Shown here piece after piece: positions 1-43,754 of a stretch of DNA of 43,754 nt. How positions within the stretch are numbered: position 1 is the stretch's first letter; each line of letters begins with the position of its first letter. The position numbers and the translations under genes were made by a program. Under the pieces are notes generated by a model. It was not told the DNA's origin. It searched no databases and saw only the letters and a list, made by a program, of their open reading frames with translations. This DNA comes from Bacteroidales bacterium (lineage in GTDB: Bacteria; Bacteroidota; Bacteroidia; Bacteroidales; F082), in NCBI GenBank assembly GCA_017439405.1, contig JAFSJF010000059.1, forward strand, positions 1 to 43,754, written 5' to 3'.

Positions 1-146
1 CTTGCTTGACATCCGGGTTACCACGCCCATTCCTCTAACAAGTATTCCACGCCGTAACAAGTACGGCATTTGTTTACTTGCCCTTGAGGAATTGCCCCCG
101 CCAAACGGGGACTAGTGGTAAATTGGATGTCAAGGACAGCAACAAG
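1..146 (+). ncRNA. Putative structured RNA, class unknown (6S-like outline); 5' end may lie outside the window
   Basis: No convincing protein gene covers this stretch, but it folds into one long branched hairpin. Perfect helices: 5-14 with 125-134 (10 bp), 18-24 with 115-121 (7 bp), 29-35 with 86-92 (7 bp), 39-44 with 75-80 (6 bp), 51-56 with 62-67 (6 bp), and a side hairpin 96-100 with 106-110. The closing stem, an asymmetric central bubble carrying a small hairpin on its 3' side, and an apical arm resemble the outline of 6S RNA, but I see no diagnostic sequence and the class is inference. CTTG at 1-4 could also pair with CAAG at 143-146. The strand is not certain, because helices read the same on both strands. 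The following 150 bases to the next gene hold nothing else I can name. Confidence 0.42.
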
Positions 147-294
147 TGCTATCTGCTAATATGTTTGTGTTTGTTTGTCTTTTCTTCCGGTTGGTTATTT
201 TTGTTCGACTAATGATTTGATTTTATTTTCCATACAAATCCGAATGAGTCCCAGTATCGGTCATCGTAAGTGTAAGGGTTTTCTTGGACTCACA

Positions 295-516
295 TCAGAT
301 TCCCAAATCTTCAAACAGTTCGTCTACAGAGGCGTAAGTCGTGACTTTGCCTTCCTTTTCTTCCTCAATGGCTTTCGCCAATGTCCCTTTGCGTTTCTGG
401 GTCGTCTTCGTGATATGCTTTTCCATTATGTCAACGCCTTTAGAATCGCGCAATAATGCTGCTAACGAAGCCGCAAAAGGATTGTCAGGACTGAACCTTA
501 ATGTAATTGTTTCCAT
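295..516 (-). CDS. Small antitoxin-like protein (73 aa), function unassigned
   Basis: The protein starts METITLRFSPDN, has a basic middle (TQKRKGTLAKAI) and an acidic end (SVDELFEDLGI). This is the composition of the small RelB-like or DUF2683-like proteins common in Bacteroidales, but no family motif is decisive. The start at 516 is chosen because a TATATTTG -7 element lies at 545-538 on the same strand, which puts the transcript start near 531 and excludes the upstream ATG at 564. No toxin-sized frame follows: downstream on this strand there is only a short open stretch (about 289-212) without a start codon. It is divergent from the Fic gene, so a regulatory link to that gene is possible but unsupported by sequence. 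Confidence 0.55.
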   Translation of the reverse strand: METITLRFSPDNPFAASLAALLRDSKGVDIMEKHITKTTQKRKGTLAKAIEEEKEGKVTTYASVDELFEDLGI

Positions 517-537
517 CTCAACATGATTTTCCGCCTG

Positions 538-545
538 CAAATATA
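538..545 (-). promoter_or_regulatory. Bacteroidetes -7 element for the small antitoxin-like gene
   Basis: TATATTTG on the minus strand matches the TAnnTTTG consensus. It stands 21 bases upstream of the ATG at 516. No clear -33 TTTG is visible. Confidence 0.5.
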
Positions 546-587
546 GACATTTTTCAAGAATCATGAAAACAATCCAGGGTTTTTCGC

Positions 588-595
588 TATCTTTG
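588..595 (+). promoter_or_regulatory. Bacteroidetes -7 element for the Fic gene
   Basis: TATCTTTG matches the TAnnTTTG consensus. It overlaps the in-frame GTG at 595, so that codon cannot be the start if this promoter is used. The predicted transcript start is near 602. Confidence 0.5.
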
Positions 596-615
596 TGACC
601 GATTTCAACAATGCC

Positions 616-1491
616 GTGTCAAACAAGATTTCCATACGATTCTATAACGACCGCGAGGTGCGCGCCATTTGGGACGAAGAAGCCCACAAATGGTGGTTCT
701 CCGCCACGGACATAGTGCGGGCCATCAACGACGAGGAGGACTACAAGAAAGCTGGCAACTATTGGCGTTGGCTCAAAAAGAAACTTTCCGACGATGGAAT
801 CCAACTCGTGAGTGGCACTCACGAGTTCAAATTCATGGCTCCTGACGGTAAGATGCGCATTGCCGACGTGTTGGATGCCGAAGGCGTGCAAACATTGGCC
901 AAACACTATCCCAACAATCGCGCAAACGCTTTTCTGGACTGGTTCGTCTACAGCGACAACACCATTGACGGGCAAAGCAAGAAGAAGGCATATACTTTAG
1001 TTGAAAGCGGTTTGCTTGACAAGATGAAATCAGGAACCACTGAGTGCCTCCAACAAATCCACGCCTATCTTTTTGGCGGACTCTACGACTTTGCAGGCCA
1101 AATCCGCAGCAAAACCATCTCAAAGGGCGGCACACTCTTTTGCAGGGCTGAGTATCTGATGCAAAACTTGGCCATCATCGAGCAAATGCCAGAAAACACC
1201 TTCGATGAGATTGCGGACAAATACGTGGAAATGAACATGGCGCACCCCTTTATGGAAGGCAACGGACGAAGCACGCGCATCTGGCTCGACCTCATCCTCA
1301 AGAAACGCTTGAAGATGTGCGTCGACTGGAGCAAAATCAACAAGAACGACTATTTGGAGGCCATGCACCAAAGCACGACAAACGGCACCCGCATCAAGGA
1401 ACTGCTTCGCGGCGCACTGACCGACCGGATCGACGACCGCGAAATCTTCATGAAAGGCATTGATTATTCATATTATTACGAAGAAAACTGA
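616..1491 (+). CDS. Bro-N / Fic-domain fusion protein, predicted AMP- or nucleotidyl-transferase
   Basis: Fic proteins transfer a nucleotide monophosphate, usually AMP, from a nucleotide to a target protein hydroxyl. The active-site motif is intact at residues 210-221, [12 protein letters not shown], which fits HxFx(D/E)GNGRxxR, so activity is expected. Residues about 5-110 ([31 protein letters not shown]) resemble the Bro-N domain of phage and DinD-like proteins, which is thought to bind DNA. The Fic domain covers about 120-285. I chose the GTG at 616 because the earlier GTG at 595 lies inside the -7 element and family proteins begin close to the [13 protein letters not shown] stretch. No exact (S/T)xxxE(G/N) inhibitory motif is visible; the C-terminal SYYYEEN is only a near match. 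hydE starts one base after the stop. Confidence 0.82.
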
Positions 1492-1492
1492 A

Positions 1493-2590
1493 ATGAACAT
1501 CAAAGAAATCCTAAACAAGCCTAAACTCGAAAAAGAGGATATCAAAGCCCTCCTTGCCTGCGAAGGCGACGACAAGAAACTGCTGTTCGACAAGGCATTG
1601 CAGGTGAAGCTGGCGCACTTGGACAACTATGTCCACCTGCGCGGACTGATTGAGTACAGCAACGTCTGCACAAAATACTGCCTATACTGCGGCGTGCGCA
1701 GCAAGAACCCGAACTTCGAACGCTACACGCTCAGCGATGAGGAGGTCATTGAATGTGCGAAATTGGCACATGAGCTGGGCTACGGTTCGGTGGCGCTGCA
1801 AAGCGGCGAGCGCAGTGACGCCGCTTTTGTCGACAAAATCACCTATTTGGTTCAGGAAATCAAGAAGATAGACAACGGAAGCCTTGGCATCACGCTTTCG
1901 CTCGGCGAGCAAACTGAGGAGACCTACCGCCGCTGGTTTGAGGCGGGCGCACACCGTTATCTGCTCCGCATCGAGGCCTCAAACGAAGACCTCTATTATA
2001 AGATTCACCCGCGCGACGCAAAACACGATTTCAAGACGCGCTTGGCCTGCATCGACAGTCTGCTGAAAATCGGCTACCAAACCGGCACCGGCGTGATGGT
2101 GGGACTCCCCTTCCAGACCTTGGACGACCTCGCCGACGACCTGCTGTTTTTCAAGCAAAAAGACGTGGCCATGGTCGGCATGGGGCCTTTCATCCCCCAT
2201 CCCGACACACCGCTGTGGCAGTACAGAGACCAGATTCCTTCCGCAGAAAAACGCATGGAACTGACCCTGAAGATGATTGCCACCCTCCGCCTGATGATGC
2301 CCGAAATCAACATGGTGGCGGCCACCGCCAACCAGACCGTCGACCCGCAAGGGCGCGAAAAGGCCATCGCTGTTGGTGCCAACGTCATCATGCCCAACCT
2401 CACGCCCAACGAGTTCCGAGAGAATTACCTCATTTATCCCGACAAGGCCTGCGTGAGCGACAAGCCCGACCAATGCCAAACCTGCTTAGACGTGCGCTTG
2501 GCCGCCATCGGGCACAAGGTTTTGTACAACGCTTGGGGCGACTCGGTGGCGTTCCAGAAGAAAAAAGCATCAGATTCCTCTTCAATTTGA
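1493..2590 (+). CDS. hydE: [FeFe]-hydrogenase H-cluster radical SAM maturase HydE (365 aa)
   Basis: HydE is a radical SAM enzyme that works with HydG and HydF to build the two-iron part of the hydrogenase H-cluster in the cytoplasm. The SAM-cluster motif CX3CX2C is C59, C63 and C66 (CTKYCLYC) within a typical HydE context (IEYSNVCTKYCLYCGVR). A second triad, C320, C328 and C331 (C-x7-C-x2-C), matches the extra cluster site known in Thermotoga HydE and argues against BioB or PylB. Length is normal for the family. The ATG at 1493 begins MNIKEIL and lies one base after the Fic stop, so the two are probably co-transcribed. An upstream in-frame ATG at 1460 lies inside the Fic gene and is not preferred. 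No hydF, hydG or hydrogenase gene is in the window. Confidence 0.9.
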   Translation: MNIKEILNKPKLEKEDIKALLACEGDDKKLLFDKALQVKLAHLDNYVHLRGLIEYSNVCTKYCLYCGVRSKNPNFERYTLSDEEVIECAKLAHELGYGSVALQSGERSDAAFVDKITYLVQEIKKIDNGSLGITLSLGEQTEETYRRWFEAGAHRYLLRIEASNEDLYYKIHPRDAKHDFKTRLACIDSLLKIGYQTGTGVMVGLPFQTLDDLADDLLFFKQKDVAMVGMGPFIPHPDTPLWQYRDQIPSAEKRMELTLKMIATLRLMMPEINMVAATANQTVDPQGREKAIAVGANVIMPNLTPNEFRENYLIYPDKACVSDKPDQCQTCLDVRLAAIGHKVLYNAWGDSVAFQKKKASDSSSI

Positions 2591-2600
2591 CAAAAGTTAC

Positions 2601-2608
2601 TATTTTTG
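2601..2608 (+). promoter_or_regulatory. Possible -7 element for the C25 peptidase gene
   Basis: TATTTTTG fits TAnnTTTG and lies 27 bases before the ATG. The nearest TTTG (2586-2589) is too close to be a normal -33 element. Confidence 0.4.
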
Positions 2609-2635
2609 CCCACTTGAAAATCAATTTATTTCGTT

Positions 2636-5600
2636 ATGAGAAAACACATTTTAACACTTGTACTCGCCATGCTGTCGTTGGTTTCCTTCGGCCAGCAATG
2701 GGTTGCCGTCAGGAGCAACGTGCCGAGCACCATCTCGACCGAACTGCTTTCCTCTTCGGAGAACAGCGTTGTCGTTAAGCTGCAAGTCCCTGGTTTTTAC
2801 GCTCTTGAAGCAACTACACCTCATGGTGAGGCCAACATTATCTCAGTCCCTAAGACGGTGAGCACGGCCCAGGCAGGTGAACCCGATCTGCCCTCAATTG
2901 CCGTTCCGGTCATTATCGGCGACCAACAGCATTACAACATCCACGTCATCGATGCGCAATATACTGATTTCCAGATGGAAGTTGCGCCATCGAAGGGTGA
3001 TTTCTCACGTCAGGTCAATCCTGAAGACGTGCCTTACACCTACGGCGAGGCCTATTCGACTGACGCCTTCTTCCCTGCCGAGAACGTGGGGCTTTATGAC
3101 CCTTACATCCTCCGCGACTTCCGTGGGCAGAACATAGTGGTCTATCCCTTTGCCTACAACCCGATTTCGAAGACCTTGCGCGTATATTACAATATGACCG
3201 TTGAGCTGTATGCCGACCGTCAGCAAGGCGAAAACATCCTCAATCGTCGCTCAAATGAAATCAGTCTGGACTCCGAAATCAAGGCCATGTACGGCAACCA
3301 CTTCATCAACTACAGCGAGAGCCTCAACCGTTACACGCCTGTCGATGAGACCGGCGAACTGCTCATCATCTGCCACGATGCCTTCATGGAGGCGATGCAG
3401 CCTTTTGTGGCTTGGAAGAAGCAGATTGGCCGACCCACCACGATGGTCGGCACCTCGACGACAGGCACTACCGACAGCGCCATTAAGACGTACATCGAAA
3501 ACCAGTACGCCAGCAACAGCAACCTAACGCACGTCTTGTTGGTAGGCGACTCGCCCCAAATTCCAGGCCACATTTATTCCAACTGTGGCAACTATAGCGG
3601 GAAATCCGACAACTGGTACGGACAAGTGGTGGGAAGCGACTACTATAATGAACTCATCATCGGGCGCTTCTCTGCCGAAAACGCCACTCAAGTCACCACG
3701 CAGGTGAATAAGGTCATCCATTACGAGCGCGACATCACCGCTTCCGACACTTGGCTCGTCAACGGGTGCGGCATCGCCGCCACTGCGGGTAGCGGCGGAC
3801 ATTTCGGGGAAGACGACTGGCAACACATCAACAACATCCGCACCGACTTGATGAACTACGGCTATTCAACTGTCTATCAGGAATATTACAACACAACTGG
3901 ATACACTTCCACCACTCAGCAAATCAGCGACAGGGTGAACAGTGGCGTGAGCATCATCAACTACTGCAACCACGGCACCTACACCGCTTGGCAATCGCAT
4001 AATCCCTATTACTCCAACACCTATGTCAATGCCCTGACCAACGACAACATGCTGCCCATCATTTTCTCGGTGGCCTGCCTCGTCGGAAAATACGACCACA
4101 GCCAGACCTGCTTTGGCGAGACGTGGTTGCGTGCGACGAACAACACAACAGGCAACCCAACGGGAGCTGTTGCGGGCATGTTCTCCTACATCTCGCAGCC
4201 TTGGGTGCCGCCAATGTATGGCCAAGACGAAATGATCGACATTCTCGTTGAGAACTACAGCACCAACATCAAGCGTACCATGGGCGGCATTTCCTACGAC
4301 GGCAACATGAAGATTCTGGACCAATACGGACAAAACGGCGGACAGGGCCTCGGCACCTATTTGGCTTGGATCCTCTACGGCGACCCCACCTTGACCGTGC
4401 GCAATGCCATTCCCACCAACATGAACGTGACCCACGCCCCCTCAATGGGCAGCAATGCCACCAACTTCGTCGTGAACGCCACCAACGGCAACGGTGCCTT
4501 GGCCACCCTGACGCTCAACAACGAAATCTTAGGCTCGGCTACTATTAATAATAGTATGGCCAACATAACTTTTACAGCACCTGGCACGACTGGCACTGCT
4601 ACGTTGACCGTGTTCGGCTACAACAAAATCACTTACGAGGGAACCATCAATATCACTTCAGGTGGTGCCACACAATACAACGTAAATGTGTCGGCAAACC
4701 CGACCAATGGCGGTACCGTCACGGGCGGAGGCACTTACAGCCAAGGCCAATTGTGCACAGTTAATGCTACTGCCAACAGCGGTTATACCTTCACCAACTG
4801 GACGGAGGACGGCAATGTGGTCTCTTCGCAAGCCTGCTACACCTTTTCCGTGAACAACAACTGCAATTTGGTCGCCAACTTCCAAGCCCAAAGCTACACC
4901 ATCAATGTGTCGGCCAATCCCACTCTTGGTGGCTCAGTCACAGGAGGCGGCGCGTTCAACTATGGTGCCAACTGCACCGTTTCCGCAACCGCCAACGCAG
5001 GCTACACCTTCACCAACTGGACCGAAAACGGCAACGTGGTCTCGACCAATGCCAGCTTCAGCTTCACCGTGACGGGCAACCGCAACTTGGTGGCCAACTT
5101 CCAAGAAATCCCATGCGAAGCACCCTCCAATTTGACCGCCTCGGTCGCTGAAAACACCATCACTCTTGCATGGGAAGCCTCTTCTACCGCCGTCCGATAC
5201 CGTATCTACCGTGACGACCTCTGCATTGCCAACGACATTACTGCCCTAACGTATACGGACACAAATTTGGAATTTAACCATCAGTACTGCTATTATGTTA
5301 CATCTATGTGTTCCAATGGCACTATGTCGGTTCCGACAGATGAGGTTTGCGCCACAACAGAAAACTTTGACTGCGAAGCACCTACCAACGTCACCGCCGA
5401 GGCCATTAACTACACTGACATTCGCATCAACTGGTCTGGCAGTCCTACGGCCCAATCCTATAAAATCTATCGCAACGGGACGCTTGTCACCTCTGGCTAC
5501 CCATACGTCGGTGGCTATTACGACACAGAGTTACCTTACGGCGAGTATTGCTACACCATCGTCTCCGAATGTGAATACGGAGATTCCGATCCTTCCGAAG

Positions 5601-6163
5601 AAGCCTGTGTTATATTGAGCATCCCATGCAATGCTCCCGCAAGTTTCACGGCTAATTATGTCTATGAAAACGAGAACGATTTTGGCGTAGCATTGCATTG
5701 GAACTCGGTTGCCCCGATTTATCCGGAATTGTTCCATCTTTACAGGATGACAGAAATGGGCGAATACGAGCTTCTTGCCGACATTCAACCTTCAGGGTCG
5801 ACATACAACTACTTTGACGATACCCAAACAGGCACATATTCATATATGCTGACTGCCGAATATCACTTTGACGGACAAATTTGTGTATCTGAACCCGTTT
5901 ACGCCTCGGTAGAAGTCACAAATATCAGCGAAACAAGCAACGCCATCAGCCTCTACCCCAACCCCACCCAAGGCGAAGTGACCCTTGAAGGCGAAGGCCT
6001 GCAAAGCGTCCGCATCGTGAACGCCTTCGGCCAGACCATCTACAACGCCAAGGTGGAAGGCGAGCAAGTGCGCATCGACCTCTCCAACATGGCCAAGGGC
6101 GTCTATGTGATGCACATTGGCACCGCCAATGGTGAAACCATGAGGCAGATTATGGTGGAATGA
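2636..6163 (+). CDS. Gingipain-like C25 cysteine peptidase with T9SS sorting domain (1175 aa)
   Basis: This is a secreted peptidase predicted to reach the cell surface or medium through the Sec and type IX systems. A signal peptide occupies residues 1-19 (ending VSFGQ). A C25-type propeptide follows to about 230, then the caspase-like catalytic domain to about 600. The catalytic pair is H446 (NYCNHG) and C481 (FSVACL), 35 residues apart, close to the spacing in gingipains. Two InlB-type repeats (about 681-750 and 753-822) share GYTFTNW. Three fibronectin type III-like domains follow (about 826-910, 912-997 and 998-1095), each opening with C-(E/N)-AP. The type A sorting tail starts at LYPNPTQGE, about 1104, and ends at the C-terminus. 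Cleavage specificity for Arg or Lys cannot be read from the sequence. Confidence 0.9.
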   Translation: MRKHILTLVLAMLSLVSFGQQWVAVRSNVPSTISTELLSSSENSVVVKLQVPGFYALEATTPHGEANIISVPKTVSTAQAGEPDLPSIAVPVIIGDQQHYNIHVIDAQYTDFQMEVAPSKGDFSRQVNPEDVPYTYGEAYSTDAFFPAENVGLYDPYILRDFRGQNIVVYPFAYNPISKTLRVYYNMTVELYADRQQGENILNRRSNEISLDSEIKAMYGNHFINYSESLNRYTPVDETGELLIICHDAFMEAMQPFVAWKKQIGRPTTMVGTSTTGTTDSAIKTYIENQYASNSNLTHVLLVGDSPQIPGHIYSNCGNYSGKSDNWYGQVVGSDYYNELIIGRFSAENATQVTTQVNKVIHYERDITASDTWLVNGCGIAATAGSGGHFGEDDWQHINNIRTDLMNYGYSTVYQEYYNTTGYTSTTQQISDRVNSGVSIINYCNHGTYTAWQSHNPYYSNTYVNALTNDNMLPIIFSVACLVGKYDHSQTCFGETWLRATNNTTGNPTGAVAGMFSYISQPWVPPMYGQDEMIDILVENYSTNIKRTMGGISYDGNMKILDQYGQNGGQGLGTYLAWILYGDPTLTVRNAIPTNMNVTHAPSMGSNATNFVVNATNGNGALATLTLNNEILGSATINNSMANITFTAPGTTGTATLTVFGYNKITYEGTINITSGGATQYNVNVSANPTNGGTVTGGGTYSQGQLCTVNATANSGYTFTNWTEDGNVVSSQACYTFSVNNNCNLVANFQAQSYTINVSANPTLGGSVTGGGAFNYGANCTVSATANAGYTFTNWTENGNVVSTNASFSFTVTGNRNLVANFQEIPCEAPSNLTASVAENTITLAWEASSTAVRYRIYRDDLCIANDITALTYTDTNLEFNHQYCYYVTSMCSNGTMSVPTDEVCATTENFDCEAPTNVTAEAINYTDIRINWSGSPTAQSYKIYRNGTLVTSGYPYVGGYYDTELPYGEYCYTIVSECEYGDSDPSEEACVILSIPCNAPASFTANYVYENENDFGVALHWNSVAPIYPELFHLYRMTEMGEYELLADIQPSGSTYNYFDDTQTGTYSYMLTAEYHFDGQICVSEPVYASVEVTNISETSNAISLYPNPTQGEVTLEGEGLQSVRIVNAFGQTIYNAKVEGEQVRIDLSNMAKGVYVMHIGTANGETMRQIMVE

Positions 6164-6169
6164 TTTTGC

Positions 6170-6245
6170 TTTGTAGGGCTATCACAACGTGGCAGCCGCA
6201 GCGATAAACGTCAATGCGACTGCCGTGATACGACAGCCCTACAAA
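6170..6245. repeat. 76-bp element with 11-bp terminal inverted repeats
   Basis: The ends TTTGTAGGGCT (6170-6180) and AGCCCTACAAA (6235-6245) are perfect inverted repeats, with a second nested pair ATCAC (6181-6185) and GTGAT (6225-6229). It sits just after the peptidase stop and before a terminator. A related half-element, imperfect but with the same TGTAGGG and GTGGCAGC blocks, occurs on the opposite strand near 43562-43595. This suggests a dispersed intergenic repeat family. Confidence 0.6.
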
Positions 6246-6254
6246 TTTGACCCT

Positions 6255-6284
6255 AAATCCCGCTAGCAACGGCGGGATTTTTTT
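6255..6284 (+). terminator. Rho-independent terminator after the C25 peptidase gene
   Basis: The stem AAATCCCGC (6255-6263) pairs with GCGGGATTT (6272-6280), 9 bp with an 8-base loop, and runs into a T tract. Confidence 0.8.
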
Positions 6285-6348
6285 GTTGCTTTTTCGGTTT
6301 TTTCAGAATTATGCTTATTTTTGCGGTTGCAATATGATCATATCAGTC

Positions 6349-6654
6349 ATGCCAATCATCTATTCATACTTCGGAATCATTTTCAAGTTCTACTCAAATG
6401 ACCACGAGCCTTTACACGTTCATGCCCTTTACGGAGAAAACGAAACCATATTTGATATTGTGTTTTCCCAAGGGCGGTTTTTGGAGTTGAAACGCCGCAA
6501 AAAACGCGGAAAAGAACATCTGCCTCCCGCCAAGATGGAGTTGGCCGAAAAATTTGTAGAAGAATACGCACTCCGCATTTCAGAGAAATGGTATCAGTTC
6601 TTTGTCTTGAAAGCTGACGTCACATGTGAAACCATCAATAAAAAAGTGAAATAA
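6349..6654 (+). CDS. DUF4160 domain protein (101 aa)
   Basis: The sequence MPIIYSYFGIIFKFYSNDHEP followed by HVHALYGENETIFDI is the standard start of DUF4160 proteins (usually a PxIxxxxGIxIxMYxxDHxPPHxH pattern). These are small cytoplasmic proteins of unknown function. The ATG at 6349 is preferred because it gives this family N-terminus; an alternative ATG lies at 6334. The stop is two bases before the DUF2442 gene, and this pair is a recurrent two-gene unit in bacteria, often suspected to be toxin-antitoxin-like without proof. Its base composition is more AT-rich than the flanking genes, which suggests mobility. Confidence 0.8.
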   Translation: MPIIYSYFGIIFKFYSNDHEPLHVHALYGENETIFDIVFSQGRFLELKRRKKRGKEHLPPAKMELAEKFVEEYALRISEKWYQFFVLKADVTCETINKKVK

Positions 6655-6656
6655 CC

Positions 6657-6959
6657 ATGTATAAGATTATAGATGCGATATATGCGGGAGATTACAAAGT
6701 GTTAATCACCTTCGATGACGGACAGAAACGGTTGGCCGACTTCTATGGTTTTATTTCCAAAAGTCTGCACCCATCCATACACAAATACATTGACAAATCG
6801 CTGTTTCAGCAGTTCGAGTTTGACAATTTCGAGATCCATTGGGGCACGCAGTTCGACATTGACCCATACGATATCTATTATGGCGAGTTTGAGGCGAAGG
6901 ACAGCCCTTATTTTGCTGACATAGAAACCTTGAAAATGCGATATGAATTGATGGAATAA
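6657..6959 (+). CDS. DUF2442 domain protein (100 aa)
   Basis: The protein MYKIIDAIYAGDYKVLITFD, with LADFYGFI and FDNFEIHWGTQFDIDP further on, fits DUF2442, a small alpha/beta fold of unknown role. The pattern of a first strand carrying the target of F-DG and a late W-x3-D-x2-P (here WGTQFDIDP) is characteristic. It follows the DUF4160 gene with a two-base gap, so the two are surely one transcript and perhaps a complex. Nothing in the sequence identifies a catalytic site. Confidence 0.8.
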   Translation: MYKIIDAIYAGDYKVLITFDDGQKRLADFYGFISKSLHPSIHKYIDKSLFQQFEFDNFEIHWGTQFDIDPYDIYYGEFEAKDSPYFADIETLKMRYELME

Positions 6960-6995
6960 ACAAAAAGTCTTGACGAAATAATCATCTTTCAGCCT

Positions 6996-8408
6996 ATGAA
7001 AATCAAATTCATCGGTGCAGCCCAGGAAGTGACGGGCAGCAAGCACCTCATCACCACCGACCACGGCAAGAAAATCCTGCTCGACTGCGGCATGTTCCAA
7101 GGCAAGGGCCTCGAAACCGACGCGGCCAACCGCAACATCATGGTCGACCCAAAGGACATCGATGCCATCATCCTCACCCACTCCCACGTGGACCACTGCG
7201 GCCTGATACCTTATTTCTATAAATTGGGCTTCCGTGGGCAGGTCATCTGCACCGATGCCACACAAGACCTGTGCAGCATCATGCTCCCCGACAGCGGCTT
7301 CATCCAGGAGAACGACATGGAATGGTTCAACAAGAAACGCCGCAAGCAGGGGTTGCCCGCCTTGCAACCCATTTATACTGAGAAAGATGCACGCGCCTCG
7401 ATGGAGTTGTTCGTCAGTATCGCCTACAACCGCTACTTCAATCTCGACAACAACATCAAGGTGAAGTTCAACAACACGGGCCACCTTCTTGGAAGTGGCT
7501 GCGCCATCCTCGAAATCGATGAAGGCGGCAAGATGACACGCATTGCCTACACGGGCGACATCGGACGCGAATACAACTACCTGCTACGCTCGCCAGAGCC
7601 CTTCCCGCACTGCGACTACCTCATCACCGAGGCCACCTACGGCAACCGTCTCCACAGTGACCGCGAAAACGCCGAACAACAACTGCTGGAAATCATCTAC
7701 CACACCTGCGTAGAGAAACGCGGCAAGCTCATCATCCCCTCGTTTGCCGTTAGCCGAACGCAAGAGATTGTGTATCTGCTGAATAACTTCTACAACGAGG
7801 GCAAGTTGCCCGAGAAGATTCCAGTGTTCGTCGACAGTCCCTTGGCCGTCAACGCGACTGAGATTTTCCGTATGCACGTCGATTTGTTCAACGACGACGT
7901 GAAGGACGTCATCGAATACGACCCCGACCCCTTCGGCTTCAACAGCCTGACCTTTGTGCGCGACATCAACCAATCGAAGGCGTTGAATGCCCGTAAAGAC
8001 CCTTGCATCATCATCTCCGCCTCGGGCATGATGGAAGCCGGTCGCGTGAAACATCACATCGCCAACAGCATCGAGAACCCGAAAAACAGCATCCTCGCCA
8101 TCGGCTATTGCGCCCCTACCACCTTGGGCGCCAAGCTGCTGGAAGACCCAAAGCCTGCTACCGTTTCCATCTTCGGCATGGAACACAACGTGTTGGCCGA
8201 CATCTACCAAATCGACGCCTTCAGCGGCCACGGCGACTACAAGGAGATGCTCGACTACCTCAGCTGCCAAGACCCGAAAAAGGTGAAGAAGACCTTCATC
8301 GTGCATGGCGACACGGAAGCGCAAAAATACTTCCGCCGCCAACTGCGCAAGGCTGGCTGGGACAACATCTTTATCCCCGAAGCGGGCGAAGAGTTCGAAC
8401 TGAAATAA
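6996..8408 (+). CDS. MBL-fold RNA metallo-hydrolase, beta-CASP family (470 aa)
   Basis: This is a cytoplasmic zinc-dependent hydrolase of the RNase J / CPSF73-like group, expected to cut RNA. The metal motif HxHxDH is at residues 62-67 (THSHVDH). Further ligand positions are seen in NTGHLLGSG (His), AYTGDIG (Asp) and the late IVHGD block. The beta-CASP insertion covers about 210-400, with TEATYGNR, IPSFAVSR and ISASGMMEAGR. The C-terminal RMMBL region (IDAFSGHGDYKEML) is complete. The first residues MKIKFIGAAQEVTGS are the family start, so the ATG at 6996 is secure. Whether it is a nuclease, a phosphodiesterase or a translation-linked factor cannot be told from the sequence. Confidence 0.88.
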   Translation: MKIKFIGAAQEVTGSKHLITTDHGKKILLDCGMFQGKGLETDAANRNIMVDPKDIDAIILTHSHVDHCGLIPYFYKLGFRGQVICTDATQDLCSIMLPDSGFIQENDMEWFNKKRRKQGLPALQPIYTEKDARASMELFVSIAYNRYFNLDNNIKVKFNNTGHLLGSGCAILEIDEGGKMTRIAYTGDIGREYNYLLRSPEPFPHCDYLITEATYGNRLHSDRENAEQQLLEIIYHTCVEKRGKLIIPSFAVSRTQEIVYLLNNFYNEGKLPEKIPVFVDSPLAVNATEIFRMHVDLFNDDVKDVIEYDPDPFGFNSLTFVRDINQSKALNARKDPCIIISASGMMEAGRVKHHIANSIENPKNSILAIGYCAPTTLGAKLLEDPKPATVSIFGMEHNVLADIYQIDAFSGHGDYKEMLDYLSCQDPKKVKKTFIVHGDTEAQKYFRRQLRKAGWDNIFIPEAGEEFELK

Positions 8409-8421
8409 ACGCTTTGTTAGG

Positions 8422-8479
8422 AAACAAATCTGCCACAAATCTTGCAGAAATTCATGCAGGGTTTGTGGTGGGTTTGTTT
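8422..8479. terminator. Possible bidirectional terminator between convergent genes
   Basis: Nested arms AAACAAA (8422-8428) with TTTGTTT (8473-8479) and CCACAAA (8433-8439) with TTTGTGG (8462-8468) form an interrupted hairpin. T runs follow on the plus strand. It overlaps the last codons of lgt. Confidence 0.45.
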
Positions 8480-9369
8480 TTCCGATGCGCAAAGCTCCAC
8501 ACAATCATCACGATACCGATGACGACAAACGGGACGCTGAGCCATTGGCCCATGTCGAAAGTCATGTTCTTCTCAAACTCCACCTGCACGTTTTTCAAGA
8601 ACTCGATGCAGATGCGCGAGCCGAAAATGATGACCAAGAAGGTGCCGAACATCAGGCCGGGCTGCTTGTTGCCAAGGTCGCGCTTGTAGTACATCCACAG
8701 CAGGATGCCCATCGCCACGAGGCAGAAGAAGGCCTCGTAAAGCCCCGTCGGGTGGCAAGGCAGCCATTCGCTCGGCGGGCAAGGCGCGTCCCAGGCAAAG
8801 CATGGCGTGTAGTTGTCAAACGTGCCGCAAAACTGCTCCGCGCCACGCATGAAGACGAAGCCCCAAGGCAGCGAGGTCGGGGTTCCGTAAATCTCGTGGT
8901 TCATCACGTTGCCGCAGCGAATCAACGCCCCGACGAGGCACACCGCCACCACGATGCGGTCGAGAATCCAAATATAGGTGATACTTTGCTTGTTGTCCTT
9001 TTCCTTTTTCGACTTGTTGTAATGCTTCACATAAAGCCACAAGCCAATCAAAATGCCGATGGCTCCGCCGTGGCTGGCGAGACCACCTTCCCAAACCTTC
9101 AGGATGTCAATGGGATGCGCGAGATACTCGGCTGGCTCGTAAAACAGGCAATGGCCGAGACGAGCTCCGATGATGGTTGAGACGAGCATATACATGAGCA
9201 GGTCGAACAGCGAGTCTTCGGTCATTTTTTCCTTGCGGTACATCCGCTGCATGACGTAATAGCCGATGAAGAAGCCCAAGGCCCACAGCAGGCCGTACCA
9301 ACGGATTTGCAGAGGTCCAAGGTGAAACAGGACAGGGTCAACGTTCCAAGTGATAAAAGACAGTTTCAT
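8452..9369 (-). CDS. lgt: Prolipoprotein diacylglyceryl transferase Lgt (305 aa)
   Basis: Lgt moves diacylglycerol from phosphatidylglycerol to the lipobox cysteine of prolipoproteins, the first step of lipoprotein maturation at the inner membrane. Seven membrane segments are expected and the hydrophobic runs fit. Conserved blocks: EGGLASHGGAIG at residues 94-105, with H100 matching the E. coli His103 position; RCGNVMNHEIYG at 151-162, matching the family signature RxGNFxNxExxG; and a late GSRICIEF. The start MKLSFITWNVDP is typical. It stands alone on its strand. Its lipoprotein clients in this window include the mannosidase and the 335-aa protein at 38439. Confidence 0.95.
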   Translation of the reverse strand: MKLSFITWNVDPVLFHLGPLQIRWYGLLWALGFFIGYYVMQRMYRKEKMTEDSLFDLLMYMLVSTIIGARLGHCLFYEPAEYLAHPIDILKVWEGGLASHGGAIGILIGLWLYVKHYNKSKKEKDNKQSITYIWILDRIVVAVCLVGALIRCGNVMNHEIYGTPTSLPWGFVFMRGAEQFCGTFDNYTPCFAWDAPCPPSEWLPCHPTGLYEAFFCLVAMGILLWMYYKRDLGNKQPGLMFGTFLVIIFGSRICIEFLKNVQVEFEKNMTFDMGQWLSVPFVVIGIVMIVWSFAHRKNKPTTNPA

Positions 9370-9462
9370 AGGTGATATTCAAACAATTATAAGTTAATCA
9401 ATCTGTAATTTAGGATTTTGATATTGTTTCCATTTAATGGGAATATGTAAATCGAAATTCGC

Positions 9463-10044
9463 TTATGCAAGATGCACAACATCAGGTAACAAGCACTGTT
9501 TGAAACGATTTTCATAACGATTCAAGAAAACAGTACCATTACATAGGGAATTCAAATCCGCAGAATAATGATTTGGAGGAAAATACACATAAACTCGTTG
9601 TTTGGCTTCTAATGCCAGTTCTACAGCTGGAATCATGTCACTATCTGCTGATACGATTATTGCAACATCACATTTCTTCTTATAAGCGTCAGCAACAACC
9701 TGAGTGGCAATTCTCACGTCAGACTCTTTCTCTTCATAGGTCCTAATAGTGTAACCACAATTCCTACAAACCATTTCCTTTTTCAGAAATTTCCCCAAAA
9801 CCAGTTGGTATCTCGGATTCTCTTTGTTTGCTTGAAAAAAAGCATTCTGATTTAGCTTCTTTGCATTATCATAAGGTCTGGCTGAAAAGTATTTTACTGC
9901 AACCAATTCTTGATTGTCTTTCATAAACATATCGAAGAATTTAACCACATCCAACCAATAATACCTCTTCCATCGAGGCTCAGAGCGCAACCCGAAATAG
10001 AAATTAAACCCATCAATATAAGCAATAACTCTCTGTTTTTCCAT
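9463..10044 (-). CDS. NYN-domain (LabA/DUF88-like, PIN-fold) protein, putative RNase (193 aa)
   Basis: NYN proteins share the PIN nuclease fold, and many are metal-dependent ribonucleases. The conserved acidic residues are present: D11 in AYIDGFNFY, D109 in KESDVRIA, and D134 and D136 in VSADSDMIP. A C93-x2-C96 pair (CRNCGY) followed by TYEEK fits the small insertion seen in LabA-like proteins. The start at 10044 (MEKQRVIAYIDG) is chosen over the ATG at 10068 because the latter lies in the terminator-like hairpin of the leader and the family begins close to the first Asp. The gene is clearly more AT-rich than its neighbours, which points to horizontal transfer. Target and role are unknown; phage defence or RNA turnover are both possible. 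Confidence 0.82.
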   Translation of the reverse strand: MEKQRVIAYIDGFNFYFGLRSEPRWKRYYWLDVVKFFDMFMKDNQELVAVKYFSARPYDNAKKLNQNAFFQANKENPRYQLVLGKFLKKEMVCRNCGYTIRTYEEKESDVRIATQVVADAYKKKCDVAIIVSADSDMIPAVELALEAKQRVYVYFPPNHYSADLNSLCNGTVFLNRYENRFKQCLLPDVVHLA

Positions 10045-10058
10045 AACATAAAAAATAA

Positions 10059-10106
10059 GCCACCTCATTTTGTAAGGTGGCGGACCGTAGTATTTTCCAC
10101 CTACGG
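10059..10106 (-). promoter_or_regulatory. Attenuator-like leader of the NYN gene
   Basis: Read on the minus strand, hairpin CCGTAG/CTACGG (10106-10085) is followed by GCCACCT/AGGTGGC (10081-10059), which runs directly into TTATTTTTTAT, the form of an intrinsic terminator. The block CCACCT (10080-10075) can instead pair with an upstream AGGTGG (10102-10097), which would break both hairpins. This is the mutually exclusive pairing expected of transcription attenuation. The NYN start codon is just downstream, at 10044. Confidence 0.5.
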
Positions 10107-10121
10107 GGGATAAATCTGCTG

Positions 10122-10150
10122 CAAATGTACATCTTTTTCCGATATTGCAA
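10122..10150 (-). promoter_or_regulatory. Promoter of the NYN gene
   Basis: On the minus strand, TTG (10150-10148) lies 18 bases from TACATTTG (10129-10122), fitting the Bacteroidetes -33/-7 pattern. It places transcription start near 10115, so the leader is about 70 bases. Confidence 0.6.
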
Positions 10151-10178
10151 CTGTTTTTTGCAAAAAAATCACTTTCCG

Positions 10179-10206
10179 TGTAACTTTTTTACATGAACTC
10201 CGTATT
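10179..10206 (+). promoter_or_regulatory. ECF-type promoter of the sigma factor gene, TGTAAC-N16-CGTATT
   Basis: TGTAAC (10179-10184), 16 bases, then CGTATT (10201-10206). The same two hexamers with the same 16-base spacing precede the GIN-domain gene (13378-13351, minus strand). The layout is that of ECF sigma promoters (GTAAC-like -35, CGTA-like -10), so the sigma factor probably drives its own gene. A housekeeping-type TTTG (10157-10160) plus TAACTTTT (10181-10188) pair overlaps it. Confidence 0.68.
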
Positions 10207-10216
10207 ATTGCAGACG

Positions 10217-10717
10217 ATGGACAGAAAACAGTTCAACTACTGCGTGGAGCAATATGCCGACCGGCTTTTCCGCTTCGCGTTCGCGAGCCTCCGCAACCGC
10301 GAGCAGGCCGAGGACGTGGTGCAGGAGAGCTTTGCCCGCGTTTGGGAGCGCGTCGAAACGGTGGACTTCGCCACGGCCAAGACCTACCTCTTCAGCACCG
10401 CCCACCACGCAATGATTGACGAAGTACGTCACAACCAACGTTTTGCGAGCGTAGAGGAGATGAAAACAAACGTAGAAGGCAGCACCGTGAGCCGCTATCC
10501 CGACGTGAGCGACATCCTGCATAAGGCCTTGGCCTCCCTGCCCGAAGCACAAAGAAACGCCCTGCTTCTGCGCGACTACGAGGGCTACTCGTACCTAGAA
10601 ATCGGCGACATCACGGGGCAGAGCGAGGCGCAAGTGAAGGTGAACATCTTCCGCGCCCGCACCGCGTTGAAAAACAAACTGAAAAGCATCGACAACCTCA
10701 TAGACATAGAGCCATGA
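10217..10717 (+). CDS. ECF-type RNA polymerase sigma factor (166 aa)
   Basis: It directs RNA polymerase to a dedicated promoter set, probably in response to the envelope state. Region 2 covers about residues 5-75, with EQAEDVVQESFARVWE as the core-binding and -10 recognition helix. Region 4 covers about 102-158, with LPEAQRNALLLRDYEGYSYLEIG and the helix-turn-helix GQSEAQVKVNIFRAR. Length is typical. The ATG at 10217 (MDRKQFNYC) is preferred over the ATG at 10193 because the latter falls inside the promoter. With that promoter the transcript would begin only a few bases before the start, giving an almost leaderless mRNA. The stop overlaps the next gene by 4 bases, the usual coupling of a sigma factor with its anti-sigma factor. 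Confidence 0.9.
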   Translation: MDRKQFNYCVEQYADRLFRFAFASLRNREQAEDVVQESFARVWERVETVDFATAKTYLFSTAHHAMIDEVRHNQRFASVEEMKTNVEGSTVSRYPDVSDILHKALASLPEAQRNALLLRDYEGYSYLEIGDITGQSEAQVKVNIFRARTALKNKLKSIDNLIDIEP

Positions 10718-11553
10718 ACACGAACATCAACATCGACAACTACGAGGCTTATCTCCTTGACTACATGGAAGGTAACATCAGTCCCGAAGGGACGGCAGAA
10801 CTGAAAGCCTTCGTCGCGGCCCAAGGCTTGGACTGGGACGAACTCACCGAGGAACTTCCGCATCTGGAGACTCCTACCCTTGCCTATGAAAACAAGGAAG
10901 GTCTGAAGAAAAGAGCAACTGTCGTACCACTTTACGCCAAAATCGCCTCGGCTGCCGCTGCTGCGGGACTGTTGCTCACCGTGTCGTTGTGGCCGGAGAA
11001 GCAATTGCCCAAGTTGGAACCCATCGCCGACTTGAAGCCCATAGAGGCGACACGAATCGAGAGGCCGTTGGAAAGGCTTATTTTACAAACGAAACCGGCT
11101 CAGTTCGTCAAGCCGAATGTTGTGGTCAAGGAGAAAAAAGCTGAGGTTGAAAAGCATGTCGTTGTCGAGAAAGCTGAGATGCCGATGTTGGCCCAGTTGG
11201 AACCCATCAAAACCGAGAAAGTTCAGATTGCAGCACTTGCAGCCGACATTGAAGAGCCTGATTTCGACTATTTGGCCTATCGCATCAACACTGGAATGGC
11301 TATCGCACAATATGACAGCAATTCGTTTGAAGAAAACGTTGAAGACGAAGACGTTTCCTTTATCGGCAGAGGCTTGCTTTGGCTGACGGGCGGTCGCCAT
11401 TCGAGCCTTGCCAGCCTCATCAACTCGGGATTGAGACAAGCCAAGAAAGAGACCATCGAGGCCGCCACCGACATGGCCTTGGCTGCCTACCAACGCGCTG
11501 ATGAGCAGCTTGCATCGGCCAAGGAACGTTGGGAGGAGAAACGCGGGGAATGA
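10714..11553 (+). CDS. Probable anti-sigma factor, single-pass membrane protein (279 aa)
   Basis: It is inferred to hold the upstream sigma factor at the inner membrane. Residues 1-70 form a soluble acidic domain (NYEAYLLDYMEGNISPEG), a start common to Bacteroidetes anti-sigma-like proteins. One membrane segment lies at about 73-93 (AKIASAAAAAGLLLTV). The rest is an outside-facing region rich in Lys, Glu and Val to about 165, followed by a more ordered C-terminal part (FIGRGLLWLTGGRHSSL) with amphipathic helices at the end. I see no zinc-binding HxxxCxxC motif. The start ATG overlaps the sigma stop (ATGA). The function rests mainly on position and topology, since sequence similarity is weak. 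Confidence 0.68.
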   Translation: MNTNINIDNYEAYLLDYMEGNISPEGTAELKAFVAAQGLDWDELTEELPHLETPTLAYENKEGLKKRATVVPLYAKIASAAAAAGLLLTVSLWPEKQLPKLEPIADLKPIEATRIERPLERLILQTKPAQFVKPNVVVKEKKAEVEKHVVVEKAEMPMLAQLEPIKTEKVQIAALAADIEEPDFDYLAYRINTGMAIAQYDSNSFEENVEDEDVSFIGRGLLWLTGGRHSSLASLINSGLRQAKKETIEAATDMALAAYQRADEQLASAKERWEEKRGE

Positions 11554-11563
11554 GTTTCTTTTT

Positions 11564-11820
11564 CACGCAGAATACGCTGAATTATGGGAAGCGCGAAGCG
11601 ACGCTGTTTCTTCTCACGCAGAATGCGCAGAACCTTGGGAATGGTCGCCTCTTTGCGCCGACATGCTTCGTGTCATTAAGCAAAACAAAGCAATCCAGAG
11701 AATAACATCTCTGGATTGCTTCGTCGTGCCTCCTCGCAATGACGCAAAGCGGCGAAAAACTGGTATTCATCAGGTTCTGCGTATTCTGCGATTTCTGCGT
11801 GAGATATTTTCTGCGTGAGA
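11564..11820. repeat. Intergenic repeat cluster, locus 1 (CACGCAGAAT family)
   Basis: Copies of CACGCAGAATnCGC at 11564-11580 and 11615-11632, and the inverted form TTCTGCGTATTCTGCG with repeats to CTGCGTGAGA at 11775-11820. The 18-mer CACGCAGAATGCGCAGAA (11615-11632) recurs exactly at 15916-15933. GAAGCGCGAAGCGACG (11588-11603) recurs inverted at 15963-15978. No gene is visible in the 273 bases between the two convergent genes. Confidence 0.75.
11688..11721. terminator. 13-bp perfect hairpin, possible bidirectional terminator
   Basis: AAGCAATCCAGAG (11688-11700) pairs with CTCTGGATTGCTT (11709-11721) over an 8-base loop. It is centred between two convergent genes. It lacks a strong T tract, so it may be only a repeat element. 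Confidence 0.45.
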
Positions 11821-11826
11821 TTATCC

Positions 11827-13302
11827 TCAGAAATTGATGCTAAACCCCAACATAAGCGGGTGCGCCTTGGCTGCATCACGACCTTTAACGTAGGTGGGAA
11901 CAAGCGCATAGTTGGCAAAGAAGCCCAAATTCTCGCCACCGATACGGAACGAGGCATCACATTTGAAGAGGTTGGTCAAGTAGTTGTTATAGGTCTTCTC
12001 ATTGCTGCCGTCGGCAAACTTGATGCGAGTCCAAGAGGCGAGGCGAATGCCGCCCGTCACGCCAAAGTCGATGTAGAAATGGCGCGTTGGCCTCACCTCG
12101 ATCATCAGCGGGACTTGGGCATAGAGCAAGCCGAATTTACTATTCTTCACTGGGCGGTCGTCGGGCAGCAAAGTGTTGACCAACTCATTGTTTTCCACCG
12201 TCATCCTGATATAGTTCTTCCAGCTGTAGTTGTTCCAGCCGATGCCGATGCCCGTGAACAGCCCGACCGTGTGCTTCCTGTTGAAAGCAACGCCCACATC
12301 GGCGATGTTGAAGCCGAAATACCAGCTGCGCATCGGGCGGATGGCCATCAAGTCATCGAGGCCTGTGTAGGTGTTCATGGCCGACGGGTCAAGGAGCATG
12401 TTCAAGCCCGCCTCGAAGCCGTTCCAATGGGCATCGAAGAGGAGGTTTTTCTTCTCGCCGCACTTCCTTTCTGAGTTGTACTTATAGGAAACCACGTTCT
12501 TGTGTCCATCCGACATAATCTCGCCCGAACCCGTTGAAGTGAAACGCGATTGGTCATAATGCAATTCAGGTACCCGCAAGTCGCCTGAACCCGTGAGTGT
12601 GGCGTTAATCATCTTGCACTGCCCCTTGAGTGTGACATCGCCTGATCCAATCATTTTAATGTTGATGGTATCATAATCCACGTCCAACCTAATGTCGCCT
12701 GAGCCTAGCACAACAATGTCGAGTGTTTTGCCTTTTATCACGCCGCTGCCAATGACATCGCCAGAACCGCGAATGATGATTTTGTCAAGCTGCGGCATGG
12801 CGACATCATAATCACTTGAGCCTTTAAAAAACACATTGCCATCCACTACATACCTGTCGGAAGCGCCCATGTCGCCACTCGAGAGCGAGAATCCGTCCTG
12901 ACTTTGCCTGATTGTCACATTGCCGGAACCTTCAACAGTGATGGCATGGGCCTGCGAATCGTCATTCTTCAAAAGCTGATAGTTGAAGGACTTATCAAAC
13001 TGTTTTTCAAACTTGTCGCCCCACTTTTCCATCTCTTTCCCCCACTGCTCCATTTCCTTGCCCCATTGTTCCATGTCGCGTTCAAAAGTCTTCCAGTCCA
13101 CCGAATCGGAAAGTTTCTGGAGCACCCCCCCCATCTCGCGCATCCTCTCGGCAAATTGCTCTTGGCTTTGCGACAATTCAGCCATTCGGCTCTTCATGAT
13201 GCTATCCGTTTTAGGATCAATCGGTTTGGATTCATTCACCTGCGCCTTCATCGTTCCGAAGGCCAGCAGCAGCAAGGCTGCCAAAATCATTCTTTTTTTC
13301 AT
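11827..13302 (-). CDS. GIN-domain (DUF2807) protein with C-terminal outer-membrane beta-barrel (491 aa)
   Basis: An envelope protein with an unusual fusion. A signal peptide spans residues 1-21 (MILAALLLLAF, ending MKAQ). About 45-110 is a charged helical stretch with a seven-residue repeat (EQWGKEM, EQWGKEM, EKWGDKF), likely a coiled coil. The putative head GIN domain covers about 115-275, shown by recurring GSGxV or GSGD turns of a right-handed beta-helix. The rest (about 290-491) alternates polar and hydrophobic residues and ends in phenylalanine, as outer-membrane barrels do. The ATG at 13302 is chosen because it gives a clean signal peptide; the frame is open to 13365. Its promoter matches that of the sigma factor gene, with which it converges. 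Confidence 0.8.
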   Translation of the reverse strand: MKKRMILAALLLLAFGTMKAQVNESKPIDPKTDSIMKSRMAELSQSQEQFAERMREMGGVLQKLSDSVDWKTFERDMEQWGKEMEQWGKEMEKWGDKFEKQFDKSFNYQLLKNDDSQAHAITVEGSGNVTIRQSQDGFSLSSGDMGASDRYVVDGNVFFKGSSDYDVAMPQLDKIIIRGSGDVIGSGVIKGKTLDIVVLGSGDIRLDVDYDTINIKMIGSGDVTLKGQCKMINATLTGSGDLRVPELHYDQSRFTSTGSGEIMSDGHKNVVSYKYNSERKCGEKKNLLFDAHWNGFEAGLNMLLDPSAMNTYTGLDDLMAIRPMRSWYFGFNIADVGVAFNRKHTVGLFTGIGIGWNNYSWKNYIRMTVENNELVNTLLPDDRPVKNSKFGLLYAQVPLMIEVRPTRHFYIDFGVTGGIRLASWTRIKFADGSNEKTYNNYLTNLFKCDASFRIGGENLGFFANYALVPTYVKGRDAAKAHPLMLGFSINF

Positions 13303-13350
13303 TTTTTGTTGATGTTTTAGTTGTTTGTTGTTCTTCTTATCAACAAACGT

Positions 13351-13378
13351 AATACGAAGAAACACGGAAAAAGTTACA
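13351..13378 (-). promoter_or_regulatory. ECF-type promoter of the GIN-domain gene, TGTAAC-N16-CGTATT
   Basis: On the minus strand, TGTAAC (13378-13373), 16 bases, CGTATT (13356-13351), identical in both hexamers and spacing to the sigma gene promoter. A housekeeping-like TACGTTTG (13351-13344) follows directly. The start codon is 49 bases beyond the CGTATT box. Confidence 0.66.
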
Positions 13379-13480
13379 GGTCAAAAACAGACTTTTCTCA
13401 ACAAAATTCCATCAATTTCACAAAAACAAACACAGCAATCACGATATTAAGTAATTACAATTTTATACAACCATGAAAAA

Positions 13481-13567
13481 GTAACTTATTGCAGGTAATT
13501 TGACAGTTTTTTAGTAACTTATTGCAGGTAATTTCGCTTTTCCAAGGTAACTTTTTGCAGGTAAAGT
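13481..13567. repeat. Three direct repeats with a 33-bp period
   Basis: Units begin at 13481, 13514 and 13547. The first two share GTAACTTATTGCAGGTAATT exactly; the third is GTAACTTTTTGCAGGTAAAG. The stretches between units are unrelated to each other. On the minus strand the units keep one reading frame and read LPAISY or LPAKSY, interrupted by one stop. A 23-codon frame (13577-13509, starting ATG) contains two of them, directly after the mannosidase stop. The rest of this 283-base gap holds only the GIN promoter and AT-rich sequence. Confidence 0.8.
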
Positions 13568-13585
13568 GTCCTCAAAGTCCATTTT

Positions 13586-15898
13586 TCAAAGGTTGGCAAC
13601 TGCGTGGAAATAGCATTTGCGCTCGGCGGTGAGGGTGTCGCCTTCGGTCAGTTCCAGCTTCACGTAAACCTTTTGCAAATCGGCATTTCTCAAATAATCG
13701 CCTAGACCTTCCACAACGTATTTCCGGTTTTCGTTGGCCTTCATCTCCACTTTCAGTTTTTGTTCAAACTTTGGGTGGTCTTCGAGCTCATCGGATTTAA
13801 GGTCTTCAAAATCGCACACTTTGACGGTCAGCTCGCCATTGATGTCGCGCAGCAAGTCGGAGGTGACGAAAACGCCATAGTCTTTCTGGTCGAGGCTCAA
13901 AAGCACGGGCACAAAGAGCGTCTTCAGCCGCTCTTGCAGCACCTTGGGACGACCGTAATAGTCGATGGACGACCACGAAGTGACGGGCCACGCATCGTTG
14001 AGTTGCCAATAGAGCGTGCCCATGTTGTAAGGCTTCGCCGTGCGGTGCGCCTCAATCGCGATTTCCATGCCGTAGGCCTGCGAGAGTTGGCTCAAATGGA
14101 CGTATTCCTCAAAGTCCTTGGGTTGGGCGTCAGGATAATACCGTTGGATGAAATCGTCAATCTGTCGCGTGCCACGGGCGTGTTTCTGATGCGCCGCAAT
14201 CACTTCGGCATCCTTGCTCAGCGGCTCGTCTTGCGCTATCTTTTGAAGCGTTGAATAGTCGGGATAGCTTTGGTAGCCGTACTCGCTGTTGAAGCGGCCC
14301 ACCTTCTCACGATAGACCTCGTAAGGCAGTTCACCCCACCAAACGCCCCAATAGTGCACATCGCCTTGGGTGAGGCTTTCAGGCCGTCCCCAGCCTTTCG
14401 AGGGCGAACTGGGCCAATAGGGTCGCGTGCCGTCAAATTTTTCAACTACTTGAGGCAGAAGGGATTCAAAGAGTCGGTCATAGCCCGCCTTGATGGCTTT
14501 GTCGTCTTCCTCGCTCCAATTCAACGACTTCTGCCAGCCCCAGTTGTAGTAGCCTTCCGAAACCTCGTTGCCACCGCACCACAAGGCCAATGACGGATGC
14601 GAAGCCAAGCGTTTCACCTGCTCTTCGGCCTCGATTCGGGCGTTTTCGAAAAAAGCCTCGTCGTATGGATACATTGTGCCGGCATACATGAAATCCTCCC
14701 AAACCAAGATGCCCAACGAGTCGCAGATGTTGAAGAAATCATCCGAAGGATAAATGCCGCCGCCCCAAATGCGCAACATGTTGAAATGCGCATCTTTGGC
14801 TTGACGAAGCAGCTTCAGCGTGTTGTCGGGATTGATCCAGGTCTCAATCATCTCCTCGGGGACGTAGTTGGCGCCCTTGGCATAGAATGGCACGCCGTTC
14901 ACCTTGAAATAGAACGCCCGCCCGATGCTGTCAGGCTCATCCACCATCTCGAAGGTGCGGATGCCCGAGCGGAACGACCTTGAATCCACGACCTCACCGT
15001 CCAATTTCAGTTTTAGCTCGAAATCATACAAAGGTTGCTCGCCCATCTCGTTGGGCCACCACAAACGAGGATGCTCGATCGTGATGGGCAAGTAAATTCC
15101 CTGATTTCCTTCTCTAAGTTCAACCTCAAATTGATAAGTTTTTTGCTGATCCACAGTGATTTCCACCTCCGCCAATGCCCTGAACCTATCGCAGTATGCA
15201 AAGAAATAAAGCCAAAGGTTGGCGCTATCGGCATCGGCGGCTTTGGTGACGGTATAAGCATCCTCCAACCACGCACTATTCCATTTCCTTGCGACCAACT
15301 TCACGGGTTTCCAAATGCCCACGTTCTTGTACTTCGGTGCCCAGTCCCAGCCGTGCTGGTAGGGTGCCTTGCGCGTGACGGCGTATTTCTCAGGCAATCG
15401 AGGCTGATGTTGCTCATACAAAGCCAATTGTGTGCTGTCATAACGAGGAAAATGCACCTCAAGCAGGTTGTCTTTCTCTTTTAGATAGTCATTCACCCAC
15501 TGCTTCCACGAGCGGAACTGGTTGTCGGCAAAAAAGAGTTTTTCGCCGTTCAGTTTCACATCAGCGTAGGTGTCAAGACCTTCGAAAACCAACTCAACGC
15601 AATAGTTTTCAAGCATTTCCTTGTCCACATCGAAATGCAAGCTGTAGTCCCAAGGATGGTCGGAAATCCAGAGCAATTGGTTTTCCACCGTGCCGAGATA
15701 GGGATGCGGGATGATGCCGTTTTCATAAAGGCTCTGCTGCACCACCGAGGGCACATCGACCTGCATATTAATATCCAAGGTGTCGCCCGTGAGCGTCCAG
15801 CCTTGGTTGAGGCTTTGCTCGATGACGTTGGGTTTTTCAACTTGTTGACACGCTGTAAATGCGATTATCAGGAGAATTAAAGGAAGTAGTTTTTTCAT
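13586..15898 (-). CDS. GH2 beta-mannosidase, lipoprotein (770 aa)
   Basis: It is predicted to release mannose from the non-reducing end of beta-mannosides, for example mannan oligosaccharides or N-glycan cores, in the periplasm or at the outer membrane. The signal is of the lipoprotein type with C17 in FTACQQ, a substrate for Lgt. An N-terminal sugar-binding jelly roll covers about 30-200, an immunoglobulin-like GH2 domain about 210-320, and the catalytic barrel about 330-640. The acid/base is E445 in WCGGNEVSEG and the nucleophile E539 in FNSEYGYQ; NMLRIWGGGIYP is a further family block. It is slightly shorter than the usual 820-860 residues. No SusC/SusD pair or other glycosidase adjoins, so it is not part of a visible polysaccharide utilisation locus. 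Confidence 0.92.
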   Translation of the reverse strand: MKKLLPLILLIIAFTACQQVEKPNVIEQSLNQGWTLTGDTLDINMQVDVPSVVQQSLYENGIIPHPYLGTVENQLLWISDHPWDYSLHFDVDKEMLENYCVELVFEGLDTYADVKLNGEKLFFADNQFRSWKQWVNDYLKEKDNLLEVHFPRYDSTQLALYEQHQPRLPEKYAVTRKAPYQHGWDWAPKYKNVGIWKPVKLVARKWNSAWLEDAYTVTKAADADSANLWLYFFAYCDRFRALAEVEITVDQQKTYQFEVELREGNQGIYLPITIEHPRLWWPNEMGEQPLYDFELKLKLDGEVVDSRSFRSGIRTFEMVDEPDSIGRAFYFKVNGVPFYAKGANYVPEEMIETWINPDNTLKLLRQAKDAHFNMLRIWGGGIYPSDDFFNICDSLGILVWEDFMYAGTMYPYDEAFFENARIEAEEQVKRLASHPSLALWCGGNEVSEGYYNWGWQKSLNWSEEDDKAIKAGYDRLFESLLPQVVEKFDGTRPYWPSSPSKGWGRPESLTQGDVHYWGVWWGELPYEVYREKVGRFNSEYGYQSYPDYSTLQKIAQDEPLSKDAEVIAAHQKHARGTRQIDDFIQRYYPDAQPKDFEEYVHLSQLSQAYGMEIAIEAHRTAKPYNMGTLYWQLNDAWPVTSWSSIDYYGRPKVLQERLKTLFVPVLLSLDQKDYGVFVTSDLLRDINGELTVKVCDFEDLKSDELEDHPKFEQKLKVEMKANENRKYVVEGLGDYLRNADLQKVYVKLELTEGDTLTAERKCYFHAVANL

Positions 15899-15915
15899 TT
15901 TGAGTATTTTTTTGG

Positions 15916-16024
15916 CACGCAGAATGCGCAGAATTTTATGAACCTACCGGACGCCTATTTTTCGTCGCTTCGCGCTTCTGCGTATTCTGCGTATTCTGCG
16001 TGAGATAAATATTCCTGCGTGAGA
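15916..16024. repeat. Intergenic repeat cluster, locus 2 (CACGCAGAAT family)
   Basis: CACGCAGAATGCGCAGAA (15916-15933) and the inverted block TTCTGCGTATTCTGCGTA (from 15976), ending with CTGCGTGAGA copies at 16015-16024. It is the second locus of the family at 11564-11820, here between the mannosidase gene and cutC. Confidence 0.75.
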
Positions 16025-16027
16025 CAA

Positions 16028-16762
16028 TCAAAACGGGTTCAGCATTTTTTCCATTTCATAAATCAAGTCCCTGTTCGACTCGGTCCAGACCATCGTGGCG
16101 CCCGTGGCGTCCTTTTGGTTGGGATAGAGCCGCTCGTTGAAGCGCGGCACCCAGTGGGCTAACGAGGCGTGGCAATGCACCGCGCCCGTCATGTTGAGGA
16201 TGTCCTTCACATTGCCGAGGTTGATGCCGCCGCCGGGCATGATGCCGATTTTGTCGCCATAGCGCAGCTGCATTTCGGCAATCATCGGGACACCTTCGAG
16301 GGCCGTAGGCTTGCCGCCCGAAGTGAGGATTTTGTCGAAGCCGAGTTCAATCAATTGTTCGACGGCCTCGAAAGGCTTCACGCAGGCGTCGATGGCGCGG
16401 TGAAAGGTGAACTTCATCCCCTCGCCTGCCTCCATCAAGGCCTTAATCGCCTCAACGTCAAGTTCTCCCTTATCATTTAACGCCCCGACGACCACACCCT
16501 CGAAGCCGAGTTTCTTGCAGAGCATGATGTCGGTTTTCATGATTTCGATTTCTTCCTCGTCATAGATGTAGTTGCCCGGTCGCGGACGGATGAGCACGCG
16601 CATGGGGATGAAAGAGATGTCGATGGCCTTGGCCAAAGTTCCAAACGAAGGCGTGACGCCGCCCACTTCTAAGCATTCGCACAACTCAACGCATTGGGCG
16701 CAGCCATCCATCGCGTTCTGCAACGACTTGATGCCGTTGGCACAGATTTCCAGTCTGATCAT
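16028..16762 (-). CDS. cutC: CutC family TIM-barrel protein (244 aa)
   Basis: CutC proteins are small cytoplasmic TIM barrels. They were named for copper homeostasis, but their biochemical role is not settled. The family pattern is complete: RLEICANG at the start, IPMRVLIRPRPGNY at about 48-61, EGVVVGAL, FHRAID, KILTSGG, IMPGGGIN and HCHAS. The ATG at 16762 (MIRLEICANG) gives the family N-terminus; the open frame extends 52 codons further but crosses the promoter and has no family sequence. It reads in the same direction as the mannosidase gene, with a repeat element between them. Confidence 0.9.
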   Translation of the reverse strand: MIRLEICANGIKSLQNAMDGCAQCVELCECLEVGGVTPSFGTLAKAIDISFIPMRVLIRPRPGNYIYDEEEIEIMKTDIMLCKKLGFEGVVVGALNDKGELDVEAIKALMEAGEGMKFTFHRAIDACVKPFEAVEQLIELGFDKILTSGGKPTALEGVPMIAEMQLRYGDKIGIMPGGGINLGNVKDILNMTGAVHCHASLAHWVPRFNERLYPNQKDATGATMVWTESNRDLIYEMEKMLNPF

Positions 16763-16782
16763 AGTGTTCAGAATTTTGGGGG

Positions 16783-16790
16783 CAAAGATA
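16783..16790 (-). promoter_or_regulatory. -7 element of cutC
   Basis: TATCTTTG on the minus strand, 20 bases before the ATG at 16762, fits TAnnTTTG. It supports the short form of CutC. No clear -33 element is seen. Confidence 0.5.
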
Positions 16791-16965
16791 GTGTTTTTCT
16801 GAAATATGGATTGTAGAAGTTTCCATGACTTGTCCCTACAGACATACGAAGAAATTGGAATCGCGGCGTTTTTTGAATGAATTTTCGTGCTGTGTTGTTT
16901 TTTTTCGCATCTTTGCACCTAAATGGAAAGATAAACCAATCAATCAAATCAAGACAGCTACACAC

Positions 16966-17658
16966 ATGAAAAAAGTTTTCGCCATTATCGCGGCATTGGC
17001 CTTAACTATCAACCTGGCTGCACAGACCAACCACACCGAGGCCGTGGACTTCAACACCACCGACAGCCACGGCATCAAGCTGCATGATTGTTTCCTCGAC
17101 GAGGAAGTTATCGTCACGCCCGACTCGCTGCATCTCTTTTTCCAAGGCTGCTCGCCCCACGGCGAGATTGTGACCGTCACCAACCACACCTCCGAGGAGT
17201 TGGTCGTCAATCGCTGCTACGCGGAGAACTTCCATGTGGAATGCCTATACGAAGGGGAAAACATCGCCGAAACGGGCATGATCGTCCCCATTGGGGAAAC
17301 CATCTGCCTGAATGTCTATGCCTCGCCAACAGGAAAGGCCGAGCAAGACCACTACGGCACTCTTCTCATCGACACCGACTTTGGTGTCTTCACCATCGTC
17401 ATTTACTATGAATCGGCCCTCAGTGCCACCGAAAGCGAAAACGCACCCGGCCTCTTCCCCAATCCGGCCGACAAAACGATAACGCTCGTTGGCGACAAAC
17501 CCGGCAAGGTCGTCGTCTACGACATGCTGGGGCAGCCCATCGATGAATTCGACAATTCGGGCAGCCCATTGGGGATATCGACCTCAAGCTATCCGAATGG
17601 CATATATTTTGTCAGGACAACCGACGGCACAACCAAACGCTTCGTCATCGCACATTAA
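16966..17658 (+). CDS. Small exported protein with T9SS type A sorting domain (230 aa)
   Basis: A signal peptide occupies residues 1-20 (MKKVFAIIAALALTINLAAQ). The middle, about 25-155, is an all-beta region (GEIVTVTNHTSEELVVN, YGTLLIDTDFGVFTIVI) with the look of an immunoglobulin-like ASH or DUF1573-type domain, which is inference from pattern only. The sorting tail starts at LFPNPADKTITLVG, about residue 164, and runs to RFVIAH. It would be exported across the outer membrane by T9SS and attached or released. The ATG at 16966 is chosen for the signal peptide; the open frame begins at 16825. The next gene starts 36 bases later on the same strand. No catalytic motif is seen. Confidence 0.78.
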   Translation: MKKVFAIIAALALTINLAAQTNHTEAVDFNTTDSHGIKLHDCFLDEEVIVTPDSLHLFFQGCSPHGEIVTVTNHTSEELVVNRCYAENFHVECLYEGENIAETGMIVPIGETICLNVYASPTGKAEQDHYGTLLIDTDFGVFTIVIYYESALSATESENAPGLFPNPADKTITLVGDKPGKVVVYDMLGQPIDEFDNSGSPLGISTSSYPNGIYFVRTTDGTTKRFVIAH

Positions 17659-17694
17659 AACAACATCAATAAACAAAGCCAAAACAACAAAACA

Positions 17695-18492
17695 ATGAAG
17701 AAGACACTTAGAAGAACCGCCCCTGTGGCATTGGTCCTCATCGGACTGGCAACCCTTTCGTTCATGGCCAAAGACGGCATCACACTGCGCCTGAAGCCCC
17801 AGCAAGGCAAGACCTACACCATCACCACGAAAGCCAACATGATGATGATGATGGAAGCGCAAGGCCAAACCATGAACCAGACCCAGAGCATGGAGTATCG
17901 CCAGAGCTTCACCGCCAAAAACGTCACCGCAAAGGACGTTGAGCTCGAAACCAAGATCGAAGCCATGAAAATGAGCATCTCCCAAATGGGAATGAAGCTG
18001 GAGTACGACTCGGAGCACCCCGAGAAGACCAGCCCCATGCTGGCCGGACAAACCGCCGAGATGGACAAGGCCGTCAACAAGACGGGCACCGTCAAGTACG
18101 ATGTCATGGGCCATGTCATCGACTCGCTCGACCTTGAAATGAGCCAATTGGGCGGCGTCATCATCCAACTCCCCGAAGAGGAACTGGGCGTCGGCAGCAC
18201 TTGGAGCGTCGACAAGAGCCAAAACGTCAGCGGCACTGAGATGAACGTGCACTACACCTACACCGTCAGCGCCATCTCCAAGAAGAGCGTCGACCTCACC
18301 GTGGCAGGCACCGTGACCGGCAAGGGCGCCGAGGAAATCAGCGGCAACTACAACGGCACGGCCAGCATCGACCCGGCGCAAGGCTTCGTCACCAAGAGCA
18401 GCCTCAAGAGCAACCTCTCGATGACCCTCTCGCAGCAAGGCCTGAGCATCCCCATGACCATGGTGGGCACCACTACGGTTGAAGTCAAGTGA
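17695..18492 (+). CDS. Exported protein of unknown function, DUF6263-like (265 aa)
   Basis: The start MKKTLRRTAPVALVLIGLA gives a short basic and hydrophobic export signal. The rest is beta-rich with a central KAMS-type helix: LRLKPQQGKTYTITTKA, a run of five methionines near residue 50, EEELGVGSTWSVDKS, and a late repeat of paired strands (VDLTVAGTVTGKGAEEISG). The block K-G-x-x-Y-x-I-x-T with a later LPxxxLxVGxxW pattern is what I recall for DUF6263 proteins of Bacteroidetes, but this is a tentative match. It has no sorting tail and no lipobox, so it is probably periplasmic. A strong terminator follows 24 bases after the stop. Confidence 0.6.
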   Translation: MKKTLRRTAPVALVLIGLATLSFMAKDGITLRLKPQQGKTYTITTKANMMMMMEAQGQTMNQTQSMEYRQSFTAKNVTAKDVELETKIEAMKMSISQMGMKLEYDSEHPEKTSPMLAGQTAEMDKAVNKTGTVKYDVMGHVIDSLDLEMSQLGGVIIQLPEEELGVGSTWSVDKSQNVSGTEMNVHYTYTVSAISKKSVDLTVAGTVTGKGAEEISGNYNGTASIDPAQGFVTKSSLKSNLSMTLSQQGLSIPMTMVGTTTVEVK

Positions 18493-18516
18493 AATCCCTT
18501 TCGAACCTCATTAGCC

Positions 18517-18552
18517 CAAAGCCCATCGAATTCCATCGATGGGCTTTGTTTT
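18517..18552 (+). terminator. Rho-independent terminator
   Basis: CAAAGCCCATCGA (18517-18529) pairs with TCGATGGGCTTTG (18536-18548), a 13-bp perfect stem with a 6-base loop, followed by TTTTC. Confidence 0.85.
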
Positions 18553-18594
18553 CTTCCAAATCATTTTTTTCGCCACCGCAATCCCATTTTTCAC

Positions 18595-18602
18595 TACTTT
18601 TG
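18595..18602 (+). promoter_or_regulatory. -7 element of mutS2
   Basis: TACTTTTG fits TAnnTTTG and lies 22 bases before the GTG start of mutS2. A T-rich stretch at 18563-18570 is the only -33 candidate. Confidence 0.5.
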
Positions 18603-18624
18603 CACCCCTTTTAAATCCGAACCC

Positions 18625-21015
18625 GTGATTTACCCATCCAACTTCGAACAGAAAATCGGCTTCCACAGCATCCGACAGATGCTTGCCGGCCATTGCATCA
18701 GCCCGATGGGGTTGGAAAAGGCCGACGAGATGGCTTTCTCGACCGACAAATCCCTCATCGTCAGGAGTTTGGAGCAGACTGACGAGTTTCTCCGCCTGCT
18801 GCAAACGGGCGTGCCTTTTCCCGTGCGCGACTTCCACGACCTGCGCGAGGCCTTCCACCGCATCCAAATCGAGGGGACGAGCCTCAGCGTTGACGACTTG
18901 TTCGCCCTGAAGCCGTCGCTCAACGTGCTCGAAGCCATCTTGCGTTTCGGTCGTAGCGAGAATGCAGCCGAATTTCCGCAACTCAAGTCGCTGATTGAGA
19001 ACATTTTCATCGACCGAAGCGTGTTCACCGAAGCCAACCGTCTCGTGGACGACAAGGGCGAAATCCCCGACAACGCCTCGCCCGAATTGGCCGAAATCCG
19101 ACAGAGCATCCGCCGCAAGCAAGGTGGCATCGAGAAGCGCATCCGACAGATCATGGGCGATGCCAAGACCGCTGGCTGGGTGGACCAAAAATCGGAAATC
19201 ACCATCCGCGACGGACGCATGGTCATCCCCGTCAGGGCCGCCGACAAACGCGCCTTGCGAGGCTTCATCCACGACGAGTCGGCCACGGGGCAGACGGTCT
19301 ATATCGAACCCGCCGAAATCTTCGACACTTCCAACGAAATCAAGGAGTTGGAATACGCTGAGCGGCGCGAAATCAACCGCATCCTGATGGCCTACACAAG
19401 GCTGCTCCGCCCCTACCTCAGCGAGCTCCGCAAGGCGTGGGCCATGCTCGGCGAAATCGACTTCATCCGTGCCAAAGCCTTGCTCGCCAAGGAAATCGGC
19501 GGCGTGAAACCCGAACTCCGCGACACACCTTATATTAATTGGCAGCAGGCACGCCATCCGCTTTTGGAACGAAAACTGAAAGCCCAAGGCAAACAAGTCG
19601 TCCCGCTCGACTTGCAACTCAATGAAAACGAGCGCATTTTGGTCATCAGCGGGCCGAATGCGGGCGGCAAGTCGGTTTGTCTGAAAACCACCGGTTTGCT
19701 GCAATACATGCTGCAATGCGGCCTCATGCCTCCCATGCGCATCGACTCGGAGTGCGGCCTTTTTGAAAACCTCTTCATCGACATCGGCGACGAGCAATCC
19801 ATATTGGACGACCTCTCCACCTACAGCTCACACCTTATTAATATGAAGGCCTTGCTGGAAAATGCCGACGAGAAAACCTTGTTCCTCATCGACGAGTTCG
19901 GCACTGGCACAGAACCACAATTGGGCGGTGCCATCGCCGAAGCCATTTTATTGGAACTCAACAAGAAACAAGCCTTCGGCATGGTCACCACGCACTACGC
20001 CAACCTGAAGCTTTTGGCCGACAACCACGAGGGCATCATCAACGGCGCAATGCTGTTCGACACGCGGTTCATGCAGCCGATGTACATGATGATTACTGGT
20101 AAGCCCGGCTCCAGCTTCGCCTTCGAAATCGCGAAGAAAATCGGCTTCCCGAAGCAAATCTTAGACGACGCGGCCAACATCACCGGCGACCAGCACCTGA
20201 AATTCGAGAAGCAGTTGCAACAGCTTGAGGTTGACAAGAAAGCCATCCGCAAGAAGGAGCAAGACCTGCGCATCGCCGACCAACTGCTGACCGAGGTGGT
20301 GGAGAAATACAAGAACCTTCTCGCCGACCTCGAAGGCAAGAAAAAACAATACCTCCGCGTCGCCGCCAACGAAGCCAAAGAACTGATTCAGAAAGCCAAC
20401 GGCCAGATCGAGCGCACCATCAAGGAAATCAAGGAGGCGCAGGCCGAAAAGACCAAGACCAAGGAAATCCGCCAGAACCTCGAAAAGACCAAGCAGGAGA
20501 TTGCAGAAAAGGCTCGGGAACTGGAAGAGAAAAAGCCTGAGGAAGAAAAAACCGAGCTTAAAGTGGGCGACACCGTCTGCATCGACGAGATGCAGGTGGT
20601 GGGCGAAATCCTGTCCATCAGCGACACCGACGCCACGATTTTGTTCGACACTGTCAAATTGCGCACCTCGCCCGACAAATTGCGCAAGGTGAGTCGCGCC
20701 GAAGCCCGCAAGACCCAACGCCGCTGGCAGGCCGGCCTCATCGCCGAAGAACTCAGCGAAAAAGCCGAGCATTTCGACCTCACCCTTGACGTGCGCGGCC
20801 ATCGCGCTGAGGAAGCCCTCGACATCGTGGACAAGTACCTCGACGAGGCCAAGCTCCTCAGCATCAAGGAAGTGAGCATCCTCCACGGCAAGGGCAACGG
20901 CATCCTGCGCAAGCTCATCCGCGAAAAGCTGAGCCAGATGCGCGAGGTGGAACGCTTCTGCGATGCCTCGCTCGAAACTGGCGGTGCAGGAATTACGAGA
21001 GTCTATTTCAAATGA
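18625..21015 (+). CDS. mutS2: MutS2 family ATPase/endonuclease with Smr domain (796 aa)
   Basis: MutS2 is a cytoplasmic MutS homologue without the mismatch-recognition domain. It has been linked to suppression of recombination and, in Bacillus, to ribosome collision rescue. Core and lever helices cover about 1-310. Walker A is GPNAGGKS at 343-350 and Walker B is LFLIDEFGTG with D423 and E424. A long Lys/Glu-rich coiled coil follows at about 510-645. A KOW-like linker (VGDTVCIDEMQVVGEI) comes next, then the Smr nuclease domain at about 718-796 (LDVRGHRAEEAL, LHGKGNGILR). The GTG at 18625 gives MIYPSNFEQKIGF, the standard family start. The gene converges on the flippase gene with 8 bases between them and no visible terminator. 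Confidence 0.94.
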   Translation: MIYPSNFEQKIGFHSIRQMLAGHCISPMGLEKADEMAFSTDKSLIVRSLEQTDEFLRLLQTGVPFPVRDFHDLREAFHRIQIEGTSLSVDDLFALKPSLNVLEAILRFGRSENAAEFPQLKSLIENIFIDRSVFTEANRLVDDKGEIPDNASPELAEIRQSIRRKQGGIEKRIRQIMGDAKTAGWVDQKSEITIRDGRMVIPVRAADKRALRGFIHDESATGQTVYIEPAEIFDTSNEIKELEYAERREINRILMAYTRLLRPYLSELRKAWAMLGEIDFIRAKALLAKEIGGVKPELRDTPYINWQQARHPLLERKLKAQGKQVVPLDLQLNENERILVISGPNAGGKSVCLKTTGLLQYMLQCGLMPPMRIDSECGLFENLFIDIGDEQSILDDLSTYSSHLINMKALLENADEKTLFLIDEFGTGTEPQLGGAIAEAILLELNKKQAFGMVTTHYANLKLLADNHEGIINGAMLFDTRFMQPMYMMITGKPGSSFAFEIAKKIGFPKQILDDAANITGDQHLKFEKQLQQLEVDKKAIRKKEQDLRIADQLLTEVVEKYKNLLADLEGKKKQYLRVAANEAKELIQKANGQIERTIKEIKEAQAEKTKTKEIRQNLEKTKQEIAEKARELEEKKPEEEKTELKVGDTVCIDEMQVVGEILSISDTDATILFDTVKLRTSPDKLRKVSRAEARKTQRRWQAGLIAEELSEKAEHFDLTLDVRGHRAEEALDIVDKYLDEAKLLSIKEVSILHGKGNGILRKLIREKLSQMREVERFCDASLETGGAGITRVYFK

Positions 21016-21023
21016 GTTGCATG

Positions 21024-22565
21024 TTAAGACCTTAACCGAAGTATTTTCAACACCTTGTCAATCAAGTCATTGACCGATTGGGAAACCTTCATTTTATACA
21101 ACGCTGTCGCCCCAAGAGCGAGGGAAACGGAGGTTTTCAAAATGGCATCAAGAGCCAAACCAATTACGTTATTTCCGAACAAACCGACCAGCTTCGGTGT
21201 CAATGAAATACTCCATAACCAGTTAAGACCGAAGAGGATAAAAACAATCACGGCCACAGGCAACAGCTCTTTCGACAGCGACATCACACCGATTTTCCAT
21301 TTGACGAAAGCCATAAGCAAAATGAAATACACCAGGTAAGAAGCGACACTGGCAAAAGCGCCGCCGTTGATGTCCCATTTCGGCACGAGCCAGCTGTTCA
21401 GGATGATGGACATGGCTGCCAGCAAAACGGTGAAAACCAGCGAATAATAGTAATACTTCGAGTAACTCAACACTGTGGTCGTCACGCCGAGGGTGGAATA
21501 AACGAGCCGGCTCAGCGAAAGCAAAAGCACGGCCCACTTGCCCACGCGATAGATGTCGCCCTTGGGCAGCAGGTCGAAGAGGAAATCGATGTTGATCCAC
21601 ACCACGAAAAAGACGAAACTCCCGGCTATGAACTGGTGCAACGCCACCGTCTTGCACAGAGAGTCAGCCAATTGCAGATTCTGCTTGGCCATTGCGTCGG
21701 AGATATGCGGCCTTGAGATGGCGCCGAGCGAACGGTAGGGCATCTCGACCAAGGCAGCGATGTTGGTGGCGATGGTGAACACGCCCGCAAGGTGGAAGCC
21801 CGTCTTGCCCGCCACGAAGAACTTGCTCAGCATGGGAATGACGTTGCCCGCCAAGGCCGCCGTGATCATGAACAAGGTATAGAACAGGAAATCGCGCTTC
21901 AACTGCCGAGAGACATACCCCCTTTCAATCTTGAACGAAACCCGCTTGAGCGACAAAAGATAGATCACATTGATTATGGTAGCAAGTCCGTAAAGAAAGC
22001 AAAACGACACTATAACACCATCAAAACCAATGACTTTGTAGAAGTAAAGCAAATATATCGCCAAGGTGCCCACGCGCAACCCTACCTCGCGGACGAACTT
22101 GGGCAAGACGATGCGCAGGAGCAGGTTGCTATTCGTCTCGAAAACAGAGAGGTAAAGCATGAAAAACGCCAGTGGGACGACAAAATTGACGTATTTGGAG
22201 AACAAACCCGCGCCCACTTCCGACTCTTTCGTAAAGAAATCGACGATTGCGCCTTTGAACAGGAAGAACGCGCATAGGAAAATGGCGAATCCAATGAGCG
22301 GCACGAGCAGCGTCCAGCCGAAGAAGCCGTGGTCGCGTGCCTTCTCGTCCTTGAAGAACGGATAGTAGCGCATGGCCGACGAGTTGGTGCCTAATTGCGC
22401 CAGTCCGCCAAAAAGCAACGAGCATTGCAAAAGGATGTCAATCAGTCCAATCTGCTCAGGCTGAAGGGCTTTCGTCTGGATGAAAAACGTCGTGACGATA
22501 CCCACGGCCACCCCGATATAGGTGGCGATGGTACCCTTGATGCTCTGTCGTGCCACGATGCCCAT
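21024..22565 (-). CDS. Lipopolysaccharide/polysaccharide flippase-like membrane protein (513 aa)
   Basis: A multi-pass inner-membrane protein of the MATE/Wzx-like exporter superfamily (oligosaccharide flippases). It begins MGIVARQSIKGTIATYIGV, a start shared by the O-antigen translocase group, and about 12-14 hydrophobic segments are spread over the protein. Basic loops such as LKRVSFKIERGYVSRQLKRD separate the halves. The ATG at 22565 is chosen because the family starts there and it follows the YihY stop by 10 bases, so the two are probably one operon. No glycosyltransferase or polymerase gene adjoins, so the substrate is unknown. Confidence 0.78.
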   Translation of the reverse strand: MGIVARQSIKGTIATYIGVAVGIVTTFFIQTKALQPEQIGLIDILLQCSLLFGGLAQLGTNSSAMRYYPFFKDEKARDHGFFGWTLLVPLIGFAIFLCAFFLFKGAIVDFFTKESEVGAGLFSKYVNFVVPLAFFMLYLSVFETNSNLLLRIVLPKFVREVGLRVGTLAIYLLYFYKVIGFDGVIVSFCFLYGLATIINVIYLLSLKRVSFKIERGYVSRQLKRDFLFYTLFMITAALAGNVIPMLSKFFVAGKTGFHLAGVFTIATNIAALVEMPYRSLGAISRPHISDAMAKQNLQLADSLCKTVALHQFIAGSFVFFVVWINIDFLFDLLPKGDIYRVGKWAVLLLSLSRLVYSTLGVTTTVLSYSKYYYYSLVFTVLLAAMSIILNSWLVPKWDINGGAFASVASYLVYFILLMAFVKWKIGVMSLSKELLPVAVIVFILFGLNWLWSISLTPKLVGLFGNNVIGLALDAILKTSVSLALGATALYKMKVSQSVNDLIDKVLKILRLRS

Positions 22566-22575
22566 GATGCCTCCG

Positions 22576-23904
22576 TCAAGATTTGGTTTCAGACTTTTTG
22601 TGTTCCACAAACCCCTTGTAGTCAACGTCATAGCGTTCATCGGCACTTCGCCGTTCATGTTCGGCGAACTGTTCGTAAGCCTTGATAATCAGCTCATAGT
22701 CCTTGTTTTCCTCCGCAAGGTATTGGATTTGCGCGTTCTCCTCCTCGATGGTCTTCCTCAGTGCGTTGATGCGCTCCTGGCGGTATTGGATGGCCTTCTG
22801 ATAGGCAAGGATGTGTTTCCTCAAGTCCTCGATTACGATTTCCTTCCGCCGCGTATTATCCTCATTCTCACTCAGTTTCATCGCGCTTCGGCGGATGCCG
22901 GAGTTCAAGTCGTTGCCGGCGAGAATCAGGATGGCGACAATCCAAATCCAAAGCATGAGGATGATGAGCGTGCCGATGGAGCCGTAGAGTACGTTGTAGC
23001 GCGAGAAGTTGGAGATATAGATGTTGAACCCCACCGTCCCCAAGACGAAAAGCGTGGTGGCAAGGATTGTTCCGGGACTGAATATCACGAAGTTACGGAA
23101 TCTCACCTCACCTTTTTCGCCCCGTTGCTTGCGTTCCACCCGATACTGCTCGTCGTAGGGCTTGTTGCCGAAATAATACAGCAAGGCGATGGCGAAACTG
23201 AGGGCGAAAACACCTATCACCCAACGCAATACGCTGAACAGGAAGAAGACAAACGAGCCGCCTTCCATGACTTGGTGTGTCACCAGGTACTTCAGCACCG
23301 TGCCGCCGAGCGAAATCAGCACGACCGAGAGCACGAGCAACGCCCCGATGACGAGAAGCATGACGATGGCGAACACACGCTGGATGAGCCACCCACGGAG
23401 GCCGAGGTCTTTGGAGGAGATGTAGTCGGCATACACGTTGCGGAAGCCGTTGAAGAACGCCACCACCCCGCTTGAGCCGAACACCAAGCACAAAACGATG
23501 CTGATGGAAAGCAGGCCTTCGTGCGGTTGGTTCATGATGCCGTCGATGGTATCTGTCACGAAATCAAGCGTTCCCGACGGGATGAGGAAGTCGTTCAAGG
23601 CCATCATCACCCTTTCGTAAAGGTGCGGAATGGGGATGTAGGGAATCAGCGTGAAGAAGAAGAGGATGAGCGGGAACAGCGCCACGAAGAAGTTGAACGC
23701 CACGCCGGCGGCGCGGTCCATCGTGCGGCCACGGGTGAACAGCTTGACGAAGTCGATGAACACGTCCAAGAGCGGCAGCTTGGTGCCAGGGAAGCGCACA
23801 ATACGCAAGAAGTTGTCGTCGCGGTTGTACCACACCCGCAAAGCCTCATACTTGGCCTTGGCCCAAGCTGCAAGTTTTCCGTCTTTCTTTTCCTTGTCCG
23901 CCAT
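22576..23904 (-). CDS. YihY/BrkB family inner-membrane protein with C-terminal coiled coil (442 aa)
   Basis: YihY proteins are six-helix membrane proteins of unknown function, once misassigned as RNase BN. The family core is present: FTRGRTMDRAAGVAFNFFVALFP split around residues 56-78, FGSSGVVAFFNGFRNVY, and a last pair of helices in YGSIGTLIILMLWIWIVA. Residues after about 345 form a charged helical tail (RRKEIVIEDLRKHILAYQK, IEEENAQIQYLAEEN) that looks like a coiled coil, longer than in typical members. The start MADKEKKDGK follows a TATTTTTG -7 element. It leads the two-gene unit with the flippase. Confidence 0.87.
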   Translation of the reverse strand: MADKEKKDGKLAAWAKAKYEALRVWYNRDDNFLRIVRFPGTKLPLLDVFIDFVKLFTRGRTMDRAAGVAFNFFVALFPLILFFFTLIPYIPIPHLYERVMMALNDFLIPSGTLDFVTDTIDGIMNQPHEGLLSISIVLCLVFGSSGVVAFFNGFRNVYADYISSKDLGLRGWLIQRVFAIVMLLVIGALLVLSVVLISLGGTVLKYLVTHQVMEGGSFVFFLFSVLRWVIGVFALSFAIALLYYFGNKPYDEQYRVERKQRGEKGEVRFRNFVIFSPGTILATTLFVLGTVGFNIYISNFSRYNVLYGSIGTLIILMLWIWIVAILILAGNDLNSGIRRSAMKLSENEDNTRRKEIVIEDLRKHILAYQKAIQYRQERINALRKTIEEENAQIQYLAEENKDYELIIKAYEQFAEHERRSADERYDVDYKGFVEHKKSETKS

Positions 23905-23922
23905 AAACTATGTTTTACGGCG

Positions 23923-23930
23923 CAAAAATA
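23923..23930 (-). promoter_or_regulatory. -7 element of the YihY-flippase unit
   Basis: TATTTTTG on the minus strand fits TAnnTTTG, 18 bases before the ATG at 23904. Confidence 0.45.
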
Positions 23931-23972
23931 AAGGTTTTTGATTTTTCTTTTCCATTTCCCGAAAAAAAGACA

Positions 23973-23980
23973 TACTTTTG
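23973..23980 (+). promoter_or_regulatory. -7 element of the toxin-antitoxin pair
   Basis: TACTTTTG fits TAnnTTTG and lies 22 bases before the antitoxin ATG at 24003. It is divergent from the YihY promoter. Confidence 0.5.
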
Positions 23981-24002
23981 CAAAACCAAAAAGCTACAAG
24001 CA

Positions 24003-24152
24003 ATGGACACACCGACGACTACGAAAAGACAGGGCAAGGCCGATCCAATCCCTGCCAACAAGGCCAACAACACAGAAATCCCCAAAGGGTGCGTGACGGT
24101 AGAAGAATTCATGTCGCAACTTCGCAAGGAAATCCTGTCTCGCTATGAATAA
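24003..24152 (+). CDS. Small antitoxin-like protein (49 aa)
   Basis: The ATG at 24003 gives MDTPTTTKRQGKADPIPANK with a compact C-terminal helix CVTVEEFMSQLRKEILSRYE. This V-x-EF-x-xxL pattern is common at the end of small antitoxins partnered with RelE/ParE toxins in Bacteroidetes. The N-terminal half looks unstructured, so DNA binding, if any, is not visible. It overlaps the toxin gene by 8 bases, which supports the pair. The open frame extends upstream to 23910 but crosses the -7 element. Confidence 0.7.
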   Translation: MDTPTTTKRQGKADPIPANKANNTEIPKGCVTVEEFMSQLRKEILSRYE

Positions 24153-24450
24153 CTACGAGGTTGTCATCAGCGCTATGGCTTTTGAGGACATCTCTTCCCT
24201 CGCCGACTTCATCGAAAGCATCAGCACCAAAGAACATGCCATGCGATATGCCGATCATTTGGAGGCTGAGATTCGTTCCTTGTCCTACCTCGCAGATTGT
24301 ATGCAGTATTCACGATGGCCTGTCGCTTTGAGATGCCATCCTCTTGCCAAACGGCTGATCACCCGAAACCGTAAGTGGAACATCATCTTTCATACGGTCG
24401 AAGGTTTTGTTATCGTGGACAGAATCGTCCCTTCTTCAATAATGAAATGA
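24145..24450 (+). CDS. RelE/ParE-family toxin (101 aa)
   Basis: This family either cuts mRNA at the ribosome (RelE) or poisons gyrase (ParE). The pattern is typical: a first strand YEVVISAMAFEDISSLADFI, two long helices with EHAMRYADHLEAEIRSL, a central basic stretch (HPLAKRLITRNRKW), and closing strands NIIFHTVEGFVIVDRIVPSS. It overlaps its antitoxin by 8 bases and the rseC start by 4 bases. A toxin-antitoxin pair translationally coupled to an rnf accessory gene is unusual. Which target it has cannot be read from the sequence. Confidence 0.78.
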   Translation: MNNYEVVISAMAFEDISSLADFIESISTKEHAMRYADHLEAEIRSLSYLADCMQYSRWPVALRCHPLAKRLITRNRKWNIIFHTVEGFVIVDRIVPSSIMK

Positions 24451-24869
24451 TGAACAACGAAAAAGAAACCATCTCCCACGAGGGCGTCGTCACGAAAATC
24501 ACCGACGACGAGCTGGAAATCAAGATATTGGCGCAGAGCGCCTGCGCGGCCTGCCACGCCAAGAGCGCCTGCGGCATGGGCGAACAAGCCGAGAAAATCC
24601 TTACCGTGCCACGCCCAAAAGACAGAGACTTCAGATTGCACCAGAGCGTGAACGTGAAGATGGCTGTCGGGCAGGGCAACAAGGCGGCGGTGCTGGCTTA
24701 TCTCATCCCTATTGTGCTGCTTTTGGCGGTGCTGTTCGCCTGCCTCGGCCTTGGAATGAACGAAGGCCTCGCGGCCCTCATCGCCATCGTCGCGCTGATA
24801 CCTTATTATATTATATTGTATCTGCGACGGGATAAACTCAAGAAGAAATTTTTGTATATAATTGAATAA
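24447..24869 (+). CDS. rseC: RseC / SoxR-reducing system family protein (140 aa)
   Basis: RseC-type proteins are inner-membrane partners of Rnf or Rsx complexes, and in Bacteroidales they usually head the rnf operon. The N-terminal domain carries the cysteine cluster SACAACHAKSACGMGE, expected to bind metal or act in redox. Two membrane helices follow at about 80-100 and 107-125 (AVLAYLIPIVLLLAVLF, GLAALIAIVALIPYYIILYL). The tail is basic (RRDKLKKK). Start ATGATG at 24447 or 24450 overlaps the toxin stop. Unlike the usual order, rnfB does not follow directly: an ATPase gene and two promoters lie between. Confidence 0.86.
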   Translation: MMNNEKETISHEGVVTKITDDELEIKILAQSACAACHAKSACGMGEQAEKILTVPRPKDRDFRLHQSVNVKMAVGQGNKAAVLAYLIPIVLLLAVLFACLGLGMNEGLAALIAIVALIPYYIILYLRRDKLKKKFLYIIE

Positions 24870-24892
24870 CAATTTATTAAGTTAGTTTTTGA

Positions 24893-24931
24893 AATTTTAT
24901 AGAAATTGTATAATAAAAAATCTATAAAATT
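24893..24931. repeat. 11-bp inverted repeat in AT-rich gap after rseC
   Basis: AATTTTATAGA (24893-24903) and TCTATAAAATT (24921-24931) are perfect inverted repeats with a 17-base AT-only-like loop. It may be a weak terminator for rseC or an operator for the ATPase gene. Confidence 0.55.
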
Positions 24932-24955
24932 GTAATGTATTTTGTATAATATTTG

Positions 24956-24963
24956 TATCTTTG
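24956..24963 (+). promoter_or_regulatory. -7 element of the ATPase gene
   Basis: TATCTTTG fits TAnnTTTG, 18 bases before the ATG at 24982. No standard -33 TTTG is at the right distance. Confidence 0.5.
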
Positions 24964-24981
24964 CCGCAAAACCAACGTGTT

Positions 24982-26112
24982 ATGATAACGAATCCTTTCA
25001 TCATCAACGGCGAAATCCCGACCGAATATTTTTGCGACAGGAAAAAAGAGAGCCAAAACATCGTCCAAATGCTCACCAACGGCGAGAACATCTGCTTGAT
25101 GTCGCCACGGCGCATGGGCAAGTCGAAACTCATCCAATTCTGCTATGCCCAAGAGCCATTGTGCTCCGATTATTATTGCTTTTACATCGACATTTACCAT
25201 ACGACGAGCTTGCGCGAGTTCACCTACACCTTTGGGAAACAGGTGTTTAACACGCTGAAGACCAAGAGCCAGAAAATGATGCTCATGTTTGCGCAAGCCT
25301 TGAGGTCGGTCAATGCCAACCTCGGTTTCGACGCGGTCACCAACCTGCCCAAGTTCAGCCTTTCGCTCGGCGACGTGCGCAATCCGGAATACACGCTGGA
25401 CGAAATCTTTTCGGCTTTGGAACAAGCCGACAAGCCCTGCATCGTCTGCTTCGACGAGTTCCAGCAAATCGCCAACTATCCTGAGAAAAACGTTGAAGCC
25501 TTGTTGCGCGGCCACATCCAGCATCTCGGCAATGCCAACTTCGTCTTTTCGGGAAGCTCGCGCCACTTGCTCACAGAAATGTTCCAGTCGTACGCACATC
25601 CGTTCTACAACAGCACGTCCATGCTCGTTCTCCGCCCCATCGAATTGCAAGAGTACATCGCCTTCGCGACTTACTGGTTCGGCCAATTCTCCAAAAAAAT
25701 CGAGCCTTCGGTCATTGAACAAGCCTATCGCATTATGGGGAGCAACACCTACTATGTGCAAAAGACGCTTCATGAACTGTTTGAACAAACCGACAAAGGT
25801 GAATCATGTTCGATTGAGCTTTTACCCATCATCATAGAAGGCATGGTCGAAGAACAAAGCGACGGATACCGGCAACTTCTGTCGCTCCTCCCCGACCGAC
25901 ACAAAGAAGTGCTGTTTGCCATTGCCGTTGAAGGCGAGGCCGAAAAAGTGATGGGGCAGCAATTCATCCGCCGTCACAGCTTGGCTTCGGCGAGTGCCGT
26001 GCAGGCTGCCATCAAAAAGCTGCTCGAAATGGACCTCATCACGATGAACGAAGGAAAATACTCCGTTCCCGATGTGGTTTTCAGAATGTATCTGCAACGG
26101 CTTGGCGGATAG
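24982..26112 (+). CDS. AAA+ ATPase, archaeal-ATPase-like STAND group (376 aa)
   Basis: A cytoplasmic ATPase of a group common and often multicopy in Bacteroidales, with unknown function. The N-terminus MITNPFIINGEIPTEYFCDR is characteristic of the group. Walker A is SPRRMGKSK at 41-49, and Walker B is CIVCFDEFQQI with D158 and E159. A sensor-like FVFSGSSRHLL follows. The C-terminal part (about 275-376) is a winged-helix-like domain (ASAVQAAIKKLLEMDLI, then YSVPDVVFRMYLQRLGG). It lies between rseC and rnfB with its own AT-rich promoter, so it looks like an insertion into an ancestral rseC-rnf unit. No transposase, integrase or target duplication is visible. Confidence 0.82.
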   Translation: MITNPFIINGEIPTEYFCDRKKESQNIVQMLTNGENICLMSPRRMGKSKLIQFCYAQEPLCSDYYCFYIDIYHTTSLREFTYTFGKQVFNTLKTKSQKMMLMFAQALRSVNANLGFDAVTNLPKFSLSLGDVRNPEYTLDEIFSALEQADKPCIVCFDEFQQIANYPEKNVEALLRGHIQHLGNANFVFSGSSRHLLTEMFQSYAHPFYNSTSMLVLRPIELQEYIAFATYWFGQFSKKIEPSVIEQAYRIMGSNTYYVQKTLHELFEQTDKGESCSIELLPIIIEGMVEEQSDGYRQLLSLLPDRHKEVLFAIAVEGEAEKVMGQQFIRRHSLASASAVQAAIKKLLEMDLITMNEGKYSVPDVVFRMYLQRLGG

Positions 26113-26149
26113 CCTATGAAACGATTTCAAAAAAACTGGAAATTTTTCC

Positions 26150-26180
26150 TTTGCCGAAAAAAACGGATTCCGTATCTTTG
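26150..26180 (+). promoter_or_regulatory. Promoter of rnfBCDGEA
   Basis: TTTG (26150-26153), 19 bases, TATCTTTG (26173-26180) is a near-ideal Bacteroidetes -33/-7 pair. It starts transcription about 35 bases before the rnfB ATG. Confidence 0.72.
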
Positions 26181-26221
26181 CAGAATCTAAAATCGAAAAC
26201 AAACTCAAAATTCCATACTAA

Positions 26222-27178
26222 ATGAGTAACACTTATCTAATTTCCTTAGCGGTTCTCGGAATCTTGGGCGGCGTGCTCGCCGTGGTTCTGTACTTCGTGG
26301 CACAGAAGTTCAAGGTCGAGGAGAACCCACTGATTGACGAAGCGGAAGCCTGCTTGCCCGGCGCCAACTGCGGCGGTTGCGGCTTCGCGGGCTGCCGTGC
26401 CTTGGCCGAAGCCTGCGTGAAGCAGGCCGCCGAGAAAGGCAACATCGACGGATTAGCCTGCCCCGGCACCGACATGGGCAAGGTGGCCGCCGTGCTCGGT
26501 CTGACCGCCGCCGCCTTCGAGCCTAAGATTGCCGTGGTGCGCTGCAACGGCAGCTGCCAGAACTCGCCCTCGAAGGTGCATTACGAAGGTGCCGACATCT
26601 GCGCTTTCGCCACCACGCTCTACGCCGGCGAAGGCGGCTGCTCGAAAGGCTGCCTCGGCCTCGGCGACTGCGTGAAGAAGTGCAACTTCGACGCGCTCCA
26701 CATCGACAAGGAGACGGGCCTGCCCGTCGTCGATCCCGACAAGTGCGTGGGCTGCGGCGTGTGCGCCAAGACCTGCCCGCGTGGCATCATCGAAGTGCGT
26801 CCGCGTGGCAAGAAAGACCGCCGCGTCTATGTCTGCTGCGTGAACACCGACAAGGGTGCGCTCGTGATGAAGAACTGCTCGGTGGGCTGCATCGGCTGCC
26901 AGAAGTGCCTGAAGGAATGCCCCTTCGAGGCCATCGAAATGCGCGGCAACCTCGCCTACATCGACCCGGCCAAGTGCAAGGCCTGCGGAAAGTGCGTGAA
27001 GGTGTGCCCGCGCGGCAGTATCCACGCCGTCAACTTCCCCGAGCCGAAGACCGAAGCCCCGAAGCCGCTGCAAGGCGCAGAGCATGCCATTAAACCGGCG
27101 GCAGTTGGGCATGAGGCAGTCGAGACGACTGCGAACCCAGTAAAAGAAGTCAAACCCGAAAACACCGTCACAGCATGA
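26222..27178 (+). CDS. rnfB: RnfB, electron-transfer subunit of the Rnf complex (318 aa)
   Basis: RnfB takes electrons from reduced ferredoxin at the cytoplasmic side of the inner membrane. It has one N-terminal membrane helix (residues 5-27) and the Fe-S motif CLPGANCGGCGFAGC at about 44-58. It then carries several ferredoxin-type cluster motifs: GGCSKGCLGLGDC at about 139-152, CVGCGVCAKTCP at about 175-186, CIGCQKCLKECP at about 223-234 and CKACGKCVKVCP at about 252-263. The tail after 280 is a Pro/Glu/Ala-rich extension without clusters. The ATG at 26222 gives the expected helix start. The stop overlaps rnfC by 4 bases. Confidence 0.96.
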   Translation: MSNTYLISLAVLGILGGVLAVVLYFVAQKFKVEENPLIDEAEACLPGANCGGCGFAGCRALAEACVKQAAEKGNIDGLACPGTDMGKVAAVLGLTAAAFEPKIAVVRCNGSCQNSPSKVHYEGADICAFATTLYAGEGGCSKGCLGLGDCVKKCNFDALHIDKETGLPVVDPDKCVGCGVCAKTCPRGIIEVRPRGKKDRRVYVCCVNTDKGALVMKNCSVGCIGCQKCLKECPFEAIEMRGNLAYIDPAKCKACGKCVKVCPRGSIHAVNFPEPKTEAPKPLQGAEHAIKPAAVGHEAVETTANPVKEVKPENTVTA

Positions 27179-28530
27179 ACCCGATAAAGACTTTTAGCAA
27201 GGGCGGCGTACATCCCGAAGAGAACAAACTCTCGGCCAACCAGCCCATACAAGACTTCCCGATGCCCAAGCAGATTATCGTCCCGCTCGGACAATGCCTT
27301 GGCGCACCGGCCGACTGCATCGTCAACAAAGGCGACCGCGTGCTGACGGGACAGCTCATCGGCACGGCCAAGGGCTTCGTCTCGGCCAACGTCCACTCGC
27401 CTGCCACGGGCACCGTCGCCAAAGTCGACGTCGTGATGGACCACACGGGCTACTACAAACCCGCCGTCTTCATCAACGTGGAGGACAAAGACGAATGGGC
27501 TGAAGGCATCCTCGTCACCGACGAACTGCTGACCGACATCAAGTTGGACTCCAAGCAAATCATCGACCGCGTGAAAGACTGCGGCATCGTCGGCATGGGC
27601 GGCGCCACCTTCCCCACCCACGTCAAGCTGATGGTGCCCGAAGGCAAGAAAGCCGAATACATTATTATTAATGCCGCCGAATGCGAGCCTTACCTCACCT
27701 GCGACTTCCGCTTGCTGTTGGAGAAAACGCAAGAGTTCCTCGTGGGCGTGAAAATCTTGATGAAAGCCGTGGGCACCGACAAAGGCATCATCGGCATCGA
27801 GACCAACAAGCAAGAAGCCATCGAGCTTTTGGACAAGACCATCAACGAGCACCGCGACCTCTACAAAGGCATCGAGGTGCAGCCGCTGAAAACCAAATAT
27901 CCGCAAGGCGGCGAAAAGCAACTCATCAAGGCCGTCACAGGTCGCGAGGTGCCGTCGGGCAAGCTGCCCATCGAGACGGGCTGCGTCGTGGTCAACGTGG
28001 CCTCGACCTACGCCATCTACGAAGCCGTGCAGAAGAACAAGCCTTTGATTGAGCGCATCGTCACCGTCACGGGCAAGTCGGTCAAGAAACCTGGCAACTT
28101 CCGCGTGCGTTTCGGTACGCCTGCCGACCTCCTCATCGAGGCAGCCGGCGGTCTGCCCGAAGGCATCACGGACGTCATCAACGGCGGCCCGATGATGGGC
28201 AAGAGCGTGTCGGTCACCAATTTCCCATGCATCAAAGGCACCTCGGGCATCCTGCTGATGACCCTCAACGAGGCCCAAGACCGTCGCCAGACCAACTGCA
28301 TCCGCTGCGGTCGCTGCGCCGGTGCCTGCCCGATGGGCTTGCAGCCGTTCCTGCTCCACAAGATTGCCAAGCACAACGATTTCGACGAGACGGAGAAGAA
28401 CCACATCATGGACTGCATCGAATGTGGTTCGTGCGAGTTCACCTGCCCCGCCAACATCCCGCTGCTCGACTACATCCGTTATGGCAAGGCCAAGACCGGC
28501 GCCATCATCCGCGCCCGAAACCAAAAATAG
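27175..28530 (+). CDS. rnfC: RnfC, NADH-dehydrogenase-like subunit of the Rnf complex (451 aa)
   Basis: RnfC is the peripheral subunit that binds NAD(H) and FMN and joins them to the Fe-S chain. It begins KTFSKGGVHPEENK, the family start. A lipoyl-like barrel domain comes first (VIVPLGQCLGAPADCIV, GTAKGFVSANVHSPATGTV), followed by the nucleotide-binding part (GMGGATFPTHVK, NAAECEPYLTCD). Two [4Fe-4S] motifs are at the end: CIRCGRCAGACP at about 375-386 and CIECGSCEFTCP at about 413-424. The start overlaps the rnfB stop (ATGA). A 100-base gap with an inverted repeat separates it from rnfD. Confidence 0.96.
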   Translation: MNPIKTFSKGGVHPEENKLSANQPIQDFPMPKQIIVPLGQCLGAPADCIVNKGDRVLTGQLIGTAKGFVSANVHSPATGTVAKVDVVMDHTGYYKPAVFINVEDKDEWAEGILVTDELLTDIKLDSKQIIDRVKDCGIVGMGGATFPTHVKLMVPEGKKAEYIIINAAECEPYLTCDFRLLLEKTQEFLVGVKILMKAVGTDKGIIGIETNKQEAIELLDKTINEHRDLYKGIEVQPLKTKYPQGGEKQLIKAVTGREVPSGKLPIETGCVVVNVASTYAIYEAVQKNKPLIERIVTVTGKSVKKPGNFRVRFGTPADLLIEAAGGLPEGITDVINGGPMMGKSVSVTNFPCIKGTSGILLMTLNEAQDRRQTNCIRCGRCAGACPMGLQPFLLHKIAKHNDFDETEKNHIMDCIECGSCEFTCPANIPLLDYIRYGKAKTGAIIRARNQK

Positions 28531-28542
28531 TTTGTAGTTTGC

Positions 28543-28611
28543 AGTTGTTCAGTTATTCAGTTGAAACAAACGAATAACTGAACAACTAAACAACTGATTA
28601 ACTGAACAACT
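28543..28611. repeat. 16-bp inverted repeat plus a third copy inside the rnf operon
   Basis: AGTTGTTCAGTTATTC (28543-28558) and GAATAACTGAACAACT (28572-28587) are perfect inverted repeats over a 13-base loop. A further copy, TTAACTGAACAACT, is at 28598-28611. It fills most of the rnfC-rnfD gap, the only large gap in the operon. As RNA it would form a stable stem that could mark processing or partial termination. Confidence 0.75.
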
Positions 28612-28630
28612 CGAAAAAAACATTTCAACA

Positions 28631-29626
28631 ATGAATAAATACACAATATCCGGTTCGCCGCATGTGCATTCCTCGGAAAACACGCAGAAGATCATGTATC
28701 GCGTGATTCTCGCGCTCGTTCCGGCCTTGCTTGTGGCCATTTACTATTTCGGCTGGTATGCGTTGCGCCTCACCATCGTTTCGGTGGCGGCCTGCATGCT
28801 GACCGAATGGCTCATCCAGAAATTCCTCATCAAAGGGCCTTTGACCATCAACGACGGCTCAGCCGCGCTGACGGGATTGCTCCTTGCCTTCAACGTGCCC
28901 GCCAACCTTCCCATTTGGATGGTCATCGTGGGCAGCGTCATCGCCATCGGCGTGGGCAAGATGGCCTTCGGCGGTTTGGGCAAGAACCCCTTCAACCCCG
29001 CCTTGGTAGGCCGCGTGTTCATGCTCGTGTCGTTCCCGACTGCCATGACCACCTGGCCGCAAGCACAGCCCATCTTCGAGAAAGGCTTCTTCGCCGATGC
29101 CGTCACGGGTCCCACCCCGCTCGGCATATTGAAAGAGTCAGGCGTGGAGACCATCCAACAAATGGACCACATGCAGTTCGTCGACATGGTGCTCGGCAAC
29201 CGTGGCGGCGCCTTCGGCGAGATTTGCGCCATTGCCCTGCTGCTCGGCGCCATCTACCTCATCTGCCGCAAGGTCATCGACATTTGGACGCCGCTGAGCA
29301 TTCTGCTCACCGTGTTTGTCTTCACCGGCATCTGCTACTTGGTCAATCCGACCAATTACATCGCGCCTTGGTACCATCTCGTCTATGGAGGTCTCATCCT
29401 CGGTGCCTTCTTCATGGCGACCGATATGGTGACCACACCTATGACCACGCAAGGCAAGATACTATTTGGTGTCGGTGTTGGCTTAATTACGGTGGTGATT
29501 CGTCTTTGGGGAGCCTATCCCGAAGGCGTTTCGTTCGCCATCCTGATCATGAACGCTTTCACACCGCTCATCAACAAGGCCTTCAAGCCGCAAGTTTTCG
29601 GAGTCGTCAAACCCGCTAAAAAGTAA
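28631..29626 (+). CDS. rnfD: RnfD, membrane subunit with covalent FMN (331 aa)
   Basis: RnfD is one of the ion-translocating membrane subunits. About nine or ten hydrophobic segments are visible, beginning VILALVPALLVAIYYFGW at about 22-39. The block VTGPTPLG contains T162, which lines up with the threonine that carries FMN through a phosphoester bond in RnfD and NqrB (flavinylated by ApbE, not present here). Further family blocks are NDGSAALTGLLLAFNVP, GLGKNPFNPALVGRVF and ATDMVTTPMTTQGK. The gene is five bases before rnfG. Confidence 0.95.
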   Translation: MNKYTISGSPHVHSSENTQKIMYRVILALVPALLVAIYYFGWYALRLTIVSVAACMLTEWLIQKFLIKGPLTINDGSAALTGLLLAFNVPANLPIWMVIVGSVIAIGVGKMAFGGLGKNPFNPALVGRVFMLVSFPTAMTTWPQAQPIFEKGFFADAVTGPTPLGILKESGVETIQQMDHMQFVDMVLGNRGGAFGEICAIALLLGAIYLICRKVIDIWTPLSILLTVFVFTGICYLVNPTNYIAPWYHLVYGGLILGAFFMATDMVTTPMTTQGKILFGVGVGLITVVIRLWGAYPEGVSFAILIMNAFTPLINKAFKPQVFGVVKPAKK

Positions 29627-29631
29627 ACGCC

Positions 29632-30222
29632 ATGGCAAAGAAACCTTCTACATTAGGAAACATGCTCATCGCCTTGCTCGTCATCACGGCGATTTCGGGC
29701 GGACTTCTCGGCCTCGTCTATGGCATGACCAAAGACGCCATCGCTGAAGTCGACTTGAAGAAAAACCAAGCCGCCATCGAAGCGGTGCTCGACTGCGGCA
29801 CGCCCATCGACCACATCGAGGAAACGACCATCGACGACCTGACCTACAACTGCGCCTACGATGCCCAGAACAACCTCATCGGCGCTGCCGTGAAGACCTA
29901 CTCGAACGCAGGCTTCAGCGGCCGCATCGAGCTGATGGCCGGCATCTTGGCCGACGGCACTATCAACGCTGTCTCGGTGCTCTCGCAAAGCGAAACGCCA
30001 GGCTTGGGCGCGAATATGGTGCAACCGAAATTCAAAGACCAATTCAACGGCAAGAACCCCAATAACGGCTACAAGCTGTCCGTCAAGAAAGACGGCGGCG
30101 ACGTGGACGCCATCACTGCCGCCACCATCAGCTCACGCGCCTTCAGCGGTGCCGTGAAGTTGGCTTGCGACGGCTTTGCGGCCCACAAGGCAGAATTCAT
30201 GAAAGGAGGAAACGCGCAATGA
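29632..30222 (+). CDS. rnfG: RnfG, FMN-carrying subunit of the Rnf complex (196 aa)
   Basis: RnfG has one N-terminal membrane anchor (residues 10-30, MLIALLVITAISGGLLGLVYG) and an FMN-binding domain on the outer face of the membrane. The flavinylation motif is DAITAATISS, with T165 as the expected acceptor (pattern Dxx(S/T)(G/A)AT). Another family block is LSQSETPGLGANM, the ETPGLG turn seen in NqrC and RnfG. The stop overlaps rnfE by 4 bases. A GGAGG stretch precedes the rnfE start, one of the few Shine-Dalgarno-like sites in the window. Confidence 0.95.
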   Translation: MAKKPSTLGNMLIALLVITAISGGLLGLVYGMTKDAIAEVDLKKNQAAIEAVLDCGTPIDHIEETTIDDLTYNCAYDAQNNLIGAAVKTYSNAGFSGRIELMAGILADGTINAVSVLSQSETPGLGANMVQPKFKDQFNGKNPNNGYKLSVKKDGGDVDAITAATISSRAFSGAVKLACDGFAAHKAEFMKGGNAQ

Positions 30223-30812
30223 GTAACAACCTGAAAACCTTTACGAAGGGTCTCATCAAGGAGAACCCGATCTTGGTGCTGCTGTTGGGCTGCTGCCCGA
30301 CCTTGGCCACCACCACCAGCGCCATCAACGGCATGTCGATGGGCTTGGCCACCACCTTCGTCCTCATCATGTCGAACTTGGTGATTTCCTTGCTCAAGAA
30401 CTTCATCCCCGACAAGGTGCGCATCCCCTGCTTCATCGTGGTCATCGCCTCGTTCGTGACCATCGTGCAACTCGTCATGCAGGCCTACGTCCCCGACATC
30501 TACGAGACCCTCGGCCTGTTCATCCCGCTTATCGTGGTGAACTGCATCGTGCTCGGTCGCGCCGAAGCCTTCGCCTCGAAGAACCCCGTGTGGCCTTCAA
30601 TCCTCGACGGTGCCGGCATGGGCTTGGGCTTCACCTTGGCCCTGACCGTGCTGGGCTGCGTCCGCGAGTTCCTTGGCAGCGGTTCCGTCTTCGGCTTGCG
30701 CATCCTGCCCGAGACGGCCAACATCCTGCTCTTCATCCTGCCTCCGGGCGCGTTCATCTGCCTCGGCTTCCTTATCGCTATCGTCAACCAATTCAAAAAA
30801 GAAAGTCATTAA
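30219..30812 (+). CDS. rnfE: RnfE, integral membrane subunit (197 aa)
   Basis: RnfE and RnfA are inverted-topology sister proteins with six membrane helices each, and together they hold an Fe-S centre in the membrane. The start MSNNLKTFTKGLIKENPILV is the family N-terminus. LGCCPTLATTTSAINGMSMG carries the conserved cysteine near residue 26, and VVNCIVLGRAEAFASKN carries the second at about 108. The ATG at 30219 overlaps the rnfG stop; the frame is open further upstream, but inside rnfG. Only three bases separate it from rnfA. Confidence 0.95.
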   Translation: MSNNLKTFTKGLIKENPILVLLLGCCPTLATTTSAINGMSMGLATTFVLIMSNLVISLLKNFIPDKVRIPCFIVVIASFVTIVQLVMQAYVPDIYETLGLFIPLIVVNCIVLGRAEAFASKNPVWPSILDGAGMGLGFTLALTVLGCVREFLGSGSVFGLRILPETANILLFILPPGAFICLGFLIAIVNQFKKESH

Positions 30813-30815
30813 GCC

Positions 30816-31418
30816 ATGAAATACCTCATCATCATACTTTCGACCATCTTGGTCAATAATGTGATTTTCAGCCAGTTCTTGGGCATCTGCCCCTTCTTGG
30901 GTACGTCCAAGAAGACCTCCACAGCCTTGGGTATGGGCGCGGCCGTCATCTTCGTGCTGACCTTGGCCACGCTTGTCACATGGCTCGTGAACCAATACAT
31001 CCTCATTCCCTTGGGCTTGGACAAGTTCATGCAGACCATCGCCTTCATCCTCATCATCGCTGCCTTGGTGCAGATGGTAGAGATCATCCTGAAGAAGATC
31101 AGCCCGTCGCTCTATACCGCCTTGGGCGTGTTCCTGCCGCTGATTACCACGAATTGCGCCGTGCTTGGCGTTTCGCTGACCGTGGTCACGAAGGAGTTCA
31201 ACTATGGCGGCGTGGCCCACATGCTGAGCCTTGGCGAGTCGGTGGTGTATGCCGTCGGCATTGCCTTGGGCTTTGCCTTGGCCTTGGTGCTGTTTGCGGG
31301 CATCCGCGAGCATGTTGATCTGATGGAAGCCCCCAAGGGCATGAAAGGCACCCCCATCGCCCTGATTATCGCCGGCATTTTGGCTATGGCGTTCATGGGA
31401 TTTACGGGAGTGGTTTAA
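30816..31418 (+). CDS. rnfA: RnfA, integral membrane subunit (200 aa)
   Basis: The last gene of the operon and sister of RnfE. Six membrane helices are visible. Conserved cysteines lie in FSQFLGICPFLGTSKK (about residue 25) and LITTNCAVLGVSL (about 113), which bind the membrane Fe-S centre between the two subunits. The rest of the pattern (LGMGAAVIFVLTLATLV, LGFALALVLFAGIREHVD) is standard. A terminator lies 130 bases downstream. Confidence 0.95.
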   Translation: MKYLIIILSTILVNNVIFSQFLGICPFLGTSKKTSTALGMGAAVIFVLTLATLVTWLVNQYILIPLGLDKFMQTIAFILIIAALVQMVEIILKKISPSLYTALGVFLPLITTNCAVLGVSLTVVTKEFNYGGVAHMLSLGESVVYAVGIALGFALALVLFAGIREHVDLMEAPKGMKGTPIALIIAGILAMAFMGFTGVV

Positions 31419-31540
31419 CCCCCCGCCCTATCGGGCACCCCCTTAAAAGGGGGAGGCCTACCGGGGTCGCGGATACCTCGTCCGTAGATGCAGGGACTCA
31501 CGTCGCCCGCATGTTGATATGCCGTCCCTACAGGACTGGT
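31419..31540. repeat. Short inverted repeats after rnfA
   Basis: Part of the 337-base gene-free gap between rnfA and the surface cluster. It holds a GC-rich palindrome CCCCCTTAAAAGGGGG (31438-31453) and a GGGAC...GTCCC arm pair ending in CCGTCCCTACAG, similar in flavour to the GTAGGG repeats at 6170 and 43562. No coding frame is convincing. The rest of the gap is a terminator, AT-rich sequence and a promoter. Confidence 0.5.
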
Positions 31541-31548
31541 TTGAACGA

Positions 31549-31583
31549 CAAAGAGCCGTCAGTTTGTGCGGCTCTTTGTTCTT
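31549..31583 (+). terminator. Rho-independent terminator of the rnf operon
   Basis: CAAAGAGCCG (31549-31558) pairs with CGGCTCTTTG (31569-31578) over a 10-base loop, followed by TTCTTGT. Confidence 0.75.
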
Positions 31584-31644
31584 GTCTTGGAAACAAAAGA
31601 TTGTGGAAAACTACAGATTTTATCATTTTTTTCTCATTCTCGCG

Positions 31645-31672
31645 TTGTTATTATGGATTTTTCCTATATTTG
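31645..31672 (+). promoter_or_regulatory. Promoter of the surface protein cluster
   Basis: TTG (31645-31647), 17 bases, TATATTTG (31665-31672). The first start codon, at 31756, is 83 bases further, leaving an AT-rich leader. It is the only clear promoter seen for the five-gene cluster. Confidence 0.6.
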
Positions 31673-31755
31673 TCGGTTGAAAAACAGGCAAGTATTTGCC
31701 AAAAAACAACGAAAGAATTATATATCATATTGACAAACAACAAATTACAAACACA

Positions 31756-34700
31756 ATGAACAGATCAGCCAAGATGGTTATGCTTGCCCTAATACTGTCG
31801 GTCATTCCTGCAAGGATTTGGGCTCAGGATTACGTGTCAAGCCACGACACCAATGAAACCCAACAAATCCAGATCAGGGATTATGAAAACGGATTCCTAT
31901 TCAACGTTTTCGGAATCGAAAGCGTGGAGGAACGCGTTCAGTTGGCTTCTGCACTTGCAACGAGCGACATTTGGATTTGCAACCCAACGGAAAACCCTGG
32001 GGAATTGTTCATCAGGCCCAACAGCAATAATGCTGACATCCCGATTTATGCCGAATTTGACTATCTTCGAATGACGCTTAGAGAAGAATACGAAGAAGCT
32101 GCATCGCTACCTAAAGAGGAATTTGCGGAAATCTTCAACTCATGGGCAGCCAATATCAGTAACGACTACTATAACTTCTTGGTTTCCGACCATCTCGACC
32201 GCGCCAATCATTGCATGGATGCAGAGCCTTTCTGTACTTCCGATGTCTATGATTTTCCGGCGAACAATAGCGGTTATTCATGGTCGGGGCCAAACTACGG
32301 ATGCCTAGGCAGTTCACCCACGACCAAACATTCCTTCTGGTACTACATGAGAATTGGCGTTGCGGGCAACATCACCATCAAGCTTCAAGCATCCTTCGAC
32401 GTTGACTTCGCCCTTTGGGGACCTTTCGCCAACGAGACCGACCCATGCCCGACACAGGCGGGGCAAACGGGTATGCTAACGGCAACTTGCAGCAGTTGCC
32501 CGAGCAACACATCAAGCAACGCCAACTATCCATACGGCAACCTTCATGACTGTAGTTTCGATGCTCAACATATTGAATACGCTCACGTCGTGAACGGACA
32601 AGTAGGACAATATTTCATCCTTCTAATCACCAACTACAGCGGAAGCAGTGGCAACATTACTTTCCAAAAATATGCAGGCGATGGCGAGACCGACTGTGGC
32701 ATAATGCCTGGCGTGGCCACCAACGACGGCCCTTATTGCGTCGGCGAAACCATCCAACTGAACGTCAATGCGCAAGACGGCGCCACCTACAGCTGGACGG
32801 GGCCTGGCGGGTTCACCTCCACCCAGCAGAACCCCATTCGCCCGAACTGCACCATGAACATGGCCGGCACCTACACCTGCGTCACCACCGTCGGCAGCCA
32901 AACGACCTCAGCATTCACCGAAGTCGTCATCTATCCCCAACCGACGGCCAACTTCACCTTCACCACCGTTTGCGTAGGCGAAGCCACTCAGTTCACCAGC
33001 ACCAGCACCACGAATCCAACAGGGCAGCAAATCAACAGCTACCTTTGGAACTTTGGCGACGGACAGACCTCGACCATGAGCAACCCTTCGCACACATACG
33101 CCAACCCTGGAACCTATCAAGTGACCCTCACCGTGGCTTGCGGCAACGGCCATTGCACCAATGAGACCACAAAGACCGTCACTGTCAGCGCATTGCCAAC
33201 CGTGAGTTTTGACTACACCACGGTCTGCCAAGGCAGCCCCACCCAATTCACGGGTTCTGCCACAGGAGGACAAAACATCACCAACTACCAATGGAATTTC
33301 GGCGACGGCCAAACTGGCACTGGCCAAAACACGAGCCATACCTACGCCCAAGCTGGAGCCTATCAAGTGACCCTCACCGCCTCTTCGCCCAACGGCTCAT
33401 GCCCCGGGGAGGTCACGCAAAGCGTCACCGTCATCGCCTTGCCTGACGCCGATGCAGGCGCCGACCAAACCATCCCCTACGGCAGCACGGCCCAACTGAG
33501 CGGGTCGGGCGGAGCCGGCATCTTCAACTTCCACTGGGAACCCGCCAACATGGTGGCCAACCCCAACGCCCAAAACACGCAAACCGTGGTCCTCACACAA
33601 GACCAGACCTATACCCTCACCGTCACCAACCCGCAGGGAGAATGCACCGCGACCGACGAAGTGACCATCCACATCAGCGGCAGTGCGATGACCGTTACGG
33701 CCAACGCCACTCCCGGCAGCGTCTGCGAAGGTGAGAGCACACAATTGGTAGCCAACGCCGGAGGCGGAACGGGCAACTTCACCTACTCCTGGACACCCAC
33801 CACCGGCCTCAGCAACCCCAACATCTACAACCCGATAGCCACACCGGCACAAACCACCACCTACACCTGCACCGTCGGCGACGGCCAAACCACGCAAAGT
33901 GTGAACGTCACCGTAACCGTCAACTATCCCGAATACGAGGAAGAAGATCACTACATCTGCCCCGACGAGACGTACCTGTGGAACGGACTGACCTGCAGCG
34001 CCGAAGGCGACTATGACTACCACACCACCACGGCGCAAGGCTGCGAAAAGACCATCACGCTGCACCTGCACCACTACCCCACTTTCGACGAGACCACCAT
34101 CACCCACACCATGTGCCAAGGCGAAAGCTACAACTTCTTCGGCACCATCTACACTTCCTCCACCCAAACCTCAACCACTCTGCAAACCATCCACGGCTGC
34201 GACAGCATCGTAAGACTTGACTTGACCGTGTGGCCGGAAAACGATATCGCAGACCATCCGGTAACACTTTGTCCTGAACAACTACCTTATTATTATGACC
34301 AGGATCCCAACCAAATCCCGCTCTACGAAGGCCTTCACGTCTTCCACCTCGAAGACATCCACGGCTGCGACAGCACCGTGTTCGTTGACATTGAAGTGAG
34401 CGAATACTACATGCCACCCGTGCAAACCGAATACGTGTGCTACACAACCACACCTTCGTTCGAATGGATTATCCCCGAAGCCTCCACCTCCTTCACCTTC
34501 AACGAAGACGGCATGTACATCGACACGCTACACACCGCCAACTGCGACGGCATCTTCCGCCTCGACTTGCATTTCCAGCAAGTTCCCGAAACGATTGTTG
34601 AAGAAGTGGTCACCTGCGACAGCTACACTTGGCCAAGGACTAACCAAACCTTCACGCAATCAGGCGAATATTACCACTCTGTTTCCCTGTATCCATTCCC

Positions 34701-35547
34701 CTGCGAACAGGTCTATCAACTGAACCTGACCATCAACACGCAGTCGCTCCTGCCCGACGTCCACATCAGCGACTCATGCGACTATGCCCGCGTCCCATGG
34801 TTCGGGCAAGACACCACCTTCACCGTGAATACGGCATTTACCTTCACTGGGGTCACCGATGAAGGCTGCTATCGCGAGCAGACATACTACATCGAGAACA
34901 TGAAATACACTCCCAATCCGAAAAAGATCCAATGCTCCGACGCCTCTGCCGTCGTCTTCGGCCCTCCAGGAGCCGATGCCGACACCATTGCCGTGGTCAC
35001 CAACACGGAATTCTTCTCGTTCCAATATTCCTTCTTCGTAGAGGAAGACAATCGCGAATGCGTTTGGGACCAATGCACTTGGGACATCACCAAGCCGTCG
35101 TGGACCATTGAATTCGACCCGACGCCACAAGTCTCGTCCAACGGGAAGTCGTACAGCCGATGCACCGTATATGTTGCCGACCGCCAATCCGACTATGTCG
35201 TTCTGACGGCCACCATCAGCAACGAGTGCGGCACCAAACAGCGCAAGTTCTACCTCAAGTCGTCTTTCTTGGACATCGACGAGGATACCCTGCCTAACTC
35301 CAGCATCACCATTGTCCCCAACCCCAATAGCGGAAAGATGCACATCGACTTCGAGAACATGCAGGGGCGCACGTCTGTCAAGGTGTTCGACATGACCGGA
35401 AACCAAATTGACGCCTTCGAGACCACAGTCAGCACAAGCCACCACAGCTACGACTACAACATGAAACGCTATGCCGAAGGGATCTACTTCTTCGTCTTCA
35501 TCAACGAAAACCGAATGTTCACCAAGAAAGTTGTCATCATCCACTAA
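31756..35547 (+). CDS. Large T9SS-secreted surface protein with PKD domains, paralog 1 (1263 aa)
   Basis: Signal peptide to about residue 24 (ending PARIWAQ). Residues about 30-190 are an N-terminal domain shared with the next gene (IESVEERVQLASAL). A jelly-roll PPC-like domain follows at about 190-315 (YYMRIGVAGNITIKL, GQYFILLITNYSG). One immunoglobulin-like domain is at about 320-394. Two PKD domains at about 394-565 carry the WNFGDGQT signature, and two further PKD-like domains reach about 726. Five cysteine-containing repeats of about 50-60 residues follow, several ending in a GCDSIVRLDLTV-like strand. A domain of unknown type covers 1076-1176 (NTEFFSFQY to LKSSFLDIDE). The sorting tail starts at about 1181 (IVPNPNSGK). 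No catalytic motif is seen, so adhesion or a surface matrix role is likely. Confidence 0.82.
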   Translation: MNRSAKMVMLALILSVIPARIWAQDYVSSHDTNETQQIQIRDYENGFLFNVFGIESVEERVQLASALATSDIWICNPTENPGELFIRPNSNNADIPIYAEFDYLRMTLREEYEEAASLPKEEFAEIFNSWAANISNDYYNFLVSDHLDRANHCMDAEPFCTSDVYDFPANNSGYSWSGPNYGCLGSSPTTKHSFWYYMRIGVAGNITIKLQASFDVDFALWGPFANETDPCPTQAGQTGMLTATCSSCPSNTSSNANYPYGNLHDCSFDAQHIEYAHVVNGQVGQYFILLITNYSGSSGNITFQKYAGDGETDCGIMPGVATNDGPYCVGETIQLNVNAQDGATYSWTGPGGFTSTQQNPIRPNCTMNMAGTYTCVTTVGSQTTSAFTEVVIYPQPTANFTFTTVCVGEATQFTSTSTTNPTGQQINSYLWNFGDGQTSTMSNPSHTYANPGTYQVTLTVACGNGHCTNETTKTVTVSALPTVSFDYTTVCQGSPTQFTGSATGGQNITNYQWNFGDGQTGTGQNTSHTYAQAGAYQVTLTASSPNGSCPGEVTQSVTVIALPDADAGADQTIPYGSTAQLSGSGGAGIFNFHWEPANMVANPNAQNTQTVVLTQDQTYTLTVTNPQGECTATDEVTIHISGSAMTVTANATPGSVCEGESTQLVANAGGGTGNFTYSWTPTTGLSNPNIYNPIATPAQTTTYTCTVGDGQTTQSVNVTVTVNYPEYEEEDHYICPDETYLWNGLTCSAEGDYDYHTTTAQGCEKTITLHLHHYPTFDETTITHTMCQGESYNFFGTIYTSSTQTSTTLQTIHGCDSIVRLDLTVWPENDIADHPVTLCPEQLPYYYDQDPNQIPLYEGLHVFHLEDIHGCDSTVFVDIEVSEYYMPPVQTEYVCYTTTPSFEWIIPEASTSFTFNEDGMYIDTLHTANCDGIFRLDLHFQQVPETIVEEVVTCDSYTWPRTNQTFTQSGEYYHSVSLYPFPCEQVYQLNLTINTQSLLPDVHISDSCDYARVPWFGQDTTFTVNTAFTFTGVTDEGCYREQTYYIENMKYTPNPKKIQCSDASAVVFGPPGADADTIAVVTNTEFFSFQYSFFVEEDNRECVWDQCTWDITKPSWTIEFDPTPQVSSNGKSYSRCTVYVADRQSDYVVLTATISNECGTKQRKFYLKSSFLDIDEDTLPNSSITIVPNPNSGKMHIDFENMQGRTSVKVFDMTGNQIDAFETTVSTSHHSYDYNMKRYAEGIYFFVFINENRMFTKKVVIIH

Positions 35548-35558
35548 AAAAACAAGCC

Positions 35559-38411
35559 ATGCCATTACGATTCGCAAAAGCCGCGGCACTTTATTTGGCC
35601 TTGCTCGCCCTGCCGTTGGCCATACAAGCCCAACAGCCGAGACAAATCAAGGTTTCGGAACTCAACGTCAGTGACATAAATACCATCGAAGAAAGGGTGT
35701 TCATCCTTCGCGCCATCCTCAACCAAGGCTATTACTGCTACAAGAGCGAGACATTGCCCGATGTCGTGGATGTATATGTTAGCAGCGATGCCGACGACAA
35801 TCTCTCCGACTTCGACTTCTTCTATGAACACGCCCTCTTCGAGCTGCGCAACGAGTTCAGCCTATTCGACAAAGAGGAGCGCGGTCGCTTGTTCGTGGAA
35901 TGGCGGCAAGAGATTGACGACGAACTGATCGAGATGCTTTATGCCGACTTCACCGGAGGCGTGAGAGCCGACAATGCCACCTGCGAGACGGCTTTCCCCT
36001 TCTGCACCGACAACGGCCTCTACCAATTCCCTGCTGGCGTGGACTCCGGCTCTCCCTGCGGCCCCAACTACAACTCTTCATGCTCGGATCCCTACGCATG
36101 CTCAGGCACTCCGGGACAGTCGTCGAACTGCCTCAGCACGGCACCCAATCCGGCTTTCTATTACATGAGAATCGACGAGCCGGGCGACCTCAACATCTTC
36201 ATGCACAGCACTCCACAGGTCGATATCGATTTCGACTGCTGGGGGCCTTTCTCCGACATCGCCACGGCCTGCGACCAGCTGGCCTGCAGCAACATCGTGG
36301 ACTGCGGCTACAGCACGTCGGCCAACGAATACTGCCACATCAACAACGCCCAGCACGGACAATACTACATCCTGCTTATCACCAACTATTCCAACGATCC
36401 ATGCAACATCGCGTTTGAGAACATCGGCACCGGCACCACCGACTGCAACATCCTGCCCCCGTTGGTGGCCAACGACGGCCCTTATTGCGAAGGCGAGACC
36501 ATCCACTTGAGTGCCAACGGCTTGCCTGGTGCAACCTATAGCTGGGCAGGGCCAAATGGCTTCGCCTCCACCGAGCAAAACCCCGTCATATCCGACTGCA
36601 CCCTCGCCATGGCCGGCGACTATGTTTGCACCATCACCATCGGCACCCAGTCGAACAATGCCACCACAGTGGTGGAGATTTACCAACAGGCCTCACCGAG
36701 TTTCACGGCCACTTCCGTATGCCAAGGCGAGCCTACCCAGTTCAACGGCGTGGCCACCGGCCAAAACGTGGCCCACTACGACTGGGACTTCGGTGACGGG
36801 CAGACAGCGAGCGGACAAGACGTCAGCCATGTCTATGAACAAGCCGGCAACTATCAAGTGACACTCACCGTTTCGGCGGAAGACGGTTCCTGTCCGGGCG
36901 AAACCTCGCAAACCGTGACCGTTTACGTCGTACCGGAGCCTTCGGCTAACGCCAATCCCACCGTTGTCATCTACGACGGCACTTCCACCCTCACCGGCGA
37001 AGCAGGCACATCGGGCACGTTCACCTACCACTGGGAGCCTGCCAACATGGTCACCAACCCCAACAGCCAAACCACCCAAACCGTGCCGCTGCAAGCGACA
37101 CAGGTCTATACCCTTACCGTCACCAACACGGAAGGCGGCTGCACCAGCACCACGCAGGTGGCCGTCAGCATGGAAGGATCCAACCTGACCGCTTCGGCCT
37201 ACGCCGAACAGAACCAACTGTGCGAGAACGAATCGACCACGCTCCACGCCCTACCCATGGGCGGAACGGGCAACTACACCTATAGCTGGACGCCCACTTC
37301 GAGCCTCAGCAACCCCACCGCACAGAACCCCGTGGCCTCGCCACCCATTGGCACCACCACCTACACCTGCCAAGTGAGCGACGGCATCGTCACGCAAGAG
37401 GCTATCGTCAGCATCACCGTGTTAGCCAACGACGAAAAAGACATCCATGAGACCGTGTGCGACCAATTCGTTTGGGACCCGCAAGGCCACACCTACACCG
37501 AAACAGGCCACCAAGGCAACAACTATGAAGCTACGGGCCTCTACCAAAGGACCTACACCAACCTGAACGGCTGCGACAGCATCGTCAGGCTGAACCTCAC
37601 CGTGAACCATGCGCACACCAACGCCACCCAGTCGTTCAGCAGCAAGTGCGACGCCATCGCCTTCAACTGGTTCGACACCACCTATTATCTGGAACAGAAC
37701 GGCACCTACCCCTTCTATGGCGAAACCGTCAGCGGCTGCGACAGCGCCATGTTGGTCACTGTCGAGAACATGCACTACTCGCCACAACCCAGCCCCATCC
37801 AATGCACCGACGAGAACGCCATCGTGTTCGGCCCCTATCTCGACACCCTCGCCGTGGTGACCAACACGGAGTTCTTCTCGTTCCAATACCATTTCAAGGT
37901 CGTCGAGACGATACATTCCGAGAGCGAATGGCAAAGCTGTGTTTGGACCATCAGCAAGCCGTCGTGGACCATCGAGTTCGACTCCATACCTACAAGAAAC
38001 GCGGCGGGCTTGTTTGAGAGCCAATGCACCGTTTACGTGGCCGACCGCGACGACCGACATGTCGTCCTGACGGCAACCACGAAAAACGACTGCGACAGCC
38101 AGACGCGGCAGTTCTACCTCAAGTCGTCGTTCCTGGACATTGACGAGCATGAAGATGCCAAAGCCGACGTGAGCATCGCCCCCAACCCCAACAATGGCCT
38201 GATGCGCATCCGATTCGAGAACATGGAAGGCCGCACCGCCGTCCGAGTGTTCGACATGACGGGAAGCCAAATCGACGCCTTCGAGACCTATGACAACGCA
38301 AGCCTCTACAGCTACGACTATGCCATAAAGCACAACGCCCAAGGCATATACTATTTCACTTTTTCAAACGACGACCGACTGATCACCCGAAAGGTTGTCA
38401 TCATTTACTAA
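35559..38411 (+). CDS. Large T9SS-secreted surface protein with PKD domains, paralog 2 (950 aa)
   Basis: A shorter paralog of the protein encoded 11 bases upstream, with the same order of parts. Signal peptide to about residue 24 (LALPLAIQAQ). Shared N-terminal domain (INTIEERVFILRAIL), then a PPC-like jelly roll (YYMRIDEPGDLNIF, GQYYILLITNYSN). An immunoglobulin-like domain opens VANDGPYCEGETIHLS. One PKD domain has WDFGDGQT, followed by two PKD-like domains (FTYHWEPANMVTNPN and YTYSWTPTSSLSNP). Only about two GCDS repeats remain (LNGCDSIVRLNLTV, SGCDSAML). The unknown NTEFFSFQY domain is at 762-863 and the sorting tail starts at about 870 (IAPNPNNG). Loss or gain of PKD and GCDS units explains the length difference, pointing to a tandem duplication with repeat turnover. 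Confidence 0.82.
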   Translation: MPLRFAKAAALYLALLALPLAIQAQQPRQIKVSELNVSDINTIEERVFILRAILNQGYYCYKSETLPDVVDVYVSSDADDNLSDFDFFYEHALFELRNEFSLFDKEERGRLFVEWRQEIDDELIEMLYADFTGGVRADNATCETAFPFCTDNGLYQFPAGVDSGSPCGPNYNSSCSDPYACSGTPGQSSNCLSTAPNPAFYYMRIDEPGDLNIFMHSTPQVDIDFDCWGPFSDIATACDQLACSNIVDCGYSTSANEYCHINNAQHGQYYILLITNYSNDPCNIAFENIGTGTTDCNILPPLVANDGPYCEGETIHLSANGLPGATYSWAGPNGFASTEQNPVISDCTLAMAGDYVCTITIGTQSNNATTVVEIYQQASPSFTATSVCQGEPTQFNGVATGQNVAHYDWDFGDGQTASGQDVSHVYEQAGNYQVTLTVSAEDGSCPGETSQTVTVYVVPEPSANANPTVVIYDGTSTLTGEAGTSGTFTYHWEPANMVTNPNSQTTQTVPLQATQVYTLTVTNTEGGCTSTTQVAVSMEGSNLTASAYAEQNQLCENESTTLHALPMGGTGNYTYSWTPTSSLSNPTAQNPVASPPIGTTTYTCQVSDGIVTQEAIVSITVLANDEKDIHETVCDQFVWDPQGHTYTETGHQGNNYEATGLYQRTYTNLNGCDSIVRLNLTVNHAHTNATQSFSSKCDAIAFNWFDTTYYLEQNGTYPFYGETVSGCDSAMLVTVENMHYSPQPSPIQCTDENAIVFGPYLDTLAVVTNTEFFSFQYHFKVVETIHSESEWQSCVWTISKPSWTIEFDSIPTRNAAGLFESQCTVYVADRDDRHVVLTATTKNDCDSQTRQFYLKSSFLDIDEHEDAKADVSIAPNPNNGLMRIRFENMEGRTAVRVFDMTGSQIDAFETYDNASLYSYDYAIKHNAQGIYYFTFSNDDRLITRKVVIIY

Positions 38412-38438
38412 CCAACAACAAAAAACGCTTTTCAACCC

Positions 38439-39446
38439 ATGAGCAAAACCATTCGATTCCTGCTGCTATCCGGCCTTGCGGCCCTTTTGTCCGCCTCGTG
38501 CAGCAAGGAGAAGCCCTCCGACAAGTTCACCGTAGTAGCCAATCCAGTCGCGGGGGCAAGCCAATTCACCCTTGAGCGATTGACAACCATTGGCGACTCG
38601 ATTCACCAGACCACAACCATCAGTCCCCTGCCCGAAAGCCTGACTGTGGGCGACTCGCTCGTCTTGACCGCCACGGTCACCAACGGATACACCTTTATTA
38701 ATTGGCTTCAGAATGGCAAGGAGGTCTCCACCAACCCTTCCTACAAGTTCGTGGTTAGGGAAGGGATGCAAAACTGCCGTTTCGAGGCCCGTTTCGGCTT
38801 GGACTATGCCATACAGGTGATCCCGCCCATCGACGAGGTGATGCCCGCCGATCTTATCTCCGTCATGGGACCTTACCTCCACTTCGGCGACAACCCGCCG
38901 CGAATCGACACATGCTTCAGTGCAGACAGTCTCCGCTTGGCACGGTTCATCCACAACATCGACGACACCACGACCTCCTATTTCCTCTTGGATTCGCAAT
39001 ACTTCTCCAACAAGTTCTCCTATCGTTTCATCGGCCAACACCGAGGCATAGCCGACGAATGCCAATACGAACGTGCCTACGGCGACATCTCCTACGGCAT
39101 GGGATACTATATGTTTGAGAACGCAGCCGCCACAGACAGCATCTACATCATGGGAGACGGGGACGGATTCACCGTCTATTACCGCCAAACCTGCAAAAAG
39201 CGCATGGAACCCGACGAATCGCTGTCGAACTACATCAGCGACTATTCCGTGCAAAGGAAAGAAAGCATCATCATCACAGGAAGGGTCACGCCACAAGGCA
39301 TCGCCGACTTCCGCATGGGGATGCGAGTAGAAGGCTACAGCGAGCAGTCGCCCCGCATAGGCCAACTCTACTATCTCCCTGCCATCCACGACATGTTCAT
39401 CTATGATTTCCCCAACGGCAGCTTCCACTACGAATCCTCGTTCTAA
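38439..39446 (+). CDS. Lipoprotein with InlB-repeat-like domain (335 aa)
   Basis: The signal MSKTIRFLLLSGLAALLSAS ends at C21 of a lipobox and is followed by SKEKPSDK, whose acidic and basic residues just after the cysteine resemble the surface-export signal of Bacteroidetes lipoproteins. Residues about 35-120 contain a strand pattern like InlB-type repeats (SLVLTATVTNGYTFINW), the same GYTFxNW motif seen in the C25 peptidase. The remaining 210 residues (PPIDEVMPADLISVMGPYLH onwards) are not recognised. It contains a stretch rich in Tyr and Asp. Position between the two paralogs and the barrel suggests a partner role in surface assembly, which is inference. Confidence 0.68.
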   Translation: MSKTIRFLLLSGLAALLSASCSKEKPSDKFTVVANPVAGASQFTLERLTTIGDSIHQTTTISPLPESLTVGDSLVLTATVTNGYTFINWLQNGKEVSTNPSYKFVVREGMQNCRFEARFGLDYAIQVIPPIDEVMPADLISVMGPYLHFGDNPPRIDTCFSADSLRLARFIHNIDDTTTSYFLLDSQYFSNKFSYRFIGQHRGIADECQYERAYGDISYGMGYYMFENAAATDSIYIMGDGDGFTVYYRQTCKKRMEPDESLSNYISDYSVQRKESIIITGRVTPQGIADFRMGMRVEGYSEQSPRIGQLYYLPAIHDMFIYDFPNGSFHYESSF

Positions 39447-39494
39447 CCAACAGAAACACAACTCTTTTCAACAACATTCCATATTCACAAGCCA

Positions 39495-40403
39495 ATGAAA
39501 CACCATTCATCCATAACAGCAAGATTCTTGCTCGTTTCGGCATTTGCCCTTCTCACCTTCACCGCTACGGCACAGCAGTTCAGGAAACCCTTGATCTCGC
39601 CACGCGACCGCAACCAATCGAGCAACGCGCTCTGGAACGTCGGCCTTGTGGGCGGAGGCAACTTCACCACCTGGCTCCACTTCCACAGCCCCGAGGCCTC
39701 CGACTGGAGCCTGAAGAACTACACCCCTAAGGTTTTCGACACCCTCGGCAGCAGCATAGGCTACTTCGGCGGCATCGCCGTAGAGCGGATGGTCAAGAGC
39801 AACCTGTCGGTCGGGCTCAATGTCGTTTACGCCCAACACAACATGCTCTTGGGCTTTGTCGATGACCATTTCCCGTATGGTTGGACTGGCGACAACATCA
39901 ACTTCATCCGGCGGGAGAAATACTTCTCCGCCCGTTATCGCACCATCGAAGCCTACCTTCCCATCACGTACTACCTTACCCTCGGCGGCTCGAAGAACAT
40001 CATGCCCTACGCATACGTGGCGCCCCGCGTCTCCTACATCATTCCCAACGACTCGCTGGCCACGATGACCCACAAGACAGTGTACATGCAAGACTCGACC
40101 ATCATCTCATCGAGCAACAACACGGTGGAATTCAACTCATCCACCTACCGCAACCTTAACGTAGGCCTCACCCTCGGTATCGGCTCCCTGTTCAGAATCA
40201 ATGCGGGCAACTACTATTTCCTGGTCAAGTTCGACGTTTCGGCCAACATGAACGGCATCCCGACCTTCATGAAAGGGGAAGTGACCAACAACGAGTTCAA
40301 CTACCTGCGATTCAGCTCAGACGCCCACGCCTCGCTGACCATCATGCTGCCCCTCAAGAAGCAACTGCAAGGAGCGTGCATGAAGTGGGGAGAGTATGAT
40401 TGA
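39495..40403 (+). CDS. Outer-membrane beta-barrel protein, PorT-like (302 aa)
   Basis: A cleavable signal peptide (FLLVSAFALLTFTATAQ, to about residue 27) precedes a protein made of alternating strands: NVGLVGGGNFTTWLHF, SIGYFGGIAVERMV, LSVGLNVVYAQHNM, AYLPITYYLTLGGS, PYAYVAPRVSYI, NVGLTLGIGSLFRI and HASLTIMLPL. This is the pattern of the PorT-type eight-stranded barrels frequent in Bacteroidetes. It does not end with an aromatic residue; the last 15 residues (QLQGACMKWGEYD) extend beyond the final strand. It may anchor or gate one of the neighbouring surface proteins, but nothing in the sequence shows a channel or a partner. Confidence 0.72.
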   Translation: MKHHSSITARFLLVSAFALLTFTATAQQFRKPLISPRDRNQSSNALWNVGLVGGGNFTTWLHFHSPEASDWSLKNYTPKVFDTLGSSIGYFGGIAVERMVKSNLSVGLNVVYAQHNMLLGFVDDHFPYGWTGDNINFIRREKYFSARYRTIEAYLPITYYLTLGGSKNIMPYAYVAPRVSYIIPNDSLATMTHKTVYMQDSTIISSSNNTVEFNSSTYRNLNVGLTLGIGSLFRINAGNYYFLVKFDVSANMNGIPTFMKGEVTNNEFNYLRFSSDAHASLTIMLPLKKQLQGACMKWGEYD

Positions 40404-40482
40404 GTTTAGAGTTTAGAGTTGGGAGTTGGGCGGTTGTTGGGACATTGTGCTTGCATAATCACCATCGTTAAACCATATCATC

Positions 40483-43400
40483 ATGAAGCATGTCCGGATT
40501 CTATTTTCGTTGGTTTTTGCCTGCTTCGCTGCCTTGCCTTCGGCGTTCTCGCAAGACGTCTCAACGCAAGGCACCGAGTTTTGGGTGTCGTTCATGGGCA
40601 ACGGCTACAAGACCAATGACGGCAACTGGGTGCTGACGCAAGTATTGGTCAGCGGCGAGCGCGACTGCACAGGCATCATCGAAAACCCGAACACCGGGTG
40701 GTCGCAGGAATTCTCCGTCAGTGCCAACAACATCACCACCATCAGCGACCTTGAGGCACAATCTTATATGGAGACCAGCGACAACGAGCGGGTGTTGGAG
40801 CGTGGGCTTCGCATTGTCACCACCGACACGGTGTCGGTGTTTTGCACCAACATCGCCAACCTGTCGTTCGACGCCTCCTACGTGCTCCCCATCCAAGCCT
40901 TGGCCGACGACTACATAATCCAAAGCTACGACCAGTCAACCTACATCGGCTGGAACAACGAGTTTGAGCAATACCTCACCAGCGCTTTCCTCATTGTGGC
41001 CACCGAGGACGAGACCACCATCGACATCACGCCGACGGCCAATTCATTCACCGGGCTGCACCCTGCCGGACAAGAGTTCAGTATCACGCTCAACGCGGGC
41101 GAAGTCTTCCAATTCCGCTCCACTTACACCAACAACAATCGCGACCTGAGCGGCACCCGCGTGACGGCACGCGACTGCAAGAAAATCGCCGTCTTCAATG
41201 GCAATACCCTGACCGCCATCCCCAACAGCCGCAGCAGCCGCGACCACGTGTTCGAGCAAGCCATGCCCCTACAGTCGTGGGGCAAGAACTTCGTCGTCAC
41301 AGGCTCCTACGGACGCAACGACGACTACGTGAAGATTACCTCGTCAGCCAACAACAACACCATCTTCAAGAACGGCGAACTGCTGACCATGCTTAACGCC
41401 GGCCAGTCATACATCTTCATGCTGAGCGGCGGCGAACCTTCGTGCTTCCTCGAATCGACGTATCCCGCAGCCGTCTTCCTTTACAACACGTCTTACGACA
41501 ACTCCGACCAGTCGGGTGACCCCTCGATGGTCTGGATCGCACCCGTCGAGCAACGCATCGACGAAATCACCTTCACGACCTTCACCGCCAACAACGTCTC
41601 GCTCGACAACCACTATGTGAACATCGTCGTCCGCACCGACGACATCGGCAACGTGTATCTCGACAACGAACATCTCTCGCCATTAGTGTTCACCCACGTG
41701 GAAGGCAGCACCGAATACAGCTACACACGGAAGGTCATCGAGCACGGCGTACACCACCTGCAGTGCGCCAACGGCTTCAACGCCCATGTGTATGGCTTTG
41801 GCCAAGCCAAAGGCTACGCCTATCTCGTTGGCTCCAAGGCCACCAACCTCGTGGCCACAATCAGCGTCAACGACCATCCCATGCTTTCCAACGATGTGTA
41901 TCAATACTGCATCGAGGAACCCGTGACCTTCTCCGCAGACATCAACTTCCAGAACTACCAATTGCTTTGGGACTTCGGCGACGGCCAAACCAGCACCGAG
42001 AACCCCGTAACTCACACGTATCACGAGCGCAGGGTTTTCCACCCCACCCTCGTCGTCAATGCCGATGCGGGCGGCTGCATCACCTCCGCCAGCGACACGC
42101 TCGGTTTGTATGTCGATGTCAGGCAACAATATATCGTCGAGACCGACGAAAGCTGCCACGGAGCCTATTATTCAGGCCACGGCTTCGACAGCATCCTGAT
42201 TTCCAACGACACCATCCTAACCCGCCTGCAACCCAACCCCGTCAGCCCCGAATGCCACGACAGCCTCCTGGTCTATATTACCGCCTGGCCTACCTTCAAC
42301 ACCCCCATCTCCGACAGCCGCTGCTGGACGGGACAGCCTGCCACCTACAACGGCAACGGATTCAGCTTCGAATATACCGAACCCGGAACCTACGTCAGAC
42401 AACGCGACCTCGAGTCGGTCAACGGTTGCGACAGCATCATCACCCTGACACTCACCGTAACCGACCAAATCTCGCACGAGTTCAGCGAACATTGCTGCGA
42501 GGCCGTTTACGTCTGGGACGGCAGAACCTACGACCACCCCGGCGACTTTGTGTGGCCTTACACCGCCCCCGGAGGCTGCGACAGCATCGTCACCATGCAC
42601 CTCACCATGGGCGCAAACAGATTCCATGAATTCGACACCATCACTTGCGGCCCTTTCGAGTGGAACGGGGAAACCTATAACGTATCAGGCACCTACACGC
42701 TGCACTTCGACACTGCCGACGGATGCGACAGCACCGTGGTGTGCCACCTCAACAAGTCGGGCACCATCGATGGGCCGTTGGAAACCCAAATCCAATGCAA
42801 CCAATACGAGTGGAATAATACAATATACACTGTTTCAGGAACTTACGAACACACTTTCGTCACAGCCTTGGGCTGCGACAGCATTGCCCACCTCGACCTG
42901 AGGTTGGAATATACGCCCACTCCCGTCATTGCCTACGCCGAAGATGGCTTCTACCACAACGGCGACACCCTCGCCGTGATCACCAACACCGAGTTCTTCT
43001 CCTTCCAATACGACTTCTTCGTGGAGGACTCGCTCGGCCACTTCAACGAATGGGACTCATGCGTATGGCACATAAGCAAACCCTCATGGCTGATTGAGCC
43101 GTTCACGAAGGCAGACGAGCCCTTCCGAAGCTATTGCAGGGTCTATGTCGCCGAGCAAGACCACCTCCCCGTAGAACTGAGCTGCACCATCTACAACCAC
43201 CACTGCGAGCCACACAACATCACACGGCGTTTCCACCTCAAGTCGTCGTTTTTCGACATCGACGAACAGGCATCCACAAGACCTGCCTTCAGCATCGCGC
43301 CCAACCCCAACAATGGACAAATGGAGCTTCGATTTGAAGGCTTGACAGGAAAAGTGGAAGTCAAGGTGTACGACATGCACGGTGCGCTCATCGACCAACT

Positions 43401-43527
43401 TGAAGCATACAACCAATTGGAAAGCAACACCTTGCAATACAAATTCCGACATCCTTCTTCGGGAATTTACTTCTTCGTCGCCACAGCGAAGGAAGGTACG
43501 GCGGCCCAGAAGGTCGTCATCGAATGA
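40483..43527 (+). CDS. T9SS-secreted protein with IgGFc-binding-like N-terminus, PKD and GCDS repeats (1014 aa)
   Basis: Signal peptide to about residue 24 (ALPSAFSQ). Residues about 28-340 fit the bacterial IgGFc-binding-like domain: GTEFWVSFMGN, FLIVATEDETTIDITP, AGEVFQFRS, DLSGTRVTARDCKKIAVF and FVVTGSYGRNDDYVKIT. The name comes from a mammalian mucin-like protein, so binding of immunoglobulin is not implied. A second beta domain runs to about 470. One PKD domain at about 475-545 has WDFGDGQT. Four repeats of about 55 residues follow, each ending in a GCDSI strand (NGCDSIITLTLTV, GGCDSIVTMHLTM, DGCDSTVVCHL, LGCDSIAHLDL). The unknown NTEFFSFQY domain is at 828-928, and the sorting tail (IAPNPNNGQ) starts at about 937. 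It is the last gene of the cluster. Confidence 0.82.
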   Translation: MKHVRILFSLVFACFAALPSAFSQDVSTQGTEFWVSFMGNGYKTNDGNWVLTQVLVSGERDCTGIIENPNTGWSQEFSVSANNITTISDLEAQSYMETSDNERVLERGLRIVTTDTVSVFCTNIANLSFDASYVLPIQALADDYIIQSYDQSTYIGWNNEFEQYLTSAFLIVATEDETTIDITPTANSFTGLHPAGQEFSITLNAGEVFQFRSTYTNNNRDLSGTRVTARDCKKIAVFNGNTLTAIPNSRSSRDHVFEQAMPLQSWGKNFVVTGSYGRNDDYVKITSSANNNTIFKNGELLTMLNAGQSYIFMLSGGEPSCFLESTYPAAVFLYNTSYDNSDQSGDPSMVWIAPVEQRIDEITFTTFTANNVSLDNHYVNIVVRTDDIGNVYLDNEHLSPLVFTHVEGSTEYSYTRKVIEHGVHHLQCANGFNAHVYGFGQAKGYAYLVGSKATNLVATISVNDHPMLSNDVYQYCIEEPVTFSADINFQNYQLLWDFGDGQTSTENPVTHTYHERRVFHPTLVVNADAGGCITSASDTLGLYVDVRQQYIVETDESCHGAYYSGHGFDSILISNDTILTRLQPNPVSPECHDSLLVYITAWPTFNTPISDSRCWTGQPATYNGNGFSFEYTEPGTYVRQRDLESVNGCDSIITLTLTVTDQISHEFSEHCCEAVYVWDGRTYDHPGDFVWPYTAPGGCDSIVTMHLTMGANRFHEFDTITCGPFEWNGETYNVSGTYTLHFDTADGCDSTVVCHLNKSGTIDGPLETQIQCNQYEWNNTIYTVSGTYEHTFVTALGCDSIAHLDLRLEYTPTPVIAYAEDGFYHNGDTLAVITNTEFFSFQYDFFVEDSLGHFNEWDSCVWHISKPSWLIEPFTKADEPFRSYCRVYVAEQDHLPVELSCTIYNHHCEPHNITRRFHLKSSFFDIDEQASTRPAFSIAPNPNNGQMELRFEGLTGKVEVKVYDMHGALIDQLEAYNQLESNTLQYKFRHPSSGIYFFVATAKEGTAAQKVVIE

Positions 43528-43754
43528 TTGGCACCAAGCTCATGACGATTATCAGAGAATTGTTTGCCGTAGCTGCCACATCGTGGCAACCCTACACGTA
43601 TCTGTTTTTTTGTTATCTTTCCTCTATAAATCCTTGCCCCAAAGAGCGAGATAGGTCAAAAAGGTGCCAAATTAGGTGGCAGGCGACAATGCGGTAGCAA
43701 GCCGCCCCGTTGGGACGGTCAAAGAAAACAATGAAGTAATTTTCCTCTTCGAGC
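43528..43754. other. Gene-free 3' edge of the window
   Basis: No supported gene. It contains a half-copy of the GTAGGG/GTGGCAGC repeat (about 43562-43595, minus-strand orientation relative to the 6170 element) and a TATCTTTC stretch at about 43614. No terminator for the surface cluster is visible. Confidence 0.5.

Follow-up and report, generated by a model that had tools for sequence, protein, structure and literature searches.

A conserved control sequence shared by a sigma-factor operon and a GIN/beta-barrel gene points to a self-activating envelope-stress response in a Bacteroidales bacterium

Sigma-E of Escherichia coli, an ECF factor of the envelope, autoregulates its operon and has the small RNAs RybB and MicA. 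In Bacteroidota, ECF factors are numerous (50 in Bacteroides thetaiotaomicron) and their functions and networks are often unknown, according to the available text of PMC12596196. The Das/Dma (ECF21) systems belong to B. thetaiotaomicron. As described in the available text of PMC13088901, Dma combines an anti-sigma domain, a TM helix, a tether and a barrel in one protein, and in Das/Dma the own operon is strongly upregulated once the factor is freed. The Toastrack models include DUF2807; the Toastrack survey argues for an intracellular domain and mentions operons containing GntR and ABC genes as well as a sigma factor with an operonic link (available text of PMC11237479). The SM6 promoters of Flavobacterium psychrophilum carry a CGT box at -10, with an anti-sigma/ECF pair among their genes and T9SS genes among their targets (available text of PMC9723704).

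The window, which is the whole stretch of DNA analysed, comprises 43,754 nucleotides. Its host is a gut-type Bacteroidales bacterium. In described layout, the locus studied here resembles Das/Dma in combining a Bacteroidota ECF factor, a putative anti-sigma factor with one predicted TM helix and a long tether, and a barrel in the system (PMC13088901). Unlike in Dma, the barrel is a separate protein, sometimes GIN-headed, and the 279-aa putative anti-sigma factor of the window has no barrel match. A predicted PspC target in two relatives and, in the own genome, an operon of GntR, ABC and GIN genes recall the Toastrack/PSP systems (Lia, PspC, GntR-ABC-Toastrack). Here, however, one GIN protein also carries a barrel in the same chain, a shared ECF promoter links the genes in trans, and the GIN proteins seem to begin with signal peptides, whereas the survey favours an intracellular domain. 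In contrast to SM6, which shares the -10 CGT box, TGTAAC is part of the promoter; it occurs 0 times in the main text of PMC9723704. Like sigma-E, the factor would be an autoregulated envelope ECF factor with a possible small RNA arm, the RNA being a candidate only. Among the matches listed in the literature searched and in the available text of PMC11237479, PMC10949514, PMC12596196, PMC4324044, PMC13088901 and PMC9723704, no description of this promoter was found.

The sigma gene (10217..10717, plus strand) encodes 166 aa with Sigma70_r2 (8e-16, residues 10-75) and Sigma70_r4_2 (4e-16, residues 99-151), which is the domain content of an ECF factor (regions 2 and 4 only, about 160-200 aa). The nearest NCBIfam model is NF058625 sigma_PG0214 (GFO_1088 family ECF sigma factor), at 121.2 bits and below the cut-off of 130; the same model was the best NCBIfam match in 9 of 10 orthologs tested, one of which passed the cut-off (L148, 134.5 bits). 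We take Porphyromonas gingivalis PG0214 to be PGN_0319. A PGN_0319 mutant was included in a biofilm study whose available text gives neither promoter nor regulon (PMC4324044). Translation most likely starts at ATG 10217, since the orthologs align from this position; ATG 10193 was rejected because it falls within the promoter motif. Only 10 nt separate the end of CGTATT from ATG 10217, so a transcription start 6-9 nt downstream would leave the sigma mRNA with almost no leader. Among 18 convergent orthologs, this distance is 10-13 nt in 16; the remaining two have 30 and 33 nt.

The start codon of the next gene (10714..11553, plus strand) overlaps the sigma stop (ATGA). Its 279-aa product has no Pfam or NCBIfam match and is therefore named a putative anti-sigma factor from position and conservation: a homolog adjoins the sigma gene in 39/39 tabulated genomes (phmmer E 2e-181 to 1e-3). 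Its N-terminal part is followed by a single hydrophobic stretch, placed by eye near residues 74-93, and a profile of 30 sequences revealed a variable tether (111-180) and a conserved C-terminus (181-275).

The convergent gene (11827..13302, minus strand) encodes an envelope protein of 491 aa, assigned from DUF2807, AlphaFold and Foldseek, in which a signal peptide, a helical hairpin, a GIN (DUF2807/Toastrack) beta-helix, a disordered linker and a C-terminal beta-barrel follow one another. DUF2807 (PF10988) matches at 5e-19 (69.2 bits, cut-off 24.2). The AlphaFold model (mean pLDDT 80.6, pTM 0.47) places helices at 30-103, the beta-helix at about 120-264 and barrel strands at 295-490, and Foldseek retrieved the GIN adhesins 4ygu/3pet and OmpA/Ail barrels. 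OMP_b-brl_2 (PF13568) is not among the Pfam matches of the window protein; four homologs (L208, L218, L214 and L170) match it above the cut-off, and their barrels also match a model built from the genus barrels. Outside the genus, a barrel gene was present in 34 of 63 loci and was not found in 29, some of which are short stretches; of the 34 barrel proteins, 14 had a detected GIN domain. The original prediction of a GIN-barrel fusion as the output thus holds for the window, while the barrel is the commonest part elsewhere. The best reading is that the constant output of the regulon is an outer-membrane barrel with an optional GIN head.

An ECF-type promoter had been proposed to be common to both transcription units, and TGTAAC-N16-CGTATT indeed lies before the sigma gene (10179-10206, plus strand) and before the GIN/barrel gene (13378-13351, minus strand). 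The first copy (10179..10207), which matches exactly and recurs before ortholog sigma genes, consists of the predicted -35 box TGTAAC (10179-10184), a T-tract within a 16-base spacer, the -10 box CGTATT (10201-10206) and a following A; in the second (13350..13378, minus strand), the end of CGTATT lies 48 nt before the ATG. The hexamers are identical, the 16-base spacers differ in sequence, and TTTTT follows TGTAAC at both sites. In the whole 3.53 Mb assembly (contamination 5.21%), TGTAAC-N15..17-CGTATT occurs six times, versus once for the reversed pattern; all six sites have a 16-base spacer and a following A and lie 10-95 bp upstream of a same-strand start codon. The form with the T-tract, GTAACTTTTT-N8..12-CGTATT, has three sites (reversed control 0), located before the sigma gene, the GIN/barrel gene and another GIN (DUF2807) gene (site at G000:C91). 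The full T-tract is absent from the other three, which may be sites of another factor.

Comparison with related genomes carrying the sigma gene strengthened the case for a shared promoter. Our genus sample comprised 48 genomes, 29 sigma-positive (all 29 loci examined) and 19 sigma-negative. The layout is convergent in 19 of the 29, and the promoter precedes both genes in 19/19; 35 of these 38 sites are exact and three have one mismatch. Nine of the 29 have the order GIN-sigma-anti-sigma with a site before GIN, as CGTCTT, in 9/9, and one lacks a GIN neighbour. The promoter thus precedes whichever module gene comes first across gene orders, and the boxes are kept while spacers and flanks differ between species at 75-86% sigma identity. 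A later search added 28 sigma-positive genus genomes, with the site in 14/14 of those that include the locus (the closer ones). CGTATT versus CGTCTT was rejected as a strict clade marker, as both occur in one genome (G021, G030, G020). The sigma tree did not resolve whether each of the two genus layouts arose once.

Within the genus, the T-tract site tracks the sigma gene: it was found in 29/29 sigma-positive versus 1/19 sigma-negative genomes (Fisher 2.6e-12) and, outside the module, in 16/29 versus 1/19 (p 4.8e-4), values that overstate independence because the genomes are related. The exception, G037, has a T-tract site and no sigma gene found, in a genome that is 73% complete. Over 80 genomes, TGTAACWTTTT-N11-CGTMTTA occurs 73 times versus 0 for the reversed pattern. 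The bare pair TGTAAC-N13..17-CGTMTTA occurs 87 versus 78 times over 48 relatives, and 60 versus 43 times in the 29 genus genomes among them; the pair of boxes without the T-tract is not specific. Whether the motif is frequent at random was raised as a possible objection, and it applies to the bare hexamers, which in relatives do not rise above the reversed control, and not to the T-tract form.

Across Bacteroidota, the site is recognisable in a looser form. Among 80 sigma loci, 73 have a site scoring at least 10/13 in the 150 bp that precede sigma (random windows 8.6%), and 70 have one scoring at least 11/13 (random windows 2.9%); the 7 loci without an upstream sigma site are GIN-first operons. 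[ACT]GTAAC occurs within 60 bp in 53 of 63 loci outside the genus clade (random 3.5%). The strict T-tract form was found in 3/17 sigma-positive and 1/15 sigma-negative genomes of other families, and a site with at least 11/12 bases at spacing 16 in only 2 of ten loci from such families, since many spacers measure 17 and the boxes are variable.

The original prediction of an autoregulated sigma/anti-sigma and GIN/barrel module is borne out as to the shared promoter, but the predicted regulon is larger than the module. The third own-genome T-tract site precedes a second GIN lipoprotein gene, in a GntR-ABC-GIN operon, and overlaps the GntR stop codon. Outside the module, 22 of 24 T-tract sites are followed at 21-219 bp by an ORF on their own strand, these ORFs being 11 second-GIN, 2 PspC, 3 M13 and 6 other, so that predicted targets in relatives include PspC (two relatives), peptidases and others. 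In further loci, the second GIN gene has a site with 12-13 of 13 positions in 13 of 14, with none in the G108 stretch. Membership of every GIN gene in the regulon was rejected: four of the six own-genome DUF2807 genes have no site.

From sequence comparison, we consider it very probable that the locus is a bacterial envelope module in which an ECF sigma factor regulates its own expression. Chance or repeat-derived resemblance hardly deserves credence, even though relatives contain bare box pairs at close to the background frequency: shuffling the window by dinucleotides gave a mean of 0.01 motif matches and two matches in 0 of 100 shuffles, reversed T-tract matches are zero in 80 genomes, and the boxes persist where spacers and flanks have diverged. 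That the motif is a repressor or activator site, for instance of the GntR beside the second GIN gene, would fit the overlap of the third site with the GntR stop codon; it is highly improbable given that the two boxes are arranged like -35 and -10 elements, almost uniformly spaced and oriented with the downstream gene, and given the short distance to the sigma start in convergent orthologs.

A more substantial, though still unlikely, explanation is that these ECF promoters are read by paralogous or several overlapping ECF factors, with no autoregulation by the neighbouring sigma factor. Several ECF factors may share the CGT-box promoters of F. psychrophilum (SM6; available text of PMC9723704), a loose screen of the own genome yielded 10 unverified sigma candidates, so that other ECF factors are likely, and G037 has a site where no sigma gene was detected. 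However, T-tract sites within the genus follow this sigma gene, and the promoter stays ahead of the first module gene. Compatible with the autoregulated module, and possible if rather doubtful, is a split Das/Dma arrangement, in which the end of the anti-sigma tether reads a separate outer-membrane barrel as sensor. What is described of Dma, namely its layout, an ECF21 partner and an own operon that is strongly upregulated (available text of PMC13088901), agrees with this, as do the hydrophobic stretch, variable tether and conserved C-terminus of the anti-sigma factor and the barrel genes in more than half of the non-genus loci; yet 0 ORFs in 80 loci match both the anti-sigma and the barrel models, and 29 of 63 loci have no barrel found, some stretches being short.

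In the autoregulated module that we propose, the anti-sigma factor would hold the sigma factor at the inner membrane. A disturbance sensed via the tether and conserved C-terminus, with the condition of the barrel protein in the outer membrane perhaps serving as the cue, would free the sigma factor, which would then transcribe its own operon, giving positive feedback with extra inhibitor as a brake. It would also transcribe the GIN/barrel gene, the second GIN lipoprotein gene behind the GntR-ABC operon and, in some species, PspC, M13 peptidase or S41 peptidase genes, and the envelope would thereby be reinforced or repaired. The shared control sequence thus points to a self-activating envelope-stress response that may also control genes elsewhere in the genome.

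One ECF family would thereby gain a promoter that can be tested, a regulon, and a module of wide occurrence made up of sigma factor, tethered anti-sigma factor and barrel with an optional GIN head. GIN/DUF2807 proteins are usually annotated as adhesins; our results suggest a function for them as outputs of an envelope response. With the promoter retained ahead of the leading gene in each arrangement, the varied gene orders of the module offer a natural experiment on required co-expression.

The regulon may further include a small regulatory RNA, a candidate that we put forward tentatively. A nearly invariant element of about 28 nt, AGTAAATCnCTTTTTCATAnCCTTGT, lies 3' of the second GIN gene and is followed by a GC-rich hairpin of variable sequence. 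In G007, G012, G032 and G043, the GIN coding sequence is absent and the sigma promoter lies exactly 6 bp before the element; with this spacing, transcription would start about at the element, with a possible end 65-75 nt later. The candidate could be 3'UTR-derived in most species and free-standing in others and, by analogy with enterobacterial sigma-E RNAs, could repress envelope-protein synthesis. If true, this would be an ECF-driven envelope RNA in Bacteroidota, of which the titles and abstract openings of the matches listed contain no case. Rfam gave no match at gathering scores in 5 loci. RNAalifold on a MAFFT alignment of the element region returned no common pair, probably because the hairpins misalign, so our model R1 scores sequence only; each of 17 sequences folded singly forms a GC-rich hairpin, with a clear T-run behind it in some but not all. 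The complement of the element reads AAGGTATGAAAAAG, resembling the beginning of a gene for a secreted protein. The element itself was rejected as an antisense gene start, because the frame stops after three codons (G021, G016, G047, G018, G019). A target search of the own genome (15-mer, at most 2 mismatches) gave 18 matches including the element itself, versus 8 for the reversed sequence, and four of the 18 begin an ORF that by eye resembles a signal-peptide gene.

The promoter pair TGTAAC-N16-CGTATT lies exactly at 10179-10206 (plus strand), ahead of the ECF sigma gene, and at 13378-13351 (minus strand), ahead of the GIN (DUF2807)/barrel gene, as the original prediction had stated. No further copy exists in the window, and the shuffled window gave a mean of 0.01 matches. 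The T residues claimed to follow TGTAAC are likewise present, as TTTTT behind the -35 box at both sites, and an A directly follows CGTATT at each. Searching the window's own assembly (3.53 Mb in 159 contigs; completeness 98.2%, contamination 5.21%) for the pair with spacers of 15 to 17 returned six sites, all N16, and one match to the reversed pattern. All six have an A after the -10 box and a same-strand start codon 10-95 bp downstream. The T-tract is present at the two window sites and before a second GIN gene on contig C91; it is absent from the sites before a protein with a sub-cut-off carboxypeptidase-regulatory match (C40), an ABC-type ATPase assigned by eye (C73) and a 4Fe-4S protein (C112).

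The last of these, TGTAACAAAATCCGCTCTTCTCCGTATTA at G000:C112:1119-1147 (+; locus L013; G000 being the window's own genome), is identical including its spacer in the relatives G021, G016 and G023 and differs by one change in G028 and G022, whereas the spacers of T-tract sites drift. It perhaps belongs to another ECF factor, or the gene perhaps spread recently. Inspection by eye also revealed a direct repeat of three near-copies (agtaacttattgcaggtaa...) at 13480-13566; this repeat lies ahead of the GIN/barrel promoter, towards the glycoside hydrolase gene.

Whether such a motif is simply frequent at random depends on the form considered. The bare pair (TGTAAC-N13..17-CGTMTTA) is indeed near background, with 87 sites vs 78 for the reversed pattern in 48 genomes, but the T-tract form (TGTAACWTTTT-N11-CGTMTTA) is not: across 80 genomes it has 73 sites, 68 of which fall within the genus, vs 0 reversed. 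The 80 genomes, own included, comprise 48 of the genus and 32 of other families; a sigma ortholog (E <= 1e-30) occurs in 46 (29/48 and 17/32, respectively). Within the genus, the T-tract form is found in 29/29 sigma-positive vs 1/19 sigma-negative genomes (Fisher 2.6e-12), and outside the module in 16/29 vs 1/19 (p 4.8e-4), values that overstate independence because the genomes are related. The sole sigma-negative exception, G037, is 73% complete. In other families, strict sites are few (3/17 sigma-positive and 1/15 sigma-negative genomes), and therefore the strict form says little there.

The promoter also follows the gene arrangement. Nineteen of the 29 genus sigma loci are convergent, and the promoter precedes both genes in 19/19; 35 of these 38 sites match at 12/12 bases, and three (G002 sigma, G023 sigma and G047 GIN) have a single mismatch. 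In 9/29, GIN, sigma and anti-sigma genes run in one direction, with a single CGTCTT site ahead of GIN. Genome G014 carries sigma and anti-sigma genes with a 10/12 sigma site, and there is no GIN gene on its 6.3-kb contig. In G016 (C25:1001-1390), the sigma match is partial with one TAG in the assembled sequence, and both promoters are intact. An extended search of 99 genus genomes found sigma in 57, 28 of them new; the 14 closer ones gave a locus, with the site in 14/14 (13 matching 13/13 positions and one matching 12).

Outside the module, 24 T-tract sites were found in the genus, of which 22 precede a same-strand ORF by 21-219 bp. The predicted targets, assigned by Pfam on one representative of each kind and otherwise by eye from N-terminal similarity, are a second GIN lipoprotein (11/22), M13 peptidase (3), PspC (2), an unassigned protein (2), and one each of a beta-lactamase-fold protein, an S41 peptidase, a weakly barrel-like protein and a carboxypeptidase-regulatory/plug protein. 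The remaining two sites, in G007 and G032, have no plausible gene downstream; a 297-codon GTG ORF behind the G032 site was taken as spurious. In the own genome, the second-GIN site lies in an ABC-permease-GntR-GIN cluster (L010, 4087-7202) and overlaps the GntR stop codon, with the TAA inside TGTAAC; several relatives' sequences look alike.

Behind the second GIN gene (G000:C91:5011-5077, minus strand, outside the window) lies a 3' element of ~28 nt followed by a GC-rich hairpin of variable sequence. Seventeen genomes carry the element almost unchanged, 13 of them behind the second GIN gene and four (G007, G012, G032 and G043; loci L234, L237, L241 and L256) without that gene. In these four, the promoter-to-element distance is exactly 6 bp, with a spacer of 17 in G012 and a -10 box of CGTATCA in G043. 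The second-GIN site was also present in 13 of 14 further genomes carrying the element. A sequence model built on the 17 copies (E < 1e-9) detected it in 35/99 genus genomes, 18 of them new, with two copies in G032 and one in the others. Of these, 33 have the sigma gene, which was not found in G108 and G129 (80% and 71% complete); at the same threshold, the element was not found in 24/57 sigma-positive genus genomes. In G014, the second GIN gene is present and the element behind it is absent. Judged by its sequence context, the element is a candidate sigma-driven small RNA. Its complement looks like a start region, and the target search gave a weak result. In the sigma tree, G007 and G012 cluster with the GIN-bearing G000 (support 100/97), whereas G032 and G043 lie elsewhere, in a poorly resolved part; therefore the GIN-less layout likely, although not provably, arose more than once.

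At the scale of the phylum, a sigma profile found at least 80 named loci; 12 of the 80 listed are contigs already among the compared genomes. Among the matches listed, the closest are titled ruminant-gut Bacteroidales, and others Flavobacteriales, Chitinophagales or Chlorobiota. A site scoring >= 10/13 lies within 150 bp upstream of sigma in 73/80 listed loci (random windows 8.6%), and >= 11/13 in 70/80 (2.9%), the random windows being drawn from the same loci with true sites left in. The seven below 10/13 (L156-L162) are all GIN-first operons. Among the 63 listed loci set outside the genus clade by sigma identity, [ACT]GTAAC occurs within 60 bp of sigma in 53 (random 3.5%); its 57 occurrences have CGT at spacing 16 in 30, at 17 in 19 and at neither in eight. 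An ORF fitting the window's barrel model is present in 34/63, mostly next after anti-sigma, and thus sigma-anti-sigma-barrel in one direction is a common order there; none was found in 29/63, some of these stretches being short. The GIN model fits 14 of the 34 as well, but not the other 20. Barrel-only homologs match OMP_b-brl_2 (Pfam), and L208 combines it with DUF2807. By these profile matches, the barrel is the module part spread wider than GIN. Gene orders within the genus differ, the promoter keeping its place ahead of each unit's first gene, and the sigma tree does not order the layouts, either by an ancestral one or by a single origin of each.

The most probable start codon of the sigma gene is ATG 10217, with CGTATT 10 nt ahead. 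Its product contains sigma-70 regions 2 and 4 (Pfam), and the closest curated family is sigma_PG0214, with a score under the cut-off. The start of the predicted anti-sigma gene overlaps the sigma end by ATGA, and its product matched no model in Pfam or NCBIfam. Across 30 anti-sigma sequences (own, 28 from the genus, one of them partial, and one from outside), the N-terminal part is conserved, residues ~74-93 are hydrophobic, the tether (111-180) is variable and the C-terminal part (181-275) is partly conserved. An AlphaFold model of the GIN/barrel protein places a signal peptide, a helical hairpin (30-103), a GIN beta-helix (~120-264) and a C-terminal barrel (295-490); the domains are placed better than their relative orientation, because mean pLDDT is 80.6 but pTM is 0.47. 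Its top Foldseek matches include GIN adhesins (4ygu, 3pet) as well as OmpA/Ail barrels.

Taken together, the finding is real, and comparison of promoter and linkage supports the sigma/GIN-barrel interpretation and widens it. Within the genus, the genome comparison established a common predicted promoter, conserved linkage and co-occurrence. Envelope disturbance would release the sigma factor, which would then drive positive feedback and an output of envelope repair. The set of genes is a predicted ECF autoregulatory module and thus of a kind already known in principle. By analogy, it may work in the manner of Das/Dma, where a single protein runs from an anti-sigma domain through a TM helix and a tether to a barrel (PMC13088901). 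The layout is similar, but the module lacks that fusion, since in the examined loci the anti-sigma and the barrel are different proteins. As far as the literature searched shows, the composition is new: a separate barrel with an optional GIN head, and a second GIN protein predicted to be under trans regulation. The Toastrack survey unites DUF2807 and PSP-linked domains and notes operons of the GntR-ABC type as well as sigma-linked ones (PMC11237479); PspC as a predicted target in two relatives agrees with this. In P. gingivalis, a DUF2807 protein has been studied as an adhesin (PMC10949514); surface and stress roles of these proteins are compatible and not exclusive.
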